A DNA stretch of 64,000 nt from Coleophoma eucalyptorum (lineage: Eukaryota > Ascomycota > Leotiomycetes > Helotiales > Dermateaceae), in contig JALRME010000062.1 in the NCBI GenBank assembly GCA_026120035.1, forward strand, positions 50,334-114,333, read 5' to 3'. Both the position numbers and the translations under genes were made by a program. How positions within the stretch are numbered: position 1 is the stretch's first letter; every line of letters begins with the position of its first letter. Shown here in pieces: positions 1 to 64,000 of this stretch. A model generated the notes under the pieces. It worked only from the letters and a program-made list of their open reading frames with translations. It searched no databases and was not told the origin of the DNA.

Positions 1-2333
1 TCTTCTAAGTTTGCCCAAAGTATAGAAGCATCATCTGCCAAGGTCAAGACTGAAACTTCCCTGTATTCAAGCTTCAGTTCAAACCACCACCAGTAGTAGT
101 GAAGTCAAACTTCTAATTCTCACCTATGGTCACCCCATAGGATTTTGATTTTCTTAGTAAGGACTACTAAGTAACAGTGTATTGGGCATTGACTACCCTT
201 CTCAGGATTCTAACTAGTACGTGCTTCTACGGTGTACTATTGTAGAATCCAAGGTGACTTTTGACCTGAGATACTATCTATAGCACATGGCCCAATCAGA
301 TTAGAATCGACCCCTCATGAAGTCATCGAAAGTCAATAAGCGGGAAAGTCAGCCTTGCACAATGACGGATGTACCTGAGGCAAGGGAAATCGCACCGCAG
401 CAACCTAAAGCTGCAGCGTCCCACAAACGACTCAGAGTCACAGCCACATAGATGACGAAACCAGCTGTGGCAGTGCTGCGCAGACTCATAGTCCAGAGTG
501 GCACGAGTGGTGGGGGCAGCGGTGACGGTCACCAGCCACATTTCGGCTAGCGACTCGCGAAACGGTTTCGCTGGATGCTTCCCCACCATGTTTGGTAGAG
601 GGGCTCCCATAGCATGTGAGTCGTAACGGTGAGGACAACAAGCACACGGGTCAATGGTGAATGCACAGTGGACAAAGCACAATGAGTACAGTGGCTAGGT
701 CAAAGCTGGTGAAGTAAGGACACATGGGAAATACTCAGCAGCGGAGGAAATTCACCAATCAGAAGAGAGTTACACGTCCCCACCGCTGGCTGACTTGCTC
801 CATACAGTCTAGCCGAGCAGCTCTAATCTCCTGCTAGCTCTAGACCTTGAATTTATCGTCTTGGCGGAGCTTCACACAGGGAAAAGAAACTAGAGATCAT
901 TTCCCTATGGGAGAAGGGAGCTGAGCAGGATCCAGTTGCACAGAAATCCTGTCGCACAGCGAGAGAATCCCGTGCTCTCATAGGATAGAATAGATAGTAT
1001 AGGACAATGGCTGACGTGGAGACATAAGGACAAAAGCCTGCTTTTTTTCTTCGGTCTGTTTTGATTCTCTTGGACTTTTCTTTTGAGTTCTCATCGTGTC
1101 TTTATATCAATTGCTTTACTTGTTTGTCTGTCTTGTATCAACAAAATACCCCGGCCATTCTTCTTCGTTGGTCTCTGCTGTTGCGTGGGCTCCCCAGATT
1201 TCAACAGCACCATTTAATGCCATAGGGGTCTTCAGAATCGCCATAATTCGACCTTCGACGCTTTTCTCCACACCACTATCATCATCACATCACACCTTCG
1301 TACATAGTGCAGTATCGCATCCCACCATACCATACACGGTTACTTGCTACCCTATCGCTACCACGCTCGTGTCCGACCCGACTGGAGGAGAGAGAGAGAG
1401 AGAGACATCGATTGATAAGATAGCCTGCACACCAGGGATCTCACTATGCGTAAGTTTGCGTCTTCCTATTCTGTCTCGTGCCTCCGCAGCAGAGGCGAAA
1501 GCGCTGCTCCGTCGTACCTCTGTACGCACAACGCCAGCATAGCCTTGCCCACGCGAGCAAGCACAACACGTCATGACAGCCTACGCCGCCTTACGCTTCA
1601 GTCGCACTGTAGATTACACCACATCCGATGACAGTCAATCCAGTGGTTGACGAACACGCAGAAAGCTGGCTCGCCAAGCCTGGACAAGCACACGTTGCCA
1701 ACTTACCGGCGGTCTTGTTTGGGCTTGAGTGTGCTTGTTTGTGCTTGTTTGTGTTTTTGTGTTCTGATGCGTTGCTTATTTGGTTGCTGAACCTACTGCA
1801 ACCAAGTGGGGCAGAAGCGAAACATACAGCGAATCATCACCCGTTAGATTTCCGGGCATTTGGGTCCTGATATGCTCTGACTGGACAGGACAGCGTTGGA
1901 CTGCGCCCTGGAACCGACACGAGCCAATCAAGTGAGGCTTCAGCTGGCACAAGTGATCCACTCTTGACCTCACCTTGGCACTTTTGCCTGTTTGGGCTTA
2001 AGCGCTCCCTCGGATCTTTATGTCCCCCCACCATCTTATCTCATTTGGGCATCCACTTTGCCTTGCGTACAGCACGGTATTGTCCCGTCTCCCCTTCCTC
2101 TGCCTTTCCGTACCCTACCCGTACCCCGTACCTTGCCTCATTGGAACTTCCTGTTGACAACTCTCGGCGCCTTCTGCCTCTACTTCTGCCTCTACTTCTG
2201 CTGTTTTCTAGTTCTTCCCTCTTCATTCATTCCTCGTCTTCTGTCTTCATCAACACCACCTCACCCCTCCGCCGCCTTCATCACCACCACCCCCCACAAT
2301 ATCACAATCCCCTTTCGACTGCCTGCTTCATCG
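1..2333. other. Intergenic region and probable 5' leader of the exchanger gene
   Basis: I find no gene here. Short open frames exist on both strands, but none has recognisable protein content or a paired splice structure. The last ~1.2 kb is pyrimidine-rich, which suits a fungal core promoter and 5' leader. The exchanger frame stays open upstream from 1992 to 2334 but contains no ATG there, so the start at 2334 is preferred. Confidence 0.5.
1388..1405. repeat. (GA)9 microsatellite
   Basis: Uninterrupted GA dinucleotides upstream of the exchanger gene, probably in its promoter or leader. Confidence 0.9.
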
Positions 2334-5117
2334 ATGAAGAAGACTTCGCCTGACTCAGATAATTCTCTAGATCGCATACGCTCTTGGGCTCGAACCAAAG
2401 CGCATGGCCCCTCTCCACTCTCCGTAGACGCGAGACGCAACAACTCCATCCCCAACAACCAGAACAATGTCAACCTTCACAATGGCAACGCGAGCCTGCC
2501 TCCCTTCCCAGCCAGCGATGCTGATGGCCTCCCGTCAAAACCCACGCACAACAATGTGGCCGACAATACATCGTCTGAGCATCCGCCACCAGCTCCACCT
2601 CCGCAAGCTGAAGGGGAGGGGGCTGTCGTAAGTGAGGACGCACCCAAAGAGAAAAAGAATGTCATTATTCGCTTTTGGAGCACCATGTGGGCTATTCTAG
2701 CCTCCAGCTATATCAACATCTTGTTGGTATTTGTTCCCGTAGGTATCGCTGCCAAAGCTGCCGGCCTTAGCTCCGGCATCGTCTTCGGAATGAATGCTAT
2801 TGCTATCATCCCCCTCGCGGGTCTACTCAGTCATGCCACAGAGAGCGTGGCCAAGAGAATGGGAGATACAATTGGTGCACTAATGAACGTGACCTTTGGT
2901 AATGCCGTAGAATTGATTATCTTGTGAGTAATACTGCTTTCTCGGCGCGGAATCTTGGCTAACCTCACATAGCATGTATGTCACCTCTCGAGAGAGATCA
3001 AGACAAGAAAGAGCGAGAAGCCCTCTTAAAGGCATTATCATATCAATCGCGTCCCATATCACCCAGTCCCTTTCATTTGTCTCATGCCTGCTGTCCCTTG
3101 CCCGTGATTTCAAAGACCCATGCTCACTATTTATGTTCTTTTAATCGCACAGCATTGCACTCGCAAAGGTATGTCAGGGATCCGTCTGATTTCATGGGCA
3201 GGACTGACTTAACTAGGATGAAATCCGTATCGTCCAAGCATCTCTGCTCGGCTCAATTCTTGCAAACTTGCTCCTGATTCTAGGCATGTGTTTTCTCATT
3301 GGTGGACTTCGTTTCCGTGAACAGGTATGCAAATCCATTGCCAGATCCGCAAGGCTAAAGCTAATCAATTCGTAGATCTACAACAGCACTGTCACTCAAA
3401 TGAGTGCATGTCTACTCAGTTTGGCGGTCATGAGCTTGCTCCTTCCTGTAAGAAATCTTTTCCATGAATGAGAGACAACGGGCTAATAATTTCAGACTGC
3501 ATTCCATGCTTCCTTCAGCACCGCTGCGGCCAACAAGGCTGCCAATGCCGTCCTGAAAGTCAGCCGCGGTACCAGTGTTGTAAGTCAAATTGATTCTTAG
3601 CTAGTAACTACGCCGTACTGATTAATTAGATCTTGCTCCTCGTCTACGGAATGTACTTGCTCTTCCAGCTCAAATCTCACGCATACATGTATGAGAGTAC
3701 ACCACAGCATATTATCGATGAAGAGCTTGTCCCTGGACCAGTTGCTGCATGGATGGACTCGTCCAGCTCTGACGACGACTCTTCTTCCAGCTCTGATTCT
3801 GATGGTTCCAGTGGTTCCAACACTACTGCGAAACGTTTCAAGCGTGTCATGAGAGGTGGTCGCAGACGCCGCAAGTCTTCTGCCGGATCTAAGGAGACCG
3901 CCGAACACATTCCAACCAGAACACCGTCCATTGGAACCAGTAGCATCACCCCTGTTCATTCTGACACCCTCAACGAAGAGCCACAGTTGGGCCATCGACT
4001 TGGTGCCATTGATTTTGCTGAGGATGCTGACAACGAGAAGCCAAAGGGCCCAGACCGCAAGAACTCTATCACCAGTCACAAGGAGCGTTCCATGAACAAG
4101 AGGATGATGAAGAAAGAACGGAAGCGCCAGGAAAGAAGAGAGCGTAAAGCTGCCAAGCAGTCTGCCATCACCGAAGGTGTAGTCTACAACAATCCCGCGA
4201 CCGAAAATTCTCCAGAAGCCAATGAGAATGATCCCCGCCGGGTCGACTTCGCTGTCATGGGTGACTTGGAAGCCCAACCTCAGCTGGGCATTGATCCCCT
4301 TCCTAAGCGATCTCTCTTTGGTGGCATCCGTCCTCAGATTCCAAAGACTTTCTCCCAGAACGTCTTTACCACGCCAGCCCCCACCGCAACTCCACCACCA
4401 GTCGGTCCAGTTCCACGTGTTCGTTATGGAATTCGCCGCACAAATTCTCTCCCCGACCGTCTCAATCAAACCGCATCAGGACTTACTCGCACTATGACAC
4501 CTGCTCAGGCAACTGTCACTCAAACTGCTACACCAATGCAGGATACAGCTGAAGAGGAAGCCAATATCTCTCGAACCACCGCCGTGGTGCTCCTGCTTGT
4601 ATCTACTGGACTTGTCGCTCTCTGTGCCGAATTTATGGTTGATTCAATCAACGATGTTGTATCTGGAAACTCTGCTCTCAGCGAAGCCTTTATTGGTCTT
4701 ATCATTCTACCTATTGTTGGTAACGCCGCTGAGCACGTTACTGCTGTCACGGTTGCCAGTAAAAACAAGATGGATCTCGCTATTGGTGTCGCTGTTGGAT
4801 CGTCCATACAAATTGCACTCTTCGTAACCCCTTTCGTCGTCCTTCTCGGCTGGGCTATGGGCAAACAAATGTCGCTATACTTTACTCTCTTCGAAACTGT
4901 TTCACTATTCGTCAGCGCCTTCATTGTCAACTTCTTGGTTCTGGACGGCAGAAGTAACTACCTTGAGGGTGCGCTCTTATGTGCTGCATATGTCATTATC
5001 GCCGTAGCTGCTTTCTTCTACCCTAGTATTGATGATAGTAGCAACCTCGGTGGAAATGCAGATGCAGCCGTTAAGATGGTCCGTGATCTAGTCGCTGCAG
5101 GGATCGGAGGTGCTTAA
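2334..5117 (+). CDS. Vacuolar Ca2+/H+ exchanger, CAX/VCX1 family, with a long acidic loop
   Basis: Cation/H+ antiporter expected to load Ca2+ into the vacuole. Proposed exons are 2334-2923, 2973-2975, 3153-3168, 3217-3324, 3376-3447, 3496-3579 and 3630-5117, giving 786 residues. Both Na_Ca_ex halves are visible: GNAVELII in the first half and GNAAEHVTAV in the second, the family's ion-binding repeats. Between them, about residues 312-600, lies a charged Ser/Asp- and Lys/Arg-rich cytosolic insertion, which makes the protein far longer than yeast Vcx1 (about 410 residues). Every splice junction keeps the frame. The second exon is only 3 nt (CAT); without it the protein lacks one residue of the conserved ELIxxIIAL helix. 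The frame is open upstream to 1992 but has no earlier ATG. Family assignment is firm; the tiny exon is inferred. Confidence 0.93.
2973..2975 (+). other. Candidate 3-nt microexon of the exchanger gene
   Basis: CAT is preceded by a good intron end (gctaac...cacatAG, intron 2924-2972) and followed by GTATGT. Including it turns ELIIFIAL into ELIIFIIAL, restoring the helix length usual in CAX proteins. Skipping it is also in frame, so both mRNAs would be translatable. Confidence 0.6.
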
Positions 5118-6634
5118 GAATAGTGAAGAGGGTTTATTGTGAAGAGTGAGTATCAAATTGTTAGCAATGAGTGGAGGTTTTTTGGAGTGTATTTACTGCG
5201 AAAAAGGGTCACACTCGCTTAGATTGTCTAGGCTATGTGTTTCACTTCTGCGCTTTTACTTCTTTCTTCTCTCGGTTTATTCACTGGCCTTGAGTCTACT
5301 CTTTTTTTGAGGTTTTCCTTCTCTGCAGGGGGAATTTCTTTTGCTTTTTTTTTTTTTCACTGCCAATGTCGTGGGCCTTTGGATTGCAACTCTCTGGAGC
5401 TCGTCTTAGGTGGATGACGATGGATTTTAGTGGTTATGTGTTTATTTCACTCCTTCATAGGCTAGCCGATCCTAATACACGTGTCTACTACCTCACCCTA
5501 CTGCGCAATTGACGTTTCCAAACTTGTAGAGTGCATGGATATATTTGTTCCTGTCCACTTAAGCCAACTCCCCTCACTTTGCCTATCACTGTTCTTCCGT
5601 CCCTTCCTCGGGGTTTAGTATCGGAGTGATGATAGCGTAGGTCTTGATAATCATAGTGTAGCGATGAGAATCAACTAGCCCAATACTTCCATATTACTTT
5701 TAAAATCTTGTCCTGATCCAAACTTCCCCTCTCATGTTAGGGAGAAGACAAGAAATCGAATAACGTTTTCTTCCTCGTGTTTGATAGACTTAGCTTGGGC
5801 CATTTCCCACCTTTCCACGCGTCATAAGAGTTACTTTCCTTGCCTCTTAATGTGGCTATGCAATCGACCGGAGGGGTGGGGGAAGGTTTTGGTCCCTGGC
5901 ATTGAAATCCTTCGCTTATCAGGAAAGATAGGGGGTTTAGGAAGGTCTGATGGTCGGTCAGTGAGTTCCCCGGAAATTCGTAAATGTCGGGGATTCGGGG
6001 ATCGCGAATATTCGGTCCTGAGACTTCGATTTTCTATGCTGGTTGGAAAGGGGGAAGGGGGGAGAGCGCGGAAGGGGGGGGGGGCAGTGCATGTGCATGT
6101 GCATGTTGCATATGCTTGTGTATGCGTGTGCATCATATGATAGGGATTAGATGCAAAGGGCCACATGGGGTTACCTTACTGCTGAAGAAACTAGGAAGGA
6201 GGAGGAGGGGATCACAACTGGCGAAATGGGAAACTCTGCACGTGGGACACAGAAGAGTGCTACATGTAAAATCTGGTGCGCTATGGAATGCTGAAGATAG
6301 AGAAATCATGGTATCTTAAAAATGCAACGCCCGCGTAGAAGCAGAGCAAAAAAAAAAGCACACAAACCCTAGTGAGGTGGAAATGAATGCCCACACACCA
6401 CTTCCAAAACGCCCCCAGGGAAACTGTCTGATCTCCCAGTATGTAGAATGGCTCTGGGAGGGTGGGGGCAACGCCAATCAATAGTTTCCCACGACCAGAT
6501 GTCCAAAATAAAGCCTCCCCCAGAAAAATGCGGGATCAATTTAATACAAGTCCCGCTCATATCCATCCCTTCAGAACGCCTCAAAATGCGAATTGTTGTC
6601 TGTCCCTCTCTATTTCTGTCGACATTCTGCACCC
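5118..6634. other. Convergent intergenic region with low-complexity tracts
   Basis: 3' regions of the exchanger (+) and cysteine dioxygenase (-) genes. It contains a T run near 5347-5359, G-rich sequence around 5870-6085 and a GT/GCAT-rich tract at about 6086-6135. I see no coding region that looks real. Confidence 0.6.
6074..6084. repeat. G11 homopolymer beside a GCATGT tract
   Basis: Eleven consecutive G, followed directly by alternating purine-pyrimidine GCATGT-type repeats to about 6135. Confidence 0.9.
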
Positions 6635-7512
6635 TCATGCCGTTGGCCTGGCTATGGCCTTGCTGACAAAGACTCTCTTTCCTGTCTTCTCGTCATAGAT
6701 GTGGTATCCAAAATCAGCTGCGTTGGGCGGCGTATAAACTGGTAGAATATTAGCATGAACTGGCCCAACCCGAGAGATAAAACCAAAAGTAAAAGGACCC
6801 AAGAAGTGGTAGAGACTTACGATGCAGCGAAACAGCCAGTTCACCATCTTCAGCTGGATTCGAGATTCGGTGGAGGCCGATGTTGTCAGAGACATAAGCG
6901 ACCTGATTCGACTCGAGGATGGTCTCCTTCTTCAGCTCCAGCGGCGCGTGGGAATGCGCTGCATGTCCAGCGGAAGACGCGGGCATTTCGAAGAGCTCTT
7001 CCTTTAACGTCCCTTGCAGGATTTTCATCACACAGTGCGCATTGGCATGGTCATGAACCGGCGAGCCCTTTTTGGGGTTCCACACTAGAATCAACTAATG
7101 ACGCGGGACTATTAGCAAAGGGGCTCTTCGCTCGCTCGCTCACTCACTTATTCCTATTTCGATCTCGGAGGGGGAGGAAACTTACGATATTCGCCTTTCC
7201 GTTAATGTCCTCGACGCAGTTCCTCGTGTAATGCTTGCTGGGATCTGAATGTGCGTATCGCTTCCAGTCGTCGGGATTCGAGACATAGCGGTTCATCAGA
7301 CCCTTGAGATAATCAACGTCGATGTCGGCGGAGTCGATCCCGGATGAAGAACCGAGATAGTTGCGGATTGAGCGAACTAAGCTGTGGAAAGGATCGAGGC
7401 TTGCTTCTTCGGATTCTTGGAGGTCTTCAGGGTGAGGCATGTAGTTGGCTGGTGTTGGTTGGTCCTTGGTCGCTGAGGTCGAGCATGTGGGGAAGCGGAG
7501 TGCTACTGCCAT
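6635..7512 (-). CDS. Cysteine dioxygenase (CDO type I)
   Basis: Oxidises L-cysteine to cysteine sulfinate with a non-haem iron, the first step of cysteine catabolism to taurine/sulfate. Exons 7512-7186, 7094-6821 and 6738-6635 give 234 residues, close to the usual fungal and animal size. The cupin iron ligands are visible as H123 and H125 (HDHANAHC) and H184 (GLHRIS). Both partners of the cysteine-tyrosine cross-link known from mammalian CDO appear conserved: C130 next to the HxH motif and Y202 in SLHLY, the latter recreated exactly by the second splice. The two introns are short with standard borders. No targeting signal is seen, so it is probably cytosolic. Confidence 0.95.
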
Positions 7513-8613
7513 GATTGCTGGATTTGTTGGAATGAGGAGTGTGATGTGAGAGAATCGAGTTCTTTGTTGAGCCGTTCGTTGTAGTATTATTCTGTTCTTG
7601 CCTTGCCTTCTATCTTGTATGTTGGTACGTGTCCAATGTGCCTTCGTAGTGTGTTTAAGTAAATGGCATCACAAGGTAGACACCGCTTGTTCGCTTATCT
7701 TTTCTAAGACCCCGATACTTTCGCGAGGTATGGGTAGTCGCCGATAGAGTCCCCGGTTGCGCGGCCTGCCTGGTACGGGGGGAAATGCAAGGGGCACGGG
7801 GTACAGAATCAGATAAGAGATTTTGAGGCTCTGATTGATGAGAATCCTTGGATTTTACGAGGTCCGTTATAGCTGCGGCATCCAGGTAAAGTGATCGTCA
7901 CCGATTAGATGGATGCACTCTAGTTGAGCGTGGCTGACCGACTCGTCGCTTAAATATGTAGTAGGTGTGCGGGAAATGCGTGTATCGAAGAACTTAAAGA
8001 TCACGGACGAGATTAGTCGGCTCCAAAATCAAATTTACAGTGGCTGCTTTCTTCACACTGACTACATTTGTGGAACCGGATATTAACACTGGCTAAACAG
8101 AAGCTTTGGAAGCATCATCAGACATTTGGATTGCGTGGTATCCAGTAGACTTAACATGCAATACAGCCCTTATCGAGATAGCATGCTGAATGATTTTCCT
8201 TACATGGACCCCGAGATTGAAACGCAATGGAATTGTGTGCTTTACAAGCGAGAATGTCGTGCTAATGTCATGTCAGGAGTCGTATGCAATCATAACGCAG
8301 GTACAGATTCTTAACAGTTCCTGATACGCGATCGGGGACTTCCGTCTGCATCGGGACTAGCTGGCTCGACTGACTTTATGGTCGTGGGATATAGATAGGT
8401 CATTGGATATCGAACGGTGAACGACAGGCAATCAACACAACCTGATGATACTTTTAGCCCGATTAGACAGTCTCATGATGGCTCTGTATCTCGGTCAATC
8501 AAGAAAGACGCTGATAGCTGTGCATGTGCAATTTATAAAAGTTTACCCTGACGAGGATTCGCATTTAGATGTCTCGGGGACTTCGCCCATTCGTTTTATC
8601 GTTCCCAGTCTAC
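7513..8613. other. Intergenic; promoter of cysteine dioxygenase and 3' flank of the glucanase gene
   Basis: No gene supported. The 200 bases before the dioxygenase start are presumably its promoter and leader. An open frame at 8126-8314 has no recognisable content. Confidence 0.5.
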
Positions 8614-9723
8614 CTATCCAACAACAACAGTGAAAGTCTTTGGGTTTCCATAACTCACAAACCCAGATTGATCAATTCCGCCACCACCCGGCGCAACATC
8701 ATCGTATGGGAAGGCATAACCTCTCCCATCTTTATTCGCCTCATGCACCAATCTTGCGTAGTGATTCGTGACTTCATGCTGATAGTAATTCTCAACCTTC
8801 TCCTTGTGGGGATGCGAGTCATTGTCTAGAAGTGTGGAACGATTCAATGCTGCACTGATCCGAGCTGTCAATGGACCAGCCGGGCCAGCATTATTGGCAA
8901 AGGGTCCGGAGCTGCATCCGAAGATATCTCCTGTACTGGGCTTACAGAAGCTGGCCCCAACTTTGTCAAACTTGAGTTCATCGCCACTAACTCGGCCCTC
9001 AATCTTGCTCCATTCCGCCTGGGTATCGACCGTTAGTGGACACTTTTCGTATTTAGACCACACCTCATTCACATATGCATCATAGTAGCCTCGAAATAGG
9101 TTTCCATGATTCATGACGATGGCGTTGTTGGGGCTTAGTACCCGCAGGTTCTTTCCATCGGCCTTGAAGATGAGCTTCTCCCAATCTCCACCTTGAGCAA
9201 CAAGACCGGCACAAATGCTTTCAAGTCCATCCTCTTTGAGGCCTTGCACTACCTGTTCAGGCCCCGCCCCGGGAACAAGGCTCATCGCAATCGGCAGGCT
9301 CACAAAGTCAACGTAGCTGATGTTCGCATATAACTGTGAGCTGTTATATGTGAATTCGCAAAAGCCCCATCGGGCGTTGATACTCGGATCTGTCGGGTTT
9401 GACACCGAGGGCTCCACAACGGCCGGTCCGGGATTTAGAAGGAAAGTTAGCTGGCTGTCGATGGAGAACCAAATCCGCCCACCTGCAATCTGTGGGATGG
9501 TGACTATAGTAGTAGAACCAGGTGCTCCGAGGGGGATCCCACAGTCTTCTTTGAGTGGTTGTAATATCTCAGATGGCGACTCAGGATAATAAAGACTTTT
9601 GCCGTCGGCTTTGACGAGGACTACATGATTATTGTTGTTGAGAGCTTGTCCAGTAATGTAGGCGGAGACATTTGAGGAACTTGTCTTGTTCTGAATATGG
9701 ATATCCAAAGTTGGAGGGGTCAT
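8614..9723 (-). CDS. GH64-type (thaumatin-like) beta-1,3-glucanase without a signal peptide
   Basis: Single exon, 369 residues. The fold is that of glycoside hydrolase family 64: an N-terminal thaumatin-like beta sandwich with IWFSID, then GFCEFTYNSSQLYANISYVDF and PIAMSL. E123 and D139 are spaced 16 residues apart, as are the catalytic Glu and Asp of characterised laminaripentaose-producing enzymes, so the active site looks intact. Substrate would be beta-1,3-glucan. The protein begins MTPPTLDIHIQNK with no hydrophobic leader, and I found no convincing upstream exon coding for one. It may act inside the cell, be secreted unconventionally, or have a missed first exon. Family call strong, location uncertain. 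Confidence 0.88.
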   Translation of the reverse strand: MTPPTLDIHIQNKTSSSNVSAYITGQALNNNNHVVLVKADGKSLYYPESPSEILQPLKEDCGIPLGAPGSTTIVTIPQIAGGRIWFSIDSQLTFLLNPGPAVVEPSVSNPTDPSINARWGFCEFTYNSSQLYANISYVDFVSLPIAMSLVPGAGPEQVVQGLKEDGLESICAGLVAQGGDWEKLIFKADGKNLRVLSPNNAIVMNHGNLFRGYYDAYVNEVWSKYEKCPLTVDTQAEWSKIEGRVSGDELKFDKVGASFCKPSTGDIFGCSSGPFANNAGPAGPLTARISAALNRSTLLDNDSHPHKEKVENYYQHEVTNHYARLVHEANKDGRGYAFPYDDVAPGGGGIDQSGFVSYGNPKTFTVVVG

Positions 9724-10310
9724 GATGGAGGGAATGTTGACTTCTGGTGAGTTCTTGAAAATCTGACCTCTAGAATTAATATTCGTGATGCTGTTAAGAA
9801 TTCAGAGTAATTGCTATGTTTTGGTGGGAAAGTCTAGCTGTGACGGAAGTCGACAAATAGCAGCCAGCGTGAAGCAGCTAGCATGGAACAGCGTGCGTTT
9901 CTGATCAACGATGAAAAAAGACAGCAGATAATTACACTGCAGTATGATATATTCAGTGATACACTATTTTCTCGCCGACCTGTGAATGGCAGTGAGGTCA
10001 CAACAGCACCACCACATACTACTTACTTATGGATATCTACAAAATCAAGGAACCATCCAACCACCAAACTTGCTTGCCATCCGACGACGGATAATATATA
10101 ATCCGAGAGGATGCCGCACTGGAGGCCTAGAAGAGCTTAGCGTCTTCTTACGCAGCCTTGCGAAGGCAACTTTGACGCTGAACGGGAACCCACAAACATC
10201 GTCGGCGCAAAGCTCTTCGTTCACCCCAACGCGCCAGCATTGTCTGCCATTATCAAAAAGAGCTGCCACTTCCCTCAACCCAAGTCGGCGCGTGCGCATT
10301 GCTAGTCAAG
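9724..10310. promoter_or_regulatory. Divergent promoter region between the glucanase and Clr5-domain genes
   Basis: 587 bases separate the two start codons and presumably hold both promoters. No distinctive element recognised. Confidence 0.5.
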
Positions 10311-12554
10311 ATGGTGTATGACTGGGAGAACAAGGAGGAGATATGCTATCGCATGTATATTGAGGAGAAGAAGTCTCTGGAGGAGATCATGGAATACATG
10401 AAAGTCGAGTACAAGTTCGCTCCCAGGTATGGATGAAGCTCCGGGTCGACGTACTCCAGCTACCTGCTTGACCTCACTTCCCTACCACACTTGCATTTCA
10501 ACTTCCCTCCACTATCCGCATCCGCACTGACATAGATCTTCTTTAGCAAACGTGCTTTCCAGACTCAATTTAAGCGTTGGGAATTCCCCTCAAAGCAACA
10601 TCCTGCCTATAAGAATGCACACCTGGTTGCGCGCATCAAGGAATTATGGGAGAACAATACCTCACAGCGCGACATGCTTCGCATCCTCAACGAGCAAGAT
10701 GGCTTCGAGATTAAGGATCGGGAGCTGATGCGCGTGCGTGCGAAGAACCGCTGGTTGCTGCGAACTCCGAACCGAAGTGCCACTTCCAAGAAACACGACT
10801 CGGATCAAGATGTCATCAATCAATTGCAGCAAGCTTTGTACCCAGACGGACAGATGGGAGACGAGGCGGATATGGTAGAGATGCCCAGGGTCATATCACC
10901 TCCGTCTCCAAGAGCTTCCTCGCCCCCGCTCAGCCCTGAGGTTCTGAAGAAGAGACAAGATCGTTTGAACAAACTGCAGGCCGAGTCTGCCGAGCGCTGG
11001 CAAGCACGCAAGAGACGTCGTCGCACTCGAGGATGGCTTGGGCTCCCTGCTGATCCGCCTGGACCACCGCGCTTCCCTTCCGAGACTACCATTGACGAGA
11101 GCAAGGCACTTTTGAGCCTCGATAACAACATGTACCGTGATGTGCGTAATCGGTTCACGCGAATCTGTCAGGACGCAGGTATCATTAAGAAGACAATTGC
11201 TGGGCCGGAGCGATGGGACGGCGCAAAATCAAGTCTGATCCAAGAGAGCGAACACCTACAAACAGTCTTCTGGGGAAATGAAGATAACATTGAACAGAAG
11301 AAATTAGCACTTGATGTTGTTTGTAGCGATGTCACCAAGAGAATGCGAACTTTGGAGCGACGCATGACCATTGCAGAGGCGAAGAACGCTTTAGGAGTCA
11401 ACCCAGAGCAATCACGCCAGCTTCGTAGCGCTTTTTACCAGACGCTCAAGGCAGACCACTTTACAAGTAAGCTTGAAGCTGGCGAAGATCATTGGAAGGA
11501 ACTCAAGCAGTCATGGATCGATGGGTCGGAGCTGCTGCAAGGTATTCTTGCACCGGGTGAAGCTGATCCAAATCACGCCCTCAAAGTCAAGGCCGTCGAA
11601 GTTCTTTGTAGAGATGTCATGAAGCGACTGCGTGACGACCAGACGAAGCGTGATCCTACGAAGAAGAGAAAGGCGGACAGCGGTTTCAGTCAATCCCCAC
11701 CTGTAATAAATCCTTACGGTGACGCAACAGACGACACTGGATTTCAACCAGCTCCACATGATGCACTTGTTCAAGCAGCTGCACACGCTCAAGCTCAAGC
11801 AGAAGCTCAAGCTCAGGCTCAGGCTCAGGCTCAAGCCCAGGCGCAGGCTCAAGCTCGCGCAGCACATGCTCAAGCTCAAGCTCAAGCACATGCCCATGCC
11901 CATGCTCACGCACAAGCTCAGGCTCAGGCTCAGGCTCAAGCTCAAGCTCAAGCTCAAGCCCAGGCTCAGGCTCAGGCTCAGGCCCAGGCACAAGCTCAGG
12001 CCCAGGCTCAGGCTCAAGCCCAGGCTCAGGCTCAGGCCCAAAATCAAGCTCAAACTCATATGCATCATGGTCACCCACATCCCCAAGTCTCCCACGGCCA
12101 GGTTATGGTTGATCATGGTGATATGCAGATTGACCCCTCGCTACTTCTTGCAGCAGCAAATGAACCACCCATGATGAATAGACCAGGTCACTATTCGGAA
12201 CAACAATATGCTGATCAGCAGTATGCAGCCCAAGCTGCGCAAGCAGCTTTCCCATCGTCTTCCTCCATTGCCGTGTTCTTTAGAGTGCATCCGGCTTCTG
12301 ATTTTCATCCCAACCTCAGAGTCTGGATCGAAACGTTGTCCTCCGTCTCCATTGATGAATTACGTCAACTGGCAGTTGCAAAGTTTCCAGGTACTGTTCC
12401 TATCCGTATTGAAGGGATTATTAAGGATCCCAATGGCCATGAGATGGAGTTGCAGATTGATCAGGATGAAGAGCTGGATGCCTACCTAGCTGCCATCACC
12501 GGTGTGAATAAGCCTACCTTCTCAGTCCAGTTGGTTTCCGGATGGAAGGAATGA
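10311..12554 (+). CDS. Clr5-domain putative regulator with a long Ala-Gln repeat
   Basis: Exons 10311-10426 and 10547-12554 give 707 residues. The N-terminus ([20 protein letters not shown], then [13 protein letters not shown]) is a Clr5 domain, found in fungal regulatory proteins; the intron lies inside it. A helical region with two similar segments (about residues 245-420: ITKRM-type '[10 protein letters not shown]' and '[10 protein letters not shown]') follows. Then comes an uninterrupted tract of alternating Ala and Gln/His at about residues 451-544. The C-terminal 95 residues (from IAVFFRVHP) form a compact predicted alpha/beta domain ending in QLVSGWKE; a ubiquitin-like or PB1-like fold is possible but unproven. 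Probably nuclear. Start chosen because it gives the complete Clr5 motif. Confidence 0.87.
11785..12058 (+). repeat. Coding (GCN-CAR)n Ala-Gln dipeptide tract
   Basis: Imperfect hexanucleotide repeat of GCTCAG, GCTCAA and GCCCAG, interrupted by His codons (CAT/CAC). The mixed codons suggest selection on the dipeptide rather than simple recent slippage. The same composition leaves antisense frames open (Leu/Ser and Glu/Pro repeats); these are by-products. Confidence 0.95.
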
Positions 12555-13121
12555 TTTTACTTTGCCATACTAATAGCGATTGTTTCTCAAACTTTAACCC
12601 GCGTAAGGTAGGTGTAAGGATGCAGGATTTTTATCATTAGCTGGAGTTGGCGTTTTGGTTTTACAATACCTATTTTACTTTGCTTTCGGCGAAGAATCGG
12701 CGTCGACGGCACAGACAGCGTACAAGAGAGCTAGATAGCTCCCGATTAGGCATATCCTCTAGATATTCCATGTATGTGGAGCACCTTGAGAAGGTCCAAT
12801 CATAACATAACCCCAACTTTGAGGTTTTATTATTATTCGTCAAATAAACCCCATCATTCGATTAAACTTAGATTATTGGCTGCTTTGTGATGTACGTCTA
12901 TCACGATATCCGGCTCGTGATGGCGTAAGAAATTTGACCCGAGCTTTATCGCCAAAAATTGTAGGGGAGCTCGGATAATGTCAAGCTCAGTCAAGTAATG
13001 CTCTGCGCTGCACCTCCATTTTTGAACGGACTTATATATTGACAATTCGTCCCCTGAAAACACGTCCAACCCTTTCGCATATGCGAATCCACTCAGCTTG
13101 TCTCAACTTGTGGCCAGCACA
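12555..13121. other. Intergenic; 3' flank of the Clr5 gene and promoter of D-lactate dehydrogenase
   Basis: No gene supported. TATATA at about 13034 lies 90 bases before the next start codon and could be its TATA element. Confidence 0.5.
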
Positions 13122-15077
13122 ATGTCGCTTTCCAAGGTAGCGCCTCTTCGAGTTCTCCGCAGACCATCAACAGCAACCCAATGTCTGCGCACCTCTGTAC
13201 GGTACGAATCTACGAAGCCACCGGCGCAGAATGCTGCAGCAGAAGGGAGGTCTTTTAAGGGACAGCTATACGAGAGCACAGGACTGCGATTGCAGCGCGA
13301 GCGGGCGGAGAGAGCTAAGTATGCAAACGACCGGGGAGAGAGCGGAGGGGGGAGCAGTCTTGGGATGACTATTGGTATGGCTCTAGGGATCGATTGTATT
13401 GGAAATCTGGACTGATTCTTGTGTGTAGCTGTTATTGCGACAGCAATTGTTTCTTACAACATAGGAAAGGGCAGCGTGCCCAAATCCTCGACCGCATCTA
13501 CCGTACCGCTCAATGCAACTATCCCTCCGAAATTCAAGACTGGTAGCGCAAATATGGAAGCAGCGTGGGCGGATTTTGTCGAGATTGTTGGGAAGGATAA
13601 CGTTTCTACTATCGACGCCGATCTTGAAAGTCATGCTGGCAGTGAATGGTCAACACATATCAAGAAGGATGGCGAGACACCCTTCCTGATCATATACCCC
13701 GACTCCACGGAGGAAGTCAGCAAGATTATGAAGGTCTGCCACCAACGGCAGATTCCTGTCACAGGTTATAGTGGAGGAACGAGTCTGGAGGGACACTTTG
13801 CCGCAACACGAGGAGGGATCTGTATAGACTTTGGAAGGATGAACAAGATCATTCAACTGCACAAGGAGGACATGGATGTCGTTGTACAACCTGCCGTTGG
13901 ATGGCAGGATTTGAATGAGGAATTGGCCAAGGACAACCTCTTCTTCCCCCCAGACCCAGGACCCGGCGCCATGATTGGTGGCATGGTTGGAACTGGCTGC
14001 AGTGGTACAAATGCTTACCGGTACGGTACGATGAGAGAGTGGGTGTTAAACTTGACTGTAGTGTTGGCAGACGGAACAGTCATCAAGACAAGACAACGGC
14101 CACGGAAAAGCAGCGCCGGCTATGACCTTACCAAAATGTTCATTGGCAGCGAAGGAACCCTGGGGCTTGTGACGGAAGCTACACTAAAGCTTACCACGAA
14201 ACCAAACACAACAAGCGTGGCAGTCTCCAGTTTTGGCACTGTGAGGCAAGCTGCGGATTGTGTGGCCAAGGTTGTTAGTGAGGGCGTCCCGATTGCGGCT
14301 ATCGAGATCTTGGATGACATGCAGATGAAGTCTATCAACAAAGCAGGCATGACCAGCAAGGCGTGGACTGAGGCTCCAACTCTCTTCTTCAAATTCGCTG
14401 GCACGCCAAACGCAGTGAAGGAGCAGGTTGGTATTGTGCAGAAGCTGGCCAAGAGCACAGGCAGCAAGACATTCGAGTTTGCCAAGAGTGCTGAGGAGCA
14501 GAGCGAACTATGGAGTGCCAGGAAAGAGGCTCTCTGGTCTACGATATCCATGAAAGAAAATGCAGGCGATCATGTGTGGACTGGGGATGTGGCAGTGCCA
14601 ATCAGCAGATTGCCAGATATTATTGAGGAGACCAAGTTGGACCTTGCAAAGTCTGGAATGTTTGCTACTATAGTTGGACATGCTGGGGATGGAAACTTCC
14701 ACAGTAAGTTGCTCATCAGCGTAACTGCATCACAGCAGTACTGACCACGTTCTAGCTATTCTACTTTATAACGATAAGCAACGGCACCAGGCTGAAGAGC
14801 TGGTTCATCGTATGGTGAAGCGTGCTGTGGAGATGGAAGGCACCGTTACCGGTGAGCATGGAGTTGGACTTGTAAAGAGAGACTATCTCAACCACGAGTT
14901 GGGTGAGACTACGGTAGATGCCATGCGCAAGGTAAGTTTTCCCAACTCCGCCGCAATATGTCCAGGTGCTCATTCATCTCATAGCTGAAACTTGCTTTCG
15001 ATCCTCTCTGTCTGCTGAACTGTGACAAGATTGTCCGTGTTGAGAAGCCCAAGGAGGGAGAGGTGGCAAAGTGGTGA
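13122..15077 (+). CDS. D-lactate dehydrogenase (cytochrome), mitochondrial
   Basis: FAD enzyme that oxidises D-lactate to pyruvate and passes electrons to cytochrome c. Exons 13122-13374, 13429-14703, 14756-14931 and 14985-15077 give 598 residues. The N-terminus is basic and Ser/Thr-rich, a likely mitochondrial presequence, followed by one membrane segment (GMTIAVIATAIVSYNIG, about residues 81-97, created by the first splice). The FAD_binding_4 region shows YSGGTSLEGH, PDPGPGAMIGGMVGTGCSG and GSEGTLG. The C-terminal FAD-oxidase domain shows HAGDGNFH, GEHGVGLVKR and the typical ending DPLCLLNCDKI. The ATG at 13122 is the first in frame. Assignment is firm. Confidence 0.95.
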
Positions 15078-15891
15078 TTTGGATGAATAGTGTACTTGTA
15101 AATATTTCAATCCATATGTAACCTGATACAGGCGCATTTGCTTCTAACCACTGCAGTCGTTCGATGCAAAACCACCTCATCCCAGTCGCACGAGATGAGC
15201 TATAGTTTGTTTGACGGCCCTGCGCGATGTAAAAACGCCGGTATTTTCACTAGATCAATATGCGGTTATTTTGGTCCAGTAGAGCAGCCAGCGTCATTAG
15301 TTAGTGCTCCAAGCTGAATGACTGCCCGACTTTCACGTTAGCAATATCCTTTTGCAGCTAAACCCGGATCGCTTAGGAAACCCCTTCTATACTATAACTA
15401 GGTAAAGGTAGGTAGACTCGATCCAGGCCACCACATCTAAACTACTCCTTCAAGCTTTGTTGCTACCTTTTACTTCCGCCTCCTTGTACGATATGCGCTA
15501 TGCTGGCACAGGGCTGGTGGCCGTAATCTGGGGGCGCCAAGAAGCAATTTTCCAAGTTCTGCCTTAACATGTTCTTCGTGACATGGCCTGGGGTATTCAG
15601 CCGACTGTGTTGCCAATTTCCTTTGGGGCCCTGGAAGCGACCTTGATTCTTCCCTTTAGACTATATCTGTGCTAGAGCTGTGGTGTTGGTCGAATCATGG
15701 ATCTGGCTCCGAGATAAATACGGCTCTTGACAGCCACAAGGCTTGCTTTGGCTTTTGGTGTTGAGTCTGTCAAGCTGGTGTTGCTATTATGTTTTCGAAG
15801 ATCTTCCCTCGTATTTATTCCCTGGTTCACATCCTTCGACCCCCCCATTCTCTGTTACAGCATGACCTGACAATCCAACACTTCGTACACC
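15078..15891. other. Intergenic; promoter of the secreted-protein gene
   Basis: No gene supported. A GTAAAGGTAGGTAG stretch near 15400 resembles short repeated motifs elsewhere (for example near 12605), of unknown meaning. Confidence 0.5.
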
Positions 15892-17095
15892 ATGCGCACT
15901 GACATCTACGCCGGCGCTATTGCGCTATTTGCTTCTTCTGTTCATGCATTTCCAGGCCTTCATGAGCGTGCTGTTTGCAATTCAGATAACTGTCTTCGTG
16001 CCGTAAGTCCCGCCCATGGCTCTGCCCGTAATAAGGTTGAAGATGCACGAACTTAATGCCTCAAACTTGCAGGTGGCACGCCAAACTCCACCGGCGAAAG
16101 ACTGCTCTTCCTTCTTTGTCAAGACTGTCACGCCTTGCCCTGTGTAAGAATTTCCACACCAAAAATTAAATATGGATGAGGGCTGATGCTCTCAAAACAG
16201 GACACTTACCTCCACCATTTCTGAGGCGACTGTGGGTCCTGCTACGACTACGACGTCCTTGACGACTACCACGGGGACAGAGACAGACACTTTAACTTCT
16301 ACTGTAGCTTCTGTTGCATCTCCTGTTGCAATCACCGTGAATAAGAGAGATCGTGTGGCAGCTCGAGACCCGGATCATCCAGTAATTGCTTTTAACAACA
16401 ATGCTCGCGCTGTAGTTTCTACATGCCCAGCAACAGCTGTGCCCTCAGTAATTCCAACCTATGCAAGCGCTTGCTCCGGCGCAGTTCGATACTCTTCGGC
16501 TTGCTCATGTATTGGCGCAACTCAATCCACCATCATCTTACCTCCTATCACTAGTACCGTTCTCGTCACTGAAACTAGTACCAGTATACCTGTATCTACC
16601 ATTCAGAGTACCGTTACTGAGTCAACCACGACCTCAACCACAACCACTGTGATAGCAAGCCCCACTCTAGGTCCCAAATTCATCCTGAAGAGCGAGGGTG
16701 GAACATTTCCTGGCTCATATTTAGAAACCTTTGGCGGCAACCTCGCGTTGAGGCTGGTTTTAGATATTGCTGCTGCGACCCAGTTTGCCATCGATAGTAA
16801 CGGATTTGTGGTGTCTACTGATGGATATTTAAACATCAATCAAGCTAATACCGAATCTCAACTATTCGCAAATAGCATGGGAGATATCGCCTTCAGCAAT
16901 TGGCTTATCCTCAACTGTGTCGCCGACCCATCTTCAGCCTCGCAAAGTCATTTGACTTGCACTGCCAATAAAGCCGGGGCTCCGCCCTCCCAGACTTTCG
17001 CAACTTGTTCGTCGGACCTCAATCATGCTCATTTTGGTAATGGCGTTGCTAGCGACTGTGCCACGTTCACCTTGGCAGTTATCTATACGTCTTAG
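15892..17095 (+). CDS. Secreted Ser/Thr-rich protein of unknown function
   Basis: Exons 15892-16002, 16073-16143 and 16201-17095 give 358 residues. It starts with a clear signal peptide (MRTDIYAGAIALFASSVHA, cleavage probably after residue 19). A Cys-containing N-terminal part, a Thr/Ser-rich segment, the fungal extracellular motif YASACSGAVRYSSACSCIG, a long Thr/Ser linker likely to be O-mannosylated, and a C-terminal domain of about 140 residues with four Cys follow. No catalytic motif or clear GPI-anchor tail is seen. Its role could be cell-wall or extracellular; I do not recognise the C-terminal domain. Exon joins are all in frame with canonical borders. Confidence 0.85.
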
Positions 17096-17737
17096 AGCAA
17101 GATAGAGACGAGAGATGAACATCTATCAAATACTGGTATGCGAGAAGTATCAGAACTGTGCACATTGATAGTTAACATCGTTGTGCTTGGAAAAGGAATA
17201 TGTGGAAGACTAGAGGAAATCTTTTTGATATAATTCTGCCGCCTTTGTCGGCACTAGGCTGTATTTATTAAAATGTTTGAGAATATACTAATGACCAGGC
17301 GCTAGAATCCCGATATACGCAACTTTTGCCTACTATATATCGTTCCTTGATAATAGCTTATTGTGAAGTGAAGTGAAGCAGCTGTCACTGAACGTCTGTC
17401 TTTGAAAGGCTATTGTGGCCCATTGAACTGTATTGCGCCGCTGCTTCAGAATACTAGCAATTGCTAGTATACACATATACACATATATTCATATCAGGAG
17501 TTTTAGAAGTACAGAGTTTCGATATATCGAGTCAAAGTCGAAGTCGAAGTCAAAATTAAAGTCAAGCACAAGCGAGCTCCCCGCTCAGACCCCTGCCATG
17601 CAACCCCGGATTGTCAGAAAACGTCAAACGTCATGGCCACCTTCTGCTTCCCTCATAGCTCTTTGCCCTAAACCAAACAACATGCAACTTCGACGTCCAT
17701 ATCGACATAATCTCCCCCCTCTTAGTTCCTAATACTA
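17096..17737. other. Intergenic between the secreted-protein and metallo-beta-lactamase-like genes
   Basis: No gene supported. It carries the GTCRAA repeat described separately and a short ACACATAT repeat near 17470. Confidence 0.5.
17531..17566. repeat. Six imperfect GTCRAA hexamers
   Basis: Units read GTCAAA, GTCGAA, GTCGAA, GTCAAA, ATTAAA, GTCAAG, about 170 bases before the next start codon, so possibly in the promoter or leader. Confidence 0.85.
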
Positions 17738-19009
17738 ATGGCGCTTGTTCAACCGCTGCCGTTATCCATACCGTCCTTGGCGACAGATGCGTCTCTAGTG
17801 CTATCACATGCTGCTTATGACGAAAGCTCGCCTTCGCCTTCAGAACAGCTATACCACGATCTTCACGCATCAATAGCTGCATCTCTCTCCTCAACGCCCC
17901 AACGGCGACCTATCCTGACACATCTGAATGCAGATACAACCTGGCTATTATCAATACCATATCCTCAGGTGCAGGAAAATCATGGCGAGTTTGGGTCAAA
18001 TACAAAGCAGACGAGACGGAGCCCGAGAGTTGTAAAGACCACAAGGGCAGCGAGGGAAGCAAAAAGTCAAACTCCTACCAAGCGTAAGAGGAATACGCGC
18101 GAGGAAAAAGGTGATGGGAAGAAGAAATATTTCCACATCCTAATCGACCCTTGGTTGAAAGGCAGCCAGTCGGATGTCGCAGCATTCTTCAGCCAACAGT
18201 GGCATGCCACTCCCAGTGCGGTGCAGACAATCGCGGAAGTTGATGAGTGCATAAGGGAGCTGGAGGCCGTTGCTGCCGGACGGAAAGCCGGCCCCGCTCC
18301 GTGGGAGAAATCAGGATCTGCCATCGACTGTGTCGCTGTCTCCCACGAGTTCACCGATCATATGCACGAAGCAACATTGCGCGAAATAACACCCTCGGTC
18401 CCCATCTTTGCAACACCGAAAGCCCGGAGTATCATTGCATCCTGGGGACATTTCGACAAAGTATTGGAAATTGAACGATTTGGTGAGGATTGGAGGAGTG
18501 CCACTTTGAATGGATGTGGGGTATTGCCTAGCTGGGTATCGATTTCGAGGCTGGCGTTTCCTGGGAAAGACCTCTTATACTATCACTCTGCCCTTATGAT
18601 CACCTTCTCCGACCCTTTAATCCCGAACGCAGGGCAAGCAGAAGCCATCATCTACACACCACATGGCATTTCTCCTCCCATTGCCCAATCGGTTGTGAAC
18701 TCACATCCACCAATCAAGACCTTGGCCTTGTTACATGGCTTGCATGATATTACCCTCGGAGCCCAGCTTAATATGGGTGGACATAATGGGTTGAAGATTC
18801 AGAGAGCACTAGGTGCGCACTACTGGATCGGGACCCATGACGAAGTGAAAAAAGGTGGTGGGTTGGTTAGTTGGTGGCTTAAGCGTAAAACTGTCACACT
18901 GGAAGATGTTCTGAAGATTGAGAGGTTTGAAGGAGGGAAAGAAGGGAAAGAAGAGATGGATGTAAGGTTTGTGGATTTAGGGAATGGCGAAAGTTTGATC
19001 TTAGAGTAG
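17738..19009 (+). CDS. Metallo-beta-lactamase-fold protein
   Basis: Intronless, 423 residues. The core looks like the beta-lactamase-like hydrolase fold used by many uncharacterised fungal proteins: a short beta strand before SHEFTDHMHEATL (H203, D207, H208, H210), then a domain with LLHGLHDI and a C-terminal YWIGTHDE segment. The first metal motif is HxFxDH, not HxHxDH: the usual second His is Phe205, which may alter metal binding. Residues about 85-125 are a basic, low-complexity insertion (TRRSPRVVKTTRAAREAKS) that could be a nuclear signal. Substrate is not predictable. The ATG at 17738 is the first in frame. Confidence 0.82.
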   Translation: MALVQPLPLSIPSLATDASLVLSHAAYDESSPSPSEQLYHDLHASIAASLSSTPQRRPILTHLNADTTWLLSIPYPQVQENHGEFGSNTKQTRRSPRVVKTTRAAREAKSQTPTKRKRNTREEKGDGKKKYFHILIDPWLKGSQSDVAAFFSQQWHATPSAVQTIAEVDECIRELEAVAAGRKAGPAPWEKSGSAIDCVAVSHEFTDHMHEATLREITPSVPIFATPKARSIIASWGHFDKVLEIERFGEDWRSATLNGCGVLPSWVSISRLAFPGKDLLYYHSALMITFSDPLIPNAGQAEAIIYTPHGISPPIAQSVVNSHPPIKTLALLHGLHDITLGAQLNMGGHNGLKIQRALGAHYWIGTHDEVKKGGGLVSWWLKRKTVTLEDVLKIERFEGGKEGKEEMDVRFVDLGNGESLILE

Positions 19010-19443
19010 GACGTTACGGGCCTTGTATCTACGTATATAATATTATAAAAATTGGAAATTTGAGAACAATCTTGCATTGGGTCTAGCAGTCAATGACAGT
19101 GTTGATTGAAATCACGCCACTATGAGGCGTGGCTTATGTGCCCATTCTTGGATGAACAGGCCATACTCTTTCAGCTTTATAAATCAGACCTTCCTTCTCG
19201 TTTGCCAGACAGTAACGTACTTTCAAAATATCGACAGATGAATTGGCGCACTGATTGCTCCGTTCATCGATAAGGACTACCCAGCTTAACGTTCTGTTTT
19301 CTTCCTCTCTTACTCGTCATGGATTTCCAGCTGAGTCTCAATCAGAGTATCTACCGCTGTGAAAACTGTGAAAAATAGTCACGGTAGGAGTATATCCTAT
19401 TATAAGTCTCATTATTCGACGCTTCAAACCTTTTATACGTAAA
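19010..19443. other. Convergent intergenic region
   Basis: 3' regions of the gene before it (+) and the regulator after it (-). No gene seen. Confidence 0.5.
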
Positions 19444-21435
19444 TTACAAGAATCCATTTTCATCCGTGACGTAATGCCCGTCAAGCAGATCCCGAAACTC
19501 GACGTCCAGAGCAAAGAAACCATCTGAGGAATCACCGAAATCTCGAAGGAAAGCCCAATCCTCGAGAGACTGCTGCATTGGTGCTTGCTGGTAGTCTCCC
19601 GGCGGCAGCATGCTGGCATTTGAGGTCGAAACTTGTGTGGAAGATTCAGAAATCGGATTTCTTGGGAGGCTCGGCTCCGGTCGGGGAGCGCTCAATTCCC
19701 TGGGCAAATCAAATACTGCAATTTGTTTGTTAGCTTTGGAAATGCTATCGCATTTCTGGAGGACTAAGAACTTACAATCAGTCAGTATTTGGTGTCTTGC
19801 TCCAGCAATCTTCCAGCTATTCCCAAGGATTGAGAGCCAGTGAATACAGAGTTTCAACCGTCGCCTGGTCTCTGTATCAATTGGGTTCTGCTTGAGATGA
19901 TACAAGAATAGACTGGCTGCAGTAAAGATGGCAAAAATGGTGTCACACGGCAAACCAGGTAAGGCATCGGCATGTTTTTCAAAGACCATGCAGATATTGT
20001 TTGAAGCTTCAAAGCAGATTGGGTGTGGTGATAATGAAGGATCTGGATATGCCGGGCTGGATTGCCAGCGTTCAATAAATGGACGATGGAGCAGTATCGT
20101 GGCTGACCAGAGGATCTATCGCAAGTTAAGTGGCTTCATTCATTGGACATGTGATTGAGGAATTCTTACTACGTAATTGGTAATAGTACCAGGAACGGAG
20201 GATAATTGATCTTTCAGATCCAACTTCAGAGGCGACCCCTCAACTTGTTTCTCCCATTCCTTGATGTCCGCCCAAATCTTCATTCGAATCGCTTCCCCAG
20301 CATTCTGGTCTTTACGTATGGCCTTGCGAGCTGAAATGCCGTAGATCTCCACAATGATTTTTTGCATGATGAAGCTCAATTCAATACTGGTATGAAGGAC
20401 AGAGATAGTCCGAAGTTTCAAGGGTTGGCTTCGGACTTGCTCGTTTCTGACTTGTGGCATCCATAATTCGAACTCATCGGCTTCCGATATTGATGGATAT
20501 GGTGCATCTGCATCCTCGAACTTTAGAAACACAGGCTTTCCCATTTCGATCGAGAGCATTTTGTCCAGGATGAACACATTCCACCAGAGGCGAGAGCGAA
20601 TCTCTATCTGTATGGAATCATGACCTCCATAAGGTCGATTTAGTCGCAGTTCAATCGCCATTGCTGCTGCAAGACCAAACAGCATTGCTGCTCGAGCATA
20701 TTCTGCAATGCTATGGGACTGAAGAGACAGGATAAATAAGACTTGGCAATTAGTAATTGTTGCTTTCAATGTATTAATAGGATGCTGAGGCTTGTCACCG
20801 TTATCTCCGCATTGAAGAAGTATCAAGGCCTCTTCAAAGAATAGGCTTGGCTCGGGCATATTCTCATACAGCTGCTTGACGTCTTCATTTTCAGGCAAAC
20901 CCCGTACACACGCTGTGAGAGAGAATATCGCTGACACCAAAGCAGCTGGGAGCAGAGGGACTGGCGAGGCATAGTCTAATGCCGAGTACATCGGCTTGTA
21001 CAAAATTGGCCATAAGGGGTGGATACAATTAAAAAAGGTCTGAAATAGGTAGGTCTTCAGAGAGGATGAGAGTAAGGCAAAGAGCGGTGTTCCTGCTTTC
21101 TGCTGAGGAGTCGATGCTGTGGCTTCGGCATTACGAGCCTCAGTAGTGGTGACTGAACCAGGACTCTGCGATACTGAAGATCTTATGACTCTGTGAATTT
21201 ATTGTCAGCCAGGATCTTCATAGCTGAGCAGGAACAACTAACTTCCGCTTTGTAGGCCCATAAACGCACACTTCCTTGTCGCGACAAGGACCACATTCGG
21301 GATAGATACCGTCGCACTTCCTACTTAGTCAGTACTACGCTGCGGAATATGACCTTTGCAAGAAATAACCTTTATCTTCTTGATGCCACAGGGCTGGCAA
21401 GCTTGAGTCACCCGTTTTCGCACCAAAGTTGACAT
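19444..21435 (-). CDS. Zn2Cys6 fungal transcription factor (GH43 island, regulator 1)
   Basis: Exons 21435-21370, 21316-21243, 21190-20170, 20115-19776 and 19715-19444 give 590 residues. The first intron splits the DNA-binding cluster just before its third Cys; joined, the cluster reads C13, C16, C23, C30, C33, C39, a proper Zn2Cys6 finger. A fungal-specific middle homology domain follows, with WWNVFILDKMLSIEMGKP at its core. The C-terminus is acidic and aromatic, a possible activation region. Two donors are non-standard (GTTATT, GTTAGT). The last intron (19716-19775) is exactly 60 nt with no stop codon, so retention would add 20 residues in frame. It is divergent from the GH43 gene, which it may regulate (inference). 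Confidence 0.86.
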
Positions 21436-22340
21436 ATTCCTATGCGATTGACTAAAGTGTCTTGTGATGTCATATCAAGAGCATGGTCTTCGTCATTCTA
21501 TAGATGAAAGAAATGGAAGCACCCTGAGTTATTATTTTAGACTTGAGGTCCTGGTAATGCTTGCGAGGAAGAATCCTTCGGGCGAGCAATTGGGGTTGAG
21601 GTCAGAATTGCTTGCAGCCCAAATCGACTCGATTTGAAGCTTAAACGATCACGTGAAGACATCCCCACTTGTTCAGCTATAGCTTGATGAAAGAGTCATA
21701 AAAAGATGTCAAACGATAACGTTTGCGATAACGTATGTGCTTAAACCTATCCCTCAGCCCTATTGCATTGTTGAATTGTAAACTTTGTGCAGCATAACTA
21801 GTTATACTGATCACGTGGATTCTCCATGGTCCGAATGTTACAAAAGGTAAATAATAGGCATCCAGAAGTTAACTTGGTGCAGCTCTTGTCAACAAATTGC
21901 TCTTCGTCTAAGTTGTACTTTGAGTCTCTTTAGGTTCCAGAATTTATCTCAGCCTCCTAGATGATACGTGAAAATGGTGACTGTTTTACGCATGTTCGCC
22001 ACCAGAGAGCTCTCAAGATATATCTGCATGCACCGAGAAAAACCGTCCAAATAAAAAAGTATGTGCGACATCGCACCAATAAGGCTGGGAAATGGAAGGA
22101 TGTAGTGCAAGAACTCCTAAGTTGGAAAGAGGTAGACGGTAAGATTCTGTTTCACTGAATTAAAAACCTGCCGGTTAGAACGCTGGCAACAAACTTTACA
22201 AGTGCCATCGTTCGGAGAAGCGGAATCTTGACCCGAGTCTTAACTGGTGCAGCTATTGTTACCAGTTAGTACAAGAACTTTAGGCGCGACGTTCTAGTTG
22301 TCTTAATTTGAAGTTGGTTAGTAAAGTAAACTTTGGCGCA

Positions 22341-22348
22341 TTTATCCG
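22341..22348 (-). promoter_or_regulatory. AraR-like motif CGGATAAA
   Basis: TTTATCCG on the plus strand is CGGATAAA in reverse and fits CGGDTAAW, reported for the Aspergillus arabinanolytic regulator AraR. It lies 160 bases upstream of the GH43 start. One short motif can occur by chance. Confidence 0.35.
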
Positions 22349-22365
22349 GTCGTAGGATTTGTTTG

Positions 22366-22375
22366 GCGGGGCTAA
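22366..22375 (+). promoter_or_regulatory. Overlapping CreA-like and XlnR-like motifs
   Basis: GCGGGG (22366-22371) fits the CreA carbon-repression consensus SYGGRG. It overlaps by two bases with GGCTAA (22370-22375), which fits the XlnR consensus GGCTAR. Occupation by one factor would hinder the other. The site lies about 135 bases before the GH43 start. Confidence 0.4.
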
Positions 22376-22431
22376 CTTATGTTGTGGATAAATGGATGAT
22401 TCAATTCATTACACGAATACCCCAGTTTGAG

Positions 22432-22439
22432 TATATATA
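22432..22439 (+). promoter_or_regulatory. TATA box of the GH43 gene
   Basis: TATATATA lies 70 bases before the start codon, a suitable distance for a short leader. Confidence 0.55.
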
Positions 22440-22508
22440 GCTTGATAGCACATTACCAAAGAACATTTCTTTTAATTTCTCTTGACCCAAAATCATTCTG
22501 CGTGCAAA

Positions 22509-23474
22509 ATGTCAGATCAACCTTTAATCAAACATATTTATACAGCGGATCCGTCTGCGCATGTGTTCAATAACAAGATCTATATCTACCCCTCACACGA
22601 TGTTGAGACAGATATTCAGGACAACGATAATGGTGATCAGTATGCCATGAATGATTATCATGTCTTCTCGCTAGACAAAGTTGGCGGAGAAGTTGTTGAC
22701 CATGGAGTCGTTCTTGCACAAGCTGACGTTCCGTGGGTATCGAAACAACTTTGGGCACCTGATGCAGCCTTTAAGGATGGGAAATACTATCTCTACTTCC
22801 CAGCACGCGACAAAGAGGGGGTATTCCGAATCGGTGTTGCTGTTGGAGATTCTCCACAAGGACCCTTCAAGCCAGACCCAGAGCCCATCCCAGGCAGCTA
22901 TAGTATTGACCCTGCTTGCTTTGTGGACGATGACGGCCAGGCCTATCTGTATTTTGGTGGGATCTGGGGTGGACAATTGCAATGCTGGATAACAGGGAAA
23001 TATGACGCTAAAGCGTACTCAAACATGGAGGCCAGCGGTGACAGCCCAGCTCTGTTGCCTCGCGTTGCAGTACTGGAAGACGGCATGCGTACTATCAAAG
23101 GGGAAGTCAAAGAGCTTGCCATCCTAGATGTGGACGGAAAGCTGCTTCATTCAAGCGATCACGATCGTCGATTCTTTGAGGCTGCGTGGATGCATAAGAA
23201 AGATGGAACCTACTACTTCTCGTACTCAACTGGAGATACACATTACTTGTGCTATGCGACTGGCGAAAGTCCTCTCGGACCTTTCACGTATCGAGGCCGC
23301 ATCTTGGAGCCGGTATTGGGCTGGACCACACACCACTCAATCGTTGAGTTCCAGGACAGATGGTTCCTGTTTTACCATGACTGCTCGCTTTCTGGGGGCG
23401 TTAACCATCTAAGATCAGTCAAAATGCGGGAGATCTTCTACAATACTTTAGGGGAGATAAAGCTCTCTCCGTAG
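22509..23474 (+). CDS. Intracellular GH43 glycosidase (beta-xylosidase/alpha-arabinofuranosidase type)
   Basis: Intronless, 321 residues, a single five-bladed propeller. The three GH43 acidic residues are visible: D14 (IYTADPSAHVF), D134 (YSIDPACFVDDDG) and E224 (RFFEAAWMHKK). No signal peptide, so it should act on short arabino- or xylo-oligosaccharides taken into the cell. Start is the ATG at 22509 (MSDQPLIKHIYTADP), preceded by CAAA; upstream in-frame codons include no ATG. It sits alone between regulators 1 and 2, with sugar-responsive motifs in its promoter, suggesting control by hemicellulose sugars (inference). Which sugar it removes cannot be told from sequence alone. Confidence 0.93.
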   Translation: MSDQPLIKHIYTADPSAHVFNNKIYIYPSHDVETDIQDNDNGDQYAMNDYHVFSLDKVGGEVVDHGVVLAQADVPWVSKQLWAPDAAFKDGKYYLYFPARDKEGVFRIGVAVGDSPQGPFKPDPEPIPGSYSIDPACFVDDDGQAYLYFGGIWGGQLQCWITGKYDAKAYSNMEASGDSPALLPRVAVLEDGMRTIKGEVKELAILDVDGKLLHSSDHDRRFFEAAWMHKKDGTYYFSYSTGDTHYLCYATGESPLGPFTYRGRILEPVLGWTTHHSIVEFQDRWFLFYHDCSLSGGVNHLRSVKMREIFYNTLGEIKLSP

Positions 23475-24476
23475 TTTTTGTTGAGCGATTGCGTCTTAAT
23501 ATCCTCAAATCTTAAACCTTGTAAATATTTATAGCCTGCACTTAACTTTAGCTTAGTATCGTTGTAGTATTTCCCACCGTTCCATGTTTTTATCAGTTTC
23601 GTTGGTTATGGGTACTCGCTTAATCTCATCCTGTATAAGTCTCTAACCTTTAACTGGAATGCAGTTTCCCACCGGCAATCCTTTGAATGCAATAAAACTT
23701 AGGACAATAGAAAATAAAATTCTAAATACCAATAGATGCTTGATCATAGACATAGTCATCCTGCTGCTATTAGTTAATATTGGCGAAGTCGGAAGGGGCA
23801 CAGCTATGGGTTGCTACCCGTATAATCACAGAGGATACTAGTGTCCAGTACGACACAAAGGATTCCGCTTTCTACTCAATATATATCAACTGCTCAAATC
23901 GTCAATGGAAAAAGCCAACCTGGCTTAATACCAATGACCTTGGTCAGCGGTCCCAGAAACAACGCAAAAACGATATCTTATGGCATTGTATGAGAAACAT
24001 AAATTGGCGAGCAATTAAGTTGTTAGAATCTTTCTTGTTTATATTGTTAATGCGTCCACTGGGTCTCTCGAGCGATGAAAATAACTCGTTACAGTTGTAA
24101 CCAGTCATCTATCTACTCAACACCGGCTTATGGTTATTGCTCGCTTAAATGGTCGGTGAGGAAAGTCCGCTGCGCATTATGTCGTATATATCAACATACA
24201 GGTGCTCATACGCAATTTTCCATCGCGGAACGGTGCAACGCAGCAGATCTTGTAAGGTAACAGCTCCTTACCAAAGCAAGAATCCAAAGTGGGAGGAAAT
24301 TGGTCATGTGACCATTGTTATTACCCATGTTGCACAGACTTCGGCGGTAGCCTTCCTCTTGCTCTTCCTCTATCTCGGCTCCGAAAAGATCCTTGGAGCA
24401 CGATAACCACATCAGTTCGACCGATTGAGTCCAAATTCACTCCCAAACCCTTGCGATATTGCGTCACAGCAAAAAG
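23475..24476. other. AT-rich intergenic region before regulator 2
   Basis: No gene supported. It holds the GH43 3' flank and regulator 2 promoter. Short open frames overlap one another without recognisable content. Confidence 0.5.
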
Positions 24477-26590
24477 ATGCCCGCTTGCGATATCTGCCAC
24501 AGGCGTAAAGTCAAGTGCTGCGTGCAAGAAGGCAGCCAATGCTCGAACTGCAAGAATGGGGGACTTCAATGCACGTGAGCATCACTCCAATCTTCATCCT
24601 CTAATTATACGATTGGGGATAGCTAATATAACCTAGTTTCGTTCTTGCTGAATTGCACAGGCTGAAAAGGAGAAGGAAGAGATCCGCTGCATCAATAAAG
24701 TCTGACCATGGCTCAAACCAAGGGCTGAATTCCCCTTCTTCGCCCTCTCAAGATTCAAAAGATCCAGCATCAGCGCCCTCTCAAATAGAGACAATTCGCA
24801 CTGTGTCAGTCCCAAAGCAACCTGTAGCAAAGAACCAGAACTTTGTCCCAACAATGGATGATATTGTAGAAGAAGAATTGTCACGAACAGCATTAACCGA
24901 GTTCTATCAGCGAGGCATAAATGGCGAGTCGCCTTGGTTCATATACAAAGAGGACGGGTGGATACGTATAGCTTACATTGGTAATGCTACATCTAACCTC
25001 ACGCATCTTGTTCAAGGAGAGCTTAGCAATAGCACTCATGGTCCATCACTGCATTTCCCATTCCCGTCGATCAGGCCCACCATGCCATGGAAACCACAAA
25101 AAGACCAACCTATTGTACGGTGGTATTCGAGAGTTGCGGATGATGCTGGTGCTCTGCCAGCAAAAGAAGTCCGAGATGATCTTGTCAATGCCTTCTTCGA
25201 AAAGATCCATCCTGGGTTCCCGATTGTGGACGAAGCAGAGTTCAGGTCACAATACTCTAACCCAGACCACCCGCCTCCCTTATTACTCCTGCAATCAGTC
25301 TTACTCGCAGGTGCACATGTCTGTCAGCATCCAAAAGTTGCTGAATCTCGTGCGCTGGTAAAGATGGCACTTTTCAGGCGGGCAAAAGCCTTGTTCGAGA
25401 TGCACTTCGAAAATGATCGAATGAATCTAGTTCAGTGTGCACTTCTCTTTACCTGGCATTTCGAAGGAGCGGATGACGCCAGCGCAAATGTTTACTATTG
25501 GGCTGGAGTAGCCTGCAGAATAGCATACGGTCTAGGAATGCATCGCGACCTCTCTCAGAATTCTAAAACTCGAATGCCTGCCGGGGATTGCCGTATTTAC
25601 CGACGAATATGGTGGACTTTGGTTCAGGTCGATGTCCTTGCAAGCTTACACCATGGGAGACCACCGATGATCGACCCGGACGAATGTGACCAATCTCCTT
25701 TAATCCCCGAAGATTTTGTCGAATACTGCGGTTTGAAGAATCAGAACGTAAACATAGAGTACAATATTCAGAACTCTAAACTCTGCGATATCATCTTGCA
25801 AATCCTCAAATTGTCTTCCCCAGGAGCATTGCGGCGTTGTGCTCTGACGCCTGGGTCTTTGCAACTACAGCAAAGATTGCTGAATTCGCAATTAGCAGGA
25901 TGGTACATGTGTCTTGCACCTGATCTTCTCAACAATGTTGGAAATTGCGATAGATTCTGGTCTCTCCAAGTTCAAATGCACTACAATCTGGCCCTAATGC
26001 ATCTGCACCGAATACCGATAGAAAGCAACGAATCAAGACAATACCGGTCCACGACTTGCCATATTGCGGCTCAATCTATTACGAAAATATTTGATGAGAT
26101 AATTACAAGCGGCGCTGTTTCACAATGCTCCTTTACAGCATTGACAGCACTTCTTTCAGCTGCAATTCAGATCAGTTCTGAAGCTCGCGCTGCAGCCAGC
26201 GAAAATGACATTGTCCTTGCACTCGAGGCACAAACTCGCCTGGAGAATCTGCTTCCAGCAATCAAAGCTGTTTCGCAGTATTGGCCAAGCGCTGAGGCAA
26301 TTATTCATATATTCCACGATGTTCTTCTCAGGCTACAAGATCAGTGCAAATCAATACATGCAAAGCTTCAAGCAGACTCTCAACCGCGTAGTCCATCTGA
26401 AGGGATTGCGTATCCCGTAGATGCGTCTGCTGGAATTGGCTTTGCGAAAGCCGATGGGAGTGTAGGTGCAGGGGTTGGTTGGAGCAATTTCTTCGAGATG
26501 GGTGACTTGAATCCGTTTGCTGATATCGAAGCATTGGGCTTGGAGAGCTGGTTGACAATGCCTACTTGTGGAGATCGGTTTGCAGAGTAA
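24477..26590 (+). CDS. Zn2Cys6 fungal transcription factor (GH43 island, regulator 2)
   Basis: Exons 24477-24574 and 24661-26590 give 675 residues. The Zn2Cys6 cluster starts almost at the N-terminus: C4, C7, C14, C22, C25, C32 (MPACDICHRRKVKC), followed after the splice by the basic run LKRRRKR. The middle homology domain includes FFEKIHPGFPIVDEAEF, VYYWAGVACRIAYGLGMHRDL and IYRRIWWTLVQVDVLASLHHGRP. This layout is seen in many regulators of sugar-polymer and secondary metabolism. The first ATG at 24477 leaves only three residues before the cluster, so a slightly earlier start is possible. It faces away from the GH43 gene, 1 kb downstream; regulatory link is inferred. Confidence 0.88.
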
Positions 26591-27173
26591 CGTACAATAT
26601 ATTTGATGATCGAGCACGTCATAAGATGATCACATAATTTGGCATCAGTATCACGCTTATCCAACCTGGAAGGTGCAAGGAAGCACACTCAGGGAACTGC
26701 ATCCGAGGATCCCCAAACACACCATCTGAACAAAGTCAAGTACGATGCCATGTGTTAACTGGTTCATCAGTAGTTCCAGTGGTAACGATATCTCAAAATT
26801 TCCCTAGGCCAAGAATATTTGCCTTCAGAAAGATTTGACGAGATCCTGACTACTCAGGAAAACAGGTCCGTGTTTCTTTCACGGGAGCAAATCCCAGTAT
26901 ATTCTGCGACAAAGACACCATTCTAGAATTTATCTGATCATCTGAACGGAAATTAAAGGTAGTGAAAATTCTTAATTATGTTTGGGGTTGTAATTATTGT
27001 ATTGAAAACTTTGCCCGAAGGACAACTTGTTGGGCCATTGCTGCCTATTGGTAGTGATATATGTATGTTGGCCGTATAAGAATCAGAGGAAACAGGCCAT
27101 GTTGAAACCTCCATCTAATTTTGGTTGTGAGATCCTTTCCGGATCGCTTTCGAGTAGCTCGGTATCAAAATTT
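26591..27173. other. Convergent intergenic region
   Basis: 3' ends of regulators 2 (+) and 3 (-) face each other. No gene seen. Confidence 0.5.
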
Positions 27174-29494
27174 TTAGAACTCAGCTAGACCATGTCCATT
27201 TTCATCCCATTCCTCCACAATGCGTCGATTGCCCAACATATCCTCCACGCCCTGAATATTTTCGTAAGTATAATTGAAGTTTCCCCCTCCAGCCCAATCC
27301 TGTCCCATTCCAGATATAGTATTCGAAGGTGTCCAGTTCTCCGCAGCCGTAAAGTCAGCCCAAGAAAGTTCCGCTTGTTCAACATTAGAGACGTTGTTAA
27401 AGGTAAGATTGTTGTACATATTGATGGACATAATCGCAGGAGATTCCTCTGCGCTATATGCATTACTTGATCCTGGATCTGGGGATTGATAGCTGTTATT
27501 ATTGGCTTCGTTACTGCTGTCGTACTCTTCCTTTGGTACCACCTTGGAAACTGTAGAGCCGTTGCTGTTGGCTTGATTCGGCTCTTTCGCAAATACAGCA
27601 CTAGTATCCAACATACCAACAGTAAACTTCATAAACTCTGCGGACTTGCTACTAACTCGCAATGTCCATCTGTACTCGGCGAGCTGAGAGCGGTAGTACT
27701 CACACTCTTGGGCATTATCACTCGTGGCCCATAGGATGCTGCCAAAAGTTGCAACGATAGCAAGATTCACCTTAGAAGCAAAATACCAGAAGCTCTGTAA
27801 ATGCGCAGCTTCCAGTCTTCTCACGAATTCGATTGCCGAGACAAATCGCATCTTTGCCGCTGCACGAGTGATTTGGCGCAAGCTGTCGTCTTTGGCTGTA
27901 TCAAAGCGTATAATCGCTCTGTGGAGTGTCATTTCAGCAGCAAAATACGCTAGATGTAAGGAGCCTGTCATTATTAGCTGCTGTTAAAAAAAGGGGGAAA
28001 AATTGGCTATACCTGTGGAAGAAAGCTTCCGCGCTTTCGTTTCACCCATTGCGAGACATTGAGGCAAAGATGCATACCAGTCCCTCAATCTTAGCTGTAG
28101 TGGTTTTGCTCGCTCTAGCGTTGACATCAGTGCATTATGATCCTGGTTGTCAAGATCCGTGGTGTACTTGAGCGTATAGAAAGTATTCATCACATCCGCC
28201 AGTATATCTGTCAAAGTTATCATGTGCATAAATTGCTGACGTCCTTTTTCGACCTCGGAACTGCCTTCCTCATCGTTATCATCGTTTGAAGTTTCTGGAA
28301 AGTCTTCTAGCTCGACTGGTTTTACCACCCAATTGTCTCTCCAGATGTGCGAAGATCGTCCATGGACTAGAGCTCCCCATTTGTCCTGCATGAATAAAGC
28401 CCAGCCAAGCCTTTTCCGAAGCCCTCTTTCCCACTCTGGGATCTTCCATTTTGAACAGTCCAAATGCAGTCCGAGGTTTTGGCCAACGGCAACCAACTGG
28501 CCTGTCAGTGCCCATGAGTCTCCATCAGGGCATTGTAATAGAAGTAAACCTCCCTGCACAGTCGAGAGCTTGGGACGATTGAGGACATCACTCATCATCT
28601 TCGGAACCAGCTTTTCAAGGTTTCGAACATCTGGTTTTGGTAAGCTTACAAGTTCAGGGCTGTATGACCACCAGTTCAGTGCTAAGATATAAACTGCCGC
28701 AAGAACAGGAGGTGTGAATTCTCGGTAGGTGCGAGCATACTTCTCCAAAAAGACTTTCTTATGCATGATTGGAAAGCTTGGATGAATGATTCGAAAGTAA
28801 AGGTCGACCAGGGCCTTCCCATGCGGGTGGACAATGTTTTCCACAGCATCGAGATTTGCAAGTTCCTCATCAATTTCTGCTTGGGTCTCCGCCTTCATGA
28901 GAAAATGAGTCTTCTGGCTGACACGCCGAAGGGTCCCCGGAGTGCTGACAGATTCCCCTTTGCCATCGAATGGTGAAAGATTGATAAGTCGGGTATCATA
29001 CTCGGTAGTAGACCCAAGATATTGACCGTGTTGTCGATTCTGGAGTCCAAGCGTTCCCTTCAAGAGCGATCCTTGTAGGCCAGTGTAGTCGGTCAAGGGC
29101 TGTTTTGGACGAGAATCTAAGCGCGATTAGACCCTTTTCCTCCTAAAAGGCAAGATACTTACTTCTTTCAGTGCCCGGGGAGCTGCAAACATGAATTGGA
29201 TTAGTGTTGAGCGTGAAATATCCTTATCAGCTGGTCCATGTCGACATACCGAGGTTTGGAGACATCAGGACTGCTTCCATCAGTATCCAGTTTCCGTCGT
29301 TTTCTCCTTTGCGGATTCTCGACAAAAGTGCATTCTTCTGCACGCGACTGGCACATTATACAAATCGTAGTATCTGGTAACATGATACATCGACTCTTTC
29401 GTCTTCGACAAGCATCACATGGTCTATCTCTACGAGCGTACACATTCGAGGTGGTGCCATTCTGTGGTGCGGCAACGACAGGAGGTTCTGCCAT
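27174..29494 (-). CDS. Zn2Cys6 fungal transcription factor (GH43 island, regulator 3), Dal81/TamA-like layout
   Basis: Exons 29494-29250, 29182-29163, 29116-28013 and 27964-27174 give 719 residues; the second exon is only 20 nt. Cluster: C26, C29, C36, C45, C48, C55 (RPCDACRRRKSRC) followed by FVENPQRRKRRK. The segment SLLKGTLGLQNRQHGQYLGS and the following TEYDTRLINLSPFD recall the Dal81/TamA group of nitrogen and amide regulators, from memory and not by search. The middle domain has IHPSFPIMHKKVF and LRKRLGWALFMQDKWGALVHGR. The C-terminus is Asn/Ser-rich and acidic. The true ATG is taken at 29494, since the codon further upstream is GTG. It has the same length and layout as the regulator at 57.9-60.2 kb. 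Confidence 0.88.
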
Positions 29495-30570
29495 TAATCT
29501 CACAAGAAATAGGAACTATCGTCTTCTCTACGGTGTGCGTTTAAAATTGAGAAGCGCAATGATGATAAAGGATGTCATATACACTACTTCTTGTTCGCGA
29601 TGTCGTCCGAGTCGTGACGATCAAATTCACGTGACAAACCAACACGCGATAATACCCGCCTTTGGCACTAAACATGTCAAGCGCAAAAGGCCTTATCGTC
29701 AAGTTCTCAGAATAGTATATCTTCATTTCTTTCTGCCTTTGTAGGGTGTTTTGTCCGTTGAAAGAAATAATCTGCTTTGGTGGACTTTGTCAAGTATTCG
29801 TGGCTACTTTAGCCTCTGTTTTTCAAGATCTCTGATCTCGAACACTAGTATCTTCATTCTTTGGAGCATAGGGGAGACCGAAGGTGGCCTCCCCCTCAGT
29901 AACACTGACTTCCAAGACATGAATCCGAGCCAGACGAGACACTTCTTGGGTTGAATAAAAAATACTGTGCGTAAAGTATGTCTTCAGGAGGGGAGCTCTT
30001 TATCAACAAGCCTCCGGCCCCGATGTGATTTTCGGCATGGCCGCGGCCACATTTGGACAGTGAGGCCGCGGCTTTGGTACGCAAAGTTTATTCACTTGTT
30101 TGGCCACTTAAGACTATTTGTCCAATCGCTGTAAGATATCACGCCAGGACAGTCTTATCGTCGTCGCTTGGTGGATACATTGGATTGCACCTTGTTGTGC
30201 ATAAGACTTGTGCATAATTATGCAACTGTATGATTTTCTGAATGGCCTCAATACGCTTCGACAGCAACTTACTTATTTTGAAGAATCTCCCTTATTTTAC
30301 TTGCTTTTCTGTATACACACATACATACATACATGCATCTGAAATAGCGCCTAGTGAAGGCAACCTTCAGTTCAATTTCGCCTCACAATTGAGTTCCCAC
30401 ATTCCAGCACACCTTTATTATCATCTCCTCGGATATTCAGTCCTATTAATAATCTAGAGGGTTGGTAGGGTCGAGAATCTTTAATTGAATATTGTTGAAT
30501 CTTGTTGAGGCAATAGGAAAGAGATTTCAGAGCCTGCGTTCGTTGGTGGTTATGTTATCATTTGTAAAAT
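29495..30570. other. Intergenic; promoter of regulator 3 and 3' flank of the membrane-protein gene
   Basis: No gene supported. A CACGTG palindrome lies at 29629-29634. A GC-rich inverted-looking stretch with ggccgcggccac lies near 30040-30070. Confidence 0.45.
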
Positions 30571-32377
30571 TCATGATACGTGAGGTAAGTAACGCGCCCA
30601 ATTAACTGTGAGGAACGCTCCCTCAGGTAAAAGCCTCAAACTAATCAGCGACTCAATAAGGAAGTAACCTCTAGCCAAGAAATATGCCAAAACAACAGCT
30701 AAGAAGAACGGTGCAGCAACAATGTCAAGGTCTCCATTGCGAAAAGGAAATAACCATCTCTGCTTCGAGCTGACTGCCTTCCACCACAGAATCCATAAGA
30801 ACCCCCATATTGGTACCGCGGTTAGCATGATCGCTGATACTCTCCATAATCCAGCCTCAATCGAAGTTGGAAAGGATGAGGACGCCCATGCAGATAGATG
30901 ACCTCCACCGTAAAGTAAATTGAACAAAAAGTGAACTCCTTTGTCGAGAGACATCTCATGGCCTGTATTCGTGCTCCAGCTGCCCCAGACCTCCTTGATA
31001 GTAAAGTTCTCTGAAGATTCCCGGAGGAAGTCCCAGCTTTGTGCGTTGATGGAATCATCGGAGAAACCTCCATAGTTCTTCAGTTGTTTTATGCCGCGAA
31101 GAGCTGCTGGAGCCAAAGTCTTCAGAACAATTTCTTCTCTATCGTCCAACACAGCCCCTGAGCGATTTCTTTGTTTGACTGGCTTCCTAGGAATGAGCTG
31201 TAATGTTTCTGGGCGTGGTTGGTGGCGGTTAACAATTACAGTGAGCGCCTCTTTAAGTGGAGGATTCGGTGGCGGATCATGATCTAACAGATTGTTGGAT
31301 GCACGAACAACACGATCCTTCCAATATTCAGCTCTAGCAATTTCATAATCAGAATAAGCCCGGCCATTCCTTTCCACGACGATCTTGTAGAAGTTGAAAA
31401 GAGCTCCCATATCTTTGGCATCCGCACTGTCCAACAGTATTGATCGGTGAACGTCGTAAGGCTTTTTCAGCCAGGTCAAATAGATTACGATAGTGCATCC
31501 GACATGTATCACGGTGTGCACTTCAAGTGGTGTAATTGGTAGGTTTGCTGCGAGTCTCCCTATGACCTGCAGTGCAAACCAGGTGATTTGTGATAGAACA
31601 AGCACTTTGGCAATAATATCAGCTTGGCTTCGGTCTTCAATGTCTTCCGGAGTTATGGCAGGGATCAGTTGTAGTTTGGCTAGCTGTAAGACCCCTTCAA
31701 CTGTGACAAGACGTCGTATGGTAACTTTGATGTTGCTATCATCAAAATAATCGTTTTCGATAGCAAAACCTCCCATGACCGCAAAGAAGGCCTGCTCGAG
31801 ACTCCAGGAGCTAAGTCTTTTGTTATTGGCTTTTCTAATCGAAACTCGCGGCATGTTCTCTTTAAGTATACTCCAACTCGACCGAGACGTTCTGAGACGA
31901 TTCAATGATACATCTTCAGATTCAGGCGCAAACCCCGACGTGGGCAATAATGCTTCTTCAGTTTCTTGTTCATCGGCACGATGGTGAGCGACTTCCGAAG
32001 ATTTAGTTGATTGAACTATATTTGAGCTTTCATACTGCGAAAACATGTCAGCTAAGCACAGAAACTCCCTGCTCGATTATACATACCCTGGTATGAGTTT
32101 CCGATGAATCCTGAATGAGAGAATTAATTCTTGGCTGTAGCCATTGGGCGGATCTTAGCTGCCTCCAAGCTGTGGAAATAATAACCTCGGGGAACACAAT
32201 AGCAACAACCATCATCCCGAGGCGGGACAATAGAGAGCGCTTGAAGCTTGGAACTTGTAAGATATTCGGATGTACCGCAGTCCACACACACAGTGCTAGA
32301 GTGGAGAGACAGGTCCAGAGAATATCAAAGGTACCGCGGGTCTGTGGTCCATCTGACCAGCCTTGTTTATCAGCCAT
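30571..32377 (-). CDS. Fungal integral membrane protein of unknown function
   Basis: Exons 32377-32087 and 32034-30571 give 584 residues. The N-terminus WSDGPQTRGTFDILWTCLST followed by LCVWTAVHPNI is typical of a large family of uncharacterised fungal membrane proteins. Hydrophobic segments appear near residues 15-35 and 50-70, again around residues 245-300 (LVLSQITWFALQVIG, VHTVIHVGCTIVIYLTWL), and three or four times in the last 150 residues (LWRVSAIMLTAVPIWGFLWILW, VAAPFFLAVVLAYFLARGYF). A conserved FAVMGGFAIEN motif precedes a soluble stretch. The 52-nt intron has the AGCTGAC branch sequence. No function is known for the family. Divergent from the UPF0658-like gene. Confidence 0.86.
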
Positions 32378-32870
32378 GTTTGTTGGTGTACGAACGAGTG
32401 CCAACGATAGTTACTCTCCATTTGCATTACAGTCTTGAAATGTCCTCCTCGAGAGAAATTTTGTGGACTGCGCAGCCTTATGATTTACGAGTTGCTGGTA
32501 GCATGCCTCCGCGTAATTATAGATCCTGTGCGGCTGAAATGCAAGAAAGAGGGGTGTGCTACATAGGTGTTGGGGGCCAAGCTGACAGCGCTTATTTTGC
32601 CCAGACCTCAATTTCCAACCCTTGAAATAAGCCTCCTTAGACTTTGTCACCTTGCAAGAGAAATAATTATCGCGGAACTTTGATCGAACTCCTCCTAAAA
32701 CATGTGGTGAAGGGCTCCTCGGTACACGCGTCAAACAACCAAGCGAGCAAGTAAGAAAAGCATCACCAGGTCCATTGCGCGCAATGGGTTACTAATCCTT
32801 GGATCATAGAACATATTGCAGCCTGGCTGGTTTGATTATTCGCCTGTACCAGTTACATCTTGAGATCAGG
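32378..32870. promoter_or_regulatory. Divergent promoter between two membrane-protein genes
   Basis: 493 bases between start codons. A tiny upstream frame (ATG GGT TAC TAA, at about 32784) precedes the plus-strand gene and might sit in its leader. Confidence 0.45.
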
Positions 32871-34031
32871 ATGTTTTACCGTCCAACTTCATTCTGGACA
32901 TGGGCTTTGGTTGTGCTCACGGTTGTGGAAACTGTCATAGTCTTAACTATTGAAGGGTAGGTAAAAGTATTTCAAAACCTCCTGTGTCAACCGTCTCTGA
33001 CAGATCCATTTCCAGGGTAATGTTCACAATCTTTCGTGATAGCGAAAGTCCTGGCAAACCAGCTATACCGATCACCAGGATAGTGCCGATGTTCCTAAGT
33101 TTATTTATTCTTGGCCTTCTCTACCAACAATTATTGGCTTACGACACCTTGGCCCATAAAAACACCATCCAACTCATAGGTCTTTGTATTTATGCAGCTT
33201 GCTTTTGCATTTATACAAGCTTGCAAGCTGTGCAGTTCCAAACTGCCATTCTTGCCCTTGAATCAGAGGGATATCTGCTTCACGACAATATCTGGGAGAA
33301 AATATACCCCCTCGTAATATCAAATGCTACAATAACTGGCCTTTATTTCCTAGTACTTGTATATATCAGCTTTAAACTGTATGCTGAGTTCCAATGGACA
33401 ATATACCGCCAGCTAAATGCCAACTTGGATATGCAGAAAAGATATTTTCTTTTTCAGGTAAATTTGGGTTTAATTAATTATCTTATCCTTACATGGCATG
33501 AATAGCACTGACAGACTGCTCAGATCTACATGACTCTTCTTAAATTCGATTTCTTCTTCTTCGTTGGCTTTCTACTACAATTTATTGTGATATTAACTGG
33601 CCTTGCCGGTATCGAGAAGTGGATGACGATCGTAGCTCTCCCGTACACAATAATCGTCTTGATGGCCTCCGCCTGGTTCATGAGGAGGGAGAATAGGTTA
33701 TTCACTTCCATCCTCCTTGTCTGTCAACCCATTACCCTATCTTGGCACCTATTCTGACTTAAGCCCCTAGGGTCTTCAAATTTCATTACTTGCTTTTTTT
33801 ATATTCAACTGTACACGTCTGTTCCAGCCCAGCCAAATGGTGAATTACCTACCTGCAAGAGAAACCTTGACCTATTTTGGGGTAACCACTATCGTCCTCA
33901 GTGCTGTAACTATTGCAGTTGGAACCAGGTGCATGATAAACTTCAATAGAGGCCTCAGGCCACATGTAACTAGCAATAGGCTCGCAGAGGAACTGCTAGG
34001 GGATCATGAAATGGAGTTGTCCGAGGTTTAG
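32871..34031 (+). CDS. UPF0658-like Golgi membrane protein
   Basis: Exons 32871-32956, 33016-33457, 33524-33718 and 33771-34031 give 327 residues with about seven hydrophobic segments. Motifs recalled from the UPF0658 family of yeast Golgi proteins are present: KNTIQLIGLCIYAACF after the second segment, QMQ-like 'LDMQKRYFLFQIYMTLLKFDFFFF' around the second junction, FFIFNCTRLFQPS, and the ending RETLTYFGV...INFNRGLRPHV. The third intron (33719-33770) starts with the unusual donor GTCTGT but is the only solution that joins the conserved frames. Function is unknown beyond Golgi membrane location reported for the family. Confidence 0.82.
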
Positions 34032-34702
34032 ATCATAGTAGACATTTAAAACAATACTCACCTGAACCAGTAAGATCTATTGGCCAGCTTAATTGCAACA
34101 ACTTTCAAGCCTCTACCCCCCGAATATTGTCGTTATTCATAACTTGTACATAGCTAGAGCTGGGAGCCTCTGGCTTTTTCAATAAATACTTGAGGAGAAA
34201 TCTGAACTTTATATGTACCACAAATGGATTCTGCAAGGATAGCTTTTATTTCTGCACCTACATCGGCACTAACAAAGGTAGATTCAACATTCTAGATCAG
34301 ATCTTGGAGCCAAGCTCCCCATATTATAACGGCGATCGATCAAGAACGCACTACCCAGGCAATGCAGATGCAAGAGAAGCATACACTTTCTTAGATCTTC
34401 TTACCAAATGGCCTCGTTTGCTTTCTTTTGGGGCTGCTGTCAGGGATATCAGAATGATACGTTAATATTAAATACTTGCTACACTGACGGGCTGTCCAAT
34501 GTCATATAGTCATATAGTTGGTGCAGATCAAGAGAACTATCTACATATAGAAGACAATCAACTTTAGGAGCATATTGTCTTGGATGTGAGCATGGATAGT
34601 TGAATCTCACCCTGGGAAAAGGCTACAAAGGTTCTTTCTGTATCCTCGAATGATAGAGAGTACTAAGCCATACTAGCCAGAAATCCAATTGCTTACAGTG
34701 TG

Positions 34703-35134
34703 TTACAGGCAAGTTACATACTCCATGATCCCGAAGCTCGCATACCCAACATAACCACTTCCACCAATGCCCCCAGTAGGAAACCCAATGGGTGAATCTA
34801 GCAATCGAGCAAGCAGTGAGATTTCACATTGGGGGGCAGCCTTCCTGGTCCCTTCCGGGAACATTGCATCATCTGGCACTGGACATGGATACATAGCTGG
34901 TAACCCACCAACTGTGGCTGCAACGACAATCAAGACGTCTTTATGTATCGCGCCAACTGCTGTATGCAAGTTTTTCTTTAATAATTGGATTTTCAACATC
35001 AGGGTTCCAGTTGGTGCTGAGCACTGTGGAGGGAGGAGTGGAACCAAAGAAGTGCCGATAGGCGTGAGTGGGGGGGGGGGGACTGCTTGAGCGATATACT
35101 TTGTCGTCATCACGAAGGATCGAAATCCCATCAC
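34703..35134 (-). other. Open frame of 143 codons, possible gene fragment
   Basis: A frame rich in Pro, Gly and Ala (for example GGLPAMYPCPVPDDAMFPEG) lies in a GC-richer patch within AT-rich DNA. The opposite strand is also open for 107 codons. No family recognised and no intron structure supports it. It could be an orphan gene, a relic or chance. Confidence 0.2.
35070..35081. repeat. G12 homopolymer
   Basis: Twelve consecutive G. Confidence 0.9.
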
Positions 35135-37356
35135 TTTTGTGCAAAAAAAATTTAAATTTGCATCTACACTCGGCTATCGCAATGTTTTTTCAGATCTTGA
35201 GCTTATTTTGAAGCTTTGAATTGACGTACTGGCTTTGAAACTTCTACTCTATAAAATACTGTGAAGGTAAAATTTTTCGTATAAGGGCAAGACAAACGAG
35301 TGTTTCGTGCATCATATCCCTACCTCCACGTATTTTCACGTAGCAACTGTAGCCCAAAGAACTATGGTCTTCCCAGCATCTCCGAGCCCCAAGAAAAGAT
35401 ATTATTGATTTAAAAGCAAAGCCTCGTTTGAAAGATCGAGTGGTATTCGTCAGTGTAAAACGCCAGCCGACAACAACACCCATGACTCTGGAGCTGGGTA
35501 AAGTAATTTAGAAGCTTTCAGTGCAGCATTCTAGAAAGGGAACGCAGTTGACAGCTGCGAACCTTCGTCAAATGCCGGATTGAACTACAGTCAGAGCAAT
35601 GAACATGCATTGATTGTACTGCTTCCTCCCTAGACCACGCTCAGGCCCCTATCCACCACTACACTACACCGCCGCACAAAAGTTACCGGCGAGACCGCAG
35701 CTTCACAGTGCGAATGGTAACCTCGGCACCTACACAACAGTTCCAGCCAGTATACCCGTCATTTCGTCCAGAGCGACTTTAGCATAACGTCCACTAGAGG
35801 AGCAGGTGGGCTAGCAATCGCATCGATGGTGTGTCTGCAGAACGCATCGAAGCCACACTGCTCCGCACGAGTGTAACCCTATGTCACAGCCCCGATCAGA
35901 AGAAGCATCGGGAAATGAGCAAAGTGCATCCTGCACGATGACCACATTTCCTAAAGCCATGTCCGTCAGTGATACGAGAACGGGCTTCTTCTACTCGCCT
36001 GACAATAGGCATCAGGCGCGGATCGGCAGTGAGGTGCCATCATGATTACTATTGCATCTCCAGCGCTCTACGATCAGATTGGAGAGTATTTTAGGGGAGT
36101 GATTGTGAGGGGAAGATTATTCGACAACAAGAACGACTATGACGTGAAACGCAGGCAACACGGAGGCAGAACTCATAGGCGCTCTGAAAATCCCTGAGAA
36201 GTATGTACTTTTGTGTAGCATTCAACCAACCCTACGATTCTGAGACTCTTACATGGGGGTATAAGGGAAAGGTGGTATCATTGTTGTGTGCTTGTAATAA
36301 GGCCCAAGAGTTTTAGGCTTACCAATAGTACATTAGGCATTTCACGGCCACTGAATCCCCATGGACAGCGAAATCACGGTACTGTTCAACGAGGTGATGA
36401 AGGCTGATGACCACTCAGACATGGGGCTACCATCTGATGATGTACACCTCTCAAGGCTAGTGCCGCCAGACAAATCCCTACTTATTTTTGCTGACAGCGG
36501 AAAGGCGGCGGCGGATGGCAGACGGTAGGAAGTGTCTCTAGAACCACCAGCTCCATCTACCTGTCTCGACCTTTCCATCGGACGATCCATGCCCCAGAGG
36601 TAGAGCGATAAACAAGTGGCGCCTAAGCTTGAAAAGTCTTATTGTTGATCAGTGAAGAAATTTGCCTTCGGAGGCTCCAATAAGGCTATGATTCAGACAG
36701 TCGCAGAAAGCCTGCAATCTGTTTCACAGAACGATCATCCGAAGAGGAAAACATTGCTATCTATCAGTCAAAGTGACGTAGAGTCCCCCCACAGACCGCT
36801 CTCGACCTTAAGGATCATCCGCCGTCGTACTTGGTACGGTGGTTATTCCCACTGGACCCACAAGCGAATATATTACTGCCCAGGTTACAAATGTCACCCA
36901 CCTTGCTGCAGCTACAGGGGAATCTGGAGGACCGGGGTTAGTTGCCGAATGGAGACGACAAACTGCTCGCTTGCGTATGTCGTCTGGGGGCTGCAGGGAT
37001 TAAGAATACTCTATGTAGCTCACTGTATTTCATTGAGAAGGCGGTGGGAGGGGAGAAAGATACTTCCCAGCCATCCATTCAAACATCAGACACACCCCGT
37101 TTTCTCGGACAGTAAAAGACAAAATATGGTAGCAAAGATAAAAGGAAGACACATCCGATCTTGCCACAACCCCATCCCATCTTACGCTTCTTCGGGAACG
37201 CTAATACAGTGCCGGGAGGATCTTCAACAGTCACTCATAAGAACAAGTATTATAGCGCTTTCTGAGCCCACAGTATTGCGAGTACCTTGAACTCAAAAAG
37301 GCGACAGAACAAGGACGACGGAGTTAGATCCGGTCGGCCATGCACAGGTCAAGTTC

Positions 37357-37396
37357 GCACCAAGGCACCATGGCACCACAGCACCAAGGCACCGTC
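37357..37396. repeat. Five tandem 8-bp GCACCANN units
   Basis: Units read GCACCAAG, GCACCATG, GCACCACA, GCACCAAG, GCACCGTC, about 280 bases before the next start codon. Confidence 0.9.
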
Positions 37397-37677
37397 GCTT
37401 AAGCTTATGGCTCGCTTGCAGCAGGTTTGATAGACGGACTCCACGTTTGGTTTAGTCGTCTCATCCAGCCCCTTGCCCACCCAGACGACACAGCCAAAGG
37501 GTAAGTTGTAACAGTGCGCTCGAGCAGTGAGCTGAGCAGTGGTATGACATAGGCACCCCTAGCCCAGGAGCCCTATTAACTCCTTCGCGTCGTGTCTCAC
37601 GTTTTCTTCCTTTTCTAGCCAGCTGTTCGCGTCAGTCCTTTCGCGACAACAGACATCAGCTCCAGAAAGACCAGAAC

Positions 37678-38490
37678 ATGCCAAATGTCAGTATGGCGAC
37701 TCTAGTAGAAGAGTGTCCCAGGGAGATCATTTCTACCCAGCGGTCCTGTTATTCTATCTTAGCACTGGCATTTGTGTTTCTTTCTGTTTCCATCCTCATT
37801 CAAATCCCCGCAGCACAGCGCCGAGCCCGCGACGAACTGCAGCTGCTCAAGAAGAAGTACCTGCCCAGCCAATTCTTCCAAGCTTCGGAACCACGCCAGA
37901 AATTTGCGACCTCAGGTAATATTTCTGACCATTCAGAAACCGGTTCTACACGATCCAAAGGAGGGCGCAAGCATCGCAGAGGCGGCAGGAAGGCAAAAGG
38001 CCGAATTCCTCCTCTGGCCGAATCAAGGCAGGAAGAAGAGGAAGAAGAGGTTGAGCAGGATCTCCGACACGCCCATGACCACGTCGATGAACATGCCGAT
38101 GAGATACGAGAGGAGCTCTACGGGCCCGAGGACTCTCTGAGCACTTCAGAGACATTCATCAACCCTGATGAACATCCCCACCGTGATCTCCCAAACCACC
38201 ATCGCACGCCCTCGGTTTTCGAGACGGGAATTCGCAATTTCAACATCAAGAAAGCCGCGGGATCCGATGCCAGACCTTTTGGACTGACCGTGGAGCGGGA
38301 AGGCGATCGCGAGGAAAAGCAAGGCAAGCCATCTACACCAGAGGAGGGAGCCAATGAGGCGGGGAAGGAAGGCGCAAGCACAAGCAAGGACGAGAGAAAA
38401 CCGATCGCTATCAGACTGGATCTCAACCTGGAGCTTGAGATCTTTCTGAAAGCTAAGATCAAGGGAGATGTCACCATTACTTTCCTGTAA
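37678..38490 (+). CDS. Membrane-anchored charged protein ending in a KGDVTI motif
   Basis: 270 residues as an unspliced frame. One hydrophobic segment (SILALAFVFLSVSILIQI, about residues 26-43) is followed by a basic Lys/Arg/Gly stretch, a Glu-rich run and a long polar, probably disordered region. The last ~28 residues (IRLDLNLELEIFLKAKIKGD then VTITFL) alternate polar and hydrophobic, as a beta strand would, and match the tail of the gene at 41.4-41.9 kb. The stop TAA overlaps a possible donor (GTAAGA at 38487). Splicing to the AG at 38543 would replace the last codons by LE and stop at 38550. No function known. Confidence 0.75.
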   Translation: MPNVSMATLVEECPREIISTQRSCYSILALAFVFLSVSILIQIPAAQRRARDELQLLKKKYLPSQFFQASEPRQKFATSGNISDHSETGSTRSKGGRKHRRGGRKAKGRIPPLAESRQEEEEEEVEQDLRHAHDHVDEHADEIREELYGPEDSLSTSETFINPDEHPHRDLPNHHRTPSVFETGIRNFNIKKAAGSDARPFGLTVEREGDREEKQGKPSTPEEGANEAGKEGASTSKDERKPIAIRLDLNLELEIFLKAKIKGDVTITFL

Positions 38491-41377
38491 GAGCCGCATT
38501 GCTACGTTCGCTGAGTAGTTCTCTGATACTGATGGGAATACAGTGAATGATTTTGCCAGATTTTGGTCACGTTCCTTCCACATTACTGTTCTACATGCTC
38601 GACCAACAACGCTCGGGTAGTTACCAAACCATGGTGGTTTCTAGACTGAATCAACCTTTGAGTTACAGTTTTCTCTTTTAGCAGTTGAGTTCAGGACTAC
38701 ACTGAAAGAGGGAAGTGACTTTTAGGTAAGCTTTGCACCACTGCGAAGGCCTACAGCACTGTACGGTTGGTTGGCTAACACCGCTGCTGTAAACAGGGTT
38801 TCGAGCACCTCCAGCAGGACTCTAAGCTCTGGTACGAAGGTCTCGTGCCCTACAGCACTTCTATTCGACCGACTGTTGGTTGCACGATTGGATGATTTCA
38901 CACGATGGTGCGTCGCTCGTGGGCGTATCAACTGCTCCGACCGGTCTTGGAGCACGCCCACCTGAGCTCTGGGCGTGGCTTGCACTTGGGTTTGGGCCCC
39001 GGGAGGAGAGTAGGCTGCTACGCTTACACCCTACGCTCAAACTCTCGTTCAGCCACACACATGCTCAGAGGTTGCTGGGCGTACGCGAGGTGGTTAACCA
39101 GGCACTTGGGGCAGGGCCGGGCAGGAGAATGACCGCCAGTGACGTTTTGGAGAGGAGAGGTTGCGGGAGATTGTAATTTTGCGAAAGACTCTATCCTTCT
39201 AGCTCCACCCCTATTTTAGGATCTCGGCATTCGTGTCTAAAAAAGAAAGTCGACTTCGTGCAGTGTGCAGTATGCAGAGCCCACCCATGATGATGAAGTA
39301 AAGTGGAAAAGCTACTGTACCACCACGGGCTGCACGGCAGGTCGCTGGTGGTGTGGCTTGACGCACCACCAGCGAGAAACCTTGGCAGCGTGTGATCACG
39401 GTTGCAGCCGGTCGCTGCAGCTGGACCACTCACACCGGGGGTCGCTGCAGCACCGCAACCGCTCGATGCCATTTGCACAATTCCATCCATTCACGACGGC
39501 TGGGAAGAAATTGCACCTGACCCCTTGATCCCCGCCCGTGCTGACAGCCCACATCCGATTCGCGTGCTGCTTCTGGATGCTTTTCGCCATGCGGTCATGA
39601 TAGACGGGCGCCCCTCTCTTCTGAAACCACCCCAGCGTAGACTGAACGGGCCAGCGAGCGAGCACGAAGACCGCCACGGGTCCCTTAGCCACACCCGACC
39701 ATGACAGCTGCAAGTTTGCGAGACCCAAAGGTGGCATCGGCAGATTGATGCCGCCTAGATACCGACTGGTGGGACTTTGGTATCCTATGAATCTCTCCAA
39801 GGTTTTTGTTGAAGAAAAGAATTACGCGGTCGTCGGTCAAGAATTCAGTTAGCCTTCTCGGGCCCTTTGCAAACCTGCGACCTTTGCGACTTTTTCTTCC
39901 GTGTGGTGGTGACTCGACGAACCCTGTCCACCGGATTCACGCACTCTACGAATTCCATACCGTAGTGGCGCTGCCGAAATGAATTATCATCTCGATACGA
40001 CATGATGCGCTTTACACGAAGCTGGCTGGACCTCCGCATGGGAACATTGCCACGGCACGCCTGCCTGCCTTGGCCTGGCCTGGTACATGGGTACGGCGGA
40101 GCAGAGCAGTTGAAATCGAGGCCCTTCAGAGATCAAGCAACAAACGCATAAGGTGGAACTATGGGAAAGGCAAAATCATCAAAAACCGGACAGCAGAGCC
40201 AGACTGCTTGGATCGGAGCCTAGGATCCTCCGCTTTCCTGAGTCGCTACCGGAAGTTGACGTCGTGGGTTGTACGAGTACACGTTGCCGCACGCCCAGCC
40301 TGCCTACTGTGGCGGGCAGATAGCTGCAAGGGTCGCATAACCGGCCAGACGTGTCGCATTTATGATATCACGGCCCTATCTCCAACGACCCAACTCACCG
40401 TCCAAGCCTCCCCCCTCTCTCCGACGCGGCCCAATTTCTGATGAACTTGATTCCGCAATCTTTATCCAGCCGCAGAGGGGGGGGGGGCGCGGGAGACGAG
40501 GATGAATTCCTAACCCGTGGCAGGAGCTACATCATCTCAACACAGCACGGGCTCGCTTACCCTGCCGTCATGCGTAAGCGAGGAAGATCCCCGACGACCA
40601 CTGCTGCTGCTCAAAAAGTGCAGCGCGGGGGGGTAGGGGGGAAGAGGGCTTCACATTGGGTTGTTGGGACCTATCCACATTCTCCGGTTCAAAACATCCA
40701 TTGCTTCTGCAACCCTGTAAAAAGAAATCTGCATTAATACGCGTTGCTATCGAGTGGCCTGGCATACTTTCGCCCCAGCGGTGAAAGACTAACCTTCGCC
40801 TTGCAGTGATTGCCCTCTTGTTAGACTGTGCCTCACTTTTCGCTCTGCTGACCCCCTCTCCTCCCATCCCCTCTTTCTGCCTCCTCATGCAGCCAGCAGC
40901 ACCTCGTAACTCGTGTGTACCTTACGGCTTCGACCTCCTCCCTCCTGCCTTTCGTTGGTGACCTTTATTAACGGTAGCAACCCCAGCTCCAGCGCACTTC
41001 ACTGCCGTCCAGCCAGTCAGCTACAGTGAACGGTGAAAGGGTCAGCCATACAGGATATCCCCCCTATCACTTCGAGCACTGTGCACTGTAGAGGTTTTAG
41101 TGTTTTCTGTCACTTGCAGTGCTCATGAAAAGGTAGTAGAAAGGTAATATTTTTTCTTTTTCTTGATTTCAACAAATGAAATTTGTGTGTGGTCATGCAT
41201 TCATCATATCTCTTTTAATGTACAGTATGGTTTCCCGAAAAAATCAAAACTCCTGGGGGTAGTAGTGTGGGAAAAAAAAAGTACATCCCGCAACGCAAAC
41301 AAAAGAGCTTCTTCAATCACGTCTGCCGCGATGGTTAACGACCCCTCTTCCTGCGAAATAACGATATATGGTTCTCC
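38491..41377. other. Gene-poor region between two convergent KGDVTI-motif genes
   Basis: 2.9 kb with no supported gene. It contains a repeated GGTCGCTG element near 39345-39450, a G11 run at 40477-40487 and a shorter G run near 40627. Open frames up to 134 codons occur on both strands without recognisable content. Confidence 0.5.
40477..40487. repeat. G11 homopolymer
   Basis: Eleven consecutive G. Confidence 0.9.
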
Positions 41378-41494
41378 TCACAGTAAGCCGATAGTAACAT
41401 CTCCCTTTACCCTCGCGTACAGGTCAACCTATACAAACCGTTACTACATCAATCCAATGGTAACGTCTCCCTTCACCCTGGCATAAAGATCTAC
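41378..41494 (-). repeat. Tandem duplication of the terminal coding segment
   Basis: Two copies of a 51-base coding unit (41494-41444 and 41428-41378) begin 66 bases apart. They encode 16 residues each plus a stop and differ by one residue (Met/Leu). Twelve of 16 codons differ, eleven of them synonymously. Confidence 0.9.
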
Positions 41495-41907
41495 CTCGAC
41501 TTCAAGATCCAGCTCAATCTTGATTTTCAAACTGCTGTCCCTGACCTCCTTAGGCTGTGGCCTGTCCTTGATTCTCGACTCGCGGATCGGCCAGGTGCGG
41601 TTCATGGGGATCTGTTGGTTTTGTTGCATCTCCCCGCCGTAGCCTTGCTGACCGCCGTATGGATTTTGTTGCTGCGCCGGTGGCTCTTGACGACGCGCCC
41701 GTTGCATAGTACGTTGACCTTGCTTAGGGGCATTTTGCAGAGATTGGTTGTTGGCTTGTTCTTGCTCTTGGCTCTCTGAGTCGGAGGCGTAGTCCTCCTT
41801 GGTCATGTTCTTTTCTCTGTGGGAGTATAATCAGCACTGATTCAAGACTGGTGTCCAAAAAAAAGCACCCTTGGAAATGAGTTTTGGATCACTTACCCGT
41901 CAGACAT
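41378..41907 (-). CDS. Small Gln-rich protein with duplicated KGDVTI terminal exon
   Basis: First exon is only 11 nt (41907-41897); the second starts at 41816. Two endings are possible and both give 127 residues. Reading through the second exon stops at 41444 (...VDLYARVKGDVTIGLM). Removing 41494-41429 as an intron and continuing at 41428 stops at 41378 (...VDLYARVKGDVTIGLL). The removed piece is 66 nt, starts GTAGAT after GAG, has TAGTAAC near its end and ends TATAG. The N-terminal two thirds is Gln-rich and polar, probably disordered; the last 28 residues alternate charge and hydrophobicity and resemble the tail of the gene at 37.7 kb. Function unknown. Confidence 0.75.
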
Positions 41908-41992
41908 TTTGAAGAGTTTATTAGGGTGTCTCTTGGAGTTGAAAGTAGATGTACGTTTTAAAGGTGGCTTTATGGTGACAGTGTGGCTTTAA

Positions 41993-42424
41993 ATGGTAGC
42001 TAGTGTGGTAGAGTGTGATATTTTACTGAGTATCGAGAGAAGACTAATGGCGAGAAAGTTCTTGATACTTATGGAAAGCATCGAGACATCAGGTCCAGCA
42101 GTGAAACTGCAAAACTGCGTCATATCACTGGACTTACAAGATCATAAAGTCCCGAGAATGACGTTGAACAGCGCACTGCTCTTCAGGAACACCATAGAGA
42201 TCGGGGCCGCTGCAACTAATCTAAGCAGGGAAGCGCTGGAAAGCAGGTTTCTCTATGCAACACATCAACCGTTGAATAAGCTGGGGGAGCTGATCGAAAA
42301 GGCTGGGCTTGGGTTGGTGGGTTCAGATCCGCGCACCCGTCGATGGTGTGAGCACAGGGCAATCGGCGATGTGGTTGGCGACAGCGTGGAGAAGAATAAG
42401 GCTCCTGAGTCCAGACCTCTGTAG
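41993..42424 (+). other. Open frame of 143 codons, uncertain
   Basis: Starts with ATG and has ordinary amino-acid content (MVASVVECDILLSIERRLMA...), but no recognised domain and a start only 86 bases from the divergent gene's start. It could be a small orphan gene or chance. Confidence 0.25.
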
Positions 42425-43070
42425 ATGCACTGAAAATCTTGATGTCCTGAGCTTTGTAGAGCTCAAGTCCTTGTCCAGAGACGTCATCTGAGGTCGATAT
42501 TCTCGAGTTTGTGCCTCATGTGGCTAAGAGGTGTATCATGCTTTCCAGGGATGGCTGAAGTGAGATGATCGTTTTGATTGAGTCCACAAAATTCGCTACA
42601 CTAATTCATCCCTCCATTACGGTGGCAGGGACGAGTGATAGCCAAAGATGGCGTCGTAGATGGTCCCACATGATACGCAACTCGGTTGACGATCGCTTGT
42701 TGCACACACCTCCCCCTCTACTACAGACAAGCGTGACTTCTCTTTGCTCGGAAGCCTTCCACCCCCTGCGCCCTTGTGCTAAATGCTGCGTTTCTTTAGT
42801 AAGGCAATAATGGAGGGACAGAAAATAAGCCAGCGCTCAGGATAACCCCTTACAAAAATGCTGCATATCACCTTCGCTTCGGTTCTAGAAACGTTGTTGC
42901 TGTTACTCGCTTCCATCATGACGTGAAGTACGGGGAGAAGCTTCATGCAAAATTGTCATTCTTTTCATAGAGCTCACATCCGGTTTTTCCAAAATCGACA
43001 GTTCCTATCGGACTGCGAGAGCCACACTCTACTCATAACTTTTGCCCAAGTTACTCGACTTATCGCGAAA

Positions 43071-43801
43071 ATGGTTCTCGGTATCCTCACTTCGATCGCA
43101 GCCTGCCCGGCCATTATTGGAACAACCGAAGCAGTGCGGCAGGGCCAGAAGCAAAACGCGAAGCAAGCACATCGAAGTAGAAAAGCAAATCTTCAGGTTA
43201 GCTGTACAGACCCGTCATCTAGAGCAAAAGATGTCAACGGGGGCTGGATCGTACTGCGCGACGGCAAAGTAAGTAGGACTTATCCCCAAGTACTGTGGCT
43301 CTAGAAGACACTGGATTAACAGCTGCTTAGCTCTGGGCAACCAATACAAACCCAAAGGCCAAATACCCAGCCGAGACGTGGGAAAAACAACAAAGGATGG
43401 ATCATGAGCATCTTCTCGCCGGCTACTTCTTTGGCTATCCTGGAAATCCATGGGGTAAACGAGGAGATGGTTATGTATCCACTATCTCTGACGATCCACC
43501 TCAACTTAACTGGATCTATGTCGACAAAGACACCTACGAAGTAAAATATGGTCTGAAGAAAGATGCCGAACCCCATATCTGCGGGCCTTGGAATGTTTCG
43601 CCCATCGACCACCGACTTACTTTTGATGGGTGGGAGGGATTCACAGTTGTCGAAGAGTATGAAGACGAATGGGCCCTATATTATGATGTGGATGATGATG
43701 GTTTGGAGGAGAAAGTGCCTGCCGACGTGCCCATCATGGAGATAGAATTGACCCGCAGAGAGCTAAGGATGAAGAAGGGCGACCCAATCATTGCAGGGTA
43801 G
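43071..43801 (+). CDS. Conserved-looking fungal protein of unknown function
   Basis: Exons 43071-43268 and 43331-43801 give 222 residues. The N-terminus is hydrophobic (MVLGILTSIAACPAIIGTTEAVRQGQ), perhaps a membrane anchor. A basic stretch ending HRSRKANLQVSC and the motif WIVLRDGKLWATN, recreated by the splice, follow. After this comes an aromatic and acidic part with GYFFGYPGNPW, WIYVDKDTYEVKYG and GPWNV. This arrangement recalls a common uncharacterised family of filamentous fungi. No catalytic motif is evident. The intron has canonical GTAAGT and TTAG borders. Confidence 0.8.
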
Positions 43802-45985
43802 TCCGTTCTCATCGCAAAGGATATCCCAGTCGCTCTTGCAACTGATGTATTTTTATCGATCAGAAACTGCTGGTTATAATATCTAGGGCAAGAGGGCAGT
43901 GCGACGACAACCATAACGAGATGGCCACACGCTATCTTTTCTTTTTTTCGCACACTGCAGAATCCGTACGATACTTCGACCATAATATGGACATAGCACA
44001 ACCTGCACTGGTATATGTGCACTTCAACTCTCATCACTTTTGCGACCTGTCGCAGTTTCCACTAGAGAGTACAGAAATTTCAATCGTGGGAGGACTAAGC
44101 GTACGATTGGCACCTTACCGTGCCTGACTTACTGAAGAAACTTGCAAATCGGAAGCAGTTCCTAAAGTAAAAGGACTCGTACTCGCGCAGGATCATGGTC
44201 TGGTCCTGCTCCAAAGCTTGGAAATTAGTGACATTTGGCTAGAGAGTCACTATCTCTGCGAAACGTGTTCTGTTTTGCAAGCTTGAATGCATTGGTTTTT
44301 AGACAGAGCACACTCGAATTGGCATGCGATGGCTCGTGACAAACAAATAGGAGTGTTGTAGTAACGTGCAAGCGTGTGCGCCGAGACAGGAATAACAGGA
44401 TTAATTATTGCCAAGACCAAAGAATAAATTGATCTGCTTTGATGATTGACACACGCGCATTAGAGTTTTGCATCTAATAACTAGATCCCTCTTCCCTAAA
44501 TGGCCGCATTCTAGACGGGAAGTCCATGTTGTGATTTTTGAGTTGATGTTTTGGAGAAAACCGCAATGTGCATGATTCCACTCCTCGCTCAGGATACGTC
44601 ATCCAGCAAGTGGGGGTGGAGAATAATGAAGGATGAAGCTTGACGCCACAGTGCACCACCACTACACTTAACCCATGGCACCGGTGCGCTTCAGCTTAAC
44701 CATCCCGTGTACTACCATTACCAGCAGGAAATATTCATGTCCTAGAGGCAATTTCGGATTGGCTTGACATGAGGCAGAAGAGGCATCGGACACGGTACAA
44801 GTTGTAATCTCACGCTACGTCTAGCCCTGGCCTAGGAAATTAACTCAGGGGGCGTCGTAAGTGTAGTCCGGGTAGTGGGAAAGGTTAGGGTAACTTGGTC
44901 GTTAGCTTATCTAGTGTCGTCTGTCGCAGCAAGTGTAGCCGTAGTCAAAGCAGTTTCCAAGTTCCTAAACGGCTTTTAGGCCGATTGAGCTGTCTAGGCG
45001 GTTCGCGGTTCAGTAGTGTGCAGTGTCCACGAGTACGGGCTGCTGTCAAAACTTAGACTCCCGCCTAAGGATATTAAAACAGGAAACAGGAAATGTCATG
45101 AAACCATAGGGTGGCCTGCGTCGATTTGGATACGACTCAAAAGCGTTGCATGTGAGCCACATACTGCTGCTTGTGCTGCTTGGAGAAATCCTTCAGTGAC
45201 ACCCCCTTCTGGAAGAGGGGAAAGGAAAGATTATCACTTCGCACCGTTGGTAGGATTTCCAAAGGGTCTTTCTCCTTCTGATTATTCCCCTCCTTCACGA
45301 CACCCTCCTCGAGGTAAGGCGAGCCAAATAAGCAAGGGAATTTGGAGGATAAGCCACTCGTCGTAGGCGACAAAGCATGACCAGGGTGGAGTGGAGTACG
45401 TTGTGCGGCACGATCTGCAGCCTGAACTGCCCGATCCGGGTCTCAGTTGGGGCGATCAGAGGAGCAGGGGTGCTTGTGTGGCTGATATGATGCTCGGTAG
45501 TGAGTGCGATGATCAAATTGACGGGCTCTACGTCCTTCAGCGATGCTTTTGCGTGCCTTCCCGGAGTCACAGATATCCTAATAACCTGCTTCTTGACCAC
45601 CTCCTTCCACAGGATGACATCGTGCATATGCGTGCGAGGGAGCTCCACGATCGAGATCGGACTGTTTCCTGCCCCTCTCATCGCTTTATGAGGAGGACCC
45701 TAGAAGATTTGCACGCATTCCCCCAGATGAATGGCTGGTGATTCAAGACACAGGCCACTGTGGCTCAGGATCTTCTGCCGCCCTATGCAACTTGTGATGT
45801 AAGAGCTGTCTGATATCCTGGATTGGAGCTTCGAGCTGGGTTGAGAGCTCACAATCCCATACTGAATATGACGTAGACTATCGTCATTTGGATAGCTCCT
45901 CGAAAGTTCTTCCCATATAGATTGCCTAAGAGCTGCATTATAAAGGTACCTGCGACCAAAAAATTAGTGAGATTATACCCATTTG
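43802..45985. other. Intergenic region before the LEA-repeat gene
   Basis: 2.2 kb without a firm gene. The first kilobase has no coding signal I trust. The second part carries minus-strand frames described next. Confidence 0.45.
45137..45960 (-). pseudogene. Possible decayed or unrecognised minus-strand gene
   Basis: Three minus-strand stretches read like protein: RRYLYNAALRQSIWEELSRS (about 45950-45850), the 128-codon frame at 45681-45295 (VILWKEVVKKQVIRISV, LKDVEPVNLIIALTTEHH) and a frame at 45373-45137. I could not join them with good splice sites into one gene, and the plus strand is open too at 45391-45741. I do not recognise a family. Confidence 0.22.
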
Positions 45986-48900
45986 ATGATATCAAAAGAA
46001 CACCCACAAGAACCTGTTCGTAGTCCCTCCCCTCCTACCTCAACCCGTATCTCACCCGGAATCTCCAATACAGACACATCTCAGCCCTCTCCCAATTTAA
46101 AACCTATACTTGGAGAGAATAAAACTGTATATTATCCTGTTTATTTGAATCAGCCCAGCCTGGATTGGATCAACGCCATGGCGGACACAGCCAGAAAGTT
46201 ACCCGGCGACTTCCCAAAGAAGTTGGGTGTTACTAGAAACGCAAAATCGGATGCGACAAAGAAGGTGAATGCTTCTTTTTTTTTTTTTTTAGCTTAATCC
46301 TCCCCAGAAAGCAAACTAACAGTTCTAGGTGGATGAATCCACTGCAGAGGCCCCAGGAGCCCCAGAAGCTCCAGAAACATCAGATCTTACAGATAAGACC
46401 AAGGGCACAACAGACGATGTCGCGGACACAGCAAAATCTACGACAGATGATTTGAAGGACGAGACTGAAAACATAGAGAAGCCAGAAGTGGATGAACCCG
46501 AGGTCTCAGAACTTGAAGAACCAGACGTCAAAAAGACAGCAGACACCTCAGATCTACAGAAGAAGTCGGAGGATCTGAAGGAACAAGATACCACTGAGCC
46601 AGAACACGCTATAAAAGACGCCACAGAGCCAGTGAAGGATCTCAAAGATGGAGACAAGCCTTTCGACGACGATCACACCGGAATCAACGAATCAGAAGGC
46701 GGACAAAGCGACCAAACAGCTGTCGGACAAGACCAAGCCGAAGATGCTGCAGACACCCTGAAGCAAGTAGAGCCAGAAGCCCTTAAGGACGAAGTACCGG
46801 ATGGAGAAGATATTAAAGACACAGTTCCAGAAGGTGAAGATCTGGAAGATGTACCAGAAGGTGCGGAGCTCGACAAGGATATACCTGACGGGAAGGAGTT
46901 AAAGGAAGATATCCCTGCCAAGAAAACGGGTTCATGGGCAGGATCTGCATTTGGAGGACTGAAGAATGTTGGTTCATATGCCGGATCTGCGTTTGGCGGA
47001 TCAAAGAAGAGCAGCCAAGTCAAGGATGCAGAATTACCTAAGGGCGATGACCTCAAAGACGAGGTAACATCGCAACTTCCAGAGGGCGCCGAGGAGCTCA
47101 AAGAGGGTGAGCTCCCAAAAGGCGCTGAGTTGAAGGAGGGTGAACTGCCGGAGGGAGAGGAGCTCAAGGAGGGCGAATTGCCCGAAGGCGTTGAAGAACT
47201 CAAGGAGGGTGAACTTCCTGAAGGTGCCGAGCTAAAGGAGGGCGAACTTCCTGAAGGTGTTGAAGGGCTAAAGGACGGTGAACTCCCAGAAGGTGCTGAG
47301 CTCAAGGAGGGCGAACTTCCTGAAGGAGTTGAAGGGCTAAAGGACGGTGAACTCCCAGAAGGTGCTGAGCTCAAGGAGGGCGAACTTCCTGAGGGCGTTG
47401 AAGAACTCAAGGAGGGTGAGCTTCCCGAAGGTGCTGAAGAGCTCAAAGATGGTGAACTCCCAGAAGGCACCGAGCTAAATGAAGGTGAACTACCCGAAGG
47501 TGCTGAATTGAAGGATGGAGAGCTTCCTGAAGGTGAAGAACTCAAGGAAGGCCTTCCCGAAGATGTCACCGATTCCGTTCCGGAGCTTCCAGATATTTCC
47601 ATCCTTGATGGCAAGACAGTCAACAAAGCTGGCAAGATAGTCGACGAAAATGGCAATCCATTTGGAATCCTGGTCGAGGGCGAGGCCAAGAAGTTGGCAG
47701 GAAAGTCTGTTGATGCCGAAGGCAAAATTTGGGACACCAAAGGCAACGTCATTGGCCGTGCAGAGGTTCTACCCAAGGAAGAATGGGAGGTCGAGGAGTC
47801 AGCTCCATTCGAAGATTTCCCAGACAGTGTCTTGGATAAGGACGGAAATGTCATATTCGAAGGCAAGATTGTTGGAAAGCTCGTCGAAGGCGATGCCAAG
47901 AAGCTTGAAGGCAAGAAGATTGACGCCGATGGTGATGTCCTAGACAAGAATGGTAATGTCGTAGGCAAGGCCGAGCGCTACCAGGAAGAGGATGCTCCAG
48001 AGCCAGAGCCTGAAACCGAGCCTACTGACTTGTCAGTCCTTGATGGAAAGAAGGTCAATAAGGCTGGCAAGATTGTTGACGAGAACGGCAACCCATTCGG
48101 CATTCTTGTTGAGGGTGACGTTAAGAAGCTCGTAGGCAAGATTGTTGATGCCGAGGGTAAAATCTGGGATGATAAAGGTAAGGTCATTGGCCGTGCTGAG
48201 GTTTTGCCTAAGGATGAGTGGCAAATCGAGGAATCAGCTCCATTCGAAGACTTCCCAGATAGCGTCTTGGATAAGGATGGAAATGTCATATTCGAAGGCA
48301 AGATCGTTGGAAAGCTCATCGAAGGCGATGCCAAGAAGCTTGAAGGCAAGAAGGTCGATGCCGACGGTGATGTTCTAGACAAAAATGGTAACGTCGTAGG
48401 CAAGGCCGAGCGCTACCAGGAAGAGGAGGCCGCTCCAGAGCCTGAAGCTGAAGCTATTGACTTGTCAATACTGGAGGGTAAGAAGGTCAACAAAGCTGGT
48501 AACGTTGTCGACGATAATGGCAAACTGTTCGGAAGAGTTGTTGAAGGTGTCCTGTCAAAACTCATCGGCAAGAAGTGCGATGCCGACGGCAAGATCTGGG
48601 GCGAATCCGGAAAGATCATTGGTGCTGCCGAGCTCATTCCCATGGACGAGCGTGATGAGATTTCTGGCGCACCCTTTGAAGACTTCCCGGATGCTGTCGT
48701 TGACAGCAAGGGTATGGTCAAGTTTGATGGTGTCATCGTCGGTCGCTTGATCGAGGGAGACGCCAAGAAGCTTGCTGGAAAGAAGGTCGACAAGGACGGT
48801 GAAATCGTTGACAGAGTTGGAAATGTTCTTGGGAAGGCTGAGCGTTGGGAGGAGGAAGAGCCAGAGCCAGAGCCAGAAGTTAAGATCGATATGTCAGCAC

Positions 48901-50240
48901 TTGCTGGCAAGAGAGTTAACAAGGCTGGCAACCTCGTTGACGGCGCTGGTGTCATCTACGGTCGAGTGGTTGAGGGTGACCTCAAGAAGCTTGTGGGCAA
49001 GATGAGCGACAAGGACGGTAACATCTGGAATGAGGGTGGAACCATTGTTGGTCGTGCCGAATTGGTGCCAGAGAGTGAACGTGAAGGCCTAAAAACCGGC
49101 ATATTCGCAGATTTCAACTCGCCAACCATTGGCAAGGACGGCAAGGTCATTGATGCCGCCGGAAATGTTATTGGTCGTGTTATTGAAGGTGATGCCAAGG
49201 CGCTTTTCGGCCGCAAGGTTGATGATGATGGAGAGGTCCTCGATAACAACGGCAACTCTATCGGAAAGGCCGAGCGATGGGAGGAAGAAGAAAAGGAAAT
49301 CACCGAGACGGTGTTGAAGGGCAAGAAGGTCAACCGTGAGGGTAACGTCGTTGATGAGAATGGCGACGTTATTGCCAAGTTGACCGATGGTGACATTCTT
49401 AAGTGCTCCGGCAAGGAGGTTGACAATGACGGCGATGTTATCAATCAGAAGGGACAAACTATTGGCCATGTCACTCTCCTTGAAGACATTCCTCCGGAGC
49501 CAGAAGCCGAGCCAGAGCCAGAGCCAGAGCCAGAGCCAGAAGAGACCCCAGAGGAAGCCGAAGAACGAAAACAACTCGAGCAAGACAAGAAGCTCGCCAA
49601 CTCGATGGCCATGTGTATCACCCAATCCCTGGACAAGATCAAGCCAGTGCTGAAGATGATCTCGGAGGCCATCGACGCAGCAGAGCGCACTCCAAAAGAG
49701 GAATTGGATGAGCAGAAGCTTGTCGATACTGTGAAGCCGTTGATCGAGGAGGGTGGTCGCATTCTCACAGAAACCAACGGTGCTATTCGCGCACTTGATC
49801 CAGACGGAAGAATCCAAGCCAACGCGCAGCACAAGACTGCTGCCAGAGAGGCAACACCAGAAGAGTACCGCCTTGCTGATGTGCTTAAGGAGGTAAGTCA
49901 TACACCTACACCTACCTTAAAATTCCCCGACTAACATTTATTACAGTTGACTGGAAGCGTGACCGAAGCCATCGACAACGCAAAGAAGAAGATTGCTGGC
50001 ATGCCTCATGCCAAGAAGGAGTTGAATCCCCTGTGGGGCCTTTTGGCCGAGCCTTTGGGTCAGATCTTGGCCGCTGTTGGCTTGCTGTTGAGTGGTGTTC
50101 TTGGTCTCGTTGGACGTTTGCTCAATGGACTCGGACTTGGTGGTATCCTGGATGGCCTCCTTGGTGGTCTCGGTATCAAGGGAATCCTCGAGGGTCTTGG
50201 ACTTGGTCAACTCACGAAGTCTTTGTTGGGCAAGAAGTAA
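45986..50240 (+). CDS. LEA-domain protein with DUF3659-type repeats
   Basis: Exons 45986-46264, 46329-49892 and 49947-50240 give 1378 residues. Order: a polar N-terminus; an acidic Glu/Asp/Lys/Thr region; a Gly/Ser pair of near-repeats (GSWAGSAFGGLKN / GSYAGSAFGGSKK, about residues 297-325); fourteen 11-12-residue LPEGxELKxGE units (about 341-504); then four full repeats of about 145 residues and a shorter fifth (about 514-1148) with GKKVNKAGKIVDENGN and EDFPDSVLDKDGNV motifs; an acidic PEPE linker; a helical part; and a Gly/Leu-rich hydrophobic C-terminus (LLAAVGLLLSGVLGLVGRLL-type). Such proteins are linked with stress or desiccation in fungi by annotation only. Start ATG at 45986 is the first in frame; an upstream exon cannot be excluded. 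Confidence 0.88.
47070..47560 (+). repeat. Fourteen coding units of 33 or 36 bases (LPEGxELKxGE)
   Basis: Alternating 11- and 12-residue units, LEA-like in length and composition. Third-position differences show that most units are not very recent copies, except for two nearly identical pairs around 47230-47390. Confidence 0.9.
47591..49490 (+). repeat. Tandem coding repeats of about 430 bases (DUF3659-type)
   Basis: Repeat starts lie near 47591, 48026, 48460, 48887 and 49303. The first two are nearly identical in DNA over about 400 bases; later ones diverge. Each full unit contains two half-repeats with GKxVNKAGxVV and GKKVDxDGxVxDxxGN motifs. Confidence 0.9.
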
Positions 50241-51593
50241 TGTTTGTTTGTCTGTCTTAGCGAAGCGCAGTTACGAAGTGATGCCATCTTTTTTGTATAC
50301 GATATCTCCTATGCGGTAAGATTTGGGCTCTGGTTATCGGTTGCCAATTGTATGTTTGTATGATATTAGTCTCGTTTTCTTCGGTCCATGTATGGGTATG
50401 TAGCTTTACGTAGTTCAAAACGGTTTGGGAACAACACTTTTGATCGTATGATGCGACATAAGAGCCTTTTGTTTCGCTGAATAACCATTTTCATTGCGAC
50501 GATCACTCCTTCCTTCGTATCGTAGTTGATCTTCCATCTCTTTTATCTGTGGTTGTATGTCGCTGAGATTTGCGAGCCAAAGCATTAGTTCCAGGGAGTT
50601 GTAGCGAGTCGGGCGCAACCTTGCAGCAGCTGTGCATTGCGTTACTACGCCCTCGTCTGGAGCATTCCTCGACTCACTTCAGCAACCCATGGTATCGATG
50701 ACCTACTACGCGCTCCGATGCACCGGAAGTTGTGCTGGCGATGAAAATGAGGGCGAAGGAGGACATCTGGCTTGACTGCTCGTGGAGATTTGCGTTACTG
50801 TACTTTGGTACGTACACCATGACGCGCTGATCGACGCCTTCGCTGCCCAAGCCCGTCTCGGAATGGCGCCAGGTTGAATTCATCCATCGCATCGCAAACT
50901 GCACAAGCCAATTCTCACGATGGTTTCCATTTATGTTGGGGGAAAGAAGACTAGCAAAGGAACGTGGAGCAAAACAAGGCAGACCAGAGGAGACCCGGAA
51001 ATGGAGGGGACAGGGTTTCCTGATCTACTCCCAGCCAAGTTGCGATCCAGTAGATCTCAGTGGTAACGTTCAATAGTGATGGTCTGTATTTTAAGGCTAG
51101 GAAGACTCATCCTTATGCCGTCTCGTAGTCGTGAAGGTTTAGATGTGGTCAATGAATTTCATTACGCCGCCAGGATACGCAATCGCTCTCCTTCATCAGT
51201 ATCAAGACAAGGCGAACAGCGACCACCGAAGTCAATTGTGGAGAAAGGTGTGGAGTCGAAGATATTTTCCCTAGAAACAGCTGCTTATCTTTGAATACTG
51301 CAATAGGTGTTGTCAAATTAAGCATTCCTAGACATCCGCCACAAGGCTCGTAGATGGTTTAAGACCTTGGGGTACCTACCTTAGCTCTGATGTATGTCTC
51401 GGGCATTTTGAGAGACGGGTTGTCTCTCACATTTCTTGTCAGCTTGTCATGTTGCACAGCCAAGAATTTAGATTCTAAGTTCTGAAGGATTCGGGGCATA
51501 TGAGACACTGGGGACTAGGGCATACAATGCAAGGTATGCACAGGAGAGATCCCGAACAGAGCAATCTGTTATAAGTTGTATACCTTTCCGCCT
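50241..51593. other. Convergent intergenic region
   Basis: Between the LEA gene (+) and the RidA-amine oxidase gene (-). Minus-strand frames of 67 and 76 codons at 50415-50618 and 50674-50904 exist, but I could not join or recognise them. Confidence 0.45.
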
Positions 51594-53529
51594 CTATAGC
51601 TTGGAAGCCATCTTGTTTGCATGTTGCAAGTCCTCAATCACTTCTGCAGCTCCTCTCTCGCCCGACCTCACAGCACCTTCCATATATCCTTTCCATTCAA
51701 ACGACGTTTCCGTGCCGACAAAGTGAACCGCTCCATACGGCTGTCTCAAGGCGCTCCCAACCTCAGTCATAATGCCCGGTGGTACAACTGGACATGGACA
51801 ACCGCGACTCCAAGGATCTTTTGCCCATTCCTGCTCAAAAATCTCGGTCGCTGATCTGATATTTGTTTCTTGCTCATTACCAAACAAGACTATTAGTTGA
51901 GCCATGATAGCTTCTTGACGCGCCGCGCCGTCCAACTTGGACCATTGTCTGCCTGGCTCACCCACCACGAAGCATGTCAACGAGTAAAGACCAACCGCTT
52001 CATCGCTAGTATCGCGTGTGACAGTCATCGGACCGACGAATGATTGTGTCATTCCGCAGAAACCAGCTTCACGCCACCAGGGCTTACCATATACCAGAAT
52101 CATCTTCGCGTAGTATCCAAGCATTGAACTGTTACTATATTTGATCTTGTCGAGTGGTAAAGGTGGTAGGAAGCTGATTTCCTTGTATGCCGGTGTTGGT
52201 ATAGACACAACCACCTTCTTACACTGATAGCGGGAGTCATCTTCAGTTGTAACCGATGCTCCGTTCGTGTTCTGAGCGATTCTGAGAACCGGAGCCTCGA
52301 GTATCACAGAGCCTGGAATCAAGCTAGCAGCAATATTGATTGAGAAAGATTGAGTTCCTGTTGATGTAAGTGCCTGCAAGACCATAGGGGGCTCATTGAA
52401 TACCTGCTCGAACTCTCAAGTACTGGCCTCCATGTTTTTTATCTCCTCGCATTTGTAGAAGTCCGCCACCACTCTTGCAATAGTCCAAGAAATACAGCGC
52501 GCTCAACTCCGAAGCCTCACAGCCAAGCATTGCTCTGGTCCAGATATTGACAATTCCTAGAGCCTTTTCGCCCGCGTGTCGTTCTTTCATAAACTCCTCG
52601 AGAGTGACTGAGTCGTGATCTGGCGCCCATGGTCGTTTGATATCAATTGTGTGACAAAGCTCTTCAAAGAGATCACGTACTCTGACGATATCGGCTGTGT
52701 CTGTTTCGGAGAACTATCACAATTATGTAGTTATGGACCGGGGCTGAGATTATAGGACACTTACGTTGGGAACTTCCCCATATGGGAAAATAATAGATGG
52801 CCCACCATCCGGCGACTGCGCTGCACAGTTTCCATCCGTACACTGCTCGATTAAGTCAAGATCGAATCTTTTAGCCAAGGTGAACATTCTTGATTGATTC
52901 GTATCATTGATCCAAGCAGCGCCCATGTCAACGTAGCCGCCGCATTTCGTTGGTCGGGACCATGTCTTGCCTCCAACACGGTCTCTTGCTTCCAGCACCA
53001 CGCACGAATATCCAGCTCGCTGGATATCGTGCGCTGATTGCAAACCACTCAATCCACCACCAACTACAACAACATCAACATCAAGCACACCGCCGGATTT
53101 GGGTTTGATCAAGGCTGGCACTGACGCAAGATCGCGCACAGCGGCAACTGCCTCGATCTCAAACAGATATTCCTCTTTCGCCAAAGCAGGCACGGGAACC
53201 AAAGTGGTCGCAGGTCGATGGCCCACCAGAAATTTCAATAGAACCTTAGCATGATACCTATTTTTCGGATCATACTTGACAATGTACCATCTCAACTGGA
53301 TGATATCAGCCACACCAGCACCAGCCGCATTGAGGCATTCGGAGAGATTCCGAAATGCATTATCTACTTGCTCTTCATAGCTGGATGGAACTTTACCGTC
53401 GCTATCGGTTCCGACTTGCCCGGATGTGTAGATGAGTTTTGTTGGGCCTTGGGTGGTTGCAACATGTGAGAAGATCGGCCCTGATGCGCTTATACCTCGA
53501 GGATCCAGAGTTTTGATGTGACGGCCCAT
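51594..53529 (-). CDS. RidA-flavin amine oxidase fusion with a peroxisomal signal
   Basis: Exons 53529-52765, 52713-52404 and 52357-51594 give 612 residues. Residues 1-135 are a RidA/YjgF-UK114 domain with R105 (GHRPATTLVPVPALAKEEYL) and E124 at the positions of the catalytic Arg and Glu of E. coli RidA. Residues 150-605 are a flavin monoamine oxidase: the FAD motif VVVVGGGLSGL (G157, G159, G162), EARDRVGGKTWS, GAAWIN, and near the end HFVGTETSFEWKGYMEGAVRSGERGA. The oxidase forms imines from amines; RidA hydrolyses reactive imines/enamines, so the fusion couples formation and clearance. The protein ends in SKL, a canonical PTS1, which predicts peroxisomal import. Both introns are short, and the second acceptor was chosen to restore RAGTQSFS. 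Confidence 0.92.
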
Positions 53530-54028
53530 GATAATGTATTTGCTAGCAGCTGCAGTTCAAAAGTAGGTTATTTTCTGACACGTGAAGTCTTATACAATGT
53601 GAAGGCGGCTTGAGGGACCCAAAGATGTATCTTGTGGGTGGATTGTGTACTTCATACTGTCCTCCATGCTTGGTCGGCTATTGCTTATCGTCAGTTCCCC
53701 GCAGCAAGACGGCCAACGCCTTTTCACTCCGTAAGTTGCATAGGCCCCATGTTTGCCCCCGAAAATCGACAACGCATCGTCTACTCTGGAACTCGTATCA
53801 GTGATGCAGTACTTTCAATTCTAGAGCTCAAAGTCCATTGGTTGGAAGTGCTTGTTTAAATAGGAATTTGAGTAACTAACGTTGAGTAGAATCATTACAA
53901 GTCTTAATATTACATCACCAACACCCAGAAAGCTCGTCGACTCTCCATACCAATATTTAGGTGGCCTTATTCATTAAGCTCTGGTGCCATGTCGTTTTTT
54001 ATCTTGAAAATTTAACAATAAGCCTTTT
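53530..54028. other. Intergenic; promoter of the fusion gene and 3' flank of the permease
   Basis: No gene seen. Confidence 0.5.
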
Positions 54029-55991
54029 TTACACGTTCTTTTCCCCGATCATAATGGCCTCTCCGTCATGGTTGCTGCTACTTTCGTCGGAAGGCTGTCC
54101 ATCTATCACTCCCCGATGTAACTCCATCACAAACGGACTTTTACCTGTCTGTTTCTTGGCTGGGAAAGCAGTATGCAACCCCCAATGCACTACAACGGCC
54201 ATGAAAAATCCAAAGAAATAGCTCAAATCATAGCAGTGGTCCCAGCCATTCCCATTGGACGTGCCTTGCACTCGGCGAATGAATCCAGCTGGGAGTCGTT
54301 AGTCATCTATTAATGCTGGATGAGGTGAGTATAACACTTACGAAGAAGAGGCCAGATGCTCATTGCCCAAGCTATAATTGCTCGCCAATTGACACCATAC
54401 GTGTACCAGTATGCAGAATCGCTGTTTCCGAGATACATGTCACCAATATGAAGCTGGCGTTTGCGCACGAGAAAGTAGTCGCTGATCAGAATCCCGGTCA
54501 TGCCGGAAAGGAAGATTGACCACCCCGAAAGGACGGTGATGAATGTCGATGCACTGTTGACGTAATTCCATGGGCAGACTGCTACAGCGATGATGGTCAA
54601 GACCACACAGCCGCGTCTAATGTTGATCCATCGTGGGCACAGCGCAGCCATGTCCATGCCGGTGGAGATACCGTTCAGCACAATACACAGAGCAAGCTGA
54701 GAGGCCAGGAAAGCAAGGCCAGAGAAGAAAGTACCTGCTCTTGCTGCTGGCGTCATGCTAACTGACTGAACATGCAGCAGCAGCTCGAAAGGGTTCCAAA
54801 AGTACTGCCCATAAATCTCATAAGTGGCAGATGTGATAATAACACCACAAAGTGCTGTGATTATGATTGTGAGTGGAGCAGTTACTCCTTGACCAAAGAT
54901 TGAAGCATTCTGGGTCTTGGCATAACGCGTCCAGTCTGACTGCCCGACAATACCACCACTCCACAATCCAAGGATTGCCTGGATACCATAGACTGTGTTC
55001 CAGCTCAGCATACTACCAGACTCAGTTGGTCCAGTGTTCATTAGCGAGCCAGCTCCGCCAGCCGTTCGAACAGACCAGATGAGCATGCCGAAAATATTGC
55101 AGACGATCATGACAAAGGCGATCTTGAATTCCAGTCAGCAGGGTGGCCCCTTTTAAGAAAATCAAGGTATGAACTCACACGAAGAGGCATCTGGAGTTTC
55201 TCGGGTGGCACGAATAGAAACGGGAAGAAAACGACTAGAAAGATGAAGAAGCTGACTAGACTGCAGGTGTCGACGTTTGCAGATGCCGGTAATGTATTTG
55301 ACATGAAGGCATATTTTGGACCAATAATGGCACCAAGGACAATCTTAATTGCCTGGCCGCCCCAATATGTCTGGATACCCATCTGAGAAGGTCAGTAAGC
55401 GAATAGATAATGAAATTTCAAAGAGCATACCCATATGCATGCTGTCATGATTCTGTTCAATACTGGCCAAAAGCCTCCAATCATACCCCAAGAACTATGG
55501 ACTTTAATCAGCTGTGCGACTGAACAATTTCCAGGAGAACTCACGCTCTTGACATGACAGTAAATCCAAGGTAGTCGTGGGAGCCCATCCAGCCAGCAAC
55601 AATGGCAATAAGTGCAATAATTAATGACGAGCCGACAATGACTCCCATGGATTGACTAACGCTCAGTCCAAGCGATATAAGGGTGGATCCCGCCATCCAA
55701 GCAGAGTTATTCGCACCTATAGCTTCAATCAGACCAGATTCTCAAGCTGAGCATGAAGCTATTACCAGTGATGATCCAATACCCTGCATAACCTTGCCAA
55801 GTCCATGTCCGTCTGTCCGGTGGAATCGGGATCAGATCACGATTGCACCACTGTAGCCATTTAGTACGTTTGAAGACTCTCTGGAAGAAAATACATACAT
55901 AAGTATTCTCATAATTGGCATTTTCGTCGACAGGACATTCTAATCTCTTACTCCAGTGCTCCACCCGCTCTTTCGTAACCTGTGATGGCAT
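54029..55991 (-). CDS. NCS1-family permease (nucleobase/nucleoside/allantoin type)
   Basis: Exons 55991-55899, 55850-55766, 55716-55545, 55494-55431, 55382-55179, 55122-54342 and 54288-54029 give 552 residues with about 12 membrane segments. Every junction keeps the frame. Family signatures: NRDLIPIPPDRRTWTWQGYAGYWIITGANNSAW at the start of the first segments, ASWGMIGGFWPVLNRI, IQTYWGG, and the end WPLLPGFIRRV. Plant and fungal members carry uracil, uridine, allantoin, cytosine or purines with H+; the exact substrate cannot be read from the sequence. It shares a promoter with a thymine-hydroxylase-like oxygenase, which favours a pyrimidine (inference). The first intron has the exact TACTAA branch sequence. 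Confidence 0.93.
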
Positions 55992-56637
55992 GCTGACTCA
56001 GAACAATTGATAACGCCGCGGGGAGAGTGTTCTCGGAGTGAAATGGCGACAACAACGAGCGCTTCATCCAAGAGGAAGCCTGGAGGAGTTCAGATCTCTT
56101 TATAAGAAATATTGCCTTCCCTGTTTCGAAGATAAGGAGCTTGGATGAGAAGACTGATGTGGAGTTGTATTTCAAAGGAAGTGTTGATTAGTGGCTGCTG
56201 CTTCCAATCATACCCCACGGGCAGAAAGCAAGGCAAGGCGGTTCACCACCCGACGAACTCTGATTCTCTCACTGTTGATGTGATAAGACACCCCCTTTGA
56301 ACATATAGAGTTAAACAATCTTGCACTGGTAGATATGATAGCATCTGCCAATCCAACCAATCAGCACCCGCCAGTTAAATGCAGCAGCCCCTCACGAGTT
56401 GTTATTTCCATCCGCCGATCTCAGATATGCCAAGGTCCCCCATCTATGAATTGTTGATCGGCCAATTCGTGCAAAGAGGCAACGAAACAGGTCGACCGAT
56501 CTCAATCAGCTGATGATCTCGAGAGTCTCAATCCTCCTTCGTTCATAATCCGAAGGGATCCGACACAACACTTCTATCTCATATCTCACGTCTTTCAATT
56601 TATTTAAAATCTATCTAATCCGCCGCAAATAGCAATC
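55992..56637. promoter_or_regulatory. Divergent permease/oxygenase promoter with GATA motifs
   Basis: 646 bases between the two start codons. HGATAR motifs, the AreA nitrogen-regulator consensus, occur at 56281-56286 (TGATAA), 56336-56341 (TGATAG), and in reverse at 56574-56579 and 56611-56616 (CTATCT). This number suits nitrogen-regulated transport and catabolism, but the motif is short. Confidence 0.5.
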
Positions 56638-57799
56638 ATGGGCAGCATTGACGAGCCTCAGCCACAAAAACTTCCAGTCATCGATTTTTCGAACTGGAGA
56701 GAAGAAAGTACTCCTGAGCAACGATACAAAGTAGCAAAGGAGCTTGCTGATGCTTGCCATAATGTTGGATTTGTATATATAATTAATCATGGAGTTACAC
56801 CTGAACTGCTGGAGGAGGCCTTCAACTGGTCCAAACGATTATTCGACCTTGAGACAGAGAAGAAAATGTTAGCTCCACATCCGGATGGTCCAAATGTGCA
56901 TCGAGGTTATTCATGGCCAGGGCTCGAGAAGGTCTCTCAGGTGATCAGTACTGACATGGAGCTTGGAGAGAAGTTGCGCGAAGTGAGAGATTGCAAGGTA
57001 ATCTTCAAAATTCTATTTCTCGCTGATGTATTTATTAACGAGTCGTAGGAGAGTTATGAGATCGGCAGCGACGAGAACGATGAACAACCTAACGTTTGGC
57101 TCCCAGACGAAGTCTTTCCTGGATTCAGGAAGTTTATGACCGACTTCTATTGGGAATGCTCCAAGACCTCTCGTGAAATTCTTAAGGCGATCGGAACTGG
57201 AATGGATCTTCAAGATCCGGAGTTCCTTCTTCGTTTCCACGCCGGACACAACAATCAGCTTCGCCTGTTGCATTACCCTCCTATTCCTGCAGTTGAGTTG
57301 GAAAAGGAGTCCAGTGCTCGCATGCCAGCACATTCAGACTGGGGCTCAATCACTATGCTATTCCAAGATGATTGTGGAGGTTTGGAGGTTGAGAACCAGC
57401 ACAAACCTGGCGAGTTTATCAAGGCTCTGCCAATCAAAAATGCCATCATCATGAATATTGGCGACTTATTGATGCGATGGAGCAACGGTATGATCATCCC
57501 TCCAACTGTCAAGTCCCTACTGACGTGGCACAGACTATTTGAAGTCCACGCTGCATCGTGTGACGCTGCCTCCCGCATCTGACCGCTATACGGGTACCGA
57601 GCGGATGACACGCGCTCGATACTCAATTCCTTACTTTATCAGTCCGGATGTGGATGCTGTAATTGAATGTCTGAAGGAATGCGCTTCAGCCACTAATCCA
57701 GCAAGGTACGGGCCTGTGGTGCAGAGAGAGTACAGACTCATGCGAGCGAAGTTGCAGTATCCAGAAAAGTCTGCTCCCTCCACCCCCATTGCGGCTTGA
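56638..57799 (+). CDS. 2-oxoglutarate/Fe(II) dioxygenase, thymine-7-hydroxylase/IPNS-like
   Basis: Exons 56638-56997, 57049-57487 and 57534-57799 give 354 residues. The N-terminal DIOX_N region (LPVIDFSNW, GFVYIINHGV) is followed by the 2OG-FeII_Oxy core. Iron ligands are H215 and D217 (PAHSDWGSI) and H274 (STLHRV, rebuilt by the second splice); 2-oxoglutarate is held by R295 and S297 (RARYSIPYF). Motifs recalled from the thymine-7-hydroxylase group are also present: RGYSWPGLEKV, KESYEIG at the first junction, RLLHYPP, LFQDDCGGLEV, GDLLMRWSND. The group contains many uncharacterised members, so thymine is only one candidate substrate. It has no signal sequence and shares a promoter with a nucleobase-type permease. 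Confidence 0.91.
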
Positions 57800-57882
57800 A
57801 GCATGCAAGAACCATACACTTAAAAGCATGTATTACTTCAGTCCTTTTTTGTGAAAATAAGCAAACCAATTTTGAACATGAG

Positions 57883-60233
57883 TTAGTCAGTCCCGGCATC
57901 CCTGATACCTTTGGCTGCCCCCTGAAAAAATGACTCCGTTCTCAAAAGCACAGGGCGAAGGAGGCCAATAGTTCTCCAATCAGCTTGGTCAGCCATGAAC
58001 CTCATGTCTGCGTGAAATTTCTGAAGAATATCGTAAGCTTCCTTGACCTGCTTTTCTGTTGAGGCACAAAAGAACAGATAAATAAGAAAGTTCCCTGAGT
58101 GAATGAGATTCGTGCGACAATCTGTTGAGGAATCAGCATATCTACTGACTGAAATTAAGGTCTTTTCTTACGTCGAGACCAGAAGACACGGATATCTGTG
58201 CTCCGTAACTTGGAAATGAAGGCAATAAACCTATACCCTTCGGACAGCGCCTCAGAGAAGTTCTCACACAACCTGGATCCTGGATTAGCTTTGGAGGCAG
58301 ATGTTGCAGGAGACATAAGGGCTCGGAGAGTAAGATGCTTTAATGCGAAGTAGTGTATTGCGAGGTGTAAGTGCCCTGAATATGTGTAAGCCACTACTCG
58401 ACAATATATAAGGGAAAATACCATTTCTTGGCAGACTTTGAGAAGAAATTCCCTCAAGAGTAAGACAATCCAGTACAATTGCCATTCGCTCCTCTATTTG
58501 AGTTTTCAGATCGAGGATTATAATACGTTGCTCTTGGTCTGTCTTGCAGATGATACGAGAATAAGCTTCGAGAGTGCTGGAACTATTCAGTATCGCGGAT
58601 TGAACAACTGTGTTTCAATGATTAACTTACAAGGAGGTGCTGAGAACACCATCAAGCAGTTTCGACATGTGGACCATTTCAAGAAATTGAGCTCCATCTT
58701 CTTTATTACAGGTACGATCCTCCTCACCAAGTAGAGACCAGCCCGGAAGTCCAATAACATCTTCGTCCTCATTAATGTCCTCCAAACTCAGTTCTGGTGT
58801 ATCAAATGAGTTCAGAGATATATGTGGCGGATTACCATGACAGATCGACGTCCATTTATCTGTAAGGTAAGTTGCCCACCACAACTTTTTTCGTAACCTC
58901 TTTTCCCATGGTGCTAATTTCCACATTGAGGGGTCTTGATGGAGGCCGAGGCTCTGAGCACATGCGGTAGCTTGACATGCATATGTCCAAAGACGGGGAC
59001 TTTCCGTGGTACCCGTAACATCAGGCTGTTCATGGATGACAAGCAAGCATGCTTGAAGGGTGGAGAGTTTGGGAGAGTCGAGCTCACGATTCAGAGCAGC
59101 ATGTGCATACTCAAATAATTCTGGCTGAGTTATCCTTGGAATGCCTTTCAAAGTTTGGTCTTGATCCCAAAAAGCACAACCAAGGCCGTAAATGGCCCCT
59201 CGCAAAGAAGCTGGAAGACTGAGCTTGTCATTAACATAGGTCCGCAGGATTCGTGCTTTGGACAATATTGGAAGTATAGGGTGTACAAAATGAAAATATA
59301 ATCGTAAAAGTGCATCCCCAAAGCCGCGGACATGTTGCTCAATTGCATCGGACGCAAGTCGTTTGGCTTTTTGATCTCGCTCAGGAAATGTGTCATGCAA
59401 GATCGAGAAATGTACGGGTGCCATTGGTGGTGCCGTGGATCCAGAAAAGACTTTGCGAATATTAAAGTCGACAAAGCTACTCTCATTCAGTACATTGTAC
59501 CTAATTGATGCCAGTAGGTCAGTATCTTGCTCTCCAGATAGTCCGATGAAGTGTGCCGTGAGGCCATCCCCATCTTCGAGACTATTCTCTGCATAATTTG
59601 AAATAACACTAGCATTGGCGGATTGAGGGCTTGGGTAGTAAAACCGTTGGGGCGATGTGAAAGAAGCGATGGGGGAGAGTTTGTCAGGTAAGGCTGGTTT
59701 GTCAACTTCGGGGAGACTCTTTGAGCTGGAAGTCTTAGCCGGTGCGAGAAAGGAACTTGGATTGAAGGTGTTCGAGTGAATGTACGAAGCAGGTAAATCT
59801 GGAGTTCGGGATGGAAAGTCTGAGGTAATTGAGGCTGAATTGGAAGCCTCAGCGTGTTTTTCACGCTCTGGTAGTGGTACAGATACAGGTAATGGTCCAG
59901 GTGGTGGTTCAGGCAGACTTGCAGTAGCTATGGCCGGCGAAGTGGTCGATGGCAACTTTACCGGCTGAACTCGACGAGCTGGCTCAGTGGCAAAAGTGCA
60001 CTCTAGACCCCGAGTCTTGCAGAGGCGACCTTATAGAAGTTAATGAAGAAACCAGCTTATCGGCTGCATTACCAACATGGAGGTGTGGTTGTGATAACAC
60101 AGGCAGACTTGCGCCCACGACACAAGTCGCACGGCCGGTCTTTTCGACTTCGCGACCGACGTGCGCTGCCAAAGCGGGTCTCGATTTTAATTCGGCGTCG
60201 GGGTATGTCGTTGGGTCCTGACACATCTGACAT
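57883..60233 (-). CDS. Zn2Cys6 fungal transcription factor of the 51-63 kb cluster
   Basis: Exons 60233-60077, 60029-58631, 58582-58422, 58375-58172 and 58121-57883 give 719 residues. The first intron splits the codon of the fourth Cys of the cluster (C35, C38, C45, C53, C56, C63; RPCDLCRGRKSAC...CRLCKTRGLEC). Its donor is the unusual GTTGGT, but it is the only join giving a perfect Zn2Cys6 finger. A Pro/Ser-rich linker and the middle homology domain (FHFVHPILPILSKARIL, RLRKKLWWATYLTDKWTSI) follow. The last exon, ending AAKGIRDAGTD, has no ATG and is easily missed. It ends 83 bases from the oxygenase gene's stop, so it is a likely local regulator (inference). Layout and length match the regulator at 27.2-29.5 kb. 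Confidence 0.87.
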
Positions 60234-60901
60234 CGCGGTAGTGATGGTGATGATGATGATGGTGTTTGGATGATCGTTCGTGACCTTATCGTGACATGGT
60301 GGAGTTGGCCGATCTGCCCACAGGCCTGCCCCGGTTCCAACTTGCGGAGGGGATTCCCGCACGGCAATCGTTACTTCGGATCCATCGGACCTTCTACGCG
60401 TGATCTGGTAGATATTTACCTTATCAGCTTCTTCGGTCGAGGTGTGATGGATGGTGGAGAAGGGGGATAGAGAGTATTGTGGGCGATATTGTTTCTCTCT
60501 AAGAATATCTGCAACAGTATTTACACCATACCTCGGGAAACTTGAGATGCAATTACTTTTCCCATGCCGTCCACAACTGTAATTGGAGGGGGTAAAGCTA
60601 GCATTGTGAGCGATCTCTTGCTTTAATGCTAGGTTGTTACAAGAGTATCTGGACCTCACTCTCGAGCTTCTTACGAGAAAGCACCCTCAGTAAGCATTTT
60701 AATTTCTCATAGATAACTACAAGCCCTGAGCATTATGGTAGGTGAGTTCTTTCTCCAAAATGCCTGATATATCAGCTCTTTTTCATTCGCTATGTGGGAC
60801 TTTCGATATTTGGACCATATGCAAATAGGCTCAGCAGTACTCACACTTTGAAACTCTTGATGGCCTCACTTTTTGGCGAATTGTGTGGTCACTGTCTGAC
60901 T
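60234..60901. other. Promoter of the cluster regulator and 3' flank of the P450 gene
   Basis: 668 bases. The regulator's frame remains open upstream to about 60659, but the ATG at 60233 is the natural start; an ATCATC microsatellite (about 60240-60270) lies just before it. Confidence 0.5.
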
Positions 60902-62641
60902 CTATACCGAAGCCACAGGCATGACTTTGACGCGGACTCCCTTGGAGTCTAACTTTGGAGATGGCAAGAAAAAATCATGTGCGAGCTCAATGTCAGAGAA
61001 GTCAGTTTGATATAGCTCGAATTGAAACCGGCGAAACACGGTCGCAAGTGCCAAATAAAGCTCAGCGTAAGCCAAACTTGACATTGTTAGCATCTGAGTT
61101 GGGTATCTTGGGGGCTGTATATAACTTACTTGATCCCAAGGCATGACCTTGATCCTTTGCCAAATGCAACAAAGTACCTGCTCAGAGGTGCACCTTCGCT
61201 AGTCTGGGGGCTATCAAGCCATCGCTCAGGAATGAAGGAGCGTGACTCTGAATAGATGTTCTCATCATTATGAACATCAATAATAGTCATTGACACTGGC
61301 GTTCCAGGAGGAATTGTCCAGTCCTTGTACCGCATCTCCTTATCTGGAGAGACCCGCGGATTCCGAGCGGATACTCCGTATGAAAGGCGTATGCCTTCCT
61401 GAATACAAGCAGTGAGATACGGAAGCTTCTCCAAATTGCGAGAATCAAGAATTTTAGAAGGATTAGGCATAGCTTCCTCTAATTCAGCACGAAGCTTCGC
61501 AAGGGCGTTGGAATTGTTGAGAAGGTGAAAAGAGGTTGTTGTCAGTGCCCAAGAAGTAGTTTCTAAGCCAGCCCCAATGAACAACTGAGCTTCGTCACCG
61601 AGTCTATCAATAGACTTCTCTTGTGGTGGAAGATTGCTTTCAAGCAATTCATGGAAGATGGTTGGGTGCTTCGGTTCAACCTTGGATTCTTTGTTCATAA
61701 TGCTAGCAATCTTGATGCGCAGATCCTGTCCTATTGTTAGTAATATTCTTGATAAAGTCTAAGTATCTCACCTTTTGCAATTTCAAAATCATGTGCAAGT
61801 CTGGAGTCATTGCCTCCACCATCGAATTGGGCAATGCATTCATGATCTGTGACCTCGTTCTAGCAGACTTCATGAGAGAGTTGGGGAGGATTGTCTCACC
61901 GGGTGCATCATCGGAAACTGAAGGGCCAGATGCCCAAAGGCGCTGACTGCCATGAACGCAGCATGGAAGTTGTCTTTGAACCCTGGTGACTCTAGATGGT
62001 TATAGCAGAACCCAAAGCAATAGTCGGTGATGACATCGCCTGCGTAGGCACTAAATGCATCACTCAAAACAAGTACCCCGTCGGAAGAGTTCATGGAATC
62101 TGCGATGCCATTGCACATGATCTCAACTTTCTCCAGTATGATGGGCTCGAACTTGTCTATGCTCCGCTTAGAGAACATAGGATTAAGTGGTGCCCGACGA
62201 AGAGCGTGTAGATCGCTATTGGTCGTTGTGAACGTCATGGTATTCGCGCCGAATCTCCCTGCCATCCATTCATACTTGTCATATCGAGATGATCGTGAAT
62301 AAAGCTCATCCCAGTAACTACTATCCTCGACATGAAGCTCAAATGGAGTGATGCGGACAATGGGGCCTGGAACAAGATAAGAACGGGCTGTCACATGATG
62401 GAGAGGATATAATACCATATTGTTCATGCATCTTTTGAATTTGGAAAGTAAATTGTCCTTGCTTAACAACATCGTAATAGAATTCATACCATTTAGTCAA
62501 TGCTGCTAATTTTGGCCCCGGAAATTTTGCCAGAGGACTGTAATAAAGACGGTAAATTGTGATGCTAACGACTCGCAAAATCCCAATCACAACGACCGCT
62601 GTCACGAGTGCAGTCGATGGCTTGGTCAGATACGATGTCAT
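60902..62641 (-). CDS. Cytochrome P450 monooxygenase
   Basis: Exons 62641-62416, 62366-61900, 61846-61772, 61725-61130 and 61076-60902 give 512 residues, normal for a microsomal P450. The N-terminal membrane anchor ([20 protein letters not shown]) is followed by the Pro-rich hinge [12 protein letters not shown]. The I-helix motif is GAGLETTSW, the K-helix EGIR, and the haem loop [10 protein letters not shown] with C451 as the likely iron ligand. The pattern recalls trichodiene-oxygenase-like and similar fungal P450s of secondary metabolism, though I cannot place the subfamily. The third exon is 75 nt. The fourth intron rebuilds GINLAYAEL. It is next to the cluster regulator and on the same strand. 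Confidence 0.92.
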
Positions 62642-63445
62642 TATGAATGGCTTGATTCAATTGGGTTGAGAATATTCAGAATCCTTTCTTTCTATATGGC
62701 CGACTGCGAAAGTACAATGGTGTAGAGATATCGGGCGAGCGATCCACGGGAACGACTCTGTTGTCAATCATGTGTGGAGTAAGACGTACAGCAAGCTAAG
62801 AATTCTTTTTTGGACGAAATGCCGAAGCAAGGTGTCCGGAAGCTGTGTGGTTTCCCCCGTGCAGCCTGCCAACCCAAATCGAGGTTGTTACGCGATGACA
62901 TTTACACCGTTATATGCATGGGTCTGCTTTCCAATCTTGTGGTAATGGAGGCACCTTCCTGAAGCGACGTGAAGTGCGTCGATTCAAAATGTCAATTATC
63001 ATTGGTCGTTTCGAATCGACAGGGGAAATAGTTGGTATATATAAAACCATTATCGAAATACCCAGTACTTGTTGACCGAGTGTATGAACTGGGCTATTTC
63101 GTTAGATTCTCGATAGAGAAAGATAAAGAGCACGACTCTACAACACGCTTTGATGCCATGCTTTCCACCAAGGGAAGCATATTTTCCTGAATAATGAAAT
63201 GCAGCCAAGCTGTATAAACTTACTTCACCACGTGTTCCCACTGACACTAGGAGGTTGACTTCGCTGTGATACTCTTAGCCTAGTCCGCAACATTCTTTGG
63301 ATCTGGGTACGGGGCAAGGGATTTTGATCATTGTCTTTGCAGACAAGTATATTTGCATAACAGTCATTACAAATAATCTAAGACCTATCTTGTTAGTTGG
63401 GATTCTCACCAACTGCAAGTTCCTTGTTGAAGAAATGGAGCTACG

Positions 63446-63458
63446 GGGGGGGGGGGGG
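63446..63458. repeat. G13 homopolymer
   Basis: Thirteen consecutive G, the longest of four runs of at least 11 in the window, all on the plus strand. Confidence 0.9.
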
Positions 63459-63589
63459 TGTATTAGGCCAAACTGACCTTTGGCGGATGACTAGAAATAC
63501 AAAGTACCAAGCTTGGATCGGTTCTGATAAGGACGTAAATTTGATGAAAGCACCATTCGTAGCAAATGGTAGGAAATTGCCATGAAAAC

Positions 63590-63720
63590 CAACTGCAAGG
63601 ATGTAGAGCGAGCCAGCATCACGAGCAGCGTGAAGCAGAGGTTTATCAATGGCAGCTCTAATTCTGTGCGAGAAGAAATCTACAAATTTGCCGGCTGCTT
63701 CGTGTAGTAGCTAAGATATG
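63590..63720 (-). pseudogene. Possible coding fragment, unrecognised
   Basis: Read on the minus strand, this stretch gives FVDFFSHRIRAAIDKPLLHA and RDAGSLYILAVGFHGNFL without a stop, which looks like protein. The frame runs into the G13 tract, and I found no start or matching exons. It may be a relic or an exon of a gene I could not assemble. Confidence 0.2.
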
Positions 63721-64000
63721 GATAAGATCATAGTTATTGTAAGATGAATTTCAATGGTTACTGTGGTCGAATTATCTACGAGCTAACAATATTATCTACC
63801 GTGCTTTCTTGATGACCAATGAGAACGAATTTTGAAATAGAGTGATATAAGCCGTGCGGATTGTCTGGTTATAATATCAAAGGTTAGAGATGCACTGATA
63901 CTGTCGGATTGCAATGATATATACTTAGCACGTGACCCAATCACGTGGTAGCATTCATTGATGGGATATAACCCTATTTACGATAGACATACATAGAGAA

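What the first reader, a model, noticed from the sequence alone, without database searches (positions are those of the whole stretch)
41378..41494. Tandem-duplicated terminal exon: splicing or retaining the 66-nt intron gives almost the same C-terminus
The last 16 codons plus stop of this gene are repeated directly downstream. The first copy starts at a GAG|GTAGAT donor and, with 15 more bases, ends TAGTAAC...TATAG just before the second copy. It therefore has every mark of a 66-nt intron. Retaining it ends the protein VDLYARVKGDVTIGLM; removing it ends VDLYARVKGDVTIGLL. Twelve of 16 codons differ between copies and eleven of those changes are synonymous, so both copies seem to have been kept under protein-level selection. 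This fits the known idea of intron gain by tandem duplication of an AGGT-containing coding segment, here caught in a form where splicing hardly changes the product.
Basis: partly seen in the sequence, partly recalled or inferred. Interest (0 to 1): 0.8.

Follow-up and report, generated by a model that had tools for sequence, protein, structure and literature searches.

The report
Fungal gene with two interchangeable endings
A small fungal gene carries two copies of its last 16 codons one after the other, placed so that cutting out or keeping a short intron would give nearly the same protein, and both copies look as if natural selection has kept them working for a long time.

Summary
On the minus strand, copy 1 (41494-41444, VDLYARVKGDVTIGLM*) and copy 2 (41428-41378, VDLYARVKGDVTIGLL*) lie 66 nt apart. 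Of 16 codons 12 differ, 11 of them silently. The 66 nt look like a GT-AG intron with a weak donor (GTAGAT). Three in-frame stops, copy 1's own included, precede copy 2, so splicing is the only plausible way to translate it from this gene. An intron gain caught in the act is not supported: a paralogue in the same genome has an ordinary 61-nt intron at exactly this site, and protein calls from other fungi point to introns there too. The copies are not each other's closest relatives: copy 1 resembles an intronless paralogue, copy 2 the intron-bearing one (quartet bootstrap 91%; sisters in 5 of 200 trees). Best reading: an old gene with two usable ends, the intron sometimes kept and sometimes removed. 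Whether it began as an old tandem duplication or as a spliced-form ending added to an existing intron is open. No RNA and no orthologous DNA was available, so splicing is inferred. A new variant of a known kind.

The parts
41897..41907 (-). exon 1 (ATGTCTGACGG, MSDG with the first base of exon 2)
   Evidence: Joins in frame to exon 2; several homologues begin MSDxEK
41817..41896 (-). intron 1, 80 nt, GTAAGT...CCCACAG
   Evidence: splice sites inferred
41495..41816 (-). exon 2, ending in KIKIELDLEVE, last codon GAG
   Evidence: conserved in homologues
41444..41494 (-). copy 1 of the terminal coding segment, VDLYARVKGDVTIGLM, stop TAG; also the 5' part of the putative intron 2
   Evidence: closest of the endings compared is L002 (44 of 51 nt)
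41489..41494 (-). putative donor GTAGAT, also codons Val-Asp
   Evidence: +5 is A, while 9 of 10 hand-picked introns of this genome have +5 G (8 of 10 if one ambiguous gap is read the other way)
41440..41446 (-). putative branch site TAGTAAC, overlapping the stop codon of copy 1
   Evidence: Sequence; 12 nt from the branch-site C, counted in, to the end of the intron
41429..41443 (-). 15-nt spacer TAACGGTTTGTATAG with acceptor TATAG; in-frame TAA and TAG
41378..41428 (-). copy 2 of the terminal coding segment, VDLYARVKGDVTIGLL, stop TGA
   Evidence: best of the endings compared are L005 (42 of 51 nt) and L003 (40 of 51)

Best explanation
A small fungal gene (probably of a Coleophoma-like member of the Helotiales) has two in-register terminal coding segments. 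The first is fused to exon 2; the second lies behind a 15-nt spacer that supplies a branch site and a 3' splice site. The first six bases of copy 1, which encode Val-Asp, double as a weak 5' splice site. If the 66-nt intron is kept, translation stops at the TAG of copy 1 and the protein ends GLM. If it is removed, exon 2 joins copy 2 and the protein ends GLL. Both forms are probably made, because both copies have kept the family's near-invariant C-terminus while silent sites became saturated. The intron position is old: a paralogue uses it with an ordinary intron. Shown: anatomy, coding conservation, the shared intron site. Suggested by short sequences: separate affinities of the two copies. 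Inferred: that splicing happens, that retention also yields protein, and the age.
For: Both copies encode the family C-terminus exactly; of the 120 homologues listed of 607 found, 95 end GDVTIGLM and 7 GDVTIGLL. Of 12 changed codons 11 are silent, P = 2.6e-6 against random single changes; silent sites are saturated. From the end of copy 1 the frame reads TAG TAA CGG TTT GTA TAG, so copy 2 can be translated from this gene only after splicing. If copy 2 had been untranslated 3' UTR, its roughly 11 inferred changes (ML branch 0.23 per site, a rough figure from 48 nt) should have broken the peptide. If copy 1 had always been removed, it should have decayed. No near-identical source of either copy was found in the genome: best matches among the four close paralogues are 44 of 51 and 42 of 51 nt (these searches score only the best candidates). 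Paralogue L005 has GAG|GTAAGT...CTAAC...CTAG|GTTGAT at the same site. The branch-to-acceptor distance is 12 nt, against 10-15 nt in seven of ten hand-picked introns of this genome. Non-NCBI relatives whose exon 1 is already joined (probably from transcripts) end in L in 4 of 9 cases, against 1 of 44 for the others that end in L or M, Fisher P = 0.002 (correcting one mislabelled protein).
Against: No RNA read was seen. The donor GTAGAT lacks +5 G, which 8 or 9 of 10 hand-picked introns have, and the branch site TAGTAAC differs from CTRAY. The test of selection is 16 codons long. All 9 exon-1-joined NCBI proteins of the window gene's type end in M; pooling them with the others weakens the L/M association to P = 0.038. 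That association is also confounded by relatedness (P0010 and P0028 are close), and two of the nine (P0001, P0023) may be misclassified; moving those to the other class gives 4 of 7 against 1 of 46, P = 0.0006. In Drosophila, selection acts against introns whose retention nonsense-mediated decay cannot see (PMC2809761, passages); retention here should be invisible to it, so long survival would run against that trend.
Confidence: 0.6

Rival explanations
1. Spliced-form ending added to an existing intron. The ancestor had an ordinary intron at this site (as L005 has now). Recombination with a processed, intronless ending (cDNA or an L002-like paralogue) fused the coding end to exon 2 but left the old intron's 3' end and last exon downstream: an incomplete intron loss. 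It differs from the best explanation in origin only.
For: L005 and read-through tails of both gene types suggest that the intron site is old. Copy 1 groups with intronless L002 (GLM, TAG) and copy 2 with intron-bearing L005 (GLL, TGA), quartet bootstrap 91%. The repeat covers 51 of 66 nt; the spacer shows no clear match to the end of exon 2 (compared by eye) and looks like an intron 3' end.
Against: Only 51 nt carry the signal, and in the six-sequence tree L003 joins copy 1 in 83 and copy 2 in 71 of 200 bootstraps. Relatives with contiguous endings on contigs of 20 kb and more are many in the list, so intronless may be ancestral. No intermediate was seen in DNA of another species.
Confidence: 0.35
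2. Old tandem duplication. An AGGT-containing terminal segment was duplicated before the paralogues split; copy 1 then decayed into an ordinary intron in some genes (L005), copy 2 was lost in others (L002), and the window gene kept both. It differs from the best explanation in origin only.
For: Both copies begin with GT after AG. Some intron read-through tails keep in-register residues of the ending: P0102 VGEAARVNGDVLLSD (6 of 14, P 0.0014), P0170, P0197 and P0213 (P 0.016, 0.012, 0.020), L005 (3 of 12, P 0.006); pooled over 21 tails P 0.0033.
Against: The pooled signal vanishes without P0102 and P0170 (P 0.20), per-tail values are uncorrected for 25 tails, and P0239, a close relative of P0102, shows 2 of 15. 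The L005 intron core against copy 1 gives only P 0.031, and downstream remnants in L002 and L003 are weak.
Confidence: 0.3
3. [quoted passage not shown]
For: Tandem arrangement, AGGT at both borders, intron length equal to the repeat period.
Against: Silent sites saturated; copies are sisters in 5 of 200 bootstrap trees; the intron position is shared with L005.
Confidence: 0.05
4. Copy 2 is a relic in the 3' UTR that is no longer spliced on; the gene makes only the GLM form.
For: Weak donor; 95 of 120 listed relatives end GDVTIGLM.
Against: Copy 2 is a perfect family ending with a stop, at saturated silent divergence; an unused copy would need to have lost its use very recently.
Confidence: 0.15
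5. The intron is constitutively spliced and copy 1 is a relic not yet decayed.
For: Copy 1 carries GTA-GAT, among the nearest to a donor consensus (recalled) of the Val-Asp codon pairs; the five other endings compared all have GTT.
Against: Copy 1 keeps 16 of 16 residues of the family ending and an in-place stop; its donor has not gained +5 G, which it could not do while encoding Val-Asp.
Confidence: 0.12

Closest known systems
[quoted passage not shown] potato RdRp case PMC4974935, abstract and introduction; Drosophila cases PMC2891723, passages and section 9; fission yeast cases PMC3629103, one passage)
   Same: Tandem copies with AGGT at both borders; intron length equals the repeat period; removal leaves the protein essentially unchanged. 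PMC2891723 (section 9) says that such a duplication will allow intron retention as a temporary or permanent alternative if its size is a multiple of three.
   Different: Here the duplicated piece is the gene's terminal segment with its own stop, both copies are kept at protein level despite saturated silent sites, the copies do not come out as sister sequences, and the intron position exists in a paralogue.
Alternative terminal coding ends through intron retention (general class, recalled)
   Same: Keeping or removing the last intron changes the C-terminal codons and stop codon.
   Different: Retention normally gives a different or truncated end; here it gives the same end but for M or L.
Tandem duplicated or mutually exclusive exons (general class, recalled)
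   Same: Two homologous neighbouring coding segments, one used per transcript.
   Different: Copy 1 has no 3' splice site of its own; it is fused to exon 2.

Membership tests
Spliceosomal (U2-type GT-AG) intron | GT donor, AG acceptor, branch-like motif, length usual for the genome | tested here: met
   66 nt, GT...TATAG, TAGTAAC; ten hand-picked introns of this genome are 47-62 nt, L005's is 61 nt, intron 1 is 80 nt. Donor and branch are weak.
Spliceosomal (U2-type GT-AG) intron | Excised from RNA | not testable with these tools
   No RNA data held
Intron gain by AGGT tandem duplication | AGGT at both borders; intron length equals repeat period | tested here: met
   GAG|GTAG and TAG|GTTG, 66 and 66 nt
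Intron gain by AGGT tandem duplication | The repeat spans the whole intron | tested here: inconclusive
   51 of 66 nt; the 15-nt spacer shows no clear match to the end of exon 2 (sequences, compared by eye), but silent sites are saturated, so decay is possible
Intron gain by AGGT tandem duplication | The two copies are each other's closest relatives | tested here: not met
   Sisters in 5 of 200 bootstrap trees; quartet favours copy 1 with L002 and copy 2 with L005, 91%. Short sequences.
Intron gain by AGGT tandem duplication | The intron is new at this position | tested here: not met
   L005 has an intron at the identical position; read-through tails in other species
Exitron (intron inside a coding exon, no stop; definition recalled) | Retained form reads through the intron into the next coding part | tested here: not met
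   Three in-frame stops, copy 1's own included, before copy 2
Mutually exclusive tandem exons (definition recalled) | Each copy is flanked by its own splice sites | tested here: not met
   Copy 1 is contiguous with exon 2

The most novel reading that the evidence does not exclude
The window gene is a living intermediate of a family-wide process: terminal coding segments duplicated at the GAG|GTN border, both endings usable for a long time, and copy 1 later decaying into the ordinary introns now seen at this site in related genes, so that the stages intact, slightly altered (P0088), half-decayed (P0102, P0170 group) and unrecognisable (L005) of one intron's birth coexist in one gene family.
Probability: 0.2. 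Interest if true: 0.75.

Novelty: new variant of a known kind. Interest (0 to 1): 0.5.

Why it matters
A new intron is usually assumed to face a bottleneck, because poor early splicing damages the product. A gene in which retention and removal give the same protein would show a route with no such cost, and here the arrangement appears to have lasted. It also sets donor strength against coding need: the donor must encode Val-Asp, so it cannot gain +5 G. The gene family would let the path between intronless and intron-bearing states be read from DNA of related fungi.

Tried and rejected
Remnants of copy 2 behind the stops of L002, L003, L004 and L005: 12 query-target comparisons, best L003 against copy 2 (13-nt match, P 0.009) at another offset; not accepted.

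Similarity of the L005 intron core to copy 1: P 0.031, too weak.

Recent copying of copy 2 from a paralogue: no near-identical source among the paralogues found in the own genome.

Stop-codon read-through as the way to translate copy 2: three in-frame stops.

Orthologous DNA: no relative in viral contigs (9 pattern matches, none confirmed), in genome contigs (22 pattern matches, none confirmed) or in plasmids; each answer warns that records very near the window's genome may be left out.

Protein function: no Pfam match above cut-off in three family members; the predicted structure of the retained form is disordered, mean pLDDT 54, pTM 0.16, and was not used for fold searches. None of three C-terminal peptide strings of the family occurs in the paper library.

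Literature on retention giving the same end: brought nothing of this kind in their listings.

A first count of transcript-like relatives had one NCBI-held protein, P0235, under the wrong label; one search repeats it.

Full report
WHAT IS THERE. The gene lies on the minus strand: exon 1 41907-41897, intron 1 41896-41817 (80 nt), exon 2 41816-41495, copy 1 41494-41444, spacer 41443-41429, copy 2 41428-41378. Retained and spliced forms are both 127 aa and differ only in the last residue, M or L. The two 51-nt copies are 66 nt apart; 12 of 16 codons differ, 11 silently, and the stops are TAG and TGA. As a control, I compared the last 16 residues of 227 ORF ends in the window with the 150 nt behind each, all frames of that strand: this gene scores 15 of 16, the other 226 at most 6; 407 ORF ends in 35 other, partly overlapping loci of the genome also reach at most 6.

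THE GENOME AND THE FAMILY. The own assembly has 45.26 Mb in 101 contigs. The L005 protein has a 95% identical counterpart in Coleophoma cylindrospora, so I take the window for a close relative of Coleophoma (Helotiales); this is inference. The family shows no Pfam match above cut-off in three members tested. In an alignment of 45 members all 24 positions of KIELDLEVEVDLYARVKGDVTIGL are invariant or at least 90% alike. Of the 120 homologues listed of 607 found with the spliced protein, 95 end GDVTIGLM and 7 GDVTIGLL. The first search of the own genome found four paralogues: L002, L003 and L004 run through the site without an intron, and L005 has a 61-nt intron GAG|GTAAGT...CTAACTGTGCACTAG|GTTGAT at exactly the same place. 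More distant members, contiguous at the site, lie on C79 and C17, and one in the window itself at 37678-38490.

THE SITE IN OTHER FUNGI. Many database proteins appear to come from intron-blind gene calls that run into the intron. P0161 (Cadophora gregata) and P0169 (102-kb contig) read through an in-frame insert and resume VDLYARVKGD. P0240 and P0254, which by their N-terminal half are relatives of the window gene, resume the ending in another frame as I read them by back-translation (inference). So the intron position is probably not private to the window gene and L005. Of the 24 tails I kept 20 (near-duplicates P0197, P0213 and P0239 and the near-intact P0088 dropped); their second residue is C 8, R 4, G 3, S 2, N 2, F 1, which by the genetic code means +5 G in 15 to 17 of 20. 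Some of the 20 are still related. The window gene, which encodes Asp there, has +5 A.

SPLICE SIGNALS. I placed one intron in each of ten gaps between exons of chaperonin and actin-family genes of this genome, choosing by eye among the frame-consistent candidates listed. By my choice nine of ten have +5 G and lengths are 47-62 nt; one gap (C50) could be read with a +5 A donor instead, giving eight of ten. In the six gaps where all candidates agree on +5, five have G and one A. The choice leaned on branch motifs and family sequence and is not blind. The window intron (66 nt, GTAGAT, TAGTAAC, TATAG) is weaker than usual but not far outside the range. GTA GAT is among the Val-Asp codon pairs nearest to a donor consensus (recalled), and copy 1 is the only one of six endings that has GTA; the others have GTT.

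SELECTION. If changes between the copies were random single-base changes, 11 or more silent ones of 12 would have probability 2.6e-6; silent sites are saturated. Copy 2 cannot be translated by read-through because TAG, TAA and TAG stand in frame before it. A copy 2 never spliced on, or a copy 1 always removed, should have lost its sequence at this divergence. Hence my inference that both forms are made. A recent import of either copy from a known paralogue does not fit: the best matches are 44 of 51 nt (copy 1, L002) and 42 of 51 (copy 2, L005).

HISTORY OF THE COPIES. Copy 1 and copy 2 share 37 of 51 nt and 4 of 17 codons; the fifteen pairs among the six endings range from 32 to 44 of 51 nt. 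Copy 1 shares 10 of 17 codons with L002, copy 2 shares 9 of 17 with L005. In the quartet with L002 and L005, parsimony bootstrap gives 91% for copy 1 with L002 and copy 2 with L005; informative sites are few, 6 against 2 and 1. In a maximum-likelihood tree of six sequences, copy 1 and copy 2 are sisters in 5 of 200 bootstraps, but other pairings of the two copies are not strong either: copy 1 joins L003 in 83 and L002 in 46, copy 2 joins L003 in 71 and L005 in 34; L004 with L005 reaches 122. With 48-51 nt this speaks against a recent tandem duplication but does not fix the tree.

ORIGIN, TWO OPEN ROUTES. Route A: a spliced-form ending was joined to exon 2 of a gene that already had the intron, leaving the old intron end and last exon behind. 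Route B: an old tandem duplication, with copy 1 later decaying to an intron in some genes. For B speak tails that still resemble the ending in register: P0102 6 of 14 (P 0.0014), P0170, P0197 and P0213 (P 0.016, 0.012, 0.020), L005 3 of 12 (P 0.006), pooled over 21 tails P 0.0033. Against it, the pooled signal is gone without P0102 and P0170 (P 0.20), the remaining tails show 0 to 3 matches, and P0239, a near relative of P0102, shows only 2 of 15. P0088 keeps VNLYPRVKGDVTIGLI, 12 of 15, which may be a loosened copy 1 or plain divergence. I lean slightly to A.

A HINT OF SPLICED TRANSCRIPTS ELSEWHERE. Among 79 listed relatives of the window gene's type (chosen by a linker pattern), 9 non-NCBI proteins begin as if exon 1 were joined and so probably come from transcripts; 4 end in L and 5 in M. 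Of the other non-NCBI ones ending in L or M, 1 of 44 ends in L (Fisher P 0.002; 10 with other ends left out). With a stricter definition of the joined start it is 4 of 7 against 1 of 46, P 0.0006. All 9 exon-1-joined NCBI proteins end in M, and pooled with the NCBI proteins the association weakens to P 0.038.

COMPARISON WITH PRINT. Tandem duplication of an AGGT-bearing exon segment is described as a genuine route of intron gain (PMC3443670, passages; PMC4974935, abstract and introduction; PMC3629103, one passage). PMC2891723 (passages and section 9) says such a duplication will allow intron retention as a temporary or permanent alternative when its size is a multiple of three. The case here is close to that prediction but with stop codons inside and an apparently old, doubly conserved ending. 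PMC2809761 (passages) reports selection in Drosophila against introns whose retention escapes nonsense-mediated decay, which this locus would run against. In searches I saw no described case of a retained and a removed intron giving the same ending through a conserved duplicate; apart from the five papers named, I saw listings only.

VERDICT. The best reading is an old gene with two interchangeable ends. Without RNA I put this at 0.6; the corrections made on checking did not call for other odds.

Noticed in passing
window 37678-38490 (+): A 270-aa ORF on the opposite strand, convergent with the gene and about 2.9 kb away, ends RLDLNLELEIFLKAKIKGDVTITFL, a diverged version of the same C-terminal motif.
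   Followed up: partly
L011 (C79) and L013 (C17): Two more genes end GIKLDLEAE[IV]HLTAR[VI]RGD..[VI]GLY with no intron at the site, so a short C-terminal motif is shared by otherwise different proteins.
   Followed up: no
P0151, P0156, P0159, P0163, P0167, P0169, P0038, P0111: Read-through tails suggest further intron sites within the last 16 codons of this family (after LY, after GD, near TIG), so the short C-terminal region may be rich in intron positions.
   Followed up: no
P0102 and P0239: Two related genes end VGEAARVNGDVLLSD and VGEAARGIDEAARVNHNVLLSN where close relatives such as P0013, P0014, P0021 and P0022 have VDLYARVKGDVTIGLM; P0239 has a 7-residue insertion that repeats EAAR.
   Followed up: partly
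window 41440-41446 (-): The stop codon of copy 1 is part of the putative branch site TAGTAAC, so one heptamer would serve translation stop and splicing.
   Followed up: no
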